Shown piece after piece: positions 1 through 64,000 of a DNA stretch of 64,000 nucleotides. Position 1 is the stretch's first letter; every line of letters starts with the position of its first letter. The position numbers and the translations under genes were made by a program. The notes beneath the pieces are model-generated. The model did not search any database. It was not told where the DNA came from and was given only the letters and a program-made list of their open reading frames with translations. The DNA comes from Chloroflexi bacterium GWB2_54_36 (GTDB lineage: Bacteria > Chloroflexota > Anaerolineae > Anaerolineales > Anaerolineaceae), in NCBI GenBank assembly GCA_001796355.1, contig MGMG01000077.1, forward strand, positions 43,844 to 107,843, given 5' to 3'.

Positions 1-1326
1 TACCTGGTACAACTTGAATTGGTCTCCGCTCAGAAACGGCTTGACCTTTTCCGGTAAGCGCAGCACAGACGTCGGACGGATGGCTTCATGCGCTTCCTGC
101 GCTCCGACCGCCCGCGTGCGGTATTGCGGCGGGATAGGCGGCACAAAATTAGCCCCATAAGTATTTTGCACAAACTCGCGTGCTTCTTTTTGTGCCAGAT
201 CCGACACGTTAGTCGAATCGGTTCGCATGTAGGTGATCAAACCTGTTGCGCCGCCATTGCCAACATCCAGGCCTTCGTAAAGTTGCTGAGCAACTGCCAT
301 CGTCTTGCGGGTGGTAAATCCCAGGCGGCGTGAGGCTTCCTGCTGCAGGGACGAGGTGATGAACGGTGCGGAAGGTTTGCGTTTGCGTTCGCCGCGCTTG
401 ATGCGCACAATTTTGTACGCCGCTTTTTCAAGATCGGGCAAAATGGCGTCAGCATCCGCTTTTTGCGCCAGCGCCGGGTCTTGATCATTGATTTTGACCA
501 GTTTGGCGACAAAGGTCTGGCGGATATGATCGGGTTTGAACTCTGCCCCGATCGTCCAGTACTCGACTGGATTGAAATCCTCGATTTCCCGTTCGCGTTC
601 GACCACCAGCCGCAGCGCAACCGACTGCACCCGACCAGCGGAGAGCCGGCTGCGTACTTTTTCCCACAACAACGGACTCAGGCTGTAGCCTACCAGCCGG
701 TCTAGTACTCGCCGGCCCTGCTGGGCATTAACTAAATCCATGTCGATGTCCCGCGGGTGCGAAAAAGCTTCTTGAATCGCCGGTTGTGTAATCTCGTGAA
801 AAACCACGCGCTTGGTCACAGCCGGGTTAATTTCAGCCGCTTCCAGCAAATGCCAGGCAATCGCTTCCCCTTCGCGATCAGGGTCGGTCGCCAGGAAGAC
901 TTCTTCGGCGGTTTTCACCAGCGCCTTCAACTCCTTGACCACCGGACGTTTTTCGTTGGGAACGCGGTACTTCGGTTGGAAATTGTTTTCCACATCCACG
1001 GAAAGTTCTGACCGCAACAGGTCGCGCACATGTCCAACTGACGCCTTAACCGTGTAACCCTTGCCAAGAAAGCGTCCGACTGTGCGCGCTTTGGCAGGTG
1101 ATTCAACAATGACCAGTTTGCCGTTTCGTTTAGGTTCCCGCTTGACCTTTTCTGGCGGTGTCAATCCATCGTGGGCCGGCGTACGCCCCATGCGGTACAT
1201 TTTAGTGCCGCAGACCGGGCAGATCCCGTGGGTTACTGGGGCCCCGGCTGCATTAAAATCCGCCTTGGCGTTGGAGATTTCTCTTTTGGTTTTGCACTTT
1301 ACACAATAAGCTTCCAAATTATCCAC
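1..1326 (-). CDS. topA: DNA topoisomerase I, 3'-truncated by window edge, with N-terminal Cys4 zinc-ribbon-like (DUF5679-like) domain
   Basis: Reverse strand reads VDNLEAYCVKCKTKREISNAKADFNAAGAPVTHGICPVCGTKMYRMG...GKLVIVESPAKARTVGRFLGKGYTVKASVGHVRDL... and GLITYMRTDSTNVSD (Topo IA Toprim start and active-site Tyr motif). GTG start inferred. Confidence 0.93.
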   Translation of the reverse strand, partial: MDNLEAYCVKCKTKREISNAKADFNAAGAPVTHGICPVCGTKMYRMGRTPAHDGLTPPEKVKREPKRNGKLVIVESPAKARTVGRFLGKGYTVKASVGHVRDLLRSELSVDVENNFQPKYRVPNEKRPVVKELKALVKTAEEVFLATDPDREGEAIAWHLLEAAEINPAVTKRVVFHEITQPAIQEAFSHPRDIDMDLVNAQQGRRVLDRLVGYSLSPLLWEKVRSRLSAGRVQSVALRLVVEREREIEDFNPVEYWTIGAEFKPDHIRQTFVAKLVKINDQDPALAQKADADAILPDLEKAAYKIVRIKRGERKRKPSAPFITSSLQQEASRRLGFTTRKTMAVAQQLYEGLDVGNGGATGLITYMRTDSTNVSDLAQKEAREFVQNTYGANFVPPIPPQYRTRAVGAQEAHEAIRPTSVLRLPEKVKPFLSGDQFKLYQV

Positions 1327-1327
1327 C

Positions 1328-2419
1328 TTACAAATAACGAGTTTGACCGGTATCCTTCAACTGCTGCACTGCTTCTTTTACCTTTTGGCTGTCGGATCGC
1401 CGACAAACCAACAGCACATCCTCGGTGTCGATAATTACCAAGTCATCTACTCCAATAGCGGCCACCAATCGATGGGTGCCATCTGAGAGAATTAACGTAT
1501 TGTGCGTGTCGATGATGACATTTGGGTCATTGAGCTGAATATTACCACTGCTGTCAAGGGGCAAGACCTCGAAAAGCGAGTCCCAACTGCCTACATCGTT
1601 CCAACCCAACCCGGCCGCCGGCAGGACAGCTACCCGCTGGGCGCGCTCCATAATACCATAATCAATCGTTTGCGCCTTGATGGTCGGCCACAGAGCTGCA
1701 ACAACCTTGCTTTGCTCCGGTGTGTCCCAGGCCTGGCCAATTTCACGCAGGGTTGAATCCAGTTCCGGCATCAAATGCTCAAACTCCACCAGGATATCGG
1801 AAACCTGCCAGATGAACATACCAGAATTCCAGTCGTGATCTTCATCTGCCAGCATTTTTTGAGCAGCCGCAGCCGTTGGTTTTTCTTTAAACCGCTGCAC
1901 CGAATATACCGCCTGACCTTCGATGTTTTCCAGAATCACGCCGCGCTGGATATAACCATACGCTGTAGCGGGATGGGTTGGAGTGATACCCAGCGTGACC
2001 AGCATGTTTTTTCGCGAGACTTCCGCCGCTATCCGCAGCAATTTTTGAAAATACGGTACATTTTGGATGAAATGGTCGGCTGTTAAAACCACCATTATTG
2101 CCTGCGGATCGCGTTTTTGGAGAACCGTCGCAGCCAACCCGACCACCGAGGCAGTACCGCGCGGCATGGGTTCCAACAGATAATTTTCAGCCGGAATTCC
2201 AGGCACCTGTTTTTGCAGCTCAGCCGCCTGTTCTGTCACAGTAACCACAAGAATACGGTCAGGTGAAAACAACCCGGCCAGGCGGTCACAAGCAATTTGA
2301 AAAAGAGAGCGGTCCGAACCCAGGTTGAGCATCTGTTTGGGCCGGTCAGCCCGGGAAAGCGGCCACAGGCGCGTCCCGCCGCCGCCGGCCATAATGACTG
2401 CATAATAATTATTGTCCAT
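1328..2419 (-). CDS. manC: Mannose-1-phosphate guanylyltransferase
   Basis: MDNNYYAVIMAGGGGTRLWPLSRADRPKQMLNL nucleotidyltransferase motif; start trimmed to MDNNYY, overlapping the dprA stop. Confidence 0.88.
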   Translation of the reverse strand: MDNNYYAVIMAGGGGTRLWPLSRADRPKQMLNLGSDRSLFQIACDRLAGLFSPDRILVVTVTEQAAELQKQVPGIPAENYLLEPMPRGTASVVGLAATVLQKRDPQAIMVVLTADHFIQNVPYFQKLLRIAAEVSRKNMLVTLGITPTHPATAYGYIQRGVILENIEGQAVYSVQRFKEKPTAAAAQKMLADEDHDWNSGMFIWQVSDILVEFEHLMPELDSTLREIGQAWDTPEQSKVVAALWPTIKAQTIDYGIMERAQRVAVLPAAGLGWNDVGSWDSLFEVLPLDSSGNIQLNDPNVIIDTHNTLILSDGTHRLVAAIGVDDLVIIDTEDVLLVCRRSDSQKVKEAVQQLKDTGQTRYL

Positions 2420-3533
2420 GGTCCCCTGCATAATATTCTGCCGCTTCATCTCGAATGGCCATATAGGACATGCTGCCGGCATTGCGCACCAGCCCTTTGA
2501 GTTCCATCATCGCCAGGGTCGCCGAAACAACCTCAACCGGCAAGCCGGACAAAAAGCTGATCTCGTCAACCGAAAGTGTACTCTCGGCAATGACTTTAAT
2601 GAGCTGCGTCTCGGTTGCATCCGCTGGAAGAATTTCACGCGCTATTCTGCGCGTATTGACCTGTTCGAGGTTGAGCACCTCCAACAGGTCTTCGGGTTTG
2701 AGGTAAGGCCGCGCCCCATTCTGGATCAACATATTCGTGCCCTTGCTATTGGGCGAGGTGATATTGCCGGGGACTGCCAGCACATCCCGGTTCTGGTCAG
2801 CGGCAAATGAAGCCGTGATCAGCGCGCCGCTGGTCGAGCCTGCTTCGATCACTACCACCGCCAATGACAGCCCGGAGATGATGCGATTGCGCGGCGGGAA
2901 ATTGGTGCTTTCCGGGGCGGTTCCCAAGGGGTAATCGCTGAGGAGCGCACCCGACCTGGCAATGTCTGCCCCGAGGTTCTGGTTTTCAGGAGGATAAACC
3001 CGGTCAAGTCCGCTGCCAAGCACAGCCAGAGTCCGTCCGCCGGCCTGCAAAGCCGCGCGGTGGGCAATGGCATCCACTCCGCGCGCCAGACCGCTCACAA
3101 CCGTGATCCGGTTGCGCGCCAGAAATGCTGCCAATTCCTCGGTGACGCCGCGTCCGTAGGCGGAGACCCGCCGTGTTCCGACGATCGCGACTGCGGCTTC
3201 ATCTTCAGGGATGACTTCACCGCGCTGGTATAGAACGGGCGGCGGCTGGTCGATTTCCTTGAGCATTCGCGGGTAAACTTCGTCGTCCCAGGTAAGCACC
3301 TGAATGCCTTCGGTCTGCATGCGGTTCCAGATTTGCTCCAGGTTGATCTGGCTGCGCACCCGCACGATATTTTCAACAATGCGCTCGCTCAGTCCAAGAC
3401 TATGGAAGCGGCTGATTGGGGCTTCCCAGGCGGCTTGTAAATCCCCGTCGAAGGCATCCAGCAGCGCCCGCATCCGGACGGCACCGATCCCCTTGACAAA
3501 GTTAAATCCGACCCAGTAGGCTTTTGAATCCAT
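2409..3533 (-). CDS. dprA: DNA processing protein DprA
   Basis: VAIVGTRRVSAYGRGVTEELAAFLARN...SGLARGVDAIAHRAAL...VLGSGLDRVYPPEN DprA Rossmann signature. Confidence 0.93.
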   Translation of the reverse strand: MDSKAYWVGFNFVKGIGAVRMRALLDAFDGDLQAAWEAPISRFHSLGLSERIVENIVRVRSQINLEQIWNRMQTEGIQVLTWDDEVYPRMLKEIDQPPPVLYQRGEVIPEDEAAVAIVGTRRVSAYGRGVTEELAAFLARNRITVVSGLARGVDAIAHRAALQAGGRTLAVLGSGLDRVYPPENQNLGADIARSGALLSDYPLGTAPESTNFPPRNRIISGLSLAVVVIEAGSTSGALITASFAADQNRDVLAVPGNITSPNSKGTNMLIQNGARPYLKPEDLLEVLNLEQVNTRRIAREILPADATETQLIKVIAESTLSVDEISFLSGLPVEVVSATLAMMELKGLVRNAGSMSYMAIRDEAAEYYAGDHGQ

Positions 3534-3545
3534 CCTGGCGACCTG

Positions 3546-4103
3546 CTACTCCCAATCTGGCGGCGCTACTTTGATGACCCGCTGCTCTAAATTAATCTCC
3601 AGGATAAATTCATCCACCGCCGGGATCAGGATTTCCTTACCGTCCGCCGCTTTAACCACATACACATCGTTGGCGCGGGTTTCGAGGATATCGTCTAAAA
3701 TGCCGATTTCCGATCCGTCTTTGTTGACTACGCGCAATCCAACCACCTGGTGATGATAATATTCCCCTGCAGGCAGGGCTGGAAGTTCTGCCGAAGACAC
3801 ATAAACCAGTTGATTGCGTAAATCAGCCGTTGATTCGGGGTTGTTGTACCCTTCGAATCCGATGATCAACTCTTTGTCCTTGGGCCGCAGGCTGCGGATG
3901 GCCAATGGTCGGTGGCTTTCACCAATCAGCAGCATTTTACCTACCGATAGCCGCTCCGGGAAGTCAGTGTAAACGTCCATGATGACGTCCCCGGATAAGC
4001 CATGTGACCGACGCAGCTTACCGATAACCAAGAAGACAGGCTCGCCGCCTTGTGGCGAGCCTGTCTGGTTATTCTCTGGGTTTGAAGAGCCTGGCAAACC
4101 CAT
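3546..4103 (-). CDS. rimM: Ribosome maturation factor RimM
   Basis: FLVIGKLRRSHGLSGDVIMDVYTDFPERL and PRC-barrel-like C-terminus; located between khpA/rpsP and dprA. Confidence 0.9.
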   Translation of the reverse strand: MGLPGSSNPENNQTGSPQGGEPVFLVIGKLRRSHGLSGDVIMDVYTDFPERLSVGKMLLIGESHRPLAIRSLRPKDKELIIGFEGYNNPESTADLRNQLVYVSSAELPALPAGEYYHHQVVGLRVVNKDGSEIGILDDILETRANDVYVVKAADGKEILIPAVDEFILEINLEQRVIKVAPPDWE

Positions 4104-4105
4104 GC

Positions 4106-4342
4106 CTAGCGGGGCTCCAGAACGTCCAGGTTGGCTTGTTTTCCTTCTCTGGCAGCCGCAACACGCAGCAATATGCGCATCGCATTGGCTACCCGCCCGC
4201 TCTTGCCGATTACCCGGCCCATATCTTCTTTGGCAACCGATAGCTCCAGCCGAACTTTACCGCCCAGGCGTTCCTGTTCGACGACAACCTGGGTGGGATC
4301 TTCCACCAAAGATCGGGCGATATATTCGATCAACTCCTTCAC
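4106..4342 (-). CDS. KH-domain RNA-binding protein (KhpA-like)
   Basis: 78 aa, LIEYIARSLVEDPTQVVVEQ...DMGRVIGKSGRVANAMRILLRVAA (GxxG KH motif), between rpsP and rimM. Confidence 0.9.
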   Translation of the reverse strand: MKELIEYIARSLVEDPTQVVVEQERLGGKVRLELSVAKEDMGRVIGKSGRVANAMRILLRVAAAREGKQANLDVLEPR

Positions 4343-4406
4343 GATTTCTCCTTTTTAACCTGACCGGTACACAAACCGGTCTGAATCCAGCAGGTTTACA
4401 GAGGAC

Positions 4407-4745
4407 TTAGTTCGTCTTGGCGTTGACCTTCCGGTTGGCGTAAAACTCTCCTGCTTCCTTGAGGACTGCTTCCGCAGCTTCGCCACCTTTGACGCGCTCG
4501 TACCTTGTGGTCAGACCAACGCTCCTAAAGAGCATGGCGACGGACTCGGACGGCTGTGCGCCGTTGTTCAGCCAGTGGTACACCCGTTCTTCGTTCACCT
4601 GGAAGGTGAAGGGTTCAGTGCGTGGGTTATATGAACCCAGGATTTCGAGGAAGCGCCCATCCCGCGGGCTTTCTTTATCTGCCGCAATAATGCGGTAGCT
4701 GGGTTGACCTTTTAATCCGACGCGGCGTAAACGAATTCGAACCAT
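4407..4745 (-). CDS. rpsP: 30S ribosomal protein S16
   Basis: MVRIRLRRVGLKGQPSYRIIAADKESPRDGRFLEILGSYNP. Confidence 0.96.
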   Translation of the reverse strand: MVRIRLRRVGLKGQPSYRIIAADKESPRDGRFLEILGSYNPRTEPFTFQVNEERVYHWLNNGAQPSESVAMLFRSVGLTTRYERVKGGEAAEAVLKEAGEFYANRKVNAKTN

Positions 4746-4861
4746 TTTAAGACCTATCTCCTGTTGCAAATGTGAACTATGCGAATCTTACCATAGGGTT
4801 GGCGTACCGGCGGAAAATATCTTGAGGGACGCTGAAGGAGCGCTTATTTTCCACCAGGGGA

Positions 4862-6184
4862 CTACCCAAACAGGCGTGGCAATCCACGCCCGCCCGTTTT
4901 CTGTAGAGTTTTAAACAATCGTTGTGCATCACGGAATTGCTTGAGCACCCGGTTAACATCCTGAACTTCCGTGCCGGAACCGCGGGCGATCCGGCGGCGG
5001 CGGCTGGCATTGAGTATATCAGGATTCCGGCGTTCTTTCATCGTCATGGAGGATAATATCGCCTCGGTGACTTGTAATGACTTTTCAGCTTCGTCGGGTG
5101 AAACGTTGCGCGCCATTTGCCCCATGCCGCCTGGCAGCATCTCCAGGACTTTGGCAAATGGTCCCATCTTGCGCAATTGCTTCAACTGGCTGGCAAAATC
5201 CTCCAGGCTGAATTGCCCGGACATCATCTTTTCGGCCTGCGCGCGAGCTTCTTTTTCATCCAGCGCCGATTCAGCCTTTTCGATCAATCCCAGCATATCA
5301 CCCATGCCAAGGATGCGCGAAGCCAACCGTCCGGGGTCGTATGCCTCGATGGCATCGATGCCTTCGCCGGTACCGAGGAACTTGATCGGAACCCCGGTGA
5401 CGCTGCGAATGGATATGGCTGCGCCGCCGCGCGAATCGCCGTCCATTTTGGTCATCACCAAGCCGGTCAGCGAAACCGAGTCGCGGAAACCCTCAGCGAT
5501 GTGCAGCGCTTCCTGGCCGATCATCGAATCAACGACCAAAAGGATTTCGTTGGCAGGCACTTTGCGGGTGATGGAACGTAATTCTTCCATCAAGGTATCG
5601 TCCAGCTGCGACCGTCCGGCGGTATCGATAATTAAAGCCGTCACCCCGCCCTTTTGCGCCAGGTCGAAGGCTTTGGCTGCCAGTTCCGGTGGTTTAACCC
5701 CGTCCTGGGTGAAAACCGGTACGCCGATGCGTTCACCCAAGGTTTGCAGTTGCTTGATGGCTGCCGGCCGGTATGGATCGCCAGCGACCAACTCCACCCG
5801 CTCGCCCTGCGACCGCAACTGGGCTGCAATCTTCGCGGCAGCGGTGGTTTTACCAGAGCCTTGGAGGCCAACCATTAGAATGACGTGCGGCTTGGCGCCG
5901 CTCAAGTTCAAGCGGGAAGGTTCACCCAGTGTTTGGATCAATTCCTCGTGCACAATCTTGATCACCTGCTGGGCCGGGTTGAGAGCGCGTGATACTTCAG
6001 CGCCTACGGCGCGTGTTCGTACGCGTGCAACGAAATCCTTGACCACGCTGTAGTGCACATCCGCTTCCAACAGAGCCAGGCGCACCTCGCGCATGGCTAA
6101 ATCCACATCCTGTTCAGAAAGCTTACCGCGCCGTCGCAGTTGCTGGAAAACCTGCTCTAATCGTTGAGTCAGCGATTCAAACAC
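4862..6184 (-). CDS. ffh: Signal recognition particle protein Ffh
   Basis: MVGLQGSGKTTAAAKIAAQL, DTAGRSQLDD, TKMDGDSRGGAA, M domain. Confidence 0.96.
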   Translation of the reverse strand: MFESLTQRLEQVFQQLRRRGKLSEQDVDLAMREVRLALLEADVHYSVVKDFVARVRTRAVGAEVSRALNPAQQVIKIVHEELIQTLGEPSRLNLSGAKPHVILMVGLQGSGKTTAAAKIAAQLRSQGERVELVAGDPYRPAAIKQLQTLGERIGVPVFTQDGVKPPELAAKAFDLAQKGGVTALIIDTAGRSQLDDTLMEELRSITRKVPANEILLVVDSMIGQEALHIAEGFRDSVSLTGLVMTKMDGDSRGGAAISIRSVTGVPIKFLGTGEGIDAIEAYDPGRLASRILGMGDMLGLIEKAESALDEKEARAQAEKMMSGQFSLEDFASQLKQLRKMGPFAKVLEMLPGGMGQMARNVSPDEAEKSLQVTEAILSSMTMKERRNPDILNASRRRRIARGSGTEVQDVNRVLKQFRDAQRLFKTLQKTGGRGLPRLFG

Positions 6185-6471
6185 ACGTCACCTTAATGCA
6201 TAAGAAATGGACACCCTTTCCGGGGCGTAACCAGGCCAAATTTTAGCCGGGATTACCCTAGTGGTCAAGGGAAAGGTGATTTTTGATGATAGAGGCTCAG
6301 AGTAGGGTGCGTTCGATCTTTGAACGCACCGTTTTTTCTGTTGTTAAGCATTTCGGCCATGCAATTGGTGAGTCGCTCTTTCCGGTTTTTGCGCCCTGTG
6401 GCTGAACACAGCCCTCCCCTGGCACGCCGCTTTCTCTGGTTAAACTTTTCCTCTATCAACAGGCATCGGTA

Positions 6472-6493
6472 GGGGCGGCTCGCGAGCCGCCCC
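6472..6493. repeat. 22-bp perfect palindrome GGGGCGGCTCGCGAGCCGCCCC
   Basis: Read directly; preceded by GTA and followed by TTGTA. Confidence 0.85.
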
Positions 6494-6499
6494 TTGTAG

Positions 6500-6536
6500 C
6501 GCAAACTTTAGTTTGCGTGGCGAACTAAAGTTCGCC
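6500..6536. repeat. Two adjacent hairpins CGCAAACT-TT-AGTTTGCG and GGCGAACT-AA-AGTTCGCC
   Basis: Perfect 8-bp arms at 6500-6517 and 6519-6536. Confidence 0.85.
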
Positions 6537-6798
6537 CTACATGCGCTAAAGCATTGAAGTAGAGTGTGTTCAAATAACCATGGCCTTGATGTCTCCCCTG
6601 AAGACGCAGTTTCAGGGTGAGGTGGTGCCCTGCCCACAGGACACTCTGATCGCGCCGGTCTCCGCCCGCAGGGCGCTCTGTGAGCGACCGCGCGCGCAGA
6701 CTGACCGAAGGTCTCCCCTTTGCGGATCGTACCTGTGTCTCCCCTGAAAACGTCGGTTTTCGGGGGGTTTGAACGTAACTTTTAGTCTCTTTCCGTGT

Positions 6799-6827
6799 TT
6801 GACAGCTTGAGCATTATTCTGCAAAAT
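6799..6827 (+). promoter_or_regulatory. Putative sigma70-type promoter of degV
   Basis: TTGACA - 17 bp - CAAAAT; supports the ATG at 6855 rather than 6795. Confidence 0.6.
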
Positions 6828-6854
6828 CCCCGCACTCGCCCCCAGGAGGTTTTC

Positions 6855-7712
6855 ATGTCCAAGGTTGCCATCGTTACAGACAGCACGGCCAATCTTTCCG
6901 AGGATGCAATTGCAAGCAATGGAATTACGTCCATCCCCCTGCAATTAATCTGGGGCGAGGATACATACCGCGATGGCCTTGACATAACGCCGCTTGAGTT
7001 TTACACCCGGTTGAAGTCCGCCAAGGTCATGCCCACCAGTTCCCAGCCCTCGCCGGCTGCTTTCCACAGCGTTTATACAGACCTGCTCGACCAGGGCTTC
7101 GACATCCTGAGCATTCATATCTCAGCCAAACTCTCGGGTACGCTCGATTCAGCCATTCAGGCGAAAAACATGATCGGGTCAGACCGCATAGCGTTGGTCG
7201 ATTCAAAAAGCACATCCATGGCGCTGGGTTTTTTGACGCTGCTCGCCGCGCGAGCTGCCAAAGACGGGGCCTCATTTGCTGAATGCCGTCAGTTTGCCGA
7301 AAAAGCAGTCGATCATACCGGCGTGTACTTCGTCGTCAGTACATTGGAATTCCTGCGCCGCGGCGGACGCATCGGCGGCGCGGCTGCCTTCCTTGGCACC
7401 GCGCTGAATCTCAAGCCCATTCTCATGCTGCACGGTGGACGAGTGGAACCGAAAGAAAAAGTACGTACCATGAGCAAAGCGCTGGATCGAGTCGCGGATA
7501 TCCTGGTGGAAAAGGTTGGCGACCAGAAACCCTTGCACCTATCAGTGCTGCATGCTAACGCGCCAATCGAAGCGGAACAACTCTTAAAAAAGGCGCAGGA
7601 CCGCCTGCCAAACGGCATCATTCAGGAATCCGTCGTGACGCCTGTCAGCCCGGTCATTGGAACACACACCGGCCCCGGCACCGTCGGGTTTGCTTATCTG
7701 GCCGGAATGTAA
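6855..7712 (+). CDS. DegV family (fatty-acid-binding) protein
   Basis: MSKVAIVTDSTANLSEDAIASNGITSIPLQLIWGEDTYRDGLDI...TSSQPSPAAF; SD AGGAGG upstream. Confidence 0.93.
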   Translation: MSKVAIVTDSTANLSEDAIASNGITSIPLQLIWGEDTYRDGLDITPLEFYTRLKSAKVMPTSSQPSPAAFHSVYTDLLDQGFDILSIHISAKLSGTLDSAIQAKNMIGSDRIALVDSKSTSMALGFLTLLAARAAKDGASFAECRQFAEKAVDHTGVYFVVSTLEFLRRGGRIGGAAAFLGTALNLKPILMLHGGRVEPKEKVRTMSKALDRVADILVEKVGDQKPLHLSVLHANAPIEAEQLLKKAQDRLPNGIIQESVVTPVSPVIGTHTGPGTVGFAYLAGM

Positions 7713-7737
7713 CGCCAGACAACAATTTACTGGCCGT

Positions 7738-7770
7738 CCCCTGCTCCGTTATCACGAGCAGGGGATTTTT
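7738..7770 (+). terminator. Rho-independent terminator after degV
   Basis: CCCCTGCTC-(9 nt)-GAGCAGGGG-ATTTTT. Confidence 0.85.
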
Positions 7771-7905
7771 ATGTCGTAATCCTTCCTCATCTTGGCTGAT
7801 ACAATTCCTGTTTCCATGGAAAGGGGTCGCAACTTGGCCAGATTTTGCTACAATAGCTCTGGTCAAACCTCTCATCCATTTTTCATCCCGCCGGAGCGTG
7901 ATTCC

Positions 7906-9222
7906 ATGCGTAATTACTCGAGTGTTGGCATACAAGTCGCTGATATCTTACTTCCCAAAAACGGTTTGGAGGCGCACAAGTGGGCTACTATCGCCTGCGA
8001 CCAGTTTACCTCGCAGCCGGAATACTGGCAGAAGGTTGCGGATATCATTGGCGCCGCTCCTTCGACTTATAACCTGGTTCTTCCTGAAGTATTTTTGGGC
8101 ACGCCGAATGAGAATGAGCGCATCCAACTTTCGCAGCAAAAAATGCGCGAATACGTTCACCAGGAATTGCTGGATACCCACACCGGGCTGATTTATGTGG
8201 AACGCACATCGCTTGGAAGGCTGCGCCGCGGACTGATGCTGGCACTGGACCTGGAAAATTATGATTTCAACAAAGGATCGCAAACCCTGATCCGCGCAAC
8301 GGAAGACACCATCCTCAACCGCCTGCCGCCGCGCATGCGCATTCGTGAGGGCGCCATCCTGGAACTGCCACACATTCTGGTCCTCATCGATGATCCTGAC
8401 TGCTCGGTAATCGATCCGATCTCGGCTGAAGCCGCTTCTTTACCGCTGCTCTACGACTTTGACCTGATGCAAGGCAGCGGTCATCTGACCGGGCGGTTGG
8501 TGAACACTCCTGCCCTGGAAAAACAGGTGATTGCCGCTCTGGAGCGCCTGGCATCGCCTGAGGTTTTTTATTCAAAATACGATGTCACCCCCGAACACGG
8601 CGTGCTGCTGTTTGCAGTCGGCGACGGCAATCATTCGCTCGCAACCGCCAAAGCTATCTGGGAAAAAATTAAACCTGTGGTTGGCATGAACCATCCCGCT
8701 CGTTATGCCCTGGTCGAAATCGAAAACGTCCACGATGAAGGCCTGCACTTTGAACCGATCCACCGGGTCGTGTTTGGCTGCCAGAGCAACCCCAGAGACG
8801 CAATGAAAACCTGCTTTGGGGATGCCTTGCGGTTCTCCCCATGCCAGTCGCCCGAGGAAGTCGTTGAAAAGGTCGAAACCTACCGGGGGAATGATCACGT
8901 AATTGGCCTTGTGAACGCCGCCGGACCCGAACTGGCTTTTATCAGCCATCCATCTGCCAACCTGCCGGTGGGGACGCTGCAATCTTTCCTCGACACATGG
9001 ATTGGGCTGGGTAACGCCGAAAATTTGGATTATGTCCACGGCGCAGACGTGGTTCTCACCTTGGGCAAGCAACCTGGAAACTGCGGTTTTTACCTGCCCG
9101 CCATGCCAAAGAACGGCCTATTCAAAACGGTGATTTTGGACGGCGCGCTACCGCGGAAAACTTTCTCGATGGGCGAAGCTGTGGAAAAGCGCTTTTATAT
9201 GGAAGCGCGCCGGATCGGTTGA
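7906..9222 (+). CDS. DUF1015 family protein
   Basis: MRNYSSVGIQVADILLPKNGLEAHKWATIACDQFTSQPEYWQKV...VGDGNHSLATAKAIWE; promoter-like TGCTACAAT upstream favours this start. Confidence 0.8.
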   Translation: MRNYSSVGIQVADILLPKNGLEAHKWATIACDQFTSQPEYWQKVADIIGAAPSTYNLVLPEVFLGTPNENERIQLSQQKMREYVHQELLDTHTGLIYVERTSLGRLRRGLMLALDLENYDFNKGSQTLIRATEDTILNRLPPRMRIREGAILELPHILVLIDDPDCSVIDPISAEAASLPLLYDFDLMQGSGHLTGRLVNTPALEKQVIAALERLASPEVFYSKYDVTPEHGVLLFAVGDGNHSLATAKAIWEKIKPVVGMNHPARYALVEIENVHDEGLHFEPIHRVVFGCQSNPRDAMKTCFGDALRFSPCQSPEEVVEKVETYRGNDHVIGLVNAAGPELAFISHPSANLPVGTLQSFLDTWIGLGNAENLDYVHGADVVLTLGKQPGNCGFYLPAMPKNGLFKTVILDGALPRKTFSMGEAVEKRFYMEARRIG

Positions 9223-9229
9223 ATCCCCT

Positions 9230-9580
9230 GTGTCGCGATTTAACCCCCTCCACCCAGCTGAAGGCGCTGTCCCACCTGAAGGAGTGCGTTTTGTCGATTT
9301 GCACGTCGAGCCCTGGGGTGACAACAGCAAAGTTCGCGTGCACCTTCGCCTTACCCCTTTTACGAAACCGCCCAACCTGATCGCAACCCTTACTGACGCA
9401 GACGATCTTGAAGTGGCCAGCATTTTAATCATCGAGAATATCGATTTTGACCTGGTGTTCACGATGCATATTCGTCCGGTCGATGCTCCCGGGCCGTTTG
9501 AACTGTCCGCCAGAATTGAGTATGATGATTTGGGCGTAGTCGATACAAAATCGATCCACTTCAAACTGCCGTCCAACTGA
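9230..9580 (+). CDS. Hypothetical protein, 116 aa
   Basis: ORF immediately downstream of the DUF1015 gene, same strand; no family recognised. Confidence 0.6.
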   Translation: MSRFNPLHPAEGAVPPEGVRFVDLHVEPWGDNSKVRVHLRLTPFTKPPNLIATLTDADDLEVASILIIENIDFDLVFTMHIRPVDAPGPFELSARIEYDDLGVVDTKSIHFKLPSN

Positions 9581-9615
9581 ATCCAGGCAGGTGTATACAA
9601 AGCCCTGCCGATCGT

Positions 9616-9697
9616 TGAGCCTGTCGCAGCGTGGTCGCTGAGCCTGTCGAAGCGTGGTCGCTGAGCCTGTCGAAGCGTGGTCGCTGAGCCTGTGAAG
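9616..9697. repeat. 23-bp tandem repeat TGAGCCTGTCGAAGCGTGGTCGC (3 units plus partial)
   Basis: Unit starts at 9616, 9639, 9662, 9685; inverted copy of CAGCGTGGTCGC as GCGACCACGCTG at 9709-9720. Confidence 0.9.
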
Positions 9698-9855
9698 AAC
9701 AATTTTTGGCGACCACGCTGCCCGGGTCTTAACAATCCTGTAATCTGTGACCATTTTGCTCCAATTGCCTGCCTGGATTAATTTCCAGGTGCTAAAATGG
9801 TAGGGATTCAGAATATTATCCTTACTCAGGGGCGGATCCCATTTCAAATTCAGGC

Positions 9856-11796
9856 ATGCTACCCAACTCTACCGATTCGAATGGCAAAAAAACAGGGATG
9901 GTTCCCCGGTTTTTTCTCATTCTTACGGCTGCTCTGCTGCTTCTTGGCGCTTGGGTCTTATGGTCGGGAATGAAAAAGGAACTGGCTGCGGCTCAGGCGA
10001 CTGCCACCCTGACTCCCTCGTCGCTGCCAACTGAAACAGCCCATCCGCCCACCCCAACCGCCACATTTACATTAACAGTTCCAGCACCGGTTGATGGCCC
10101 AACCGGTGCGAGTGAGCCTCAGTATCCCCGCGGGTTGATCGTATTGTCGCTTTCCGACGGCTACTATCGCCACCTGTTCGCCTACCACCCATCCGACCTG
10201 CAATTCACCCGCCTGACGGATCACCCCTGGGACGACATCCAGCCAGCGGTCAGCCCAGACGGAACCCGGTTGGCCTATGCATCCCGCCGAAACGGGTATT
10301 GGGACATTTACATCTTTGATTTCGTCACCGGGCAGTCCACCCGGGTGACGGATACCCCCGCCTATGACGGCAACCCGGCCTGGGCGCCGGACGGGCAGTG
10401 GCTGGCTTACGAGTCATACCAGGCCGGAAACCTCGATATATTTATCCAATCCCTGGCTGACCTGTCTCAGCCTGCGCTGCTGCTCACCACTGATCCTGCT
10501 GCGGATACCGACCCGGATTGGTCGCCGAGCGGTAATTTGCTCGCCTTCACCTCCCTGCGCAGCGGGGAATCAGAGATTTGGACTGCAGCGCTCGACCAAC
10601 CCGGCAACCGTTTTCAAAACCGCAGCCAAAACCCTGAATCAGCGGATAGAGATCCTGCCTGGTCACCGGATGGGCAGCAATTGGCCTGGAACACCCTGAT
10701 TTATGGGTTACCCAACATTGTGGTAGCTGCTGCTGTCGAAAATGGTGAAGAGCCTCATACGCTTGGGGCCGGCAGCTATCCGCTTTGGGATCCAGCCGGC
10801 AGCCAAATTTTGGCACAGCTTGACTTGGCCGGAGGCGTATCCTTCGCTGGCTATAATTCGGAAAACGGCCAGGTGACCTTGCCCCCTCAACCCTTACCAG
10901 CCGCAATTCACGGCGCTGACTGGCAATCCGCTAATTTCGCTGCCTCTTTGCAATCCTATCTGTCAGCCGATTCCAGTGGCCCGCGTAAAATCATGACAGA
11001 AATACAGGCCAGCCAGCCGACCGACGCATCGACCGGGCGGAGCGGGCTGTTTCCCCTGACTGGTATTAATGCCCCCTATCCTTATTTGAGCGACCAGGCC
11101 GACGAATCCTTTTTTGCATTACGCCAGGAAATCGCCCGCGTTTCCGGCTGGGATGTGCTGGCCAACCTGCAAAATGCTTACCTGCCGGTAACCGAACCTT
11201 CGCTTCCGGGCGCCGGCGATGATTGGCTGGTCACCGGGCTGGGAATCGCCATTAATCCCCTGCCTTACCAGGCCGGCTGGATGACGGTACAACGGGAAGA
11301 CCTGGGTGGCGAAGTTTACTGGCGCTTGTACATCCGTGCCCGTTACCAGGATGGCTCGCAGGGTGAACCCATTACGGCACCTGTCTGGAACCTGGATGCC
11401 CGTTCGAGCGGCGACCCAAATACCTATGAGCAAGGCGGTGCAACGGACGCTGCCCCGGCAGGTTATTGGATTGACTTCACCGAACTGGCTGCCCGTTTTA
11501 ACTGGCAGCGGCTGGCTGCCTATCCCAACTGGCGAACATACTATGCCGCTGCCCGATTCAACCAGTTTGCCTATTCTGTCGACCAGGGCTGGGATCAAGC
11601 CATGCAGCAATTGTATCCGGTCGAGTTGGTTCACCGCCCGACCCAGATTCCAACCTTGACCTCCTTCCCAACGAATACGCCGCTGCCGCTCAATGCTCTC
11701 ACCGCCACTGCTCAAGCAACCCCCTGGCAGGGGCTGCCGCTCAATCCTGAACCACGGCCAACCTGGACTCCTGTTCCGGGAGAAACCTTCCCATGA
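9856..11796 (+). CDS. PD40/TolB-like beta-propeller protein with N-terminal membrane anchor
   Basis: Repeats such as DIQPAVSPDGTRLAYASRRNGYWDIYIFD, NPAWAPDGQWLAYES, DPDWSPSGNLLAFTSLRSGESEIW; N-terminal TM. Confidence 0.82.
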   Translation: MLPNSTDSNGKKTGMVPRFFLILTAALLLLGAWVLWSGMKKELAAAQATATLTPSSLPTETAHPPTPTATFTLTVPAPVDGPTGASEPQYPRGLIVLSLSDGYYRHLFAYHPSDLQFTRLTDHPWDDIQPAVSPDGTRLAYASRRNGYWDIYIFDFVTGQSTRVTDTPAYDGNPAWAPDGQWLAYESYQAGNLDIFIQSLADLSQPALLLTTDPAADTDPDWSPSGNLLAFTSLRSGESEIWTAALDQPGNRFQNRSQNPESADRDPAWSPDGQQLAWNTLIYGLPNIVVAAAVENGEEPHTLGAGSYPLWDPAGSQILAQLDLAGGVSFAGYNSENGQVTLPPQPLPAAIHGADWQSANFAASLQSYLSADSSGPRKIMTEIQASQPTDASTGRSGLFPLTGINAPYPYLSDQADESFFALRQEIARVSGWDVLANLQNAYLPVTEPSLPGAGDDWLVTGLGIAINPLPYQAGWMTVQREDLGGEVYWRLYIRARYQDGSQGEPITAPVWNLDARSSGDPNTYEQGGATDAAPAGYWIDFTELAARFNWQRLAAYPNWRTYYAAARFNQFAYSVDQGWDQAMQQLYPVELVHRPTQIPTLTSFPTNTPLPLNALTATAQATPWQGLPLNPEPRPTWTPVPGETFP

Positions 11797-12932
11797 ACCG
11801 CCGGTACGCTAAGGAGCGGTTTGGTTTTTTCGCTGGGATGATCTGCCTGTTAATTCTGACTGGCTGCACTCCAAGCCCGGCCCAGGCAGTCGAATTGCCA
11901 CTGGCACCAACGCCGGTTCCGCTGGCTTTCGTTGAAGATAATTCTGCCCCAGCGTCAGAACAACCGCCTGCCAGACCTGTGGAAGCTGAACCCGCTCCAG
12001 CCCTGGTGGAGGAACCGTTGCAATTTACCTTCCCCACTCCGGCAACGGAAGCGGTATCTGCCTGGCGCCCGCCGCTGGTACCCGTCCCCTGGGCATTGAC
12101 GCCCTACGACCATTTTTATTTCACCCGGCCGATTGCCACAGATGCGGTCAACTGGCCCTCGGCAGATTATCGCTATGGTGATTTTTTCACCGATACCGAC
12201 ATCGTCCACACCGGTATTGATATCGCCGCCGACCGTGGCACCCCGGTGATCGCCGCGGCTGCCGGCAAAGTTACCTGGGCAGGCGAAGGATTGTACAAGG
12301 GCGGCAATGTTGAAGGCGACCCCTACGGTCTGGCGGTAGCCATCCGGCATAATTTTAGCTACAATGAGCGCGAGGTTTATACCATTTACGCCCATATGGA
12401 TCGGGTGGATGTTGTGGTCGGTCAGAATGTCGAAGCTGGAGAGCAGGTTGGAATTGTTGGAACCACAGGTAAAACAACCGGCCCGCACTTGCATTTCGAA
12501 GTGCGCATCGAAAGCAACAGCTTTTTCTATACGCGCAATCCAGAGTTGTGGCTGGCTCCGCCGCAAGGCTGGGGTGTACTGGTTGGTAAAATGATCGATC
12601 GTTATGGCTTCCCTTTGTATAAAATCAAAATAAAAGTTATTTCCGAGGAACTGGGTAAGACCTGGGTGGTACGCACGTACGGTCCGACCAGCGTCAATAA
12701 AGACGATTTTTACCAGGAGAACCTGGTGCTGAGTGATTTACCGGCAGGCGATTACTGGGTTGAGTTTCGGGTGCGTTGGAAGGATTACCGTCACAAAATC
12801 ACGATAAAACCCGGCATGGTGACTTATCTCAACTTCCTCGAACGTCCAGGGACATTCTCAGACGCGTTGCCAGCGCCTGGAAACGGCAGTGCCTTCGAGC
12901 CAGCGGCGCTGGAGCCGGTTGTCAACCCTTGA
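11793..12932 (+). CDS. M23-family (LytM-like) peptidase lipoprotein
   Basis: HTGIDIAADRGTPVIAAAAGKVTWAGEG...GIVGTTGKTTGPHLHFEVRI; lipobox-like LILTGC. Confidence 0.88.
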   Translation: MNRRYAKERFGFFAGMICLLILTGCTPSPAQAVELPLAPTPVPLAFVEDNSAPASEQPPARPVEAEPAPALVEEPLQFTFPTPATEAVSAWRPPLVPVPWALTPYDHFYFTRPIATDAVNWPSADYRYGDFFTDTDIVHTGIDIAADRGTPVIAAAAGKVTWAGEGLYKGGNVEGDPYGLAVAIRHNFSYNEREVYTIYAHMDRVDVVVGQNVEAGEQVGIVGTTGKTTGPHLHFEVRIESNSFFYTRNPELWLAPPQGWGVLVGKMIDRYGFPLYKIKIKVISEELGKTWVVRTYGPTSVNKDDFYQENLVLSDLPAGDYWVEFRVRWKDYRHKITIKPGMVTYLNFLERPGTFSDALPAPGNGSAFEPAALEPVVNP

Positions 12933-13050
12933 CAATTTGATCAACAACCCTGAAAATTCCTTCCGCCGGTAATCCGGCTGCCGGATGCGCCAGCTATCAG
13001 GTTCATCGCGGTATATTTTTTTGCTTTTAAGCGCAATTCGGAGGTAAAGT

Positions 13051-13743
13051 TTGATGTTAGGAAATCGTAAATTGGTCGGGGGTATCTTACTGGCGATCCT
13101 GCTGCTGACAACCCTGGCGGCTTGCTCGAAGGCGGATGCCACCCCCACGAATAGCCCGGAAATGGTCTATACCCAGGCTGCCCAAACAGTAGCTGCCGGT
13201 CTCACCCAGACCGCTGTATTAATGCCTACTGCTACCAGCACGCCCACTCTTCAGCCTTCCAACACGCCGGCGCCAACTCAGGCTGCCACGGCAACCTTAA
13301 GCGTCTCGGTCACCCCGCTGGTGCAAAAATCTGCTACCAGCGCTACAGGTCCGGACAAGGCCGAATGGGTGGCGCAGAACCCTGGCGACGGCACCGTTTT
13401 GAACGCCGGGCAGGATTTCACCCTGGTTTGGACCGTCAAAAATACGGGCACAACCACCTGGACCACGGACTACCAGCTGCGCTACTACCTGGTCGAACAG
13501 TCGCTGCGCATGGGAGCTGGGGATCTCAAGTTGTCCAAAGAAGTCAAGCCCAACGAGTCCATCGACCTCTCGCTGGCCATGAAGGCTCCCGCCAACAGCG
13601 GTGAATATACAACGATTTGGGTATTGACCAACAAAGAAGGCGTCAATTTCTATCCGCTGACCTTCGGCTTTAAGGTCGGCGCGGCTGCCGCGACCGCTAC
13701 CGCAACCGTTGCACCTACCGCAGGAGCGACGGCCACTCCGTAG
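13051..13743 (+). CDS. Lipoprotein with NBR1-type Ig-like (four-tryptophan) domain and Thr/Pro/Ala-rich linkers
   Basis: LLTTLAACSK lipobox; AEWVAQNPGDGTVLNAGQDFTLVWTVKNTGTTTWTTDYQLRYY domain. Confidence 0.75.
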   Translation: MMLGNRKLVGGILLAILLLTTLAACSKADATPTNSPEMVYTQAAQTVAAGLTQTAVLMPTATSTPTLQPSNTPAPTQAATATLSVSVTPLVQKSATSATGPDKAEWVAQNPGDGTVLNAGQDFTLVWTVKNTGTTTWTTDYQLRYYLVEQSLRMGAGDLKLSKEVKPNESIDLSLAMKAPANSGEYTTIWVLTNKEGVNFYPLTFGFKVGAAAATATATVAPTAGATATP

Positions 13744-13758
13744 CACTTTCCCAGGCCC

Positions 13759-14964
13759 ATGGAACCAACGCAGAATTCCAGCGTATCATCTGTGGGCCTA
13801 AAATCTGCCATTAAAACCGAGGCCAACCGCCTCGGTTTTACGCTTTTCGGGGTGACTGAACCCAAGACCCCTGACACACTGCCAGATTTTCTTTCCTGGC
13901 TGGCGCAAGGCCGAAATGGCTCAATGGATTACCTGGCCGTTGAGCGGGCTGTCGCGCGGCGCGCAGACCCGCGCCTGATCCTGCCCGACGTGCGCAGCGT
14001 GATCGTCCTGGGGCTGCGCTACCCACGCCCTGCTGATCTGCCGGCCAGTGCTGCGTCTGGTTTGCACGGACGGGTTGCAGCCTATGCCTGGGGCAAAGAC
14101 TATCATGATTTGATTCCGCCGCGTCTTGAACAACTGGCTAAATTCATCCAGTCTCGAATGGATCAGCCGTTGGCATATAAGGCCTATACGGATACCGGTC
14201 CCATTCTGGAACGCGACCTGGCATCTCGCGCCGGCCTGGGATGGATGGGTAAAAACACCTGCCTGATTGACCCGCAATCCGGTTCTTACTACCTGCTGGC
14301 GGAGTTATTCATCAATATCAGGCTGGAGAACGATCTGCCTTTTACCACCGACCATTGCGGTTCGTGCCGGCGCTGCATCGATGCCTGCCCAACCGGTTGC
14401 ATCCTCCCCGACCGAACCCTGGACGCCCGCCGCTGTATTTCCTACCTGACCATCGAAAACAAGGGGAACGTTCCAACCGAGCTGCGCCCGCAATTGGGAG
14501 ATTGGGTATTTGGCTGCGATATTTGCCAGCAGGTCTGTCCCTGGAATATTCGTTTTGCTTCGCCTGAATTTGATTCCGGACTTTCCCCGCAGGCTGAAAA
14601 TGCCCGGCCGGATTTAATGGCAGCCCTGAGTCTTACCCCCCACGATTTTAATCGTCAGTTCAAGGGAAGTCCCATTCTACGCGCGCGCCGGCGCGGGTAC
14701 TTGCGCAATGCCGCTGTCGTGCTGGGTAATTTTCGCGATGCCCGGGCGGTACCCGCATTGGCCATTGCGTTGCAATCAGACAGCGAGCCGTTGGTGCGGG
14801 CACATGCCGCCTGGGCGCTCGGCCAGATTGGGGGAGACGCAGCCAGGCAGGTGCTCGATCAGTGTTCCGGCAGTGAAACAGATGCTGAGGTACTGGCTGA
14901 GATTACGGCTGCACAGATCGCCTGCCAGGATGGGGGTAGATCCGGGATTAGGGCAGCCAGGTAG
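13759..14964 (+). CDS. queG: Epoxyqueuosine reductase with C-terminal HEAT-like repeats
   Basis: CGSCRRCIDACPTGCI...CDICQQVCPWN 4Fe-4S motifs; ARAVPALAIALQSDSEPLVRAHAAWALGQIGG HEAT. Confidence 0.93.
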   Translation: MEPTQNSSVSSVGLKSAIKTEANRLGFTLFGVTEPKTPDTLPDFLSWLAQGRNGSMDYLAVERAVARRADPRLILPDVRSVIVLGLRYPRPADLPASAASGLHGRVAAYAWGKDYHDLIPPRLEQLAKFIQSRMDQPLAYKAYTDTGPILERDLASRAGLGWMGKNTCLIDPQSGSYYLLAELFINIRLENDLPFTTDHCGSCRRCIDACPTGCILPDRTLDARRCISYLTIENKGNVPTELRPQLGDWVFGCDICQQVCPWNIRFASPEFDSGLSPQAENARPDLMAALSLTPHDFNRQFKGSPILRARRRGYLRNAAVVLGNFRDARAVPALAIALQSDSEPLVRAHAAWALGQIGGDAARQVLDQCSGSETDAEVLAEITAAQIACQDGGRSGIRAAR

Positions 14965-16027
14965 GCAGCGCCCCATTTTCCGCTGCAACTATGAATTCAC
15001 CGCTGACCCGATCCCAGACGAGCACCCGCGGGACAGCATTGGCGGTGCCAGGCGTATATTCCTGATAAACCAGCCGGTCCCCATCGGGCGACCACTGAAT
15101 CGCAGTATGCGAGGTACCTGGTTCATCGGTAACAGCCTGAAACTGGCTCCCATCCATTTTTGAGATATAAATTTGCCGCCCGGCCTGATAATCCCCGCTC
15201 CGCAGTGCAAAGGCAGTCCATACCCCATCGCGGGTTATCTTTATGCCGCCAGCATCATAGCTAGATAGTTGTGCAGGCAGAAAAGGTTCGATCTGCAAGG
15301 TAGTGAGGTCAACCTGAAATAACCGGGATTGAAGCAATATCCCAGTCACTTCATTTTCGTTGAAATAAATATGGTTTGAATCAGCCGCCCAGGTGACCGG
15401 ATCCGGGGTACTGGTTCGTACCTGCCGTTCTACTCCGCTGGATAGATCCAAAATGCGGATAAAGTCTTCTTCAGGGTTGTTCATGGCTAAATTTTGGCTG
15501 TCCGGCGAAAAAACTGGATTTGTGCCGGTTATAAGCTTGTCGGGCCATCCTGCCGGAAGCTGCTCACGGAAGGCATAAACCGCGACACCGCGGGTTATCT
15601 TGTCCTCCATCCGAATAATATGGCTATACGCAATGTATTGACCGTCGTTTGACCAGGCCGGTGTTTCGCAGCGCGCCTCACCACAATCGACCAGCATCTG
15701 CGCATCCCCGCCGGCGCGACCGATCCGGTACAATGCGCTGCTCCCGTCCGAATTATGCACTGCATAAACGATCGCTGCGCCATCCGGCGAAACTGAAAAA
15801 TCATAAACCGCACCTGCGCTCGAAGTCAGGCGCCGCAATGAGCGGCCGTCGATTGACACCGACCAGATTTCCGGTGAATCGAGCGGATTGCCGATAAAGG
15901 CAACCGATGGGGCTCGTGGCGCAACGATCGACCTGCCCAAAAGGGAATACAACGCCGCCGCTGCTACGCCAATGCAGATCATAACCAGGATAAAAACCCG
16001 GTCGATGCGTCGCAAAGAAATAATCAT
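14948..16027 (-). CDS. TolB/PD40-like beta-propeller protein
   Basis: DFSVSPDGAAIVYAVHNSDGSSALYRI, TPAWSNDGQYIAYSH, AIQWSPDGDRLVYQEY; N-terminal TM. Confidence 0.8.
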   Translation of the reverse strand: MIISLRRIDRVFILVMICIGVAAAALYSLLGRSIVAPRAPSVAFIGNPLDSPEIWSVSIDGRSLRRLTSSAGAVYDFSVSPDGAAIVYAVHNSDGSSALYRIGRAGGDAQMLVDCGEARCETPAWSNDGQYIAYSHIIRMEDKITRGVAVYAFREQLPAGWPDKLITGTNPVFSPDSQNLAMNNPEEDFIRILDLSSGVERQVRTSTPDPVTWAADSNHIYFNENEVTGILLQSRLFQVDLTTLQIEPFLPAQLSSYDAGGIKITRDGVWTAFALRSGDYQAGRQIYISKMDGSQFQAVTDEPGTSHTAIQWSPDGDRLVYQEYTPGTANAVPRVLVWDRVSGEFIVAAENGALPTWLP

Positions 16028-16034
16028 CAGGGTT

Positions 16035-16343
16035 TCACCGGAATAATAAAAAAACCATAAGCGGAACGACCAACCAGATCAAACCGGCTGATTTCCAGCT
16101 GCCCTCTGCATCTGAATCCTCTTTATGGCCATCATTTTCAACTGTATTTGTGGACCTTTTGCCAGCCGTTGACAGCACCACCTGGGCCAAAATGACGCAG
16201 CCAAGCCCGGTCAAAAACACCAGAATCCCCTGCCTCGGATCGACATAATCCGCCAGCCGGCCATCCCAAATCAGGCTGAGTTGAAAAAGTCCCAACACCG
16301 CCAGCGCCAGCGCAGAGAACTTGATCCGCGCATTCCTCTTCAA
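16035..16343 (-). CDS. Small membrane partner of UPF0718-type permease (TIGR03943/DUF1980-like)
   Basis: LKRNARIKFSALALAVLGLFQLSLIWDGRLADYVDPRQGILVFLTGLGCVILAQ; a TTG start overlaps the permease stop (TTGA). The ORF-track start at 16412 would overlap the permease heavily. Confidence 0.6.
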   Translation of the reverse strand: MKRNARIKFSALALAVLGLFQLSLIWDGRLADYVDPRQGILVFLTGLGCVILAQVVLSTAGKRSTNTVENDGHKEDSDAEGSWKSAGLIWLVVPLMVFLLFR

Positions 16344-17401
16344 CTCAGCCCTCCAAAACTTTCGATCACCAACCCGGCCATCAAACTCAAGCTCAGCGAC
16401 AGCAATATCCAATAGAGCAACACCTTAAAGCGGAAAATACGCCCGTAAAACAAGATCAATTTGACATCGACCGCCATGCCAACCAGTAAATAGATCCTCT
16501 GCGCGCCTGCTGACCAGCTGGACAGCCCGTTTTGCACGGTGTGCAGGTCGCCGACAGCGCTTTGGGCGGTAAGCATCGCCCACAAGCCGCTCCCGGCATT
16601 TTGCCAGGCCCCGCTACCCGAGACCGGCGGATTCCACCCGCCGGGGATCAATGCTTGTAACAAGCCGCCCAGTAGTGCGGCAATGACCAATAGTGGCATC
16701 CATTCAAGGAATTCGATGCTGGCCGTAAGCACGATGGCTTTGGCCTTGCTTACCTGACCTTCGCCTTCCAACAAAGACGCAGAATCACCCCCTACTGTCG
16801 GCAGGTTCCCGACCTTTATGATTCGTTTGGGCTCGCTTTCCTGGGCGAGGATCAATCCAAAAACAAGCGCAAGTATGATCGCGGTTGCGAAGCGCAGCCC
16901 GGCCAGCCCGGCCATACCGGTCGCCCCCAGGCCGGCGCCGGTAGCGATCAAGGTTACCCCTGGACCCGCCGCCATCAAAGCGGCAGCGGCTGGTACACCT
17001 GCGCCTTTACGCAAAAGCTGCCTGGCTACCAGTGCTGATCCGCCGTCGCCAACCGGTAAGATTACCGCTGCCAGGATTCCAAAAATCACGCTTCCGAGAG
17101 TCCCGCCTTTGAACAGCGCCTGAATATCAGCATCTGTAAATAAGTGGGCTACCACGGCAGAGGTGAACGCACCTAGCAACAAGAACGGCGCTGTTTCCAG
17201 AAAGATGCGCTCAAACCCGACCGAAAAACGGTGAGCGCTATCCAGAAATGCAGTCATCCAGGTTGCATTCCCGCCTGAGCTTTCCAGGATCCGCGACAGA
17301 ATGCCTGCCAGCGCCACAGCCGCTATAACCAACAGCGGCAGACTGCCGCCCGTTGTACGGGAAGAAGCATGGTATTTGGATGCTGATGGCAAAGAGTCCA
17401 C
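16340..17401 (-). CDS. UPF0718/ArsP-like permease
   Basis: Multi-TM; FLETAPFLLLGAFTSAVVAHLF and GAGVPAAAALMAAGPGVTLIATG. Confidence 0.78.
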   Translation of the reverse strand: MDSLPSASKYHASSRTTGGSLPLLVIAAVALAGILSRILESSGGNATWMTAFLDSAHRFSVGFERIFLETAPFLLLGAFTSAVVAHLFTDADIQALFKGGTLGSVIFGILAAVILPVGDGGSALVARQLLRKGAGVPAAAALMAAGPGVTLIATGAGLGATGMAGLAGLRFATAIILALVFGLILAQESEPKRIIKVGNLPTVGGDSASLLEGEGQVSKAKAIVLTASIEFLEWMPLLVIAALLGGLLQALIPGGWNPPVSGSGAWQNAGSGLWAMLTAQSAVGDLHTVQNGLSSWSAGAQRIYLLVGMAVDVKLILFYGRIFRFKVLLYWILLSLSLSLMAGLVIESFGGLS

Positions 17402-17469
17402 GCCCCGTTTATACCATCTTTTCAGCCGTACCCATCCTTTATCCTGTCAGCCCTGTTCACGCTTTAAAT

Positions 17470-17507
17470 AAAACCCGCCCCTCGTCCAATTGTAGAGGAG
17501 CGGGTTT
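17470..17507 (-). terminator. Terminator downstream of LysM gene
   Basis: Reverse strand GAAACCCGCTCCTC...GAGGGGCGGGTTTTATTT. Confidence 0.75.
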
Positions 17508-17524
17508 CATTCGTTTAGTCTCGT

Positions 17525-18253
17525 TTAACCGCTTGTCGGCGTGGCTGTTTGAGTTGCGCCGCCTGGGGTCGGGGTGAGCGATGGTTGGCGCGTCGGCGTC
17601 GGGGTAACCAGATTCACTCGCACGATCAACGTTTGACCGACATTAATCTTGTTACGGTCGGTGAGCTTATTCTGCGTCATGATGTCGTCCACGGTCGAAT
17701 TGAACTGGCTTGCAATGCTATCCAGCGAATCACCGGTCTGGACGACATAATTAATTTTCGTCCCACGCGGCATATCATCCGGAATGGGAGTCGCGGTCGG
17801 CAGCGCCTGACCGGGCGCCGGAATTAAGATGATGTCGCCGGGGCGGATCGGGCATTGGTCCGGCGCAAAGTTGTTGATCGCCAACAGCACCAACAAATCC
17901 ACATCGTAAGTCAGCGAAAGGTCAAAGCACGTGTCGCCCTCCAGGACTGTATACTCGAATGGCCCGGAAGGAGTCAAGGTGAAAGTCGGAACAGGCGTTT
18001 CGGTAATGGTTGGCGTCAGCGAGGCGGTAGCCGTAGGGGTTATCGGGGTAGCCGTAGGCGTTGCGCTGGCAGTCGGAGTCGCCGAAGAGAATAGCCCTAA
18101 TCTGGGCGCGTTCGGGCCGGTGAACCACACCACCAGCAGAATGACCCCGACAATGACTAACAGGATGGCGATTCCCCACACCATATACGGCATCATCCGT
18201 TGGCGCTTCTTGTAGGAGTCGATGATACTTTGCGGTGAGCTTTTTCCACTCAT
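17525..18253 (-). CDS. LysM-domain membrane protein
   Basis: TM helix, T/P-rich linker, then YTVLEGDTCFDLSLTYDVDLLVLLAINNF and NYVVQTGDSLDSIASQFNSTVDDIMTQN. Confidence 0.87.
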   Translation of the reverse strand: MSGKSSPQSIIDSYKKRQRMMPYMVWGIAILLVIVGVILLVVWFTGPNAPRLGLFSSATPTASATPTATPITPTATASLTPTITETPVPTFTLTPSGPFEYTVLEGDTCFDLSLTYDVDLLVLLAINNFAPDQCPIRPGDIILIPAPGQALPTATPIPDDMPRGTKINYVVQTGDSLDSIASQFNSTVDDIMTQNKLTDRNKINVGQTLIVRVNLVTPTPTRQPSLTPTPGGATQTATPTSG

Positions 18254-18588
18254 GGGTTATTTTCCTATCCTTGCGCCGGTCTTTATTGTTTCCGGCATGT
18301 GTAAATATCCAATGGAATCCATCAAAATCAATTTTCAGAGAGGATTCTACCCGAAAACTAAAAATGGGACGAATCCTAAGCCAAATTTTGTCGTCTCTAT
18401 CGACGCCAGAGTATTCCATCAACCAATAACATTGGATAACCGGGAGATTTCAACAGTATTACCTATTAAATAACATAACTTTCCTGAATCATGCAAGGAT
18501 AATTGCCAGAAATTGGCGAAAATTCATGGCCTATTTAAGCGAATCTGTTAATTCTGTCATTTACTTTGGCACGAACTAAACGCCATTA

Positions 18589-18597
18589 TGTTATAAT
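18589..18597 (+). promoter_or_regulatory. Extended -10 element TGTTATAAT upstream of STAS gene
   Basis: TG-N-TATAAT about 45 bp upstream of the ATG at 18643. Confidence 0.55.
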
Positions 18598-18642
18598 TTT
18601 TCCTACAAACTGACATCCATATCAAGAATTGGAGAGAAGAAA

Positions 18643-18978
18643 ATGGTAATCGAGCACACCGAGCTGAAACGCTGTGACGTGATTAATATCAAAGGCCGGA
18701 TCGATAGCGCCACTGCCCCAAAATTAGCCGAGGTGGTGAATGAAATCGTTGAGGCAGGCCGTTTTCGGATCGTCTTCGACATGGATGGGGTAGATTTCAT
18801 TTCCAGCGCTGGTCTGCGAGTGCTCATCGGTACGCAGAAAACTTGCAAACGCTATAACCGTGGTGAGGTCGCGCTGGCTGCGGTTCCCGAGACTATCATG
18901 GCTTCGCTCGAGCTGGCGGGTTTTACGCCGTTATTCAAAATTTTCAAAGATGGCGTCTCAGCAGTTGGTAATTTTTAA
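18643..18978 (+). CDS. Anti-sigma factor antagonist (STAS domain)
   Basis: INIKGRIDSATAPKLAEVVNEIVEAGRFRIVFDMDGVDFISSAGLRVLIGTQK. Confidence 0.92.
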   Translation: MVIEHTELKRCDVINIKGRIDSATAPKLAEVVNEIVEAGRFRIVFDMDGVDFISSAGLRVLIGTQKTCKRYNRGEVALAAVPETIMASLELAGFTPLFKIFKDGVSAVGNF

Positions 18979-18994
18979 GGGTGGATTCATTTGG

Positions 18995-19402
18995 ATGCCA
19001 ACAGTGATATTTCCCGGACGCTATGACAGTCTGGCAAAAATAGCTGACCTGGTTAAAAAGGCAACCCAGGAATTCGGTCTGGACCGATTAGCTGCATACG
19101 GCGTGGAAACCGCCGTGGATGAAGCCTGCTCAAATATCATTGAGCATGCCTACGGTGGTGAGGGCAAGGGTGAAATTGAATTTAACTATCGTATAAAAGA
19201 TGATTTCTTGATCATCACACTGCAAGACACGGGTGCAAGCTTCAATCCAAAATCAGTCCCGAAGCCAAAAATCAACGTCCCGCTCAAGCAGCGTCAGGAA
19301 ACCGGTCTGGGTTTGTATTTCATGCACCAGTGGATGGATGAAGTCAATTACGTTACCGCTGGAAAGACCAATATTCTCACGTTGATAAAGCGAAAAGGAT
19401 AA
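18995..19402 (+). CDS. RsbW-like anti-sigma factor / serine kinase (HATPase)
   Basis: AVDEACSNIIEHAYGGEGKGEIEFNYRIKDDFLIITLQDTGASFNP...ETGLGLYFMHQWMDEV; start trimmed to MPTVIF. Confidence 0.9.
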   Translation: MPTVIFPGRYDSLAKIADLVKKATQEFGLDRLAAYGVETAVDEACSNIIEHAYGGEGKGEIEFNYRIKDDFLIITLQDTGASFNPKSVPKPKINVPLKQRQETGLGLYFMHQWMDEVNYVTAGKTNILTLIKRKG

Positions 19403-19410
19403 TTCAACCC

Positions 19411-22400
19411 ATGGATGCCACCAGTCCGCATTCCAAACCGGATTGGAAGCTTTTTCTCGAGCTTGGTGAGTCGCTGCTCTCCCAGGAATCGGTCGCGGCG
19501 CAGAGCAGTCTGATCGAACAGTTTATATCCAGGCACCAACGTGCTCGGGCAAAGTTCTGGGGGGCGCGGCCTGCCTACCCGCTTCCTGCAGAACCGGACA
19601 TGCCGTTGCTACCGGGTGCCAAAGCACCGGCTTTAGTCCGTAAAGCCGGCGAAAAACAGACGGTTCAAATCCGAAAGACCAACCAGGGTACTAAAGCCCA
19701 GGTTGCTTTGCCGTTAATCGCACAAGAAGTCCTGCTCGGAGTACTGCTGGTCGAGCGGTCGGCTGAAGATCCGTTTACGAGGGATGATATAAATTTCTTA
19801 ACCGGCGTCGCTAACCACGCTGCGGTCGCGATGCAGACTATGCGGCAAATTAGTCTAAAAAACTGGCGCTTCGACCAGCTGGCCCTGGTGCGTTCAGTAA
19901 GCGCACGAATTGCCAACCAGCGCAATCTGGAGGAATTATGCCGTCAGGTGACCGGGCTAATCCAGGAAACATTCGATTTTTATTTCGTCACCATTTTTAC
20001 CCTGGACAGCAGCACCGGAACCCTTCATTTTCAAGCCAGCACTGGAATCCCCGGGCAGGATTTGCATGAGTCAGAAAACTTCTCGATAAAAGTGGGGGAT
20101 GGCATCGTTGGGTCGGTCGCATCCACCGGGCAGGAAATCCATGCACCGGATGTCAGCGCTGAACCCTTGTTCCGCTTCAGCGATGCGCTGCCGGAAACGC
20201 GCGCAGAAGTTTCCATTCCGCTTAAGGTGGAAAATCGGGTGCTGGGTGTTCTGGATGTGCAAAACGACGAAGCCCGCGCCATCCACGAATTTGACTTGAG
20301 CGTCTTGCGCACGCTGGCGGACAATATTGCCCTGGCGATCGAAGGCGCCCACATGTATACCCACCTCGGCAAACGGGCAGCGCAGATTTCAGCCGTCCTT
20401 GAGATCAGCCACGCGGTCACATCCACGCTTGATTTTAATGAACTGCTGGACGTGGTGGTCAAATCCATTCGCAAACACTTCGATTACGAGTACATTCATA
20501 TCTATTCCATTAATCCCGGCCGCCGTAAGATCATGTACGAGGCAGGCACTGGCGATCGCAGCCAATCATTCGAGGATCTACAGGTAACCTTTAGCCTGGA
20601 TGATCCAAATGGCATCATTCCCTGGGTGGCGCGAGAGGGCAAGACTCGCCTGGCGAACGATGTTTCCACCGAGCCGCTCTACCGCCCCTCTTTTCTCCGG
20701 CCGGAATCGACCCGCGCGGAACTGGCCATCCCGCTGGAGTATGCCGGCCAGGTGCTGGGCGTGCTCGACTTGCAATCCGAGCGCGTAAACGGCTTTGAAG
20801 TGAACGACATCCCGCTGCTCGAAGCCATGAGCGCCTCGATTGCGATCGCTGTACGCAACGCGCGCCTTTACAATTCTGAGATCTGGCGGCGGCAGGTGGC
20901 CGATTCATTCCGGGAGATTGCCGGCCTGGTATCGGCAAATGTGGCGCTGGATGACTTGCTTGGTCGCATCCTCACCCAACTGGACCGCAACCTGCCCGGC
21001 AAGGCAGCTGCGATCTGGCTCCTGGAAGAAGATCACACCAAAGGCAATAACGGTCAGCACAATTTGCGCCTGGCAGCAACCCGCGGTGTCGAAACCGAAC
21101 GCTTGCTGACCTTGATGGAAGAGGACAGCACTGTTCGCAGCTTGTTGTCCGATATCATCGATTTGGAAGCTCCCTTCATCCGCAGCCCACAAGATCCGGT
21201 CGGGCCAATGGGCAGAGCCATGGACTACGATAGCGATTACTCCTCCATCTCTGCGCCTTTACGAGCGGGTGATGAACCGCTGGGCGTTCTCATCCTGGCT
21301 CACCCGGATGCAGGTTGTTACGGCGAGGAAGCCGGCCTGATATCGATGACCTTTGCCAATAATGCAGCCGTGGCGATTCAAAACACGCGCCTGTTTACTT
21401 CTGCGCAGGAACAAGCCTGGATATCGACCATCTTATTCAAAGTAGCTGAGGCGGCGCAAAACAGCCTGAACACGGATGAGCTCCTGCAAACCATGGCGCG
21501 TCTGACACCCTTGCTCATTGGCATAAAAAAATGCGCCTTCTTCACCTGGGACGAGAATTTGCTGTCATTCTTTATGAAATCGCAATATGGACTGGAAACT
21601 CCCGCCCTCGAAAATTTGGTTTTAGGGGCAGATATTCCGGTTATGGAACAAATGATTTCAACCCGTTTGCCCGTGTTCCTCGAAGACCCCGTCCACGAGT
21701 TAAACTTGGAAAGTCTGCTGCTGCCAAAAGCCGGCAGTACAGTGGTGATTTTGCCCTTACTTTCGCGCGGAAAACTTCTCGGAGCTTTCCTGGTAGGGCA
21801 TCAGAGTGAAAATGGTAGCGGCGGCAGCGCATCCTTTGACCAGCAAACCCTCTCCCTGTTGCTCGGCATTGCCCAACAAACGGCAGTGGCCATCGAAAAT
21901 CTCGCATTGTTGGAAGCCCGTCAGGAAGAGGCCTACGTAACGGCAGTGCTGCTGCAAGTCGCCCAGGCGGTTGTCAGCCAGAATACCCTCGAAGATATTC
22001 TGGACACCATTGTCCATTTGATGCCGATTCTGGTTGGCATCGATGCCTGCGCAATTTACCTGTGGCAGCCCGAAGACCATGGATTTCAGATTGCCAAGAC
22101 TTTCAATAACAAAGGCCATGAAGACCGTTATCTGGAAGGCAGGCAGTACAGCCTGGGTCAGTTCCCTTTACTGGATGCGGTAAGGGACAAAGATGAATTT
22201 CTGGCAAGCAAGGTTGATGACCCGGACATGCCCATCGAGGATTGGGCTAAGCTGACCCGCTTGATCCCTGGCGACGAATTGAACGACCAATATGTCCCCG
22301 GATCCAACTGGGTGCTTGCTGTGCCGCTCTCGGTGAAAGGAGAGGTGTTTGGCGTCATGTTGACTGCCGAAGCTAACGTGCCCCCTTCTTTCCATGAGCG

Positions 22401-23235
22401 CCGCCATGAAATCATCAACGGAATCGCCCAGCAGGTTTCTCTGACCATCCAAAATGATCAGCTTAACCGCGAGATGGTCGAACGGGAACGGTTGGAGAAA
22501 GAAATCCAGTTGGCGCGCCAGATTCAACGCACTTTTTTACCTTCTCATCTTCCCGACATAAAGGGCTGGGACCTGGATATCGTCTGGCAGACTGCCCGCG
22601 AGGTTGGCGGGGATTTTTACGACATCTTCAAACTCGGCCCGGAAAAGCTGGGAATCGTCATCGCGGATGTTTCGGACAAAGGCATGCCGGCTGCCTTGTA
22701 TATGACCGTCGCCCGCACCTTGATCAGGGCCTTCGTGCGTGAAATTGCTTCCCCGGCAAAAGTTCTGGAACGAGTCAACCGCCTGTTGGTGGTCGACTCG
22801 CAGGATGGGTTGTTCGTAACCGCTGTTTATGCGGTGCTCAACCTGCGAGAAGGCACCCTGACATACGCCAATGCCGGTCACAATCTGCCCTTGATCATGC
22901 ACAGCAATACGCGTGATATCGAACCCTTGCTAAAGGGCGGCATGGCATTGGGTGTGATGGCGAATAGTAAAATTCAGGAACATACCCTCGAAATTGGTCC
23001 CGGTGACCAGTTGATTTTATACACCGATGGCGTGAGTGAGAGTTTTTCCCCTTCAGGCGAGATTTTTGGCGAAAAACGATTGGTGGAGGCACTATCCAAC
23101 GCCCCTGGCGGTTCGCCGCATGAAACCATCCAGCACCTCAACCAGGTCATCCGGGATTTCCGGCAGGGTACGCCAGCCAGTGATGATTTGACCCTGGTGG
23201 TGATCAACCGCTTGCAGCCAGAAAACCAGATTTAA
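19411..23235 (+). CDS. SpoIIE/PP2C-type phosphatase with about six GAF-like domains
   Basis: Repeated GAF-type segments (…NHAAVAMQ, …NIALAIEG, …SIAIAVRNARLY, …NAAVAIQNTRLF, …QTAVAIENLALL, …QQVSLTIQNDQL) followed by EIQLARQIQRTFLPS...REVGGDFYDIFKL...IADVSDKGMPAALYM. Confidence 0.9.
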   Translation: MDATSPHSKPDWKLFLELGESLLSQESVAAQSSLIEQFISRHQRARAKFWGARPAYPLPAEPDMPLLPGAKAPALVRKAGEKQTVQIRKTNQGTKAQVALPLIAQEVLLGVLLVERSAEDPFTRDDINFLTGVANHAAVAMQTMRQISLKNWRFDQLALVRSVSARIANQRNLEELCRQVTGLIQETFDFYFVTIFTLDSSTGTLHFQASTGIPGQDLHESENFSIKVGDGIVGSVASTGQEIHAPDVSAEPLFRFSDALPETRAEVSIPLKVENRVLGVLDVQNDEARAIHEFDLSVLRTLADNIALAIEGAHMYTHLGKRAAQISAVLEISHAVTSTLDFNELLDVVVKSIRKHFDYEYIHIYSINPGRRKIMYEAGTGDRSQSFEDLQVTFSLDDPNGIIPWVAREGKTRLANDVSTEPLYRPSFLRPESTRAELAIPLEYAGQVLGVLDLQSERVNGFEVNDIPLLEAMSASIAIAVRNARLYNSEIWRRQVADSFREIAGLVSANVALDDLLGRILTQLDRNLPGKAAAIWLLEEDHTKGNNGQHNLRLAATRGVETERLLTLMEEDSTVRSLLSDIIDLEAPFIRSPQDPVGPMGRAMDYDSDYSSISAPLRAGDEPLGVLILAHPDAGCYGEEAGLISMTFANNAAVAIQNTRLFTSAQEQAWISTILFKVAEAAQNSLNTDELLQTMARLTPLLIGIKKCAFFTWDENLLSFFMKSQYGLETPALENLVLGADIPVMEQMISTRLPVFLEDPVHELNLESLLLPKAGSTVVILPLLSRGKLLGAFLVGHQSENGSGGSASFDQQTLSLLLGIAQQTAVAIENLALLEARQEEAYVTAVLLQVAQAVVSQNTLEDILDTIVHLMPILVGIDACAIYLWQPEDHGFQIAKTFNNKGHEDRYLEGRQYSLGQFPLLDAVRDKDEFLASKVDDPDMPIEDWAKLTRLIPGDELNDQYVPGSNWVLAVPLSVKGEVFGVMLTAEANVPPSFHERRHEIINGIAQQVSLTIQNDQLNREMVERERLEKEIQLARQIQRTFLPSHLPDIKGWDLDIVWQTAREVGGDFYDIFKLGPEKLGIVIADVSDKGMPAALYMTVARTLIRAFVREIASPAKVLERVNRLLVVDSQDGLFVTAVYAVLNLREGTLTYANAGHNLPLIMHSNTRDIEPLLKGGMALGVMANSKIQEHTLEIGPGDQLILYTDGVSESFSPSGEIFGEKRLVEALSNAPGGSPHETIQHLNQVIRDFRQGTPASDDLTLVVINRLQPENQI

Positions 23236-23284
23236 CCGCAAACCGACTCGACATCAACCGGGTATCAAACCTGCAACTTAAAAA

Positions 23285-23312
23285 CAAACTCCCGCCGGGT
23301 GTGGGAGAGTTA
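23285..23312 (-). terminator. Hairpin between convergent genes
   Basis: CTCCC-gccgggtgt-GGGAG; reverse strand continues TTTGTTTTT. Confidence 0.65.
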
Positions 23313-23332
23313 ACCTGCTAACTGTCCGGTCC

Positions 23333-23707
23333 TTAATCACCGAAGAACAAGGCCCACCAGATTTGACGGTTTGAAATTTTCACCGGGGTAGGTGTGGTTT
23401 CATGGTTTAGCTGTGGAACGGGGGTGCTGTTGCCGAGTGGGACGATCAATTTTTCGCCTTCACGAACCAGGCCGTTATTGCGGGCATATTCATTGACTGC
23501 CGCATCGGAGGTGGCATATTGGATTTGCTCCTGCAGCCCGCTTTCGGTGGCTTTATGGGCTGAAACTTGCGTTTCCATTTTTGCGAGTTCCGTGTTAAGG
23601 CGGTTTAACTCGTTAATTCTGCCGTTGAAATCCATGAGCAGGAAAAACAGTACCACAAAAGCCGCCAGGACAGCCAGTTGTTTCCAGTTAATTTGGAAAT
23701 TCTTCAT
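23333..23707 (-). CDS. Septum formation initiator (FtsB/DivIC-like)
   Basis: Single TM plus coiled coil, NRLNTELAKMETQVSAHKATESGLQEQIQYATSDAAVNEYARNNGLVREGEKLIVPL. Confidence 0.8.
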   Translation of the reverse strand: MKNFQINWKQLAVLAAFVVLFFLLMDFNGRINELNRLNTELAKMETQVSAHKATESGLQEQIQYATSDAAVNEYARNNGLVREGEKLIVPLGNSTPVPQLNHETTPTPVKISNRQIWWALFFGD

Positions 23708-23766
23708 GGCCCAATCTTACAGCAAAATTTCTCGCCGGACAAGGAAAAATCCGGGCTTAAACCAAA

Positions 23767-23786
23767 ATCCCGCTTTACGCGGGATT
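23767..23786 (-). terminator. Hairpin downstream of tRNA-Leu
   Basis: AATCCCGC-TTTA-GCGGGATT. Confidence 0.6.
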
Positions 23787-23790
23787 AAAG

Positions 23791-23875
23791 TGCCGAAGGA
23801 GGGATTTGAACCCTCACGAGCGTATTGCCCACTACGCCCTGAACGTAGCGCGTCTGCCAATTCCGCCACTTCGGC
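23791..23875 (-). tRNA. tRNA-Leu (anticodon CAG)
   Basis: GCCGAAGTGGCGGAATTGGCAGACGCGCTACGTTCAGGGCGTAGTGGGCAATACGCTCGTGAGGGTTCAAATCCCTCCTTCGGCA; long variable arm, CTACG-TTCAGGG-CGTAG anticodon arm. Confidence 0.96.
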
Positions 23876-24046
23876 GTCAAACGACGATCAGTATTTTATC
23901 GGATATTGGCGATTTGTCAACCTTTTGCAGCAGCAGCAGTTACCAAAGTTAAAATGTCCCCTTGAACGGCTGTCTTGTTTGACTACCCGCAATAGCCATC
24001 CGGTTTCGGGTACGCGTGCTATAATCCAAATTGGGGTAGTTTGAAA

Positions 24047-26002
24047 ATGGAGTCGCTACTTTCGCAGATTTTCAAAGTGCTGGTCGAACCGCCGGGGAAT
24101 TTGATTTACCACCTGGTCATTGTTTTTGCAGCCATGGCTGGATTGCAAACCGTTTTCCTCATGGAATTGCCCCACAATCGACCGAACGCTTTCCGGATGA
24201 AGATCGGATTCTTGGTCATCATTGCCGGCCAGGTATTTCAATTTGTGGTCAGCGCCCTGGGCTGGCAAAATATTATCGATCTGCAACTCGTCCTTCCGCT
24301 GCTCGACCGGGCACTGATTGCTGTTTCGGTGATTTGGATAGGATGGATGGTTTTAGGCGCTCACGCGACGCGCGCCTCCGATACCGCGGTGGGTTTGTTG
24401 ACCCTGTTCGCCTTCCTCTTTTTCGCTTACGCCCTGATTGACTGGGGTCCGTTGGCTGGACGTGCCAGTTTCAATGGTTCTCCCCTTGATCTTTCCTGGG
24501 TTGTGATGCTGCTGCTTCTCTCGGTCGCAAGTGCCATTCTCATTGCGTATTTTCGTCCGGAGAACTGGGGAACCGGTTTTGGCTTCTTTGTGATCGTTTT
24601 TGCTGGCGGAGTAGTGCATGTCCTTCTGCCCTACCCGGAAAGTGACTACCCCGCCGCTGTTCGATTGGCTTTAATCTGCGTTTTCCCATTGCTGCCGGGG
24701 TTAGCCTGGGTGCTCAAACCCAGCCGAAACAAACCGGTTGAAAAACCTCGCAAAACCAGCCCTGCTGCGGGAGAAAAGGATAGTCCCCCCGCTGAAATCC
24801 GCAGAGGACAACTGCTAACCAGCGCCCCTGATCTACAGCAGATCCGCCATCCTCTGGCGAAGGCAGAACTTTCGCCTGCCAAAATGGAAGATTTGGAAGG
24901 TCTGTACGCTTTATTAGCCAAAGGCCAGCAGGAATTGTCCGATGCGCGCCAGGAACTGCGGTTATTGCTCGAAGAAATGGATGCGATCCGGTCAGAACCA
25001 GATTCCGCCGGGTTGGATCCCAGCCTGGAATCGATCCTGGCTGTGCAGCAGGAATCCGAAAAACATATCGCCGCTTTGGAAGCGGAAAACGCAGCGTTGC
25101 ACCAGTTCGCCAGTGAACAATCGCGCTCGAACGCCCAGGTTGAGACGAATTATCTGGAGCAAGAATTACACGCCGCTTTGGAAGAATTAGCCCACCTGCA
25201 GAATGCATTGGCCGAAGCCAATATCACCATCATGAACTTGCAACAGCGCAGTGCCAATCCCGGCCAGCTTTCGCAGGATTCCAGCCAGCTGTTTCAAACT
25301 ACATTACAAAAACTCAACGCACCGGTTTCTTCCATCCTGGCATATTCGGACCTGTTATCCGGTGAGGCAATCGCAACTGTAAACCCGCTGCTGCAAAATT
25401 TCGTAACCCGCATTCACGAGTCCGCAAACGAGATCAAATCCCTGACAGATGAACTTGTGCAAACTGGCGATCAAACGCCCAGCCCGGTGGAACTGGTCAC
25501 CGGTCTGGTAGCAGTAAATCCGGTTATCGATCGGGCAGTTAGCGGCATTTCCCCAACCCTCGACCAGAAGAAAATTGATTTACACCTGGCGATCCCGGCC
25601 TCTCTTCCCAAGGTAATCGCTGACCGGGACGCCCTCCAGCAGATTGTCGCGTACCTGTTACAAAACGCCGCTGCGGTGACGCCTGCCAACGGCGCCATCT
25701 CCCTTAGCGCTCAATTAATGGAAGGTGAAAGAGACAGTTCATATCTAGTTATCCAGGTAACCGATGAAGGCGGTGGTATTCCGGAGGCTGAGGTAGAAAA
25801 AGTCTTCGATAAAGAATATCGTGTGCTTCACCCGTCTGTCCCCGGTATCGATGACCGCGGCATCGGCCTGGCGATAACCCGAACGTTAGTGGAAGCACAC
25901 CGCGGCCGCATCTGGGTGGAATCCACCCAAAAAGGAAAATCGACCATTAGCGTCCTTCTGCCCATTGAAAATCAACCCGTTTCGAGTTTTATCCATAGAT
26001 GA
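24047..26002 (+). CDS. Membrane histidine-kinase-like protein (7-8 TM, coiled coil, degenerate DHp, HATPase_c)
   Basis: N-terminal TMs; FQTTLQKLNAPVSSILAYSDLL (H-box without His); LLQNAAAVTP, VTDEGGGIPEAEVEKVF, DDRGIGLAITRTLVEAHRGRIWVES. Confidence 0.85.
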   Translation: MESLLSQIFKVLVEPPGNLIYHLVIVFAAMAGLQTVFLMELPHNRPNAFRMKIGFLVIIAGQVFQFVVSALGWQNIIDLQLVLPLLDRALIAVSVIWIGWMVLGAHATRASDTAVGLLTLFAFLFFAYALIDWGPLAGRASFNGSPLDLSWVVMLLLLSVASAILIAYFRPENWGTGFGFFVIVFAGGVVHVLLPYPESDYPAAVRLALICVFPLLPGLAWVLKPSRNKPVEKPRKTSPAAGEKDSPPAEIRRGQLLTSAPDLQQIRHPLAKAELSPAKMEDLEGLYALLAKGQQELSDARQELRLLLEEMDAIRSEPDSAGLDPSLESILAVQQESEKHIAALEAENAALHQFASEQSRSNAQVETNYLEQELHAALEELAHLQNALAEANITIMNLQQRSANPGQLSQDSSQLFQTTLQKLNAPVSSILAYSDLLSGEAIATVNPLLQNFVTRIHESANEIKSLTDELVQTGDQTPSPVELVTGLVAVNPVIDRAVSGISPTLDQKKIDLHLAIPASLPKVIADRDALQQIVAYLLQNAAAVTPANGAISLSAQLMEGERDSSYLVIQVTDEGGGIPEAEVEKVFDKEYRVLHPSVPGIDDRGIGLAITRTLVEAHRGRIWVESTQKGKSTISVLLPIENQPVSSFIHR

Positions 26003-26895
26003 TGAAACCATTTCGAAGTGGGGTGCTCGGCATGGTTGGCGCTTTGGCCACCGGAGCGCTGGTCATTGGCGCATTGACGCTTGGCCTGCTGGAAAGTGTC
26101 CCGCAGAAATTGGCTACGCCCACGCTGCGCGCTACCTTGCCTGCCCCAAATCTGACTCCGCTCCCCGGCTTCGGAGCGCCAGAAGCTCCATATGTGAGCA
26201 CTCCCAGACCAGTTATCGCTGCCACCTCTCTCGCCAATCCGGCAGCCTGCCCGCCCCCTACAGGTTGGATGTTGTATACCGTCAGCAATGGCGATGATTT
26301 GCGCACATTGGCCGAAACTCATGGCAGTTCGCTGGAACAAATTATGGTCGAAAACTGTCTTATCTCGGATATGGTATTATCGGACACGATTATCTATTTG
26401 CCCCGCTTTGCTCCAGCCACCGCTACCCCTGGTGCGACTATTCCCAATGTGGGCACCTCGCCGGCGAGTACAGAAAAAGCGTGCGCTCAACCCACTGGCT
26501 GGATCAAATATACCGTCAAATTGGGGGACAACCTGACCCGGATCTCCGTGAAATACCGTATTTCGGTTTCAAATTTGAAATCGGTAAACTGCCTGGCCGG
26601 GAATATCATCCGCACGGGTTGGCAATTATGGGTTCCAAACGTCCCAACCTCGACCTACACCTCCTCGCCAACCGCCACGCAACAACCTCCTGACACACCG
26701 AAACCACCTCCCATGCAAACTGCACCTGCCACCTTGACATCAGACTGCCCCTGTACCAACCGCGCCAACAACGCCCGAAGCGCCTTCCGACACCCCAATC
26801 CTCAGTCCGACGCCTACCATCAACCCGACCTACCCATTGACAAATACTTCCAGTTGAGTCAACCAAAGCGTAAAATTAAAAACTTGACAGCATAA
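25999..26895 (+). CDS. Membrane-anchored protein with two LysM domains (3' end probably frameshifted)
   Basis: YTVSNGDDLRTLAETHGSSLEQIMVENCL and YTVKLGDNLTRISVKYRISVSNLKSVNCL. Confidence 0.82.
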   Translation: MMKPFRSGVLGMVGALATGALVIGALTLGLLESVPQKLATPTLRATLPAPNLTPLPGFGAPEAPYVSTPRPVIAATSLANPAACPPPTGWMLYTVSNGDDLRTLAETHGSSLEQIMVENCLISDMVLSDTIIYLPRFAPATATPGATIPNVGTSPASTEKACAQPTGWIKYTVKLGDNLTRISVKYRISVSNLKSVNCLAGNIIRTGWQLWVPNVPTSTYTSSPTATQQPPDTPKPPPMQTAPATLTSDCPCTNRANNARSAFRHPNPQSDAYHQPDLPIDKYFQLSQPKRKIKNLTA

Positions 26896-27923
26896 TGAAA
26901 AAACTTTTCGCATTCGCCGTAATTTTCGTAATAACCGCTCTGGCATGCAATTTGCCGGCCACCAGGCTTGGGGAGCAGCAATCTCCGCAGAGCATTTCCC
27001 AATTGTTGGTAACCCCTGATCGCAACGCCACAGCGACACCGACCCCCTTTTTGCCATCCGATTCCCCGACTCAAATCGGGGTGGACCAACCCACTGAAGA
27101 ACCGACGATTACTCCCTCAGCAACGCCTACTGTCCGCCCAACCCTGGCTCTGTCAAAAGATGTGGTCAAAATCCTGCTTCTCGGCTCGGATTGGCGTCCA
27201 AATTCCGGTTTTCGCACCGATATCATGATGTTGGTTTCGATTAATAAGAAAACCGGCGCCACGAGCGTGGTTTCTTTCCCGCGCGACCTTTTCGTCACGC
27301 TTCCGGGAATCAAACAGGAACGCATCAATACCGCCATGGCTTATGGCGGCTTTGACCTCACCCAGGAGATGTTCCAGTACAACTTCGGTTTCACGCCCGA
27401 TTATTATCTGTTGACCAATTTTCAGGGTTTCGTGGGTATCATCGACAGCCTTGGCGGAATTACGGTGTATGCCGGAAGCCAGTTATCGGATACCTGTTCG
27501 CTTCCGATTGCCGATGAAGAGGGCTATTGCACCATGGGGCCGGGGCGATTGGATATGGATGGCGCAACTGCCCTGTGGTATGTCCGTTCTCGCTACAGTA
27601 CCAGCGATTTCGACCGTACCCGCCGCGCCCAGGAGGTGATGAAAGCAACCTTCTTCAAGCTGATGAATCTGAACGCCGTCGCCCGCGCTCCGGAGTTGTA
27701 TAACGCCTTCCGTAACAATGTAGAAACCAATCTGCCATTGGATGTGGCCATTAGCCTGGCCCGGTTTGCTCCGGATTTGCTTTCGAATACTGAAAAAATA
27801 AAACAATATGCCATTGGTTCGCGTGAGGTCTGGGCCTGGCAAACCCCCGAAGGAGCTCAAGTGCTGCTCCCTAACCCCGATCTGATCGAACCACTGCTCT
27901 TCGAAGCGTTGAATGTAGAGTAG
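26895..27923 (+). CDS. LytR-CpsA-Psr (LCP) family protein
   Basis: ILLLGSDWRPNSGFRTDIMMLVSINKKTGATSVVSFPRDLFVTLPG...RINTAMAYGGFDL...DGATALWYVRSRYSTSDFDRTRRAQEV. Confidence 0.93.
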   Translation: MKKLFAFAVIFVITALACNLPATRLGEQQSPQSISQLLVTPDRNATATPTPFLPSDSPTQIGVDQPTEEPTITPSATPTVRPTLALSKDVVKILLLGSDWRPNSGFRTDIMMLVSINKKTGATSVVSFPRDLFVTLPGIKQERINTAMAYGGFDLTQEMFQYNFGFTPDYYLLTNFQGFVGIIDSLGGITVYAGSQLSDTCSLPIADEEGYCTMGPGRLDMDGATALWYVRSRYSTSDFDRTRRAQEVMKATFFKLMNLNAVARAPELYNAFRNNVETNLPLDVAISLARFAPDLLSNTEKIKQYAIGSREVWAWQTPEGAQVLLPNPDLIEPLLFEALNVE

Positions 27924-27955
27924 TAATTCTTAGAATCACCCCAAAAAGCCCATCA

Positions 27956-27985
27956 TTTCCACGAAAAGTTTGACTTTCGTGGAAA
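27956..27985. promoter_or_regulatory. Perfect 11-8-11 bp inverted repeat TTTCCACGAAA-agtttgac-TTTCGTGGAAA
   Basis: Read directly; lies about 60 bp upstream of the recombinase-like gene and overlaps a possible -35 (TTTGAC). Confidence 0.8.
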
Positions 27986-28044
27986 TGTGTTGTAAACTGA
28001 TAAAATAATAAAGCTATACGCAAATTGACCTTCGCGGAGCTGCC

Positions 28045-28947
28045 ATGCCAAAGGAAATTACTCCCGACCTTCACATCACTTCTCAAACGCCGCTCTTGCC
28101 GACCATCGGGTCATGGGAGTTGTTCCTGCTGGACCAGGGGAAGTCACCCTACACGGTTAAGGCATTCCTTGGCGATCTACAGCTGTTGGCGAAATTTCTT
28201 CCCCCGGATAAAACCGTCGGGACGGTAACCACCAAAGACCTCAACAATTTTCTCACTTGGTTGCAAACCGGGCGTGGTATCCCCTGCAGTCCCAAAAGTC
28301 TGGCGCGCCGCATCACATCCATCAAAGCCTTTTTCCGCTGGCTGCATAAAAGCGGGCGGATTATGGTGGACCCAGCCGAAAAAGTAGTCCAGCAATCCGT
28401 CATCAGCCCGCTGCCAACGGTATTGACTCGCAACGAACAGGAAAAAGTAATCCAGGTAGCCGAGAAATACCGCCAGGCCAAAAAACCGGACGCCCGTTCA
28501 TATACGCTGTTGAAATTATTATTATCGACCGGGATCAAAAAAGGGGAATGTCTGGCAATAAATATCAATCATATCGACCTGCAGGCGCCGGGTGGACCGA
28601 TCCTCTTCGTGCGCTATGCAAGTCCGAGTAATCGCTATAAGGAACGTAAAATTGATCTGCCCGCCGAATGGGTGGAAAGCTACCAGGAATACCTGATCCA
28701 GTACCAGCCAAAAGACGTGGTGTTTCCCTGGTCGCCGCGCCGGCTCGAATACCTGTTAGAAGACCTTGGCGAAGAAGCCGGAATCGATAAGCACCTTTCG
28801 TTCGACATGTGCCGCTGGACCAGTGTTTTGCGTGACTGGCAATCCGACCTGGAACACGAACAAATTCGCCAGAAATTGGGAATTTCGAAAATTCAGTGGC
28901 GCGAAATTAGTATGAAACTGCGCCAGCTTTCTGCGCAGCAAAGCTGA
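28045..28947 (+). CDS. Tyrosine-recombinase (XerC/D-like) fold protein with degenerate catalytic residues
   Basis: SAM-like N domain SWELFLLDQGKSPYTVKAFLGDLQLLAKFLPP...LARRITSIKAFFRWLHKSGRI; C-domain LLLSTGIKKGECLAI, YKERKIDLP, HLSFDMCRWTSVL, LGISKIQWREISMKL. Confidence 0.82.
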   Translation: MPKEITPDLHITSQTPLLPTIGSWELFLLDQGKSPYTVKAFLGDLQLLAKFLPPDKTVGTVTTKDLNNFLTWLQTGRGIPCSPKSLARRITSIKAFFRWLHKSGRIMVDPAEKVVQQSVISPLPTVLTRNEQEKVIQVAEKYRQAKKPDARSYTLLKLLLSTGIKKGECLAININHIDLQAPGGPILFVRYASPSNRYKERKIDLPAEWVESYQEYLIQYQPKDVVFPWSPRRLEYLLEDLGEEAGIDKHLSFDMCRWTSVLRDWQSDLEHEQIRQKLGISKIQWREISMKLRQLSAQQS

Positions 28948-28959
28948 TCAGAGCCTGTT

Positions 28960-30387
28960 TCAAGATTTTTGTACCAGTCGCAGCTGAACAAGTTCGCGGC
29001 TGTTTTTTTGTACTTTTGCAGTCTCAGCCAGGCGGTAGCCAGGCATCCAGACTACCTGGTTTCCCGAGAAAACCAGCGGCCAACCGACTCTTGCTTCACG
29101 GGGCATTTTTACATTGGTGAAAAAATCGCCGACCGTCAGGCTGCCCGTTTCAACCCCCAACGGCTGGAACCGGTCGCCGGGAGCTCGCCGGCGGATGGTC
29201 AACGGCAAGGTCAAGCTGCCAGCATCCAGGATGGCTGCATTGGGGCTGTTGTTGCTGTCGAACACCAGATCTGGTTCAACTTCCAGCCACTGTGCCTCGA
29301 TCCCCCAGCCATTTTCGAGCTGTACGAAGCCGGGGACGGTCAATTCCAGCGTTCGGTTAGCCGGGGAGACGGGCCATTCGGGCTGGATGACCGGGCTGCC
29401 TGCCAGGACTAAGGTTAAGCGGTCGCCAGCAACCTGAGTGTCCAGGCCATCAGCCAGGTTGGCCTGAAGACCGCTGACTGAACCGTCGAGCAAGGCCGCC
29501 CCCCTTACGAGCGCTGCCCGATCGATGTCCTGGCTATTCGGAAGAATTTCCAAAGCTGCCTTGCGGATGATTTCCAACCGGGTGGCAGGTGGATGGGCGG
29601 CAAGCAGCGCGCGGTCAAAACTGCGAAAACCTACCCCTGACGCCCGGAGAGCCTGGCGATATTTCTCAGAAATCGCATCTTCGAGAACTTCCAGCGAACC
29701 GCGGGCATTGGCTGCCAGCCCGGTCAGGCGTTCCTTGATGCGCGGATTGTAGCCCGCCAGCAGCGGGATCAATTCCAGGCGGATGCGGTTCCGCAAGTAA
29801 GTAGGGTCCGCATTGGTGACATCCACGCGCGGTTGGAGCTGTTTTTCCCGGCAGTAGGCTTCCAGTTCCTCCCGCCAGGTATCAAGTAGCGGCCGTACCA
29901 ATGGTATTTTGCTCGAATAAGGGTTCAGCAAGGTTCGCGGCTGCATTCCACGCAGTCCATTCAGCCCGCTCCCGTGAATAAGATGCATCAACAGCGTTTC
30001 AACCTGGTCATCGGCGGTGTGTGCGGTGACCACCGCTTGCGCTTCAAGCCGCTCTGCCTCTGCAAATAGAAACAGGTAGCGCGCCTTACGCGCAGCCGCT
30101 TCTATGGACAACTTTTCAGTCGCAGCCATCTGTGCCACATCGCCATCACCGCGAATGAAAGCGCAACCCAAATCCCTGGCAGTTTGTGCCACGAACTGGG
30201 CGTCTCCTTCAGCCTCCTGGCGTAAATGGTGATTAAAATGCGCCGCGACTACATTGTACCCGGCGCTGTGCAGCAGGTGCAGCAGCGCCAGACTGTCAAC
30301 CCCACCGGAAACGCCGACCACCAGCCGGGATTGCTGATCCAGCCCAAACGTTTTATTCAAGGAATTTTGGATTCGATTAACCAACAC
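28960..30387 (-). CDS. tilS: tRNA(Ile)-lysidine synthase
   Basis: LVVGVSGGVDSLALLHLLHSAGYNVVAAHFNHHLR PP-loop; TilS C-domain. Confidence 0.93.
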   Translation of the reverse strand: MLVNRIQNSLNKTFGLDQQSRLVVGVSGGVDSLALLHLLHSAGYNVVAAHFNHHLRQEAEGDAQFVAQTARDLGCAFIRGDGDVAQMAATEKLSIEAAARKARYLFLFAEAERLEAQAVVTAHTADDQVETLLMHLIHGSGLNGLRGMQPRTLLNPYSSKIPLVRPLLDTWREELEAYCREKQLQPRVDVTNADPTYLRNRIRLELIPLLAGYNPRIKERLTGLAANARGSLEVLEDAISEKYRQALRASGVGFRSFDRALLAAHPPATRLEIIRKAALEILPNSQDIDRAALVRGAALLDGSVSGLQANLADGLDTQVAGDRLTLVLAGSPVIQPEWPVSPANRTLELTVPGFVQLENGWGIEAQWLEVEPDLVFDSNNSPNAAILDAGSLTLPLTIRRRAPGDRFQPLGVETGSLTVGDFFTNVKMPREARVGWPLVFSGNQVVWMPGYRLAETAKVQKNSRELVQLRLVQKS

Positions 30388-30552
30388 GCCATGATTATAG
30401 CATCAGGCCAATTGCTGGTCAGCCCGACGATAGAGACGTCCGAGCGGCGCGCCACAACATTTGAAATTTCACAAGAAGCTGAATGGCTTCCGTCTTGCGA
30501 GCCGTCCCGGTTTATGCTAGACTACCGTTTATCCAAATAATTACCAATTAAC

Positions 30553-30561
30553 TGGTACAAT
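30553..30561 (+). promoter_or_regulatory. Extended -10-like TGGTACAAT
   Basis: About 100 bp upstream of the response-regulator gene. Confidence 0.4.
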
Positions 30562-30663
30562 TTTTCCAGACCAGGATGAAATGAGGAGGGGTGTATAAAT
30601 CAGTTTCTCCTGCCCTTCATACCGGATTGTTTTTAGTTGGTTCCATCGCGGAGGGAATAATCA

Positions 30664-31857
30664 ATGGCTGAAAAAATCTTGATCGTGGATGATGATCTGG
30701 AGACATTACGCCTGATTGGTATGATGCTTCAGAAACAGGGTTATCAGGTCGTATCAGCCAAAGATGGTACGGAAGCAATATCCCTGGCATTTAGCGAACA
30801 TCCGGATATGATCGTATTGGATATTATGATGCCGGACCCGGATGGTTATCAGGTTGCCAGGCATTTACGCTCTGATCCGCAGACTGCCCCGATCCCGATT
30901 CTCATGTTCACGGCCAAATCGCAGCTTGAACATAAAGTTGCTGGCTACGAAGCTGGCGCGGATGACTATCTGACCAAACCCGTCCACCCCGCCGAATTAA
31001 TTGCGCGCATTCGTGCATTATTCACCCGAGCGAAATCGCGCGGGACCGGGCCGCTGCTCACCCGGCGCGGTTATGTGGTTGGCATCATGGCTGCCAAAGG
31101 CGGCCTTGGAGTTTCTACCCTGGCGCTCAACCTGGGTCTGGCCTACTATCAAAAAACCCGCGCCGAAGTAATTGCTGCCGAATTACGCCCGGGGCAAGGC
31201 ACCTGGGCTGGGGAGTTAGGTTTCACACAGGACGAAGGTTTAACCAGCCTGCTGGAAATGAACGCCAGTGACATTACTCTGGAAGATGTTGAACGCCATC
31301 TGACCAGTACCACCTACGGCATCCGCCTGCTCTTAACAACCCACAAAGCTGCTGACAGCACCAAGCTGATCAATGCCATTCCGCAGCTTGAGGTCTTGCT
31401 CTTCCACTTGTTCACGCTTGGCTCATTCATCACCCTGGATATCGGGTCACCCTACACGCCAGGATTGGAAAAAATGCTGAGTATGGTCGACGAATTAATC
31501 CTGGTGACCGAACCTCAGCCGCATTCGGTTAAACGTACCGGCCAGTTGCTCGAAGAGTTGCCGGGCCTGGGTTTCCCCTCTACCAAGTCCCTTTCCGTGA
31601 TCATCAACAACCGCGTCCGGGCGGATATACAGCTCTCTGCCATCCAGATCCAGGAAATGTTAAACCGTATCAAGACTCCTTTTATCCCCGGGGTAACGGA
31701 GCAATCCTATCAGGCTGCAATGCGCAACATACCCCTCGGCTTTTTGCAACCAGACGGAATCTATATGCAGCAAGTGAACGAACTGGCTGCCGGGTATGCC
31801 ACTCGACTGAGAAATGATCAATTCCGCAGCGCAGGATTTCCTACAGCAAGCAGCTGA
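30664..31857 (+). CDS. Response-regulator receiver domain fused to CpaE/TadZ-like ParA-family ATPase
   Basis: KILIVDDDLETLRLIGMMLQKQGYQVVSAKDG...DIMMPDPDGYQVARHLR...KPVHPAELIARIRALF; GIMAAKGGLGVSTLALNLGLAYYQ. Confidence 0.85.
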   Translation: MAEKILIVDDDLETLRLIGMMLQKQGYQVVSAKDGTEAISLAFSEHPDMIVLDIMMPDPDGYQVARHLRSDPQTAPIPILMFTAKSQLEHKVAGYEAGADDYLTKPVHPAELIARIRALFTRAKSRGTGPLLTRRGYVVGIMAAKGGLGVSTLALNLGLAYYQKTRAEVIAAELRPGQGTWAGELGFTQDEGLTSLLEMNASDITLEDVERHLTSTTYGIRLLLTTHKAADSTKLINAIPQLEVLLFHLFTLGSFITLDIGSPYTPGLEKMLSMVDELILVTEPQPHSVKRTGQLLEELPGLGFPSTKSLSVIINNRVRADIQLSAIQIQEMLNRIKTPFIPGVTEQSYQAAMRNIPLGFLQPDGIYMQQVNELAAGYATRLRNDQFRSAGFPTASS

Positions 31858-32599
31858 CCTGATCTTGAGTGCTGAATACTTTGTCGCATTTACCGGGGCA
31901 GGGATTTCGACGCCTTCGGGAATACCTGATTTCCGTTCTGCCGGCAGCGGGCTATGGACCCAATCCGATCCGCTGGAAGTTGCTTCGCTGACTGCTTTCC
32001 GTTCCCACCCCGAAAGATTTTTTAACTGGTTGCGGCCGTTAGCGCAACAAATAGGGTCTGCCCAACCCAATCCAGCGCACCTGGCGTTGGCTCAGTTGGA
32101 GCAGGCCAAACGCTTGAAAGCCGTGATCACCCAGAACATCGACGGGCTGCACCAGCGCGCTGGCTCGCAAAAGGTGATCGAGGTGCACGGTTCCATGTCC
32201 ACCCTGAAGTGCCCGCACTGCCAGGCGGCATATTCCACCGAGCTGTATTACCAACCATTCGTCATTGACAATATCTTACCCCGCTGCGCAAAATGCCAGG
32301 CGCTGCTCAAGCCGGATATTACGCTGTTCGAAGAGATGCTGCCCACTGCGGCCTGGGAAAATGCGCTGGAACACAGCCAGGCTGCGGATTGTTACATGGT
32401 CATTGGCAGTTCACTCGAGGTTTCTCCAGCCAATGGACTTCCTCACCTGGCGTATCAAAACGGCGCAAAAATCATTATCAGCACGCTCTCTCCTACTTAC
32501 CTCGACCGAAAAGCGCGGTTGGTGATCCGCGCCGACGCAGCGAAGACATTACCAGCCATTGTCGAACGCGTAATCCAGGGGTCCTCATCAGTCAGCTAG
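31814..32599 (+). CDS. NAD-dependent protein deacylase (sirtuin)
   Basis: FTGAGISTPSGIPDFRSAGSGLW, ITQNIDGLHQRAGSQKVIEVHGSM, CPHC...CAKC zinc ligands. Confidence 0.93.
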   Translation: MINSAAQDFLQQAADLILSAEYFVAFTGAGISTPSGIPDFRSAGSGLWTQSDPLEVASLTAFRSHPERFFNWLRPLAQQIGSAQPNPAHLALAQLEQAKRLKAVITQNIDGLHQRAGSQKVIEVHGSMSTLKCPHCQAAYSTELYYQPFVIDNILPRCAKCQALLKPDITLFEEMLPTAAWENALEHSQAADCYMVIGSSLEVSPANGLPHLAYQNGAKIIISTLSPTYLDRKARLVIRADAAKTLPAIVERVIQGSSSVS

Positions 32600-34323
32600 C
32601 GGCTGCCGCGCCGGCCAAACTGTCGTTCCAGTAAATCCACCGAGAGATGGATCATGGTCGGACGTCCGTGGGGACAGGTGCGTGGTGACTGACAGCTTTC
32701 CAAATCGCGCAGCAACGCAAGCTGTTCATCGTTGGCCAGAACCTGACCGGCCTTGACTGCAGCGCGCTTGCATACGCGGGCAATGATGCGCGCCTCGATC
32801 TCATTCGCCAGCGGGGATTCGTCCTCTTCGAAATCTTCCACCACCACCCGCACAGCGGCTGCAGGGTCAGAGCCTGCCAGGATTGCCGGTACCCCCCTCA
32901 CCCGGAAGGTGTTGGGACCGAACAATTCGATATCAAAACCGTAATTCGTCAAAATACCCACTTGCTGCTCCAGCAGATGAGCGCTCTGCGGTGGAAGCAC
33001 GATCACAGCCGGCTCAAGCAGTGTTTGACTGGCTATTTTTTGCTGGTTCTGCCGGGTCATTTTTTCGAACAAGACCCGCTCGTGCGCCGCATGTTGATCG
33101 ATCAGATACAATCCGTCAGGACCTTCCGCGACAAGGTAGGCTGCACCAACCTGCCCGACCAGGCGTAGCAGCGGTACTTTTCCGGATGGCAATGCTGGCT
33201 GAGGCGAGGTAGCGGCTTCACTGCCAAGTTCCGCTGCTTGTTCAGCCTGAAGCTCTGCAGCCATGTCCCAGGCAGGATCGACCACTCGTTGTTGATAGAC
33301 AGGCGCATTCCAATAAGGCGTGTTCACATTCGGCACCGGTGAATAAGCCAGCAATGCGCGTTTGACCGTCCGCTGCACCGCTGAAAAGACCTGGTCAGGT
33401 GAGCGAAAACGCACTTCTGCTTTGGCCGGGTGGACATTGACGTCCACTTCTTCCGGCTCCAGTTGGATGAAGAGGACTGCCAGCGGGTAGCGTCCAATCA
33501 TTAGCAAGGTATGGTAAGCCTGTATCAACGCAGCAATCAGCGCGGCATCCTGCACCCAGCGCCCATTGACAAAAAAGGTGATTTCACGGCGGTTCGAGCG
33601 GGTCAGCGCCACCGGGCTAATAAAACCGCTCACCCGGATGTCTTCTTCTAGGGTTACTTCCAGCATTTGTCGGGCAACATCCACCCCATAGAGCTGCGCC
33701 AGAATTTCACGCCGGTCGTTGTTCCCGGCTGTTCGCAGCATGGTTTTACCGTCCTGCTCGAGTTCGAAGCGCACCTGCGGGTACGCCAACGCATAGCGCA
33801 TGACCAGGTTGTTGATCTGGTTGCGTTCGGTCATATCGGATTTGAGAAATTTAAGCCGCGCCGGAACGTTGTAGAACAAATCCTCGACCCGGATGACCGT
33901 CCCGATCGGGATGCCCGTCGAAGTCACCTGCCCGCTCTGCCCGCCTTCGATCAACATCCGAGCACCTAAATCAGCGTTTTGCTCGCGCGAGATCACGGTC
34001 ATGCGGGCGACGGATCCGATGGATGCCAGCGCTTCTCCGCGAAATCCAAGCGACCGGATATGAAACAAATCTTCAGCGGTGCGCAATTTACTGGTGGCGT
34101 GCCGCGTTATAGCCAGCGGTAGCTCAACCGAAGAAATGCCCGTTCCATTATCTGCAATTTCAATGATTTTTCGTCCGGCCTGCTCGACCCGAATGGTGAT
34201 GGTCGTAGCCCCGGCATCGAGCGCATTTTCAACCAATTCTTTAACTACCGAGGCGGGACGTTCAACCACCTCGCCGGCTGCAATCTGGGATGCTACATCG
34301 TCAGCTAGAACTCGGATCGCCAT
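32596..34323 (-). CDS. mutL: DNA mismatch repair protein MutL
   Basis: IRVLADDVASQIAAGEVVERPASVVKELVENALDAGA...RGEALASI; C-terminal CPHGRPT. Confidence 0.95.
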   Translation of the reverse strand: MAIRVLADDVASQIAAGEVVERPASVVKELVENALDAGATTITIRVEQAGRKIIEIADNGTGISSVELPLAITRHATSKLRTAEDLFHIRSLGFRGEALASIGSVARMTVISREQNADLGARMLIEGGQSGQVTSTGIPIGTVIRVEDLFYNVPARLKFLKSDMTERNQINNLVMRYALAYPQVRFELEQDGKTMLRTAGNNDRREILAQLYGVDVARQMLEVTLEEDIRVSGFISPVALTRSNRREITFFVNGRWVQDAALIAALIQAYHTLLMIGRYPLAVLFIQLEPEEVDVNVHPAKAEVRFRSPDQVFSAVQRTVKRALLAYSPVPNVNTPYWNAPVYQQRVVDPAWDMAAELQAEQAAELGSEAATSPQPALPSGKVPLLRLVGQVGAAYLVAEGPDGLYLIDQHAAHERVLFEKMTRQNQQKIASQTLLEPAVIVLPPQSAHLLEQQVGILTNYGFDIELFGPNTFRVRGVPAILAGSDPAAAVRVVVEDFEEDESPLANEIEARIIARVCKRAAVKAGQVLANDEQLALLRDLESCQSPRTCPHGRPTMIHLSVDLLERQFGRRGSR

Positions 34324-34462
34324 AAGTTTCCCTCAGTGTGTGATTATACCCGAGCGTGAGAGGTTGCCTTCGCCAAGGCCAAAGAATAATAGTTTGCTTA
34401 GAAACCTTCCGCAGCCCATTTACCTCGTTCCAAGCACAATCAGTTTCGAGTATACTCAGGGC

Positions 34463-35128
34463 ATGGCGTTGGATACCCTGATTTTTGACCTGGATGATAC
34501 ACTTTATCCCCCCACTACAGGCGTTTGGGATGCCATCGGGGAGCGGATTAACCAGTTTATCGTTGATAACCTCGCACTGGGAACCGCCGAGGTCATACAG
34601 GTGCGCGATGAGTTGTTCCACACCTACGGAACCACGCTGCGCGGGCTACAAATCGTCTATGGGATCGACCCTTACAAGTATCTCAACTTTGTGCATAACA
34701 TCCCTCTGGCAACCTATCTGCAGCCAAACCCCACCCTTTACCAGATATTGAAGCAGATTTCCAACCGCAAAGTGATTTTTACCAATTCCGATCAAAACCA
34801 TGCGCTGCGAGTTTTAGGTCAGTTGGAATTGGGCGGTATCTTCGAACGAATCATCGATGTCATGGATGTGGCGCCTTTTTGTAAACCACAGCCGGAAGCC
34901 TTTCAACACGCGCTCAAGCTGTTGGGAAACCCCGATCCAACCCGTTGTGTGTTAATCGATGACTCGCTCCGAAATATCAATACAGCCCGAGATCTCGGGT
35001 TCTACACCATCCTGGTTGGAAATCACAACGGAAACACTCACGCAGCCAGCGCAAGGGTCGATACCCTGGAAGATCTGCCCTTGCTGGCCGACCTACCCTT
35101 CCTGGAAGGGATCTGGAGACAGGAATGA
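34463..35128 (+). CDS. HAD-superfamily pyrimidine 5'-nucleotidase
   Basis: MALDTLIFDLDDTLYPPTTGVWDAIGERINQF...KVIFTNSDQNHALRVL...CVLIDDSLRNI; the N-terminal extension in the ORF track is antisense to mutL. Confidence 0.88.
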   Translation: MALDTLIFDLDDTLYPPTTGVWDAIGERINQFIVDNLALGTAEVIQVRDELFHTYGTTLRGLQIVYGIDPYKYLNFVHNIPLATYLQPNPTLYQILKQISNRKVIFTNSDQNHALRVLGQLELGGIFERIIDVMDVAPFCKPQPEAFQHALKLLGNPDPTRCVLIDDSLRNINTARDLGFYTILVGNHNGNTHAASARVDTLEDLPLLADLPFLEGIWRQE

Positions 35129-35382
35129 AAGAAATCTCCCCCATCGGTTGGGCATTAATTGGTATCGTGACCCTCATCGTTTTTTCCAGTTATTGGAGTT
35201 TGCTGTCGTTGCTGCGAAAGAAGAATAAAAACCCAGACTCACCCTCGTGGGCAAAATCATGGCGCATGATGGCGCATCCATGGGAAGCTGAAAATCGTGA
35301 ATTGGATAAACTTTCCAAAGAGGTTGCCAACCTTGGCAATCGCAACCCATCGGATAAGGACCAAAATCCTCCTCAGGCGTAA
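35125..35382 (+). CDS. Small membrane protein, 85 aa, hypothetical
   Basis: One TM (IGWALIGIVTLIVFSSYWSLLSLL); ATGA overlap with upstream gene. Confidence 0.6.
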   Translation: MKEISPIGWALIGIVTLIVFSSYWSLLSLLRKKNKNPDSPSWAKSWRMMAHPWEAENRELDKLSKEVANLGNRNPSDKDQNPPQA

Positions 35383-35460
35383 TCGCGCTTCCGGGATGGT
35401 TCGCTGCGCTGCTCATAACGTTCACTTAACACCTCTTTGGTCATTTTATTGGAGATAAGA

Positions 35461-36714
35461 ATGGAATCTAAACCTGTACGAATAATCGTTGCCCTGATCC
35501 TCGCAATTTTCCTGATGCTTGTAAGCTTTGCCGGCGGGATATTTACCGGGATTAACCTCCCGTCAAACCTCAGCCTGCCGTCCAATTTCTCGCCGCAAAC
35601 AACGACCGAAGCCCAGGCCACCCCTGGCGTGACAAGCACCCCGGTCGACCGTGAAACGTTATTCAAGCCCTTCTGGCAAGCCTGGGACCTGGTCCATAAA
35701 CAATATGTTGACCAGCCGGTTGACGATACAACCTTGATGCGCGGTGCGATCAGCGGGATGCTTGGTTCGCTTGGCGACCCCAACACCGCTTACATGGACC
35801 CGGTCCAATACCAGCAGGCCAATGCGCCGTTGGAAGGCTCATATGAAGGCATTGGCGCCTGGGTCGATACCTCGGGTGAATTTCTAACCATCATCAGCCC
35901 GATGGCCGGGTCGCCAGCAGAAGCCGCCGGATTGAAAAGCGGCGACATGATCACTGCCGTGGATGGTACCAGCGTCGTGGGCACCGATCCAACCCTGGTG
36001 CTGCGCAGTGTGCTTGGCCAGGCTGGGTCGACGGTTGTGTTGACCATCCAGCGGGAAGGCGAAGAAAACCCCTTCGACGTCAGCATTATGCGCGAGGAAA
36101 TCGTCATTCCCCTGGTCACCAGCAAAATGCTCGATAATAATATTGCCTACTTGCAAATAATCCAGTTCGGCGACCGAACCGAAAGGGAAGTCAAGGATGC
36201 ACTGAAAGAACTGCTGAGTAACAATCCTAAGGGTTTGATCCTCGACCTTCGTAATGACCCGGGTGGTTATCTGGATACCGCCATCGCGGTGGTGTCACAG
36301 TTCATTCCGGACGGCGTGGTGATGTATGAGGATCATGGAAATGGTGAACGCGTTACCTTCACGGCCCGGTCGGGTGGTTTGGCCACCGAAATTCCACTGG
36401 TAGTGCTGGTCAATGAGGGGTCAGCTTCCGCTTCTGAAATTACCGCTGGCGCTATTCAAGACCGCAACCGCGGGAAGCTGGTAGGGACGACCACTTACGG
36501 CAAAGGCACCGTTCAGTCCTGGTCTACGTTGGTCGATAACCAGGGCGCGATCAAAGTAACCATCGCTCACTGGCTGACCCCCAATGAACGCCAAATTCAC
36601 GGCATTGGTTTAACGCCTGATGTTGAGGTTCAACTGACCGAAGAGGATGTCAAGGCCAATCTCGACCCGCAACTGGATAAAGCGGTCGAAATACTTTTGG
36701 CTGCGCAAAAATAA
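35461..36714 (+). CDS. S41-family carboxy-terminal processing protease with PDZ domain
   Basis: YEGIGAWVDTSGEFLTIISPMAGSPAEAAGLKSGDMITAVDG...GLILDLRNDPGGYLDTAI...VLVNEGSASASEITAGAIQD. Confidence 0.93.
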   Translation: MESKPVRIIVALILAIFLMLVSFAGGIFTGINLPSNLSLPSNFSPQTTTEAQATPGVTSTPVDRETLFKPFWQAWDLVHKQYVDQPVDDTTLMRGAISGMLGSLGDPNTAYMDPVQYQQANAPLEGSYEGIGAWVDTSGEFLTIISPMAGSPAEAAGLKSGDMITAVDGTSVVGTDPTLVLRSVLGQAGSTVVLTIQREGEENPFDVSIMREEIVIPLVTSKMLDNNIAYLQIIQFGDRTEREVKDALKELLSNNPKGLILDLRNDPGGYLDTAIAVVSQFIPDGVVMYEDHGNGERVTFTARSGGLATEIPLVVLVNEGSASASEITAGAIQDRNRGKLVGTTTYGKGTVQSWSTLVDNQGAIKVTIAHWLTPNERQIHGIGLTPDVEVQLTEEDVKANLDPQLDKAVEILLAAQK

Positions 36715-36792
36715 CCTGGCCGGCTGAAATGAAACGGCGCTGGATAACAAGAGAGGATTGCTATCAAGTCGACTTTCGCGGCCAGCGCAATT

Positions 36793-37041
36793 GTGTTGCT
36801 CTTTGCAATTCATGGCGGAATGGGAGTCCATATTTCGGATATAATAGCAGGCAACCCAGCCGCTGAAACCGGTCTTCAACCGGGCGACATCATCACGCAG
36901 ATTGGCAACGCGCCAATCGCCGAAAGTCATCCATACCTGAATACGCTGTATGGGTTCGCACCTGGTCAGGAATTGGAAATTCAATTTATTCGCAATATCC
37001 GTCCTAAAACTGTCACCCTGGTGCTGACCGAATCCCGCTAA
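36793..37041 (+). CDS. Stand-alone PDZ-domain mini-protein
   Basis: GMGVHISDIIAGNPAAETGLQPGDIITQIGNAPIAESHPYLNTLYGFAPGQELEIQFIRN; short hydrophobic N-terminus. Confidence 0.65.
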   Translation: MLLFAIHGGMGVHISDIIAGNPAAETGLQPGDIITQIGNAPIAESHPYLNTLYGFAPGQELEIQFIRNIRPKTVTLVLTESR

Positions 37042-37059
37042 TTTGTTGGTTGCTTCACC

Positions 37060-38052
37060 TTGAAAAAATTCATTGTAGCGCTCATCATTTTGCTGGCGAT
37101 CATTTTTTTGATCACCAGCTTCAGCGAACTACGGCAAATCGGGCTGGTGCTGCAAAAAGGCAATATCCTAGTCATCGGCATGGCAGTGCTCATCGAAATC
37201 GGATGGATTTTGGTATTAGGCCGATCCTTCCAGACTCTATTCCGCATTGTTGGCATCCATAAAGAACTGTTGCCCCTGGCCCGGTTGGTAGCGGCCGTGA
37301 ATTTCGTCAACATCGTCGCTCCCAGCGCTGGCGTCAGCGGGATGGCGGTCATCTATTCCGATGCCCTGAAGAACGGACACTCCTCCGCCCGGGTGACCGT
37401 TGGCAGCCTGCTCTTTCTCTTATTCGACTATTTCGGTTTGCTGACCATCATATTCGTTGGTCTCATAATTCTCTTCTTGCGCAATACCTTAAATGCTGCT
37501 GATGTCATCGCTTTTGCGCTGTTCCTGATCCTGGCGCTAACGCTTGGTGGGATGCTTTACCTGGCCTCGCGTTCCCAATCACGATTAATTCAAGCGGTTA
37601 CTTTTATAGCCCGCACCGTTAACAAAATTGCCAGACCATTTCGCAAGCATGAGGTTCTGGGCGAAGAAAATGCCCGTATTTTTGCCTGCGAGATCGTGGA
37701 AGGCGTCCAGGCTTTGCACCACGTCCGGCGCGGTTGGCTGCGCCCACTCCTGCTGACCCTGCTGAATAAACTTCTACTGGTCAGCATTTTAGGTGTCATC
37801 TTTTTAGCGTTTAAAGTCCCCACCACGGTCGCTGTGGTGGTGGCTGGCTTCAGTATCGCCTATCTGTTTGTCATTATTTCGCCCACACCAGCGGGCGTCG
37901 GCATCGTCGAAGGCGTGATGACCCTGGCCTTGAAGTCACTTGGCATTCCCCTGGAAGCCGCCATGGTGGTAACCCTGGCCTATCGGTCGGTTACATTCTG
38001 GTTCCCTTTGTTGCTGGGCATGATTTCTTTCCGTTCACTGCACCAGGCTTAA
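37060..38052 (+). CDS. Lysylphosphatidylglycerol synthase TM region / YbhN-like flippase-type membrane protein
   Basis: Multi-TM, VNFVNIVAPSAGVSGMAVIYSDALKNGHSSARVTVG, ISPTPAGVGIVEGVMTLALKSLGIP. Confidence 0.82.
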   Translation: MKKFIVALIILLAIIFLITSFSELRQIGLVLQKGNILVIGMAVLIEIGWILVLGRSFQTLFRIVGIHKELLPLARLVAAVNFVNIVAPSAGVSGMAVIYSDALKNGHSSARVTVGSLLFLLFDYFGLLTIIFVGLIILFLRNTLNAADVIAFALFLILALTLGGMLYLASRSQSRLIQAVTFIARTVNKIARPFRKHEVLGEENARIFACEIVEGVQALHHVRRGWLRPLLLTLLNKLLLVSILGVIFLAFKVPTTVAVVVAGFSIAYLFVIISPTPAGVGIVEGVMTLALKSLGIPLEAAMVVTLAYRSVTFWFPLLLGMISFRSLHQA

Positions 38053-38177
38053 GGTGCAACCAGGCATAAATTGCAACATGATTATGATCTCAGACAACTC
38101 AAACCCTTAATTGACAGTTCTGGAACACACGGGTATAATCAACCCTTGCTGAAATTTGAACTTTGGGAGAAAAGTGA

Positions 38178-39011
38178 ATGGAAAATCCCGTCGTATCCGA
38201 TAGCACCACCCAGGAATTAAAAGCAAAAGCTAAATTCACCGGGAAAGTGCTAAGAACCTCTCTGGCTGGCGCCGTTATGGATATCGGTGTCGGCAAACCG
38301 GCAGTGATTCATGTATCGCAGCTTGTTTCTCCGACCGGCCAGGCGATTAAAAGTGTAAAAGAAGTTTTGCAGGAAGGTCAGGAAGTCGAAGTCTGGGTTC
38401 GCAAGGTCAAAGAAGACCGCATCGAATTGACCATGATCAAACCCCTCGACCTGGATTGGCACGAAATTAAGAAGGACATGGTTGTCAAAGGCAATGTTGT
38501 CCGGGTTGAGACCTTTGGCGCTTTCCTTGAGATTGGCGCTGAGCGCCCCGGCCTGATCCACATCAGTGAGTTAGCCCATGGGTACGTCCGCACTCCTGGC
38601 GACGTGGTCAAAGAAGGCGACGAGCTTGAAGCCCAGGTGATCGACGTCAACAAGAAGAAAAAGCAGATCAAACTCAGTTTGAAGGCGCTGCAGCCTGAAC
38701 CGGTCAAGGAAGAAGTTGATTACCAAGCGCCGGAGAAGAGCAAAGACAAACGCCGCAAGAAAGACACCAAGCGCAAGAAGGGTGACGAAGGCTATATGTC
38801 GGCGGAAGAAATTGCTGCGTTGAGCGGCGACACGGCTTCCAAGGAAGCTGAGCCGACCTTCATGGAAATCGCAATCCGCGAGGCCATGGAAAAAGCTAAA
38901 TCCCGCAAAGCCGAGCCGAAAGCCAAAAAAGTGAAGGCTGCCGGACTGCAGGCCGAGCAAGAGGACCTGCTGGCGCGCACTTTGGAAAAGAAGACCACTT
39001 CTTCTCAGTAA
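38178..39011 (+). CDS. S1-domain RNA-binding protein (two S1 repeats)
   Basis: KFTGKVLRTSLAGAVMDIGVGKPAVIHVSQL and VKGNVVRVETFGAFLEIGAERPGLIHISEL, Lys-rich tail. Confidence 0.88.
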   Translation: MENPVVSDSTTQELKAKAKFTGKVLRTSLAGAVMDIGVGKPAVIHVSQLVSPTGQAIKSVKEVLQEGQEVEVWVRKVKEDRIELTMIKPLDLDWHEIKKDMVVKGNVVRVETFGAFLEIGAERPGLIHISELAHGYVRTPGDVVKEGDELEAQVIDVNKKKKQIKLSLKALQPEPVKEEVDYQAPEKSKDKRRKKDTKRKKGDEGYMSAEEIAALSGDTASKEAEPTFMEIAIREAMEKAKSRKAEPKAKKVKAAGLQAEQEDLLARTLEKKTTSSQ

Positions 39012-39160
39012 AGATTGCCGGTTTACAATTTCGTCTGGTTGACCGCGCTTTCAAAATTCGCCGCGGCCACAAGCCAGATGGCTTTCAGGACTTTCAAAGT
39101 TCTACGGGTAAACCCCTCTCGGGCGTGATCCGGAGATTTCAGCAACCTCAAATAAAACAT

Positions 39161-39197
39161 AATCTATTGGGCGATATCGCCCAATAGATTTTTTTAA
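39161..39197 (+). terminator. 30-bp perfect palindrome plus T-tract
   Basis: AATCTATTGGGCGAT|ATCGCCCAATAGATT followed by TTTTT. Confidence 0.85.
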
Positions 39198-39277
39198 CCA
39201 TTTTATACCGAATCTACTGCATGTTTTCGATAGGACTGTGGTAAACTATTTTTGTCCAGCAAGATTTTCCGGTACGA

Positions 39278-39322
39278 CCGGGTGGAAGTGGTTTGACTTT
39301 TATTCCTCCCGGCTTTTTATTT
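39278..39322 (+). promoter_or_regulatory. Terminator-like hairpin in the pyrG leader (candidate attenuator)
   Basis: CCGGGTGGAA ... TTCCTCCCGG (9/10 pairs) followed by CTTTTTATTT. Confidence 0.5.
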
Positions 39323-39380
39323 GAAAGGGCAACTTACGGCACCAGGCATTTCACCTAATTGCACGTTAATTCGCATTTCC

Positions 39381-39415
39381 CGGAGGGAGGCGTCGGTTCA
39401 TCGGCCCTCCCTCCG
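39381..39415 (+). promoter_or_regulatory. GC hairpin whose 3' arm is an anti-Shine-Dalgarno-like CCTCC
   Basis: CGGAGGGAGG ... CCTCCCTCCG perfect 10-bp arms, about 30 nt before the pyrG SD GGAGG. Confidence 0.55.
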
Positions 39416-39451
39416 CCGCTTAAAAACCTTATTTTCTCATCTGGAGGATTA

Positions 39452-41113
39452 ATGCCCACTAAATACATCTTCTATACCGGTGGCGTGGTCAGTTCGGTTG
39501 GCAAAGGCGTAACGGCAGCAGCAACGGGACGTTTGCTCAAAGAACGCGGGTTCAACGTCGCCGTTCAAAAACTGGATCCCTATATCAATGTTGACCCTGG
39601 CACAATGAGCCCTTATCAACACGGCGAGGTCTTCGTACTGGATGACGGGGCTGAGACTGACCTGGATCTTGGGCATTATGAGCGTTTCATTGACGTGCGG
39701 CTGAGCAAGGTCTGCAATATGACCACCGGTCAGGTGTATGCAGAGGTCATTGGCAAAGAAAGGCGCGGCGACTTCCTGGGCGGTACCATCCAGGTTATCC
39801 CGCACATCACCAATGAGATCAAACGCCGCATCACCCAGGTGGCTAAAGCCACCAGCGCGGAAATCGTTCTGGTCGAGGTGGGCGGAACAGTCGGAGACAT
39901 CGAAAGTTTGCCATTTTTAGAGTCGTTGCGCCAACTGCGCGGCGACCTGGGGCGTGAAAACACGCTTTTCATTCACGTCACCTGGCTGCCGTACATCGGC
40001 GCCACCGGCGAATTAAAAACCAAACCAACCCAACATTCGGTAGCCGAGCTGCGCTCGATCGGTATCAACCCTGACATGGTGGTCGCACGTTCGGATTATC
40101 CGGTTGACCGCGCCATTATCGACAAGCTGGCTTTGTTCTGCGACGTGGATAAACGCGCCGTAGTACCGATGGTCACCAGCAAGAACCTTTATGCAGTTCC
40201 GTTGATGCTCGAAGAAAAAGGCATCGCCGAATACATCCTGGAAAAATTTGGGCTGGAGGCGCGCAAGAAACCGGATTGGACTGAATGGAAACGCCTGGTC
40301 GCTCAGGTGGACAAGCCCCGTCCGAGCGTGCGGATAGCGCTGGTTGGTAAGTATGTCGAGCTGCACGATGCCTATATGAGCGTGCGCGAGTCGCTTCACC
40401 ACGCCGCCCTGAACCTGGGGGTCAATGTAGAAATTGACTGGATCCATTCCACCGACCTGGAGCGCGGCAAAATGTTGGATGTCGTTCAAAAGGCGGATGG
40501 CATTCTCGTACCAGGCGGCTTTGGCAGCCGCGGCATCGAAGGGAAAATACTGGCTGCCCGCACTGCCCGCACGGGAAAAATCCCTTACCTTGGCCTGTGT
40601 CTTGGCATGCAATTGATGGTTGTGGAGTTCGCGCGTCACACCCTGGGCGATGAAACAGCAAATTCGACTGAATTTGACCGCACGACTCCGCACCCGGTCA
40701 TTGACTTGATGCCTGACCAGCACGAAATAACGGACATGGGCGGTACGATGCGCCTGGGGCTTTATCCGTGTGACTTGCAGCCGGGAACGCTCACGGTTGC
40801 GGCCTACCAACAAAACCAGGTGCAGGAACGCCACCGCCACCGCTTCGAGTTCAACAACGCCTACCGCGAATCGCTGGCTGCTGCCGGGCTGCGTATTTCA
40901 GGGCTATCGCCTGACGGACGGCTGGTGGAAATTGTCGAGCTGGCCGATCATCCCTTTATGGTTGGCACCCAGTTCCATCCTGAATTCCTCTCACGCCCCA
41001 ACCGCCCGCACCCGCTGTTTAAAGCCTTTGTCCAGGCCGCCTGTGACCAGGCCGGAATTAAGACGCATCCGTTCGAGGCTAATGGCGTAAAAGAAAAAGC
41101 AAACAATAAATAA
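39452..41113 (+). CDS. pyrG: CTP synthase
   Basis: [79 protein letters not shown]. Confidence 0.97.
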
Positions 41114-42523
<1,410 letters not shown>

Positions 42524-42544
42524 AAGATAATTTGTACGGATGGA

Positions 42545-42576
42545 CAGGGTGGGAGAAAATTTCCCGCCCTTTTTTA
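42545..42576 (+). terminator. Terminator after eno
   Basis: AGGGTGGGAgaaaatTTCCCGCCCTTTTTTATT. Confidence 0.8.
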
Positions 42577-42721
42577 TTCAGCATTAATAATTGGCTATGC
42601 GCATATGTAGGGTGTATTCCGTTTTTGAACGCACCGGGGTGTTTCAATAAGGAGGGTAAACTCGCGTATTTTATGCCCTGTATGCAGAACCTGGACAAAC
42701 TAAAGTTTATCCTACAATCCC

Positions 42722-43693
42722 CTAATGCTGAAACCGACCAATATATTCCAACACCGGCGGTAAAAATTCCTCAGGGCATTCCTCCTGTGGCACATGACCG
42801 CAGGCAGCCAGGGTCACCCGCCGCGCATCCGGCAATTCCGCCGCCATCTGCTGGCTCTCAGCCAGTGGAATAATCCGGTCATCGTCCCCGCTGATGACCA
42901 AAACCGGCATACTGATTTCCCCCAACTTCCCGCTCAGGTTGAACTCCCGGTTGACCTGACTGTATTCCCACAAAGCCACGTCCCAGTTGGCAACCTGCAG
43001 CGATTTTCGGTAGGCCGCTTTATCTTCGGCAGTGAATTTCGTAAAATCATACCAGGAAGCTTCCAGGAAGGCATCCCCTTCCTTGCCGGCCAACGAGCGC
43101 GCCAGGTAAGGCCCAAAACGTTTCATTTGCGGTGTATTGGCCAACCACCGCGCGATTCCCGACATCCCGCTGCCCTCAACAATCGCCGCATCTACCAATA
43201 CCAGCCCGCTGACTCGATCCGGGTGAGCCAGCGCTGTTTGCAGCGCTATGGCGCCGCCGGCCGAATGTCCGACCAGAACCGCTTTTTCCACGCTTAGCGC
43301 GTCCATTAACCCGATCGTCAACTGCACCTGAAACGCATCCGAGTACGGGTTTTCTCCGCTCCACTCCCCTGGCATGGGGCGTTCTGTCAGGCCAAAAGCT
43401 GGCCGGTCAAAGGCTATCACCGTACCTTCGGCTGCCAGCGAATCCATCACCTTGTGCCAGGTGTAGGTGCTGGAGCCAAAACCGTGCAGCAAGATCAACA
43501 CCGGTTCGCCTGAACCGGCAATTTTATAATGCACCTGAATGGAATTGACTTCAACAAAGCGACTGTCGGGGTCTGCCAGGTCTGCAATCGCGATCGGTTC
43601 TGGCAGCGGCGGGATCGGCATGATGAGCGGCCCAACCAGCACTACCAGCAGAACCAGGATGATAATAAAGCCAAAGAATCGTAGCGGATGCAT
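42722..43693 (-). CDS. Alpha/beta hydrolase
   Basis: VLILLHGFGSSTYTWHKVMDSLA...AVLVGHSAGGAIALQTALAHPDRVSGLVLVDAA. Confidence 0.88.
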   Translation of the reverse strand: MHPLRFFGFIIILVLLVVLVGPLIMPIPPLPEPIAIADLADPDSRFVEVNSIQVHYKIAGSGEPVLILLHGFGSSTYTWHKVMDSLAAEGTVIAFDRPAFGLTERPMPGEWSGENPYSDAFQVQLTIGLMDALSVEKAVLVGHSAGGAIALQTALAHPDRVSGLVLVDAAIVEGSGMSGIARWLANTPQMKRFGPYLARSLAGKEGDAFLEASWYDFTKFTAEDKAAYRKSLQVANWDVALWEYSQVNREFNLSGKLGEISMPVLVISGDDDRIIPLAESQQMAAELPDARRVTLAACGHVPQEECPEEFLPPVLEYIGRFQH

Positions 43694-43698
43694 GCGAA

Positions 43699-44481
43699 TT
43701 ACCCCCGATTGGAAGTCCCTGGATCCCATTGGCCGTCCAATAGGATTTTTGCTCGCTGCCAGATGGCATCGAACATGGTGGGGGTAAGCCGACCGGTTTG
43801 CGTATTTTGCCGGCTGGGATGGTAGGATGCTAGCAGCCAGGGTAACCCGTCGCCCAGGTCATAATAAGCATTGTGTGCGAAGTCCAGCCGCCCAACCGGG
43901 CGACCATGGTTGCGGTATATGGCCAATACCTGCTGAAAAGCCAGGCTGCCCAGAGCAACAATCCCCTTGAAGCCAGACAGCAGGTCCATCTCTGCCTCAA
44001 GGAAGGGCTGGCAGGCACGGATTTCTTCGGGGGTAGGTTTGTTGTCCGGTGGGACGCAGCGGCAAATGGCCGTAATAAATACGTCGCGCAACCTCAACCC
44101 GTCGTCCCGATGGACAGTTGTCGGCTGGTTGGCCATGCCTACCCGGTGCAACGCGGCATACAAGAAGTCGCCGGATGAATCACCGGTGAACATGCGGCCG
44201 GTGCGGTTCGAGCCGTGCGCCCCCGGCGCCAACCCGACCACCAGCAGGCGGGCATGCGGATCGCCGAAACCGGGCACCGGCTTGCCCCAGTACTCCCAGT
44301 CGCGAAAGGCGCGTTTTTTGACGCGGGCAATTTCCTCGCGGTAGGCGACTAGACGCGGGCAAAGCCGGCAGGTGGTGATGTTGGCATTCAGCTCAACCCA
44401 TTTTTGTTGATTGTCTGAAATGTCTCCGACCCCGCCTGCGTCCGAAGGTTGGAGCGATTTTACATTTTCCGCCGGGGTCAT
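43699..44481 (-). CDS. Uracil-DNA glycosylase, family 5 (UDGb)-like
   Basis: [12 protein letters not shown]...[37 protein letters not shown] overlap with upstream PPIase. Confidence 0.85.
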
Positions 44482-44993
44482 TCGCTTTCGGTGATCGTCA
44501 CCTTAAGCAGTTTGCCTGCCGGGCTGTTTGGCCGCATGGGGTCGCGCAGCGGAATAGCCATCAGCACATCCATCCCAGATTTCACTTCGCCAAATACCGC
44601 ATGTTTATTATCCAGGTGCGGCGTTGGCACATGGGTGATAAAGAACTGTGAGCCGTTGGTATTCGGACCGGCGTTCGCCATCGAGAGGATGCCGGGTTTG
44701 TTATGCTTCAAGTCCTTGTGGAATTCATCCTTAAACTGGTAACCTGGGCCGCCGCGGCCAGTGCCGGTCGGGTCGCCGCCTTGGACCATGAAATCCTTGA
44801 TTACGCGGTGAAAAGTGGTGCCGTCGTAATAGCCCTGACGCGCGAGAAAAACAAAATTGTTGACCGTGGTTGGCACTTTATCCGCGAATAGCTGAATGAC
44901 AATGTCGCCCTGATCGGTGGACATCGTCGCAGTGTAGGTCTTTTTAAGGTCGAGTTCAAAAGCGGGTGGTTTATTCCATTGCATACTGCTCAT
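44478..44993 (-). CDS. Cyclophilin-type peptidyl-prolyl cis-trans isomerase
   Basis: [47 protein letters not shown]. Confidence 0.95.
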
Positions 44994-45096
44994 CGTTACC
45001 CTTTCGTTGAAAATTCTGGGATGTTATGGGTAGATTGTACCAAAGCGTTTGACGGTATGCCACCCAAAATAGCTCCTTGACGCTCGAATTCGGAAA

Positions 45097-46116
45097 CTAC
45101 TTAACCAACATCGCATCCCCAAAAGAAAAGAAGCGGTAATTCAAGCGGACTGCCTCGGCGTAGGCTGCCAGTATCCGTTCGCGCCCGGCAAAGGCGCTGA
45201 CCAGCATCAGCAGGGTTGATTTTGGCAGGTGAAAATTGGTGATCATGGCGTCCACCACGTGAAATCTGTAACCGGGCAGGATGAAAAGGTCTGTCGGACC
45301 GGAGTAAGCGCCAACCACCTCTCCTGCCGTAGCAGCCCGCACAGCGCTTTCAAGCGTGCGCACCGAGGTGGTCCCAACTGCAATGATCCGTCCTCCCTGC
45401 TTTTTCACCCGGTTGATTTGCGCCGCGGTTTCTGCGCCCAGTTCGCACCATTCCGTATGAATTTTATGTTCGAGCGGGTCATCTTCGGTAACCGGGGCAA
45501 AGGTGTCCAGGCCAACATGCAGCGTTACTCGGGCAAACTGCACCCCATTCGCTTCCAGGCGAGCCATCAGCTCCGGGGTGAAATGCAATCCGGCGGTAGG
45601 CGCAGCAGCCGAACCTGACTCGCGGGAGTATACGGTTTGATAACGTTCTGGGTCCGCCAGGCGTTCATGGATATACGGTGGCAGCGGCATCTGACCGGCT
45701 GCTGCCAGGTAGGTCTCAACCGGTTCGGCAAATCGCACCAACCGCCGCGAGCCTTCCATTTCTGTCACAACCTCGGCTTCCGGGCCGTTGTCCAGGCTCA
45801 ATCGAGTGCCAGCGCGCACTTTTTTGCCGCCCACCAGCGCTTCCCAACTGGTCAGGTCAATGCGGCGCAGCAGCAGCAGTTCGACTTTGCCGCCAGTCGA
45901 TTTATGGGCAAAGATTCGTGCCGGAATCACCCGGGTCTGGTTGATAACCAATAAATCTCCCGGCAGCAGGTAATCCGCAACGTCCCAAAAAGTAGTGTGT
46001 TCAAGCTGCGGCTTATCTCGTTGCAGCACCAGCAGACGAGAAGCATGCCTTGGCTCAATCGGTGTCTGGGCGATGCGTTCGATGGGCAGATCGTAATCGA
46101 AATCGGAGGTTTTCAT
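45097..46116 (-). CDS. queA: S-adenosylmethionine:tRNA ribosyltransferase-isomerase
   Basis: MKTSDFDYDLPIERIAQTPIEPRHASRLLVL...SAAAPTAGLHFTPELM. Confidence 0.96.
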   Translation of the reverse strand: MKTSDFDYDLPIERIAQTPIEPRHASRLLVLQRDKPQLEHTTFWDVADYLLPGDLLVINQTRVIPARIFAHKSTGGKVELLLLRRIDLTSWEALVGGKKVRAGTRLSLDNGPEAEVVTEMEGSRRLVRFAEPVETYLAAAGQMPLPPYIHERLADPERYQTVYSRESGSAAAPTAGLHFTPELMARLEANGVQFARVTLHVGLDTFAPVTEDDPLEHKIHTEWCELGAETAAQINRVKKQGGRIIAVGTTSVRTLESAVRAATAGEVVGAYSGPTDLFILPGYRFHVVDAMITNFHLPKSTLLMLVSAFAGRERILAAYAEAVRLNYRFFSFGDAMLVK

Positions 46117-46189
46117 CGGTGGTCGCTCTGGCTTAACCCTTGCAGGCCGGGATGATTCTCGTCCCGACTATCATCTGCAAATTCAGCCG

Positions 46190-47218
46190 TCAAATCAAGC
46201 GCGGTTGTTGGTTTTCTATGTTGTACGGCAGTTGCAGGTGATCGTAAGCCCGTTTGGTCGCCACCCGCCCTTGCGGCGTGCGGTCGAGGAACCCGAGTTG
46301 CAGCAGATACGGCTCAACAACGTCCATGATCGTATCCGGCTCCTCGCCAATCGAGGCGGCAATGGTATTCAAACCCACCGGTCCGCCGCTATACTTTTCG
46401 ATGATGGTCCGCAGCACCCGGCGGTCCACTTCATCCAGGCCCAGTGGATCTACATTGAGCAGATTCAAGGCATCGTGCGCCACCTCGCTGGTGATCGTGC
46501 CGTCAGCCCGCACCTGGGCAAAGTCACGTACCCGCCGCAGCAAACGCAGCGCTACACGCGGTGTCCCGCGCGCGCGCCGGGCCACCTCATCGATACCGCT
46601 TTGATCGGCATGCACCGCCAGCAAATTTGCCGCCCGCTTCACAATGGTCACCATTGCAGGTAAGTCGTAATAATCCAGGCGGTACACAGCGCCGAAACGG
46701 GCGCGCAGTGGAGCACTGACCAGCGCCAGGCGAGTCGTCGCCCCGATGACGGTGAAACGCGGCAGTTTGAGTCGAATGGAACGCGCCGACGGACCCTTGC
46801 CGATGACGATGTCCAACGCAAAATCTTCCATCGCCGGGTAAAGCACCTCTTCGACAGCCCGCCCAAGGCGGTGAATTTCATCGATAAACAAGATATCACC
46901 AGCGTGCAAATTGGTCAAAATGGCTGCCAGGTCGCCGGCGCGTTCAACTGCCGGGCCAGCCGTAATTTTGATCGAAACCCCCATTTCATTGGCCAATACA
47001 TGCGAGAAAGTGGTCTTCCCCAGCCCCGGCGGGCCGTAAAACAGCACGTGGTCCAAAGGTTCCTGGCGTTTTCGCGCGGCAGCAATCAGAATGGTCAGGT
47101 TTTCTTTCACCTGCTCTTGGCCAATGACGTCGGTCAGTAAGCGCGGGCGTAATGTCTGGTCAAGGCGGTCATCGGGGCGAGCGTCAGGGGTGATTAATCG
47201 GCTGGGAGATTCGCTCAT
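46190..47218 (-). CDS. ruvB: Holliday junction branch migration helicase RuvB
   Basis: [57 protein letters not shown]. Confidence 0.96.
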
Positions 47219-47291
47219 GGACACGATTATACACGCTTTCAAATGGCTAAATTGAACTATAATAGTTGAAATCCTCAGGCAAGGAGCATGT

Positions 47292-47918
47292 ATGTCACCG
47301 GTTCATGTCTCACAACACCCACTGATTCTGCACAAACTTGGGAAATTACGCACTGTTTCAACCGAACCGAAGAAATTCCGTGAATTGGTTCGTGAGATCA
47401 CCGGTCTGCTGGCCTACGAAGCCACTGCGGACCTCCAAATATCTCCAACGACCGTTCGAACCCCGCTGGGCACTGCCCCTGCGGCTGAATTGGAAGAAAA
47501 AATCGGGCTAATCCCCATCCTGCGCGCCGGGCTGGGCATGGTTGAGGGCATCTGGGAATTGATGCCGTCCGCCGAAGTCTGGCACATTGGCATCTACCGC
47601 GACGAAAAGACGCTCAAGCCCGTGCAATACTACAACAAGCTGCCAACCGAGCCGCGCGTTTCGGTTTGCCTGATCCTGGACCCGATGCTGGCAACCGGGG
47701 GCTCGGCGGTAGCAACGGTAGACATCTTGAAAAATTGGGGCGTCAAACGCATCAAATTTGTCGGGTTGATCGGCGCACCGGAAGGTATTACAGCCATGCA
47801 AAGTCGTCACCCGGATGTGCCGATTTACCTGGCGGCAGTAGATGATCACCTGAATGATGTGGGGTACATCGTTCCAGGGCTGGGAGATGCCGGCGACCGG
47901 CAGTTCGGCACAGGTTGA
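47292..47918 (+). CDS. upp: Uracil phosphoribosyltransferase
   Basis: [37 protein letters not shown]...[19 protein letters not shown]. Confidence 0.96.
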
Positions 47919-47970
47919 TGATTACAGAGGCAGGAATTCCTGCCTCTTTTTTTTTCAACCTAATGGATTT

Positions 47971-48960
47971 CTACCCCCCGATTTGAATCATGCGCCGCCC
48001 GTCCGGAGCGGCCTGGGTTGCCAGTTTGTGTCCCTCGGGTTTGGCCGCCACGGCTTGCTTAATCACCGGCAGCGCTGGTTGACCGGCTCGCAGAGCGGAC
48101 AGAATTGGGATTTCCACAGCACTCATCAGGCATGGCCTGAGGTAACCATCAGCGGTCAGGCGCAGGCGGTTGCAGCGCTGGCAGAATTGATGCTCACTCA
48201 GTGGAGAGATGAAGCCAAGCTTGCCAATCCCGCCCGGTATCCGATATTCGATCGCCGGCCCATAGCCGACGGCGTCATTTTCAGACACCAATCCTAGCGG
48301 CTTGAGCTGTTCGACGATTTCCTGAATGGGGATGAAAGCATCCTGCGGTGATGGGAAATCTGGTCCCCAGGGCTGCTGGTTTCCGATAGGCATCAATTCG
48401 ATAAAGCGGACATGCCAGGGGTGTTCCAGTGTCAGCCGCGCCAGGTCCATGAATTCATCGTCGTTGACCCCGCGCATAGCGACCACATTTATTTTAATCG
48501 GCAGCAAACCGGCGTTTTCCGCAGCAGCAATTCCACGCAATACCCGTACTAACGATCCGCCGCGAGTGATTCTAGCAAACTTCTCAGTATTCAGCGTATC
48601 CAGGCTGACATTCACCCGCTTCAACCCCGCCTGTGCCAGCTTTTCTGCCTGTTTTTCAAGCAGCATCGCATTGGTGGTCAGGCTAACATCCTCGATGCCG
48701 GGAATATCAGCCAGCATGCGGATCAGAATGGGCAGATCTGCCCGCACCAGCGGTTCGCCGCCCGTCAGCCGAATTTGGCGCACGCCCTGCTCAGCGGCTG
48801 CCCTGGCAACTTGCTCAATTTCTTCATAGCGCATGATGGCATCATGCGGCTGCCAGACCAGCCCTTCCGGCGGCATGCAATAGACGCAGCGGAAATTGCA
48901 GCGGTCTGTGACCGAGATGCGTAAATAAGTAATTTCACGGCCCCAATTATCGATTAGCAT
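47971..48960 (-). CDS. moaA: GTP 3',8-cyclase (molybdenum cofactor biosynthesis)
   Basis: LRISVTDRCNFRCVYCMPPEGL radical SAM; C-terminal CQRCNRLRLTADGYLRPCL. Confidence 0.95.
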   Translation of the reverse strand: MLIDNWGREITYLRISVTDRCNFRCVYCMPPEGLVWQPHDAIMRYEEIEQVARAAAEQGVRQIRLTGGEPLVRADLPILIRMLADIPGIEDVSLTTNAMLLEKQAEKLAQAGLKRVNVSLDTLNTEKFARITRGGSLVRVLRGIAAAENAGLLPIKINVVAMRGVNDDEFMDLARLTLEHPWHVRFIELMPIGNQQPWGPDFPSPQDAFIPIQEIVEQLKPLGLVSENDAVGYGPAIEYRIPGGIGKLGFISPLSEHQFCQRCNRLRLTADGYLRPCLMSAVEIPILSALRAGQPALPVIKQAVAAKPEGHKLATQAAPDGRRMIQIGG

Positions 48961-49041
48961 GAAAAATCACTACCAGTGGGAAATTGAAGGACAATATTGT
49001 ACCAGACATTGACTGCCAAATGGCTACCTTTTACAATAAAT

Positions 49042-49800
49042 CTAGACTACACGCAATCCGGTGATTCTGGAAAGCAGAGTTTTCAACAGCCAGGTCGGCG
49101 GTGCCAGCGCCAGATGGATCAATCCGCTGGCAGCGAAGACCATGGCCAGCGCTCGCAGCCCGCGGTTGAGCGGCGGAGCCAGGTTTTCCAGCATCCAACT
49201 GCTGACTCCCGGCAAGATTGCCAGTACCAGTAAAATCGCAAAGAAGAAACCAACCGACCACCAGGCGCGCCGGTCGGATGCGCTTGGCAGCATGGTGCTG
49301 CTGACTGTAAAAGCCAGGTAAAACCACAACCAGAAATCCGGGCGGGTGGGTAATCTTGCCGCCTCACCCCAAAAGGTCGCCCAATCCGAGTTAAACAACA
49401 TACCGGTTAAAGGCAGAATGCCCAGGGGTTTCAAACCCAGGATGCTGACAACCGCCATCCCGCTGATCAAAGGCGCAGCCCCAATCAATGTATCGCGTAG
49501 TGGGTCAGTTTGCGCGGTCTCTACAAACCCCAGCCGCAGGTTACCGTTGGCCATCACTTTAGGCAGCAAGGATAGCTTACCAGTGCGTACGCCCAACAAG
49601 CGCGCCATAACAAAATGGCTCAGCTCATGCAGCAGCACGCCTGGGAAGAAAAACAGCGAAAAAAGACCCAACGCTGAGACAGGACGGCGCGTCAACAGCA
49701 AAAAGACCGCCTGCAGCTCGCGGTGCAGCCAGCGCTGGACCACTAGAAATGCCAGAATGCAGGCTGTAAAGAAAATTAGCCCGTCAACCGGCAAATTCAC
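49042..49800 (-). CDS. Membrane protein with HExxH motif (putative M50-like metallopeptidase)
   Basis: FFPGVLLHELSHFVMARLLGVRTGKLSLLPKV plus several TM segments. Confidence 0.6.
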   Translation of the reverse strand: MNLPVDGLIFFTACILAFLVVQRWLHRELQAVFLLLTRRPVSALGLFSLFFFPGVLLHELSHFVMARLLGVRTGKLSLLPKVMANGNLRLGFVETAQTDPLRDTLIGAAPLISGMAVVSILGLKPLGILPLTGMLFNSDWATFWGEAARLPTRPDFWLWFYLAFTVSSTMLPSASDRRAWWSVGFFFAILLVLAILPGVSSWMLENLAPPLNRGLRALAMVFAASGLIHLALAPPTWLLKTLLSRITGLRVV

Positions 49801-50555
49801 CGGGCAGCTGCCCGAACGATTTCAACAAATTCAACCGGCTTGAGGCTTGCCCCGCCTACCAGCGCGCCGTCAATTTCCGGCTGCGAGAAAAACTCTGCTG
49901 CATTCGAGCCGGTCACCGAACCGCCGTAGAGTACACGGGTCGCATCAGCCACCGCTTTGCCGTGCAACTCGCGCAGCGCCGGACGGATCATGGCCGCGAC
50001 CACCCGGTTGGCATCCGGTCCGGTGGCTGCTCGTCCGGTGCCGATTGCCCAGACGGGTTCGTAAGCAATCACCAGTCTGGTTAGCTGCTCCACGGGGATG
50101 TTTTTCAGTCCTTCACGTATCTGCCGTTCGATGACCACAGCGGTCTGCCCGGCTTCGTTTTCCGTCAGGGTCTCACCGATACAGACGATGGCAACCAATC
50201 CCTTGGCCAGGGCTGCAAGGGTGCGCTTATTGACCGTTTCATCGGTTTCACCAAAGTAGGTGCGACGCTCAGAGTGGCCAATGATCACATACTTACAGAA
50301 TTCCTTCACCATACCGGACGAGACTTCACCGGTGAAGGCGCCTTTTTCCTCCCAGTGCAAGTTCTGAGCGCCCAGGCCAATTTCCGTCCCCACCAGCATG
50401 GCTGAGACGGGCATCAGGCTCATAAACGGCGGGCACAACACCTGCTCGACCGATTTCACCTCCTGCAACCCGGGCAGCATCTCGGCTACCAGAGCGCGGG
50501 CTTCTTCGACAGTTTTGTTCATCTTCCAGTTGCCGGCAACAAACGGTGTTCGCAT
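49797..50555 (-). CDS. tpiA: Triosephosphate isomerase
   Basis: MRTPFVAGNWKMNKTVEEARALV...VIGHSERRTYFGETDETVN...AYEPVWAIGTGRAATG. Confidence 0.97.
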   Translation of the reverse strand: MRTPFVAGNWKMNKTVEEARALVAEMLPGLQEVKSVEQVLCPPFMSLMPVSAMLVGTEIGLGAQNLHWEEKGAFTGEVSSGMVKEFCKYVIIGHSERRTYFGETDETVNKRTLAALAKGLVAIVCIGETLTENEAGQTAVVIERQIREGLKNIPVEQLTRLVIAYEPVWAIGTGRAATGPDANRVVAAMIRPALRELHGKAVADATRVLYGGSVTGSNAAEFFSQPEIDGALVGGASLKPVEFVEIVRAAAR

Positions 50556-50670
50556 GAAAGGTCTCCCCGTGAAAGTATTCTCCAAGTTTGGGCAATTATA
50601 CAACGAAGGTCAGGCGCGGGCGTTGCCATTTGGCAAATTGACGAAATCTGCCGTTCACGGTATGATCACC

Positions 50671-51057
50671 TTGCTCAGGTTGGTCGGACGGTCGCGGTCT
50701 TGCTTGCAAGATCGAGGAAAGTCCGCACTCCACAGGGCGCGACGCCGGGGAAACCCCGGGGTGAGGTAACTTGCGGGATCGGGCCACAGAAACAAACCGC
50801 CTGCCGTTCAGGTGGGCATGGGTGAAATGGTGGTGTAAAAGACCACCAGCGTCCGCAGTAATGCGGCGGCTGGGCAACCCCCGTCGGGAGCAAGGCCAAG
50901 CAGGGATGAGGAACTGCCCGTTCCGTTTGAATCCCGGGTAGGCTGCACGAGCTGCCTGGTAACAGTCAGCCTAGAGAGATGACCGTCCTTCGCGAGACCG
51001 TCCGTTCGCGGATACCCTTGCGAGGACAAAATGCGGCTTATAGACCGGCCTGAGCAA
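50671..51057 (+). ncRNA. rnpB: RNase P RNA (bacterial type A-like)
   Basis: GAGGAAAGTCCGCACTCCACAGGGC, GGGTGAAATGGTG, GGGGGATGAGG-type CR, AGACCGGCCTGAGCAA; ends pair TTGCTCAGG/CCTGAGCAA. Confidence 0.95.
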
Positions 51058-51066
51058 TATGGTTTC

Positions 51067-51245
51067 ATGTAGGGGCGCGCATCGCGGTCTGTGCACCCCC
51101 GAGCGGAGCGAGAGGGGATGCGCGCCCGCTTTTTATCATAGGTTGGAACGACGAGCCCACAGGGCGCATAAACCGCGAGGCGTCAGTCCCCACGATTTCG
51201 GTTTCCAATAAAAAAATGGGACGGGCTGGAACCCGTCCCCTACAT
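51067..51245. repeat. Intergenic hairpin cassette bounded by 9-bp inverted repeat ATGTAGGGG / CCCCTACAT
   Basis: Arms at 51067-51075 and 51237-51245; internal hairpin GGGACGGGctggaaCCCGTCCC near the right end. Confidence 0.65.
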
Positions 51246-51282
51246 AAGCACTTCTAGGTGACACCGTGGTGAGATCGTAGGC

Positions 51283-51990
51283 CTAAATCCCCAGGTAAGC
51301 CGACTTCACCTGCGGGTTCTCGGCAATCTCTTTCGCGCTGCCCGAGAGCACGATCCGGCCGGTCTCCAAAACGTAAGCCCGGTGCGAAATGGACAACGCC
51401 ATGGATGCATTCTGCTCAACCAGCAGGATGCTGGTCCCGGCGGCATTGATTTCCTTGATGATCGAGAAGATCTCTTCCACCAGGATCGGGCTCAATCCCA
51501 TCGACGGCTCGTCCATCATCAACATCGTTGGCCGCGACATCATGCCGCGCCCGGTAGCCAGCATTTGCTGCTCGCCGCCGGAGAGCGTACCGCCTGCCTG
51601 GTTGATGCGTTCCTTCAATCGCGGGAAGCTAGAAAACACCCGGTCCATCGAACGTTGAATTTCTGTCTGATCGGTGCGGGTAAACGCTCCCATCAGCAGG
51701 TTTTCACGCACAGTCAGGGGTGAGAAAATTTTCCGCCCTTCCGGCACATGACTGGCGCCCAGCCGGACGATTTGTTGCGCGGGCATCATCGAGATGTCCA
51801 TGCCCTTGAACTTGACATGCCCGGTTCGCGAGCGCAGCAGACCGGAAATCGTGCGCAGGGTGGTTGACTTGCCAGCTCCGTTTGCGCCGATCAATGTAAC
51901 GATTTCACCCTCTTCAACATTGAATGAAACCCCCTGCAAGGCATGAATTGCGCCGTAATACACATTGAGGTTCTCAACATCAAGCAGCAT
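51283..51990 (-). CDS. livF: Branched-chain amino-acid ABC transporter ATP-binding protein
   Basis: MLLDVENLNVYYGAIHALQGVSFNVEEGEIVTLIGANGAGKSTTLRTISGLL...LSGGEQQMLATGRGMM. Confidence 0.94.
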   Translation of the reverse strand: MLLDVENLNVYYGAIHALQGVSFNVEEGEIVTLIGANGAGKSTTLRTISGLLRSRTGHVKFKGMDISMMPAQQIVRLGASHVPEGRKIFSPLTVRENLLMGAFTRTDQTEIQRSMDRVFSSFPRLKERINQAGGTLSGGEQQMLATGRGMMSRPTMLMMDEPSMGLSPILVEEIFSIIKEINAAGTSILLVEQNASMALSISHRAYVLETGRIVLSGSAKEIAENPQVKSAYLGI

Positions 51991-52777
51991 GGCCGGCTCC
52001 TTTCCCCAGGTAAGCCTCGACGACCCGTTCGTTAGCCTGGATTTCTTTGGGATTACCGCGGGCAATCACCTGGCCAAAATCCATCACTGTGATATGACGG
52101 CAGATGCCCATCACCACCCGCATTTGGTGCTCGATCAGCAGGATGGTCAGGTTAAAGCGGTCATGGATGAAATGGATCAAATCCATCAGCTCGATGATCT
52201 CTTTGGGATTCATACCGGCAGCCGGTTCATCCAACAGCAGTAGCTTGGGGTTGGCTGCCAGTGCGCGGGCAATTTCCACCCGCCTTTGCTGACCATAAGG
52301 CAAATTCTTGGCCGTTTCGTTCTGGATACCTTCCAGACCAAAAATGGCCAAAAAGTCCAGCGCCTGATCCGTCAGTTCATCTTCTTTGGCATAGAAATTC
52401 TTGGTCCGCAGCACACTGTCGGTCAGGTTGTAACCCGCATGCGGATGATAAGCTATGCGGACGTTATCCAGCACCGAAAGATTCGAGAATAAGCGGATGT
52501 TTTGGAAGGTCCGAGCGATCCCCTTGCGGGTGATCTCGTATGGTTCTTGCCCGGCCGTGGATTCACCGTCAAACTCGATCTTGCCGCGGGTCAGGGAATA
52601 GATACCGGTGATCAGGTTGAATACCGTGGTCTTTCCCGCGCCGTTTGGACCGATCAAGCCGTTCAGGTCGCCCTGATTCAAGGTGATATCGAAATTTTGC
52701 ACTGCGCCAAGTCCGCCAAAGAATTTGGTCAGACCTTCGACTCTTAATATGTTTTTGGAGGATGTTGAATTTTCCAT
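51980..52777 (-). CDS. livG: Branched-chain amino-acid ABC transporter ATP-binding protein
   Basis: LRVEGLTKFFGGLGAVQNFDITLNQGDLNGLIGPNGAGKTTVFNLITGIY. Confidence 0.94.
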   Translation of the reverse strand: MENSTSSKNILRVEGLTKFFGGLGAVQNFDITLNQGDLNGLIGPNGAGKTTVFNLITGIYSLTRGKIEFDGESTAGQEPYEITRKGIARTFQNIRLFSNLSVLDNVRIAYHPHAGYNLTDSVLRTKNFYAKEDELTDQALDFLAIFGLEGIQNETAKNLPYGQQRRVEIARALAANPKLLLLDEPAAGMNPKEIIELMDLIHFIHDRFNLTILLIEHQMRVVMGICRHITVMDFGQVIARGNPKEIQANERVVEAYLGKGAGHAA

Positions 52778-52789
52778 AGTGTTCCTCCT

Positions 52790-54154
52790 TTAGACCTCAA
52801 CCGCCGGCGAATCGGTAGGCGTTGGAATTTTCTTTGGCCTGGTTGAAACCACTTTTGCTTTCAAGAAGCCCCACTCAACCGCACCCAGCAGCCCCTGCGG
52901 CCGAATCAACATCATCAGCAGCAAAGTAATGGGGTAAAGCACGTAGCGCCAGGTCGGCGCTTCAGTACCCATTTGACCGAGCAACACGCGCAGCATTCCT
53001 TCCAGGAAGAATAGCCAACCGAACGATGAGACAATCGTCCCGGTCATGCTCCCCAGACCGCCAAACACGACGATAATCAGCGGATTAAAACTCACCAGGA
53101 AGTCGAACGATCCCGGCGAGAGGAAACCGATGAAGTGAGCGTAAATTCCACCGCCCATTCCGGCAAACAGACTGCCGATAACGAAAGCCATCAGTTTCGA
53201 GCCGGCAATGTCGATACCCATTGCCTTCGCGGCAGTTTCATCCTCGCGCACCGACATAATCGCCCGTCCGGTGCTGGACCGCAGGATATTCCTCATGACG
53301 ATAACCACCAGCATCAGGAACAAGAATGCCCAGAACCAGGTGGTCAGCTTTGGAATACCCACCATCCCGCGCCCGCCTTTCATTTCGGGGAACGGCAGGA
53401 CGGTATCCGAGTTGATCATCAGTACATTGACCACAATGGTGAATCCCAGTGTCGCGATGCCGAAGTAGTCGGAACCAAGTGTAAGCACGGGCAAGCCGAA
53501 AAGGAAGCTGACTTCGGCTGCAAAAATCCCGGCAAAAATGACCGCCAGGAAAAACATGATCTGCATGGGGATACCCTGCGCCAGGACTCCTGGGTCCAGG
53601 TTAGTGCCGAGCAAGGGCTGGAAAACCGGATGCAGCAGTCTGCCAACCATAACCGCGATAAATCCCGCGGCTAAAGTCCCAATCAGGTAAAGGGTGAAGG
53701 CCGATAGGACCGGGATACCGCGAATTTTCTTTACCAGGCGGCCGATCGCCGTCAAAATGATCGCCCCGACAATCGTGCCAACCCCAACCACAATCAACCC
53801 GCGGGCATCGCCGTTGACCCAGCGGTACGTGATATCCGCGGAGGTATAGGCTCCAATGCCGTAGAAGCCCCACTGCCCCAGGCTGAACTGTCCGTTGAAC
53901 CCATAAATCAGGTTCAACCCCAGTGCCACCATCGCCATGGCGCAGGCTTGAAATAACAGACCGCTGTCAAAGTCATTAAGCAGTTGGAAATTGCCAAATT
54001 TGGTCAACCCCAATTGAATGACGCCAAATGCCACCACCATGCCGCCAATTTTCAGCCAGCGGCTGGGCAGAGACATTACCCATAGAACGCCATAAAAGTA
54101 GGCGATAATCGCTGCAATTTTTACAATCGATCCAAGTAGAAATCCAAGTTCCAT
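52790..54154 (-). CDS. livM: Branched-chain amino-acid ABC transporter permease
   Basis: ALGLNLIYGFNGQFSLGQWGFYGIGAYTSA...AKAMGIDIAGSKLMAFVIGSLFAGMGGGIYAH. Confidence 0.93.
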   Translation of the reverse strand: MELGFLLGSIVKIAAIIAYFYGVLWVMSLPSRWLKIGGMVVAFGVIQLGLTKFGNFQLLNDFDSGLLFQACAMAMVALGLNLIYGFNGQFSLGQWGFYGIGAYTSADITYRWVNGDARGLIVVGVGTIVGAIILTAIGRLVKKIRGIPVLSAFTLYLIGTLAAGFIAVMVGRLLHPVFQPLLGTNLDPGVLAQGIPMQIMFFLAVIFAGIFAAEVSFLFGLPVLTLGSDYFGIATLGFTIVVNVLMINSDTVLPFPEMKGGRGMVGIPKLTTWFWAFLFLMLVVIVMRNILRSSTGRAIMSVREDETAAKAMGIDIAGSKLMAFVIGSLFAGMGGGIYAHFIGFLSPGSFDFLVSFNPLIIVVFGGLGSMTGTIVSSFGWLFFLEGMLRVLLGQMGTEAPTWRYVLYPITLLLMMLIRPQGLLGAVEWGFLKAKVVSTRPKKIPTPTDSPAVEV

Positions 54155-54163
54155 GGCGGGCTC

Positions 54164-55291
54164 CTATGCCTTCTCTTGTGAGGGCTCGCCGAAGATACCG
54201 GTTGGCCGGATCAACAGGACGATGATAAGGATGGTAAAGGCTACCGCATCCCGCATAGGCGTTGAGATATAGCCCGCGGTCATGGATTCAGCTTGTCCCA
54301 TGATTAAGGCGCCTACGAGTGCGCCTGGGATGCTGCCAATTCCGCCCAAAACTGCCGCGATAAAAGCCTTCAAGCCTGGCAGGATGCCCAATTGCGACCA
54401 GATCGAACTGTAAGCGATCGCATACAGCACGCCTCCCAACCCGGCAAAGGCTGCGCCAATCGCAAAGGTAAAGGAAATGACCGAGTCGACGTCGATGCCC
54501 ATCAAGCGAGCTGCCTGCTTGTCATATGAAGCCGCTCGCATCGCCACCCCAATTTTGGTGCGCTTCACAAGGAATTGCAGGAAGATTTGCACCAGAACAG
54601 ACGCTAACATAATAATCAGCAGAATGTTGGAAAAAGTGATGCTGCCATCAGGTGGTTGTGTGCCAGGGACAACCTGGTGAATTCCGCCTTTAATGTACCA
54701 GGCCACGACTTCGAAGGGCCGTTCGTAGGGGATAAAACGAGGGGAAAATACAAAGTTCAACGCCCCGAAATATTCCAGGAAGAATGAGACGCCAATCGCC
54801 GTGATCAAAGCTGCGATTCGAGGGGCATCCCGCAAGGGTTTGTAGGCTACGCGTTCAATGGTAACCGCAAGAAGGATGCAAATCAGCATCGAAAGAAGGA
54901 TGACGCTGATCGACCCAATTACAACGCTGATCATGGGCGGTATGGATGGAAAGACTGCTAAAGGCCATTGGTGCAGATTGAAGCGCGTCACCGCGAAAAA
55001 GCTAACAAAAGCGCCAACCATGAACACATCGCCATGCGCAAAGTTAATTAATTTAACGATGCCGTACACCATGGTATAGCCCAGAGCAATCATGGCATAC
55101 ACAAAACCCAGCTGCAAGCCGCTGATGAAAATATTGGCAAACAGCGTCGGATTGCTGATAAGGTTTTTACCGAGGATATAGACAACAGCCAGTCCTAAAA
55201 CAATGAAGAATAGCTGCCCTATCCAGGCTAGCCGGGTATGCGTTTTTACCAATGGCAAAGAGGTTTGAGAGGGGGTGCTAACTTGCTGCAT
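54164..55291 (-). CDS. livH: Branched-chain amino-acid ABC transporter permease
   Basis: GLQLGFVYAMIALGYTMVYGIVKLINFAHGDVFMVGAF...KAFIAAVLGGIGSIPGALVGALIMG. Confidence 0.93.
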   Translation of the reverse strand: MQQVSTPSQTSLPLVKTHTRLAWIGQLFFIVLGLAVVYILGKNLISNPTLFANIFISGLQLGFVYAMIALGYTMVYGIVKLINFAHGDVFMVGAFVSFFAVTRFNLHQWPLAVFPSIPPMISVVIGSISVILLSMLICILLAVTIERVAYKPLRDAPRIAALITAIGVSFFLEYFGALNFVFSPRFIPYERPFEVVAWYIKGGIHQVVPGTQPPDGSITFSNILLIIMLASVLVQIFLQFLVKRTKIGVAMRAASYDKQAARLMGIDVDSVISFTFAIGAAFAGLGGVLYAIAYSSIWSQLGILPGLKAFIAAVLGGIGSIPGALVGALIMGQAESMTAGYISTPMRDAVAFTILIIVLLIRPTGIFGEPSQEKA

Positions 55292-55383
55292 CGGGGTGAC
55301 ACCTCCAAGTATTCGAATAATACAGGAATTGGAGGGCAGCTAAACAGCTGCCCCCCAATTATTCACTTTAAAACCAGCATCGA

Positions 55384-56550
55384 TTACGGAGCGATGCTCG
55401 CTTCAAACTTGACACCCTCGGCTGTGACTGCCAGAATGGCCGCAGCCTTTACCGGGTTGTGTTTGGCATCCAAAGTAATGGCGCCGGAAACAGCATTGAT
55501 CTTGATGCCTTCCAAAGCTACCTTTACTTTGTCAACGTCTTCAACCGTGCCGGCGGTGGTCATGGCAGTGAAGAGCATATTCGCAGCATCATATGCCAGG
55601 GTAGCAAGAGCATCCGGTACCTTGGCGGTGCCATCATCGTTCTTGTATTTTGCGCCGTAAGCTGCAAGGAAGTTCACAACTTCTGGGCGGGGATCATCGG
55701 GCGAATAGTGGTTGGTGAAGTAACCGCCAGCCGCTGCTACCACGTCCAGGTCAGCCGAATCCCAACCATCACCACCGAGGAAGGCAGAGGTAATGCCTTT
55801 TTCCTTGGCCTGTTTGGTGACCAGGTTGACAATGTTGTAATAATCGGGCAGATAGACGACATCGGGTTTAGCTTCGGCAATTTTGGCCAGGATGGTTGAG
55901 AAATCGGTATCCTTGGCAGTGTAGCTTTCCTTGCCAACAACCGTGCCGCCCATTGCGGTGAAATTCTTTTCGAATTCTTCCGCCAGACCCTTCACATAGT
56001 CATTTGCCTGATCGAGCATGATGAAGGTAGTCTTTGCGCCCAATTTCTCCGTGGCGAATTTGGCGCCCACCAGACCTTGGAACGCATCGATGAAGCATGC
56101 GCGGAAGGTGTACGGCTTTGTGTTACCGTTGGCATCCACGGTGACTGCTTCGGCGGTCGATGTACCACTGATGACGATAACTTTCTTGGCGGTACCGATT
56201 TCGGAAATCGGAATGGTGGCCTTTGAGCAGACTTCGCCAATCACAAATTTGACGCCGTCTTGATCGACGACCTTGTTCATGGCGTTCACAGCCGGCTCGG
56301 GGGTGCACTGGCTGTCTTCAACAATCGGGACAATGGTATACCCATTGACGCCGCCTTTGGCGTTCCACTCTTCAATTGCTAACAAGGCTCCGTCACGGGT
56401 TGACACACCAAACGTAGGAACTGGCCCTGAAAGTGGGGCAAGAATTGCGACTTTTAATTCCTTCGCACCACCGGTCGAGCCGGTTCCACCGCACGCCACC
56501 AAAATCATGGACAAAATAACGAACAAACTTAAAACTTTCAGCGATCGCAT
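55384..56550 (-). CDS. Branched-chain amino-acid ABC transporter substrate-binding lipoprotein
   Basis: MILVACGGTGST lipobox; KVAILAPLSGPVPTFGVSTRDGALLAIEEWNAKGGVNGYTI; strong SD AAGGAGGAG. Confidence 0.93.
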   Translation of the reverse strand: MRSLKVLSLFVILSMILVACGGTGSTGGAKELKVAILAPLSGPVPTFGVSTRDGALLAIEEWNAKGGVNGYTIVPIVEDSQCTPEPAVNAMNKVVDQDGVKFVIGEVCSKATIPISEIGTAKKVIVISGTSTAEAVTVDANGNTKPYTFRACFIDAFQGLVGAKFATEKLGAKTTFIMLDQANDYVKGLAEEFEKNFTAMGGTVVGKESYTAKDTDFSTILAKIAEAKPDVVYLPDYYNIVNLVTKQAKEKGITSAFLGGDGWDSADLDVVAAAGGYFTNHYSPDDPRPEVVNFLAAYGAKYKNDDGTAKVPDALATLAYDAANMLFTAMTTAGTVEDVDKVKVALEGIKINAVSGAITLDAKHNPVKAAAILAVTAEGVKFEASIAP

Positions 56551-56684
56551 TAGGTTCTCCTCCTTAACACAAATTGAAAATTGGACACACTATTTAATTG
56601 GCTGCATCCCCCATCCGGTTACCACCGTCAGATTGCTCAGGTCTTCCGGCAGGTATACCTGGGACTAAAGGATTTTATATAAGT

Positions 56685-56700
56685 GGTATCACCTCCTTTT
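56685..56700 (-). promoter_or_regulatory. Orphan perfect Shine-Dalgarno AAAAGGAGGTGATACC in the liv leader
   Basis: Complementary to the 16S 3' end, with no ATG/GTG/TTG at normal spacing; about 140 nt upstream of the substrate-binding protein start. Confidence 0.7.
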
Positions 56701-56793
56701 ACCGAAGGGCGCGAAGTGTATAAAAATTAACGATTTGGCAATGGGAAATAGGACGGTACAGAAAGCACAAACACCATTCTGCACCAATAGCCT

Positions 56794-56822
56794 ATGATAG
56801 GAAATGTCACTCAAAATGTCAA
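56794..56822 (-). promoter_or_regulatory. Putative sigma70 promoter of the liv operon
   Basis: Reverse strand TTGACA - 17 bp - TATCAT. Confidence 0.7.
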
Positions 56823-56894
56823 GTGGCAAATAACCATAATTTACTTAATTATGCCCATTATAGTTATTTTTCATACCAATTTTTGGTTTTTTTC

Positions 56895-56921
56895 TTGACA
56901 AACCCTATAGAACTCTATAAT
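56895..56921 (+). promoter_or_regulatory. Putative sigma70 promoter
   Basis: TTGACA - 15 bp - TATAAT upstream of the ORF at 56996. Confidence 0.5.
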
Positions 56922-56995
56922 ATAAAATGATTGATTTCCCAACTCTTCGAGTAGGCGGCAATCGAATACCCAGGCACCCTTCAGGAGTTTAATCC

Positions 56996-57409
56996 ATGCT
57001 GCGAAAGAACATTGCACAGCCAACTACCGTGATAGTCTTGTTATTCGTTCAAATTATTCCCCTTTTGCTCTTTCCCCCGAATATTTTTTCGTCAACCAAT
57101 CAGCAATGGTGGCTCCCGGTATTTTTGACCGCACTTGCGATTTATGCCGCCGTAAAAATCGTGGTACAGCGCACGAGTGAACTTTGGCCATGGTATCTGG
57201 TATCTTTTTCACAGGGGTTCAACATTATTAGCCGTCTAATGATGATCATGCCGCATGCCACCAACAATGTCAACGGAGCCCAGGTTGCAGATGTTGCTTA
57301 CCTGGTCACCAACATCATTGCGGTTGTCATTTCGGCGGGCTATATCGTATTCGCTGAATTGCCAGATGTACGTTTGAGTCTATTAACGCAAAAAGAGACT
57401 GCCGCGTAA
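56996..57409 (+). CDS. Hypothetical membrane protein (about 4 TM)
   Basis: Hydrophobic segments TVIVLLFVQIIPLLLF, WWLPVFLTALAIYAAVKI, YLVTNIIAVVISAGYIVF; followed by terminator. Confidence 0.65.
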   Translation: MLRKNIAQPTTVIVLLFVQIIPLLLFPPNIFSSTNQQWWLPVFLTALAIYAAVKIVVQRTSELWPWYLVSFSQGFNIISRLMMIMPHATNNVNGAQVADVAYLVTNIIAVVISAGYIVFAELPDVRLSLLTQKETAA

Positions 57410-57438
57410 AAAAAATTTCCGTAAGCATAATTACATCT

Positions 57439-57474
57439 CCCACCAGGGGAAAGCGGTGCCTGGTGGGTTTTCTT
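57439..57474 (+). terminator. Rho-independent terminator
   Basis: CCCACCAGG-(11 nt)-CCTGGTGGG-TTTTCTT. Confidence 0.85.
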
Positions 57475-57542
57475 ATTAAACACATACCCCTGGCTGAAAT
57501 CGTGACCAGATCCACAGCCAGGGGTAACAAGGGAAGGATGGA

Positions 57543-58697
57543 TCAGTTAACCGGTTCTGCTCCAGCCAACGGCATATTGATGATTTTTGTAAAGCTCTTC
57601 ACAATTTTCGGGTCGAAATCTTTGCCGGCGCAGCGTTGAATTTCTTCCATCGCTTCCGGGATGGTGCGCGCAGGCCGGTACACACGGTCGGTAATCATGG
57701 CGCCAAAGGCGTCGACAACCGCCAATATCCGGGCCCCAATCGGGATTTCCTCACCGCTTATGCCCAGTGGGTAACCGGAGCCATCAAAGCGCTCATGGTG
57801 CGCCAGAACCAAGCGGGCAACATCTGACAGTCCGGCGATCATCCGCAGAATCCTGGCGCCAATCTCGGGGTGCTGTTTCATAATCACCCACTCACGGTCA
57901 TTCAACGCGCCTGGTTTATGGAGAATGTTATCCGGAATACCTATTTTTCCAATGTCATGCAACAAAGCAGCGCGCCGGATGGACTGGATATCATGGAACG
58001 AACAGCCAAGATCAACTGCGATCCGTTCGGTCAGACGGGTAATGTGTCGGCAATGTTCACCGGTAGAAAGATCACGGGCTTCCAGTGCTTTTGAAAGCGC
58101 CATTACAATCTCGACGATGCTTTCCTCGTCAGAGTACGGCAGGCTTTCCCGGTGAAGGACTTTGGCAGCCTGGTTGGCAAGTAGGTACGCCTGGTTCATA
58201 TCCTCAAGTTTCCGTATGGTTGGCTCGACCGCCAGCACAAATAATCCCACCGGTTCCGTGTCGATCCGCATCGGGAAGAGATAGATGTTTTCATGCGGGC
58301 CAACCCGTAGCACAGCTTGCTGATCGCGATTGAGCGGTTTGAAATGTTGATCGATAAAAGTCAGGTCGTCTCCTAAAACCGCTTTCTGTAGTATTTCCTG
58401 GGCGCGAAAGTTATCGCGTTGAACGGACGATTGCCCGCTCACAACTACTGGTAACCCATGGAATGCCTGAGAGCGGAAGATTCCACCGGGAGCCAAAACC
58501 AATATTTGGCACTGCTTTACCTTTAAGACATCGACAGCCTTTATCGCTATTTGATTCAATAAACTGGCCGGTCCATCATAGCTGAACCAGTGGTCAGGAA
58601 CTTCTCCCAGGTCCGCCAGTCGTTCAGCGGCTGAGCTGAACAATGTGGGCAGGCGTTTTTGCGTTTCGCCTATGAGGCCTGAACTACTTGAAATCAT
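57543..58697 (-). CDS. GAF-like plus HD-GYP domain (c-di-GMP phosphodiesterase-like) protein
   Basis: ALLHDIGKIGIPDNILHKPGALNDREW...VLAHHERFDGSGYPLGISGEEIPIGARILAVVDAFGAM. Confidence 0.92.
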   Translation of the reverse strand: MISSSSGLIGETQKRLPTLFSSAAERLADLGEVPDHWFSYDGPASLLNQIAIKAVDVLKVKQCQILVLAPGGIFRSQAFHGLPVVVSGQSSVQRDNFRAQEILQKAVLGDDLTFIDQHFKPLNRDQQAVLRVGPHENIYLFPMRIDTEPVGLFVLAVEPTIRKLEDMNQAYLLANQAAKVLHRESLPYSDEESIVEIVMALSKALEARDLSTGEHCRHITRLTERIAVDLGCSFHDIQSIRRAALLHDIGKIGIPDNILHKPGALNDREWVIMKQHPEIGARILRMIAGLSDVARLVLAHHERFDGSGYPLGISGEEIPIGARILAVVDAFGAMITDRVYRPARTIPEAMEEIQRCAGKDFDPKIVKSFTKIINMPLAGAEPVN

Positions 58698-58754
58698 AAT
58701 TAACTATTCCCAAAATAATGCTTTGCTTTATGAAAGGTTTGATGCCATAACCCT

Positions 58755-59045
58755 TTAGTCGGCTGCTACCGCAGAACGGCCCATAACCGGGGCTTTCATG
58801 GCAACATTGAGCTGTGAAGCGAAATCAGCCAGGGTGGTTGCGCGAATTTCTGTCAGACGATTCCGATCCTCGTTGTTAAGCTGGAATTTCTCGCCGGCAA
58901 AACCAGCCGTAAGCGCCATGCCCGGATTCGAGAGCAGCATCTGCCGAAAGTGAGCAGAGACCACAGCAGCGGATAAAATACGGCTGTATTCACGGGTGAC
59001 TTCTTGTTGACGGTTATTGGAACGTGGGTAACTGGTCTGGTACAT
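58755..59045 (-). CDS. Small 96-aa protein, RiPP-leader-like motif, unknown function
   Basis: SAHFRQMLLSNPGMALTAGFAGEKFQLNNEDRNRLTEIRATTLADFASQL; overlaps the upstream gene by about 30 nt. Confidence 0.65.
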   Translation of the reverse strand: MYQTSYPRSNNRQQEVTREYSRILSAAVVSAHFRQMLLSNPGMALTAGFAGEKFQLNNEDRNRLTEIRATTLADFASQLNVAMKAPVMGRSAVAAD

Positions 59046-59634
59046 GATTTTTCTCCTTTAAGGGTTGTTCACGCGCTGGCCCACCCATAGTCCATAAAAG
59101 CCAGAAGGCGCCCAGGGCGATGAAAACATCCCCCAGACTAAAGGCGACCCGGTAAGAGAACTCCGAGAATGACCGGAACCGGTCGGAAAGGAGCCAAAGG
59201 ATTGTTTCCTCTCTTTGAAGGACAATGTCCTTACCAAAACCTAACCGTTGGCCGATCTGCCAGGACCCGGCCGGAGCGTCCGGTCGCAGCCATTGAACGG
59301 TCTCCGGTGTGATCGGCATCAGCCCGCCGTTGAGTGCAATGACGGTCAGGTTGAGCAGCAATCCGGCGCCCAGCAGCCAAAAACCGGGGGTATTTCGGTT
59401 CGCCCAGCCAAAAATGAGCAGCGCAAGTTGTGAAAGAACGAAAATCCAGCGGACAACAATACCAGGTAGACTGGCGCGAGTGGCAGGAAAAGAAAATATC
59501 AACCACTGTACGGCGATAGCTACCAGGACGAGCCAGGCAAGCCGCAATGGAAAAGATTGATATGCTCTTTTTCTCAGCCGCGCCCGCAATAACCCGCTAA
59601 GCAGGCCTGCGAGAACGGCTAAAAGTAAAATCAT
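59014..59634 (-). CDS. DUF5317-like membrane protein
   Basis: MILLLAVLAGLLSGLLRARLRKRAYQSFPLRLAWLVLVAIAVQW...LNLTVIALNGGLMPITPETVQWL. Confidence 0.75.
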   Translation of the reverse strand: MILLLAVLAGLLSGLLRARLRKRAYQSFPLRLAWLVLVAIAVQWLIFSFPATRASLPGIVVRWIFVLSQLALLIFGWANRNTPGFWLLGAGLLLNLTVIALNGGLMPITPETVQWLRPDAPAGSWQIGQRLGFGKDIVLQREETILWLLSDRFRSFSEFSYRVAFSLGDVFIALGAFWLLWTMGGPAREQPLKEKNHVPDQLPTFQ

Positions 59635-59646
59635 TCAGTGGTTTGC

Positions 59647-59781
59647 TTAGAAACCGATAAACCAGGCTGAACGCATGATGACCCCACCACCGGCCTCGGG
59701 AGCCCCAGATCCCAAGACAAAAAGGACAACGGTCAGTACGAAGAAGATCATGCGAGTTTTGGCAGAGGAGATTGTAATCAT
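59647..59781 (-). CDS. 44-aa hydrophobic mini-protein (not in supplied ORF track)
   Basis: Reverse strand encodes MITISSAKTRMIFFVLTVVLFVLGSGAPEAGGGVIMRSAWFIGF*; one TM/signal-like helix, 12 nt upstream of the DUF5317 gene, promoter and long leader upstream. Confidence 0.6.
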   Translation of the reverse strand: MITISSAKTRMIFFVLTVVLFVLGSGAPEAGGGVIMRSAWFIGF

Positions 59782-59839
59782 TGCAGGTTTCCCTTCCCGG
59801 AAAAGTATTTGCTATATAACAATAGTTTACTTAAGGGTA

Positions 59840-59859
59840 GGCTTCAAAGGTGGCTTCAA
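59840..59859 (-). repeat. Direct repeat TTGAAGCC x2 (12-bp period) in mini-protein leader
   Basis: GGCTTCAA at 59840-59847 and 59852-59859 on the + strand. Confidence 0.6.
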
Positions 59860-59920
59860 TAGAGGCATTATTTGAAAATTCATTGAAATTGGTTGGTATT
59901 TTGTTGGTAATAGTGGAATT

Positions 59921-59949
59921 ATTATAAACCAGCAAGGGTTTGGATACAA
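59921..59949 (-). promoter_or_regulatory. Putative sigma70 promoter of the mini-protein operon
   Basis: Reverse strand TTGTAT - 17 bp - TATAAT between the regulator stop and the mini-protein. Confidence 0.65.
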
Positions 59950-59972
59950 TTAAATTGCTAAACGTGGCATTT

Positions 59973-62900
59973 TCAGCGGATCACCCTTCGCTCACGGGTT
60001 AAGTTATCATATAACGCGCGGGTCTGTGGTGATGGCTGGGCGTTCATTTCCTTGTGGAGAATTTTCTTGAACTGATCATATTGCTGCATAACCGCCACAA
60101 TATTCCCTGTAGCCGCCAGCGCTCGCATTGCCAGGCAAACCATGGTTTCGTGGGTTGGGTCGAAATCCAGCAAGGTCTGGGCAGTGATCAACGATTCATC
60201 CAGCTCGCCGCGTTTCAACTGCAATTCAGCCAGTTGCACCATTGCATCCGTAGCCAGTTGGTGGAAACGCTCGCGCTCGGTTATCGCCCACTGCTCCGAA
60301 ATATCAGGGGCAAAATAGCCTTTATAAATTTTGACTGCTTCTTTAAGAAGACTAATTCGCTTTTCTTCATCCAAATCCCGGCGCGCCTGGTTTAGACTAT
60401 TTGTAAAATTTTCAAAATCGGCTTCGTAATCCATCCCGCGGTTGAAAGTATAGATTTCATTCTCGAAAAGAACCACATCCTTGCCTGCCGCATGGCGCAG
60501 CCGGTAAATCGTATTCTTGAAGCGCAGTTTTAATTCTGCCGGAGTCGAGTCCAACCAGAAAATTTCGCCGATTTCTTCCTTTGTCATGCCCCCCGAATGG
60601 AGCAGCAATAAGATAAGCAAATCCCGCGCATTTTGTGTCATCCATTCAGCCCCGGTAATCACATGGTCACCGATTTTGACCTGGACTTTTCCAAAAGTAG
60701 TAAAGGCGAGTTCAGGCGGGGAAAGATGCACAATTTGCGACCGCCGCCGAAACTGCTTCCGGATAGCGGGTAGTTTTTGGTCCAATTGGATGGCAAGCGA
60801 ATGTAGTTCTACGAACTGCTGGAAGATATCAGTCGGAAGATCACGAACTTTGACAACACTCGCCAAAGTTTGTCCTTCGGACATAATTAAATGATTGAAT
60901 TCTGGGCTGCGACTCACATCCGCCAGGTAACCTAGCGTGTTCCGCGCCAAATCATATTCACCCACAACGGCAGACGCTGCCGCTAGCAATAATCTGCAGC
61001 GGTTCGACTCCACGATGTGGCCTTCGGCTATGAAAAAATCAAGTGCCTCTTTTAATTCCTTTACTGTCGAAATCTTTTGATCAATCACCAGGCTGATTCT
61101 GCCGCTCAGGAGATTGCAGAGGTATTTTTCATAATCCGAGCCTGACTTAATCGCAAAATCTATTGCATCTTTAAGGATTATCTGGGCTTTTTTTGGTGAC
61201 CCACCAGCTAACGCCAGGTGAGCATCGGAATATACTAAATAAAAATGCAATGGTTGATCTTCAATTTGAGAATCAATTTCGGCTGCCTTTTTGTATGCCT
61301 CTTCAGCTTCATTTGTGGATTTTAAGTCACGGAACAAATCGCCTAGGCTGGTCAAAGCAAATGCTTCTAACCGTTGGTAACCTCCCAAGCGCGCATATTG
61401 GATGGAATTTTCAAGCTCTACTAATGCCTGTTCGTAATCGCCAATCAAATGATGCAGCACACCCAAATTGTTAAGTAAATTGGCTTGCCAAACCACATTA
61501 CCAGTTGTCTGGTAATAAGTCAGCACATCACGATAAGTGGCCTCGGCTATGGTAAACTGCCCCAAAAAACGCATGACCACGCCAAGCTCAAGTCCTGCTT
61601 TTGAGGCCCCCTCCAAATAATCTGCCTGGATGAAAATCTCTCGGGCCTTTTGCAACCAATCCCTTGCATCCGTTAGTTTTCCGGATTGGAGAAAGGTTGC
61701 TCCTTTGGAATGGAAAGCACTCGCCAAGATTGTTAAATATTCTTTGTGAGGTTTTGCCAGTTCGATTACACGATTAGAATCGTCAATAGAAGGTTGGTAA
61801 TTTCCGGCCATTCTATAGGCTACAGATCGGCGGACCAATGTATTTAATTGGACCTCAAGATCACGTTCATCCTCGAGCAGATTGAGTGCCTGGCTGGTCA
61901 ACTGGATGCCGGCTTTTGGGTCACCAAGCATCATCATCGCCGCTCCTTGGATAGAAAGCAGACCCGGAGAACGGTTAACCGACTGAGAAGGTAATTTCTC
62001 GATCCAATCTTTCAGGGTTACCAGGCGCCCCTGAGAGATCATAGACTGCCCGGCGTTCTCGATCATGGCCGCGGTCATTTCCTCATCCCCGAGCTGAACG
62101 CAAACATGGTAAGCACGTTCCCAATCGTGCTTTTGCTGGTGATAATTTACTAGCTGGAGGTAGATTTTGCGCGTTTCCTCAGGATACAAACGCGTCATCT
62201 GGTTTTGTAGAAAATCGCGAAACAGGTGGTGGTAGCGCAGCCAGAGATGATCTTCAATAATCGGCAGTGTAAACAAGTTGTTTCGTTGCACATCATCCAT
62301 CAAAGCCGACCAGTTGGCCTCGATGCCCAGTCCTTTGCCTATCACTTCAGCGCAGCGTTCCGCGTCAAATTCCTCCAGCAAGGAGCTGCGAAAGAGAAAT
62401 TGCTTGACTTCATCACGCTGATGCTCAAGTACCTGCTGCGCCAGGTATTCGTACAAACCTACCCCGGTCACCCCTCGCCCTTGCAGTCGGGTCGTTACAC
62501 GCCCATTTTCGATATCCGTTGATAGCACCAGACCGGTGATCCAGCCTTCTGTCGTATGCGCCAATTCGGCGGCATCTGGCTCGCTGAGCACCACGCGGTG
62601 GTTCTGCAAATAAAGGTTCTGAATTTCGCTAACGTTGAAAGCCAGGTCCTCAAAACCGAGGCCGCCCACCGTCGACCGGGCAACCAGCAGCGGCATATCA
62701 GCCAGCGGCAGCAGCCGGCGGGATGAGATGACCAGGTGACAATTTTCATCCGCGGTCATAATGAAGCGGTTGATGAAATAGTTGATATCCTGGTTTTCCT
62801 CGACCAGGTGATAATCATCCACCACGAGTAGGAAATGCTCGGTGATGGTCTCGAAAATGTCATTGATGACCAAAGAAACCAGCGCATCCAGGTTTAGCCG

Positions 62901-63227
62901 TGCCTGCGACATCCCCTGCAGCGCGGGCATGCAATTTTTCCCAAAATCCGGGAAAGTGGTTTGAATGGCAGCAATAAAATGCGCAATAAAGCGCTGTGGA
63001 TCGCGGTCTAAATCGTCGAGCGACAACCAGCAAACCGGCTGCAATGTTTGGTGAACAAAATCGACAAGTAAGGAGGTTTTACCGTAACCCGCCGGGGCAG
63101 CCACGATGATCAGACGTTTATCGATCGCCTCTTCCAGAACAGCCAACAACCGCGGCCGGCTTATAATCTCTCCCCGGCGCCGCGGGATGATCAATTTAGT
63201 ACGGGTGATCGGAATCGAATTTTCCAT
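59973..63227 (-). CDS. MalT/LuxR-like STAND ATPase + TPR + C-terminal SARP-type (OmpR-like wHTH and BTAD) regulator
   Basis: RPRLLAVLEEAIDKRLIIVAAPAGYGKTSLLVDFVHQTLQPVCWLSLDDLDRDPQRFIAHFIAAI; TPR array; C-terminal FTTFGKVQVKIGDHVITGAEWMTQNARDLLILLLLHSGGMTKEEIGEIFW...BTAD. Confidence 0.88.
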   Translation of the reverse strand: MENSIPITRTKLIIPRRRGEIISRPRLLAVLEEAIDKRLIIVAAPAGYGKTSLLVDFVHQTLQPVCWLSLDDLDRDPQRFIAHFIAAIQTTFPDFGKNCMPALQGMSQARLNLDALVSLVINDIFETITEHFLLVVDDYHLVEENQDINYFINRFIMTADENCHLVISSRRLLPLADMPLLVARSTVGGLGFEDLAFNVSEIQNLYLQNHRVVLSEPDAAELAHTTEGWITGLVLSTDIENGRVTTRLQGRGVTGVGLYEYLAQQVLEHQRDEVKQFLFRSSLLEEFDAERCAEVIGKGLGIEANWSALMDDVQRNNLFTLPIIEDHLWLRYHHLFRDFLQNQMTRLYPEETRKIYLQLVNYHQQKHDWERAYHVCVQLGDEEMTAAMIENAGQSMISQGRLVTLKDWIEKLPSQSVNRSPGLLSIQGAAMMMLGDPKAGIQLTSQALNLLEDERDLEVQLNTLVRRSVAYRMAGNYQPSIDDSNRVIELAKPHKEYLTILASAFHSKGATFLQSGKLTDARDWLQKAREIFIQADYLEGASKAGLELGVVMRFLGQFTIAEATYRDVLTYYQTTGNVVWQANLLNNLGVLHHLIGDYEQALVELENSIQYARLGGYQRLEAFALTSLGDLFRDLKSTNEAEEAYKKAAEIDSQIEDQPLHFYLVYSDAHLALAGGSPKKAQIILKDAIDFAIKSGSDYEKYLCNLLSGRISLVIDQKISTVKELKEALDFFIAEGHIVESNRCRLLLAAASAVVGEYDLARNTLGYLADVSRSPEFNHLIMSEGQTLASVVKVRDLPTDIFQQFVELHSLAIQLDQKLPAIRKQFRRRSQIVHLSPPELAFTTFGKVQVKIGDHVITGAEWMTQNARDLLILLLLHSGGMTKEEIGEIFWLDSTPAELKLRFKNTIYRLRHAAGKDVVLFENEIYTFNRGMDYEADFENFTNSLNQARRDLDEEKRISLLKEAVKIYKGYFAPDISEQWAITERERFHQLATDAMVQLAELQLKRGELDESLITAQTLLDFDPTHETMVCLAMRALAATGNIVAVMQQYDQFKKILHKEMNAQPSPQTRALYDNLTRERRVIR

Positions 63228-63502
63228 CAGGGGTGGCAGAAATCCGGTTAAATATCCACACTAACGCTGACTTAGTGCACAAGGACTATTTACAACCATC
63301 CCCCTGGGTTGTGTCGTTCCTCAGTTCTCAGACATAATCATACCCGGTATCTGAATTCAAAGGTATAAAAATAGGATTGGATTTCCTAAGAAGTGATATT
63401 AATCCGCGATTTTTCGGCCAGGGTTGAAAGGGTTGGAAATCAAGCTAAAATGTCCAGTTTCGGATTACAATCTGATCGAACCACTAATCATTGGAGGGAA
63501 TT

Positions 63503-64000
63503 TTGAACTATAAATACTTGGGTCAAACCGGCGTCAAAGTATCCCAGTTGTGCTTTGGCACCATGTCCTTTGGTGATGAAGCCGATGAAGAAATGTCCGG
63601 GAAGCTCTATAGCCGCTGTCGCGATGCCGGGATCAATTTTTTCGATTGCGCCAATATGTATTCCACCGGCAAGGCAGAGGAAATTCTGGGTAAGTTGATC
63701 GCTGGGCACCGCAATGAGGTCGTCCTGACCAGCAAAGCATATTTTCCCATGGGCAGGGATGTCAACGCCCGCGGCGCCTCTCGTTATCACCTGTTCAATT
63801 CCGTCGAGGAAAGCTTGCGGCGCTTGAAAACCGACCGCATCGATGTATTTTTCATCCATCGCTTCGATGATTTCACCGCGCTCGAAGAAACGCTGCGGGC
63901 GCTGGATGATCTGGTGAGTATGGGTAAAATCTTATATCCAGCCGCCAGCAATTTCGCTGCCTGGCAGGTGATGAAGGCTATTGGTCTTTCTGACCTGCAC
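63503..64000 (+). CDS. Aldo/keto reductase, 3'-truncated by window edge
   Basis: TTG start; MNYKYLGQTGVKVSQLCFGTMSFGDEADEEMSGKLYSRCRDAGINFFDCANMYSTGKAEEILGKLI; SD GGAGGG. Confidence 0.88.
   Translation, partial: MNYKYLGQTGVKVSQLCFGTMSFGDEADEEMSGKLYSRCRDAGINFFDCANMYSTGKAEEILGKLIAGHRNEVVLTSKAYFPMGRDVNARGASRYHLFNSVEESLRRLKTDRIDVFFIHRFDDFTALEETLRALDDLVSMGKILYPAASNFAAWQVMKAIGLSDLH

Follow-up and report, generated by a model that had tools for sequence, protein, structure and literature searches.

An unannotated small peptide gene conserved behind a large AfsR-like activator gene in Anaerolineae, with a candidate role as a signal or feedback peptide

An unannotated 44-codon reading frame at the head of an operon, on the reverse strand of the window (the whole stretch of 64,000 nucleotides analysed), raises the question of whether it is a gene and, if so, what its product may do. 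Reading positions 59781 to 59647 again reproduced exactly the position, frame and sequence given in the original prediction, and the proposal of a small gene heading the operon was supported, since the frame is the first after the regulator gene on this strand and lies 12 nt before the DUF5317 start (Table 1). The purine-rich stretch described ahead of it was also recovered, and similar Shine-Dalgarno-like stretches were present upstream of 85 of 86 peptide homologues, in a permissive test with no shuffle control. Searching by tblastn with the peptide, we found homologues in all seven other genomes of the same genus that were searched (E values of 1e-9 to 1e-21) and also across the family and the order, so that the prediction, which had been made to depend on homologues with a conserved frame, survived. 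The dN/dS comparison suggested for these homologues gave values of about 0.02-0.23, with codon changes mostly synonymous in close relatives; for example, the codons of the window peptide and of its L034 counterpart differed by 19 synonymous and 9 non-synonymous changes (dN 0.122, dS 1.1). In other genomes, a peptide homologue was located just upstream of the DUF5317 gene (within a few hundred nt) in 76 of 80 named DUF5317 loci taken from species genomes; two of the other four were contig ends, and L087 and L091 truly seem to lack the peptide. No family in Pfam or NCBIfam matched the peptide at E values up to 1, and no leader, riboswitch or other Rfam model matched the locus. We conclude from sequence comparison that this tiny ORF is a real conserved gene, that dozens of Anaerolineae-type bacteria carry the same 30-50-residue peptide of membrane or secreted type after a large AfsR-like activator gene, and that the peptide family lies outside the models of public databases. 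All the evidence on the peptide system is comparative, and the loci are related, so that the counts given here overstate independence; start codons and alignment anchors were chosen by rule in several of the analyses.

Table 1. Features of the peptide locus and the basis on which each was assigned
Feature	Position in window	Strand	Basis or description
GAGAP peptide gene, 44 aa	59647..59781	-	Short n-region, core RMIFFVLTVVLFVLGSGAP, Gly-rich/variable tail; homologues and purifying selection
Shine-Dalgarno-like purine-rich GGGAAGGGAA	59789..59798	-	Direct reading; ends 7 nt before the ATG
Predicted -10 element TAAACT	59824..59829	-	Direct reading; 10 nt after the repeat
Direct repeat TTGAAGCC-ACCT-TTGAAGCC, 12-bp period, predicted activator site	59840..59859	-	Only exact match in the window
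Large SARP-type activator, 1084 aa	59973..63227	-	MalT-like NTPase (NOD/STAND) N-terminal, TPR repeats, SARP/BTAD DNA-binding C-terminal
DUF5317 membrane protein, 206 aa	59014..59634	-	PF17248, E 2.3e-31
NHLP-clan-like protein (Os1348/Franean1_4349-like), 96 aa	58755..59045	-	NF038399, 27 bits (cut-off 40); PF14407, 21.5 bits; both below cut-off
HD-GYP protein, predicted c-di-GMP phosphodiesterase, 384 aa	57543..58697	-	HD_5, E 3.7e-40; HHERFDGSGYP motif read

We found that the conserved part of the peptide comprises the hydrophobic core, GAGAP and the Gly-rich stretch, with the invariant core (R/Q)...LFVLGAGAPxxxGG. In an alignment of 72 loci anchored on the proline (position 0), Ala -1 was invariant, Gly -2 and Pro 0 were each present in 71 loci, position -18 was Arg or Gln in 70 and position +4 was Gly in 63, the core following the pattern L-x-L/M-F/L-V-L-G/A-A. 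The tail after the proline was variable and Gly-rich, and had a length of 8 residues in 48 of 80 peptides. The aromatic tail emphasized originally (IMRSAWFIGF) was not conserved, being INRSLSLIGL in L034, IINSIINFPGW in Bellilinea and a GGVGG-type end in most others; on this comparison the longer, aromatic-bearing tail is a feature of the genus and not of the family, and the tail, which had been recommended as the query for homologues, is the least conserved part of the peptide. The proposed secreted-peptide architecture held in part: an N-in, signal-like hydrophobic segment is present, but the sole AxA-like cleavage motif (AGA) precedes the near-invariant proline. A proline immediately after the cleavage motif normally blocks signal peptidase I. 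Because of this residue, the peptide may stay anchored in the membrane or be processed otherwise, and its layout would be that of a signal peptide or of a short N-in/C-out anchor.

The protein encoded ahead of the peptide matched the Pfam models BTAD (1.5e-23) and TPR_12 (8.3e-20), and scored 225 bits over residues 9-531, below the model's cut-off, with the NCBIfam model MalT. Its C-terminal 255 aa matched the AfsR structure 8hvr (E 5.5e-6), AfsR being the nearest solved relative. BTAD was detected in the gene preceding the peptide in 60 of 66 loci.

The exact pattern of the direct repeat upstream of the peptide gene occurred once in the whole 2.9-Mb genome, at this gene, and copies with two mismatches were found at 16 sites elsewhere versus 2 for a reversed control pattern, a possible hint of a regulon extending beyond this operon. 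With at least 8 of 9 positions required to be identical, 60 of the 74 regions ahead of homologous peptide genes contained a direct repeat whose period was exactly 12 nt; dinucleotide shuffles gave about 1.5 such regions and other lags between 0 and 13, although the source genomes are related and these counts are not independent. In addition, of 53 homologous promoters, 36 had a TANNNT box starting exactly 10 nt past the repeat, versus 0-3 at other offsets. The half-site varied by lineage (GAAGCC, GCATCC, GATGCC, GTCTAC, ATACCGAA, CTGACC), with the period constant. An FKN recognition helix in the adjacent regulator was paired with a GCC/ATCC half-site in 40 of 41 loci, and where the BTAD helix was a different one, in five loci (L079, L081, L085, L089 and L124), the half-sites were unrelated; L110, a sixth entry among the non-FKN loci, is not a BTAD protein and was left out. 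Half-site and recognition helix co-varied when overall regulator similarity was allowed for (partial Mantel r 0.39, p 0.001), which provides strong indirect evidence that the adjacent regulator binds the 12-bp repeat. Based on the repeat, the fixed -10 box and this co-variation, the peptide gene is the predicted first target of the activator next to it, a relation like that of afsS to AfsR.

Tandem peptide genes were observed in Ornatilinea apprima (four copies), in Ca. Desulfolinea nitratireducens (five copies) and at three further loci (two copies each). Each of the five genes of Ca. Desulfolinea nitratireducens (L117, 1297-2581) had a separate 12-bp repeat and -10 box, and between tandem copies the protein remained nearly constant as synonymous sites drifted.

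The second gene of the operon is a clear member of the DUF5317 family (PF17248), of which the GAGAP peptide is not part, and the AlphaFold2 model of its product (pLDDT 92) contained several helices of transmembrane length. Residues D151 and D169 of DUF5317 were invariant, which prompted its consideration as an LspA-like aspartyl peptidase; this candidate was rejected, as Foldseek against the PDB gave no match at E<=0.001 and none to LspA. A PDB sequence search with DUF5317 also gave no match, and the family was not mentioned in the literature searched; nor did that literature contain the name of Thermotoga TM0504, a possible link to which was set aside. The following gene encoded HD-GYP in 57 of 61 loci. 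Outside the peptide system, DUF5317 was fused to EAL beside a diguanylate cyclase/phosphodiesterase gene (GGDEF/EAL) on a plasmid of Euzebya pacifica (L175, 3926-6466), with Euzebya the only genus recovered in a search of a plasmid collection, and to an MFS_3-type permease in other Chloroflexota (L200, L204 and L211), with HD-GYP just upstream in L200, the one case checked. These fusions and neighbours, occurring without the peptide, suggest that DUF5317 belongs to a c-di-GMP setting in which the peptide is not needed. A 137-aa membrane-like ORF with no family match above cut-off was also observed at 56996-57409 on the forward strand of the window.

Since the peptide is conserved beside an activator, behind an activator-type promoter and ahead of an operon for a c-di-GMP enzyme, its role is probably one of feedback or signalling. 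In the mechanism we propose, the large SARP-type activator would bind the 12-bp direct repeat, which would overlap the -35 region of the peptide promoter, and turn the operon on; the peptide would insert in the membrane N-inside through its hydrophobic core, with the AGAP junction and the Gly-rich tail, mostly of 8 residues, facing outward; the processed peptide would modulate the TPR sensor of the activator that makes it, in an autoinducer-like loop; and the co-transcribed DUF5317 and HD-GYP proteins would convert this loop into a c-di-GMP output. That the peptide serves as a signal or feedback peptide of the TPR sensor, within an activator-driven operon with c-di-GMP output, is a reading to which we give close to even chances. 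A conserved core with a variable tail would fit a precursor with a constant processing part. However, several points count against a signal: the hydrophobic core is better conserved than the tail, an unusual pattern for a peptide in which the tail alone matters, the tails show only modest diversity and are rich in Gly, a proline follows AGA at the would-be signal peptidase I site, and the operon contains no dedicated exporter or protease gene. The reality of the gene, its selection, its promoter architecture and its operon partners appear well supported, as does the peptide gene together with its cis-regulation; from these we infer the signalling role, regulator-promoter binding, topology, export, processing, sensing, the role of DUF5317 and the c-di-GMP output of the peptide system.

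The strongest competitor, which we nevertheless consider rather unlikely, is that DUF5317, and perhaps HD-GYP too, has in the peptide a stable single-span partner, which tunes a membrane c-di-GMP module and is not released. The peptide stop and the DUF5317 start were separated by no more than 20 nt, or overlapped, in 59 of 73 loci; in an order-wide sample, DUF5317 was present in 31 of 200 genomes, 30 of which had the peptide (the missing one being at a contig edge) versus 1 of the 169 others at E<1e-7, although the profile was derived from such loci and the positives are therefore partly circular. Conservation is highest in the membrane core and GAP, which favours a subunit, and among three loci that keep the regulator, peptide and HD-GYP without DUF5317, two (L153 and L157) had lost GAP. 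In the third (L207), however, the peptide survived the loss of DUF5317 with GAGAP intact, DUF5317 often occurs without the peptide in the rest of Chloroflexota, and the presence of four or five tandem copies, unexplained by a 1:1 stoichiometry, fits better with the dosage of a released or consumed peptide. The role in signalling or feedback is ranked above that of a DUF5317 subunit because the activator is the peptide's most constant partner.

The same tandem arrangement, in a short hydrophobic peptide with a membrane protein gene directly after it, might suggest a small toxin or bacteriocin to which DUF5317 confers immunity, but this seems improbable: DUF5317 occurs elsewhere without the peptide, fused to EAL or MFS and beside HD-GYP, unlike an immunity protein, the peptide core is nearly invariant across diverged species, and neither an antisense or antitoxin element nor an Rfam match was seen at the locus. 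A RiPP-like system, in which the precursor of a modified peptide would be either the GAGAP peptide or the NHLP-like protein of 96 aa, is more improbable still; although six tested loci kept the NHLP-like small protein in the interval from DUF5317 to HD-GYP, its scores fall below the curated cut-offs and domain annotation of the operon revealed no RiPP modification enzyme beside its gene. Least credible of all is the view that the frame is a leader or has arisen by chance, and that its translation matters rather than its product: the frame is short, first in the operon and below annotation cut-offs, but selection at the amino-acid level, the invariant GAP, the absence of an Rfam leader or riboswitch and its duplication as independent units argue otherwise, and the dN/dS values and tandem copies have already largely refuted it.

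As a candidate signal or feedback peptide beside its likely activator, the window peptide invites comparison with two known kinds of system. In Streptomyces, AfsR activates the adjacent afsS through two 11-bp repeats (PMC10936776). The locus resembles that pair in having a SARP, NOD/STAND NTPase and TPR activator with BTAD, whose DNA-binding domain is homologous by sequence, and two direct repeats upstream of a small adjacent gene at a fixed short spacing to the -10 element. However, the order of domains is reversed (NOD-TPR-SARP), the SARP domain of the 1084-aa protein being C-terminal instead of N-terminal, and in place of the 11- or 22-bp repeats of large SARPs, 8 bp from the -10 element, the period is 12, and a spacing of 8 nt is obtained only by taking TTTTGAAGCCTG as the unit; the site is thus SARP-like but not canonical. 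In addition, the small gene encodes a peptide of membrane type that has no established similarity to AfsS, and the operon leads to HD-GYP and not to antibiotic genes. RRNPP(A) pairs and SHP/Rgg (PMC9765709, PMC10075063, PMC3150281) likewise have a TPR regulator followed by a short hydrophobic peptide gene, probably controlled by the regulator, and the short Gly-rich C-terminus of many GAGAP peptides is a further likeness; the 44-aa product falls within the 10-100 aa of an adjacent propeptide and lies beside a BTAD regulator in nearly all loci. The candidate receptor, however, although it contains TPRs, is about 1080 aa long instead of 250-500 aa and includes NTPase and SARP domains, its HTH is of a different type, and export and sensing of the peptide are putative; its signal-like core is followed by an AGA-P junction. 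The host also differs, Chloroflexota not being mentioned in the main text of either RRNPP survey.

No described peptide communication was found for Anaerolineae, which are abundant in digesters, sludge and sediments, in the searches made. It is possible, although we hold the idea with some doubt, that Chloroflexota have peptide signalling outside the Gram-positive RRNPP systems, in which a NOD/TPR/SARP activator would sense a GAGAP peptide derived from the membrane. Such an activator would switch on its own peptide genes via the 12-bp repeats and set c-di-GMP levels by means of HD-GYP, and DUF5317 would supply a membrane part for processing, transport or reception. The peptide family, likely activator, binding site and output operon can now be named in cultured species (Bellilinea, Ornatilinea and Anaerolinea), making the putative peptide control of c-di-GMP signalling directly testable; DUF5317 gains its first functional context, and the helix/half-site pairs may represent a natural set for reading SARP specificity. 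More distant peptides, of the GAPNDWPGG and GGAAPWMHY types, were observed in other families of Chloroflexota (L154, L156, L160, L162, L205 and L206), where they lie close to DUF5317 or follow BTAD regulators.
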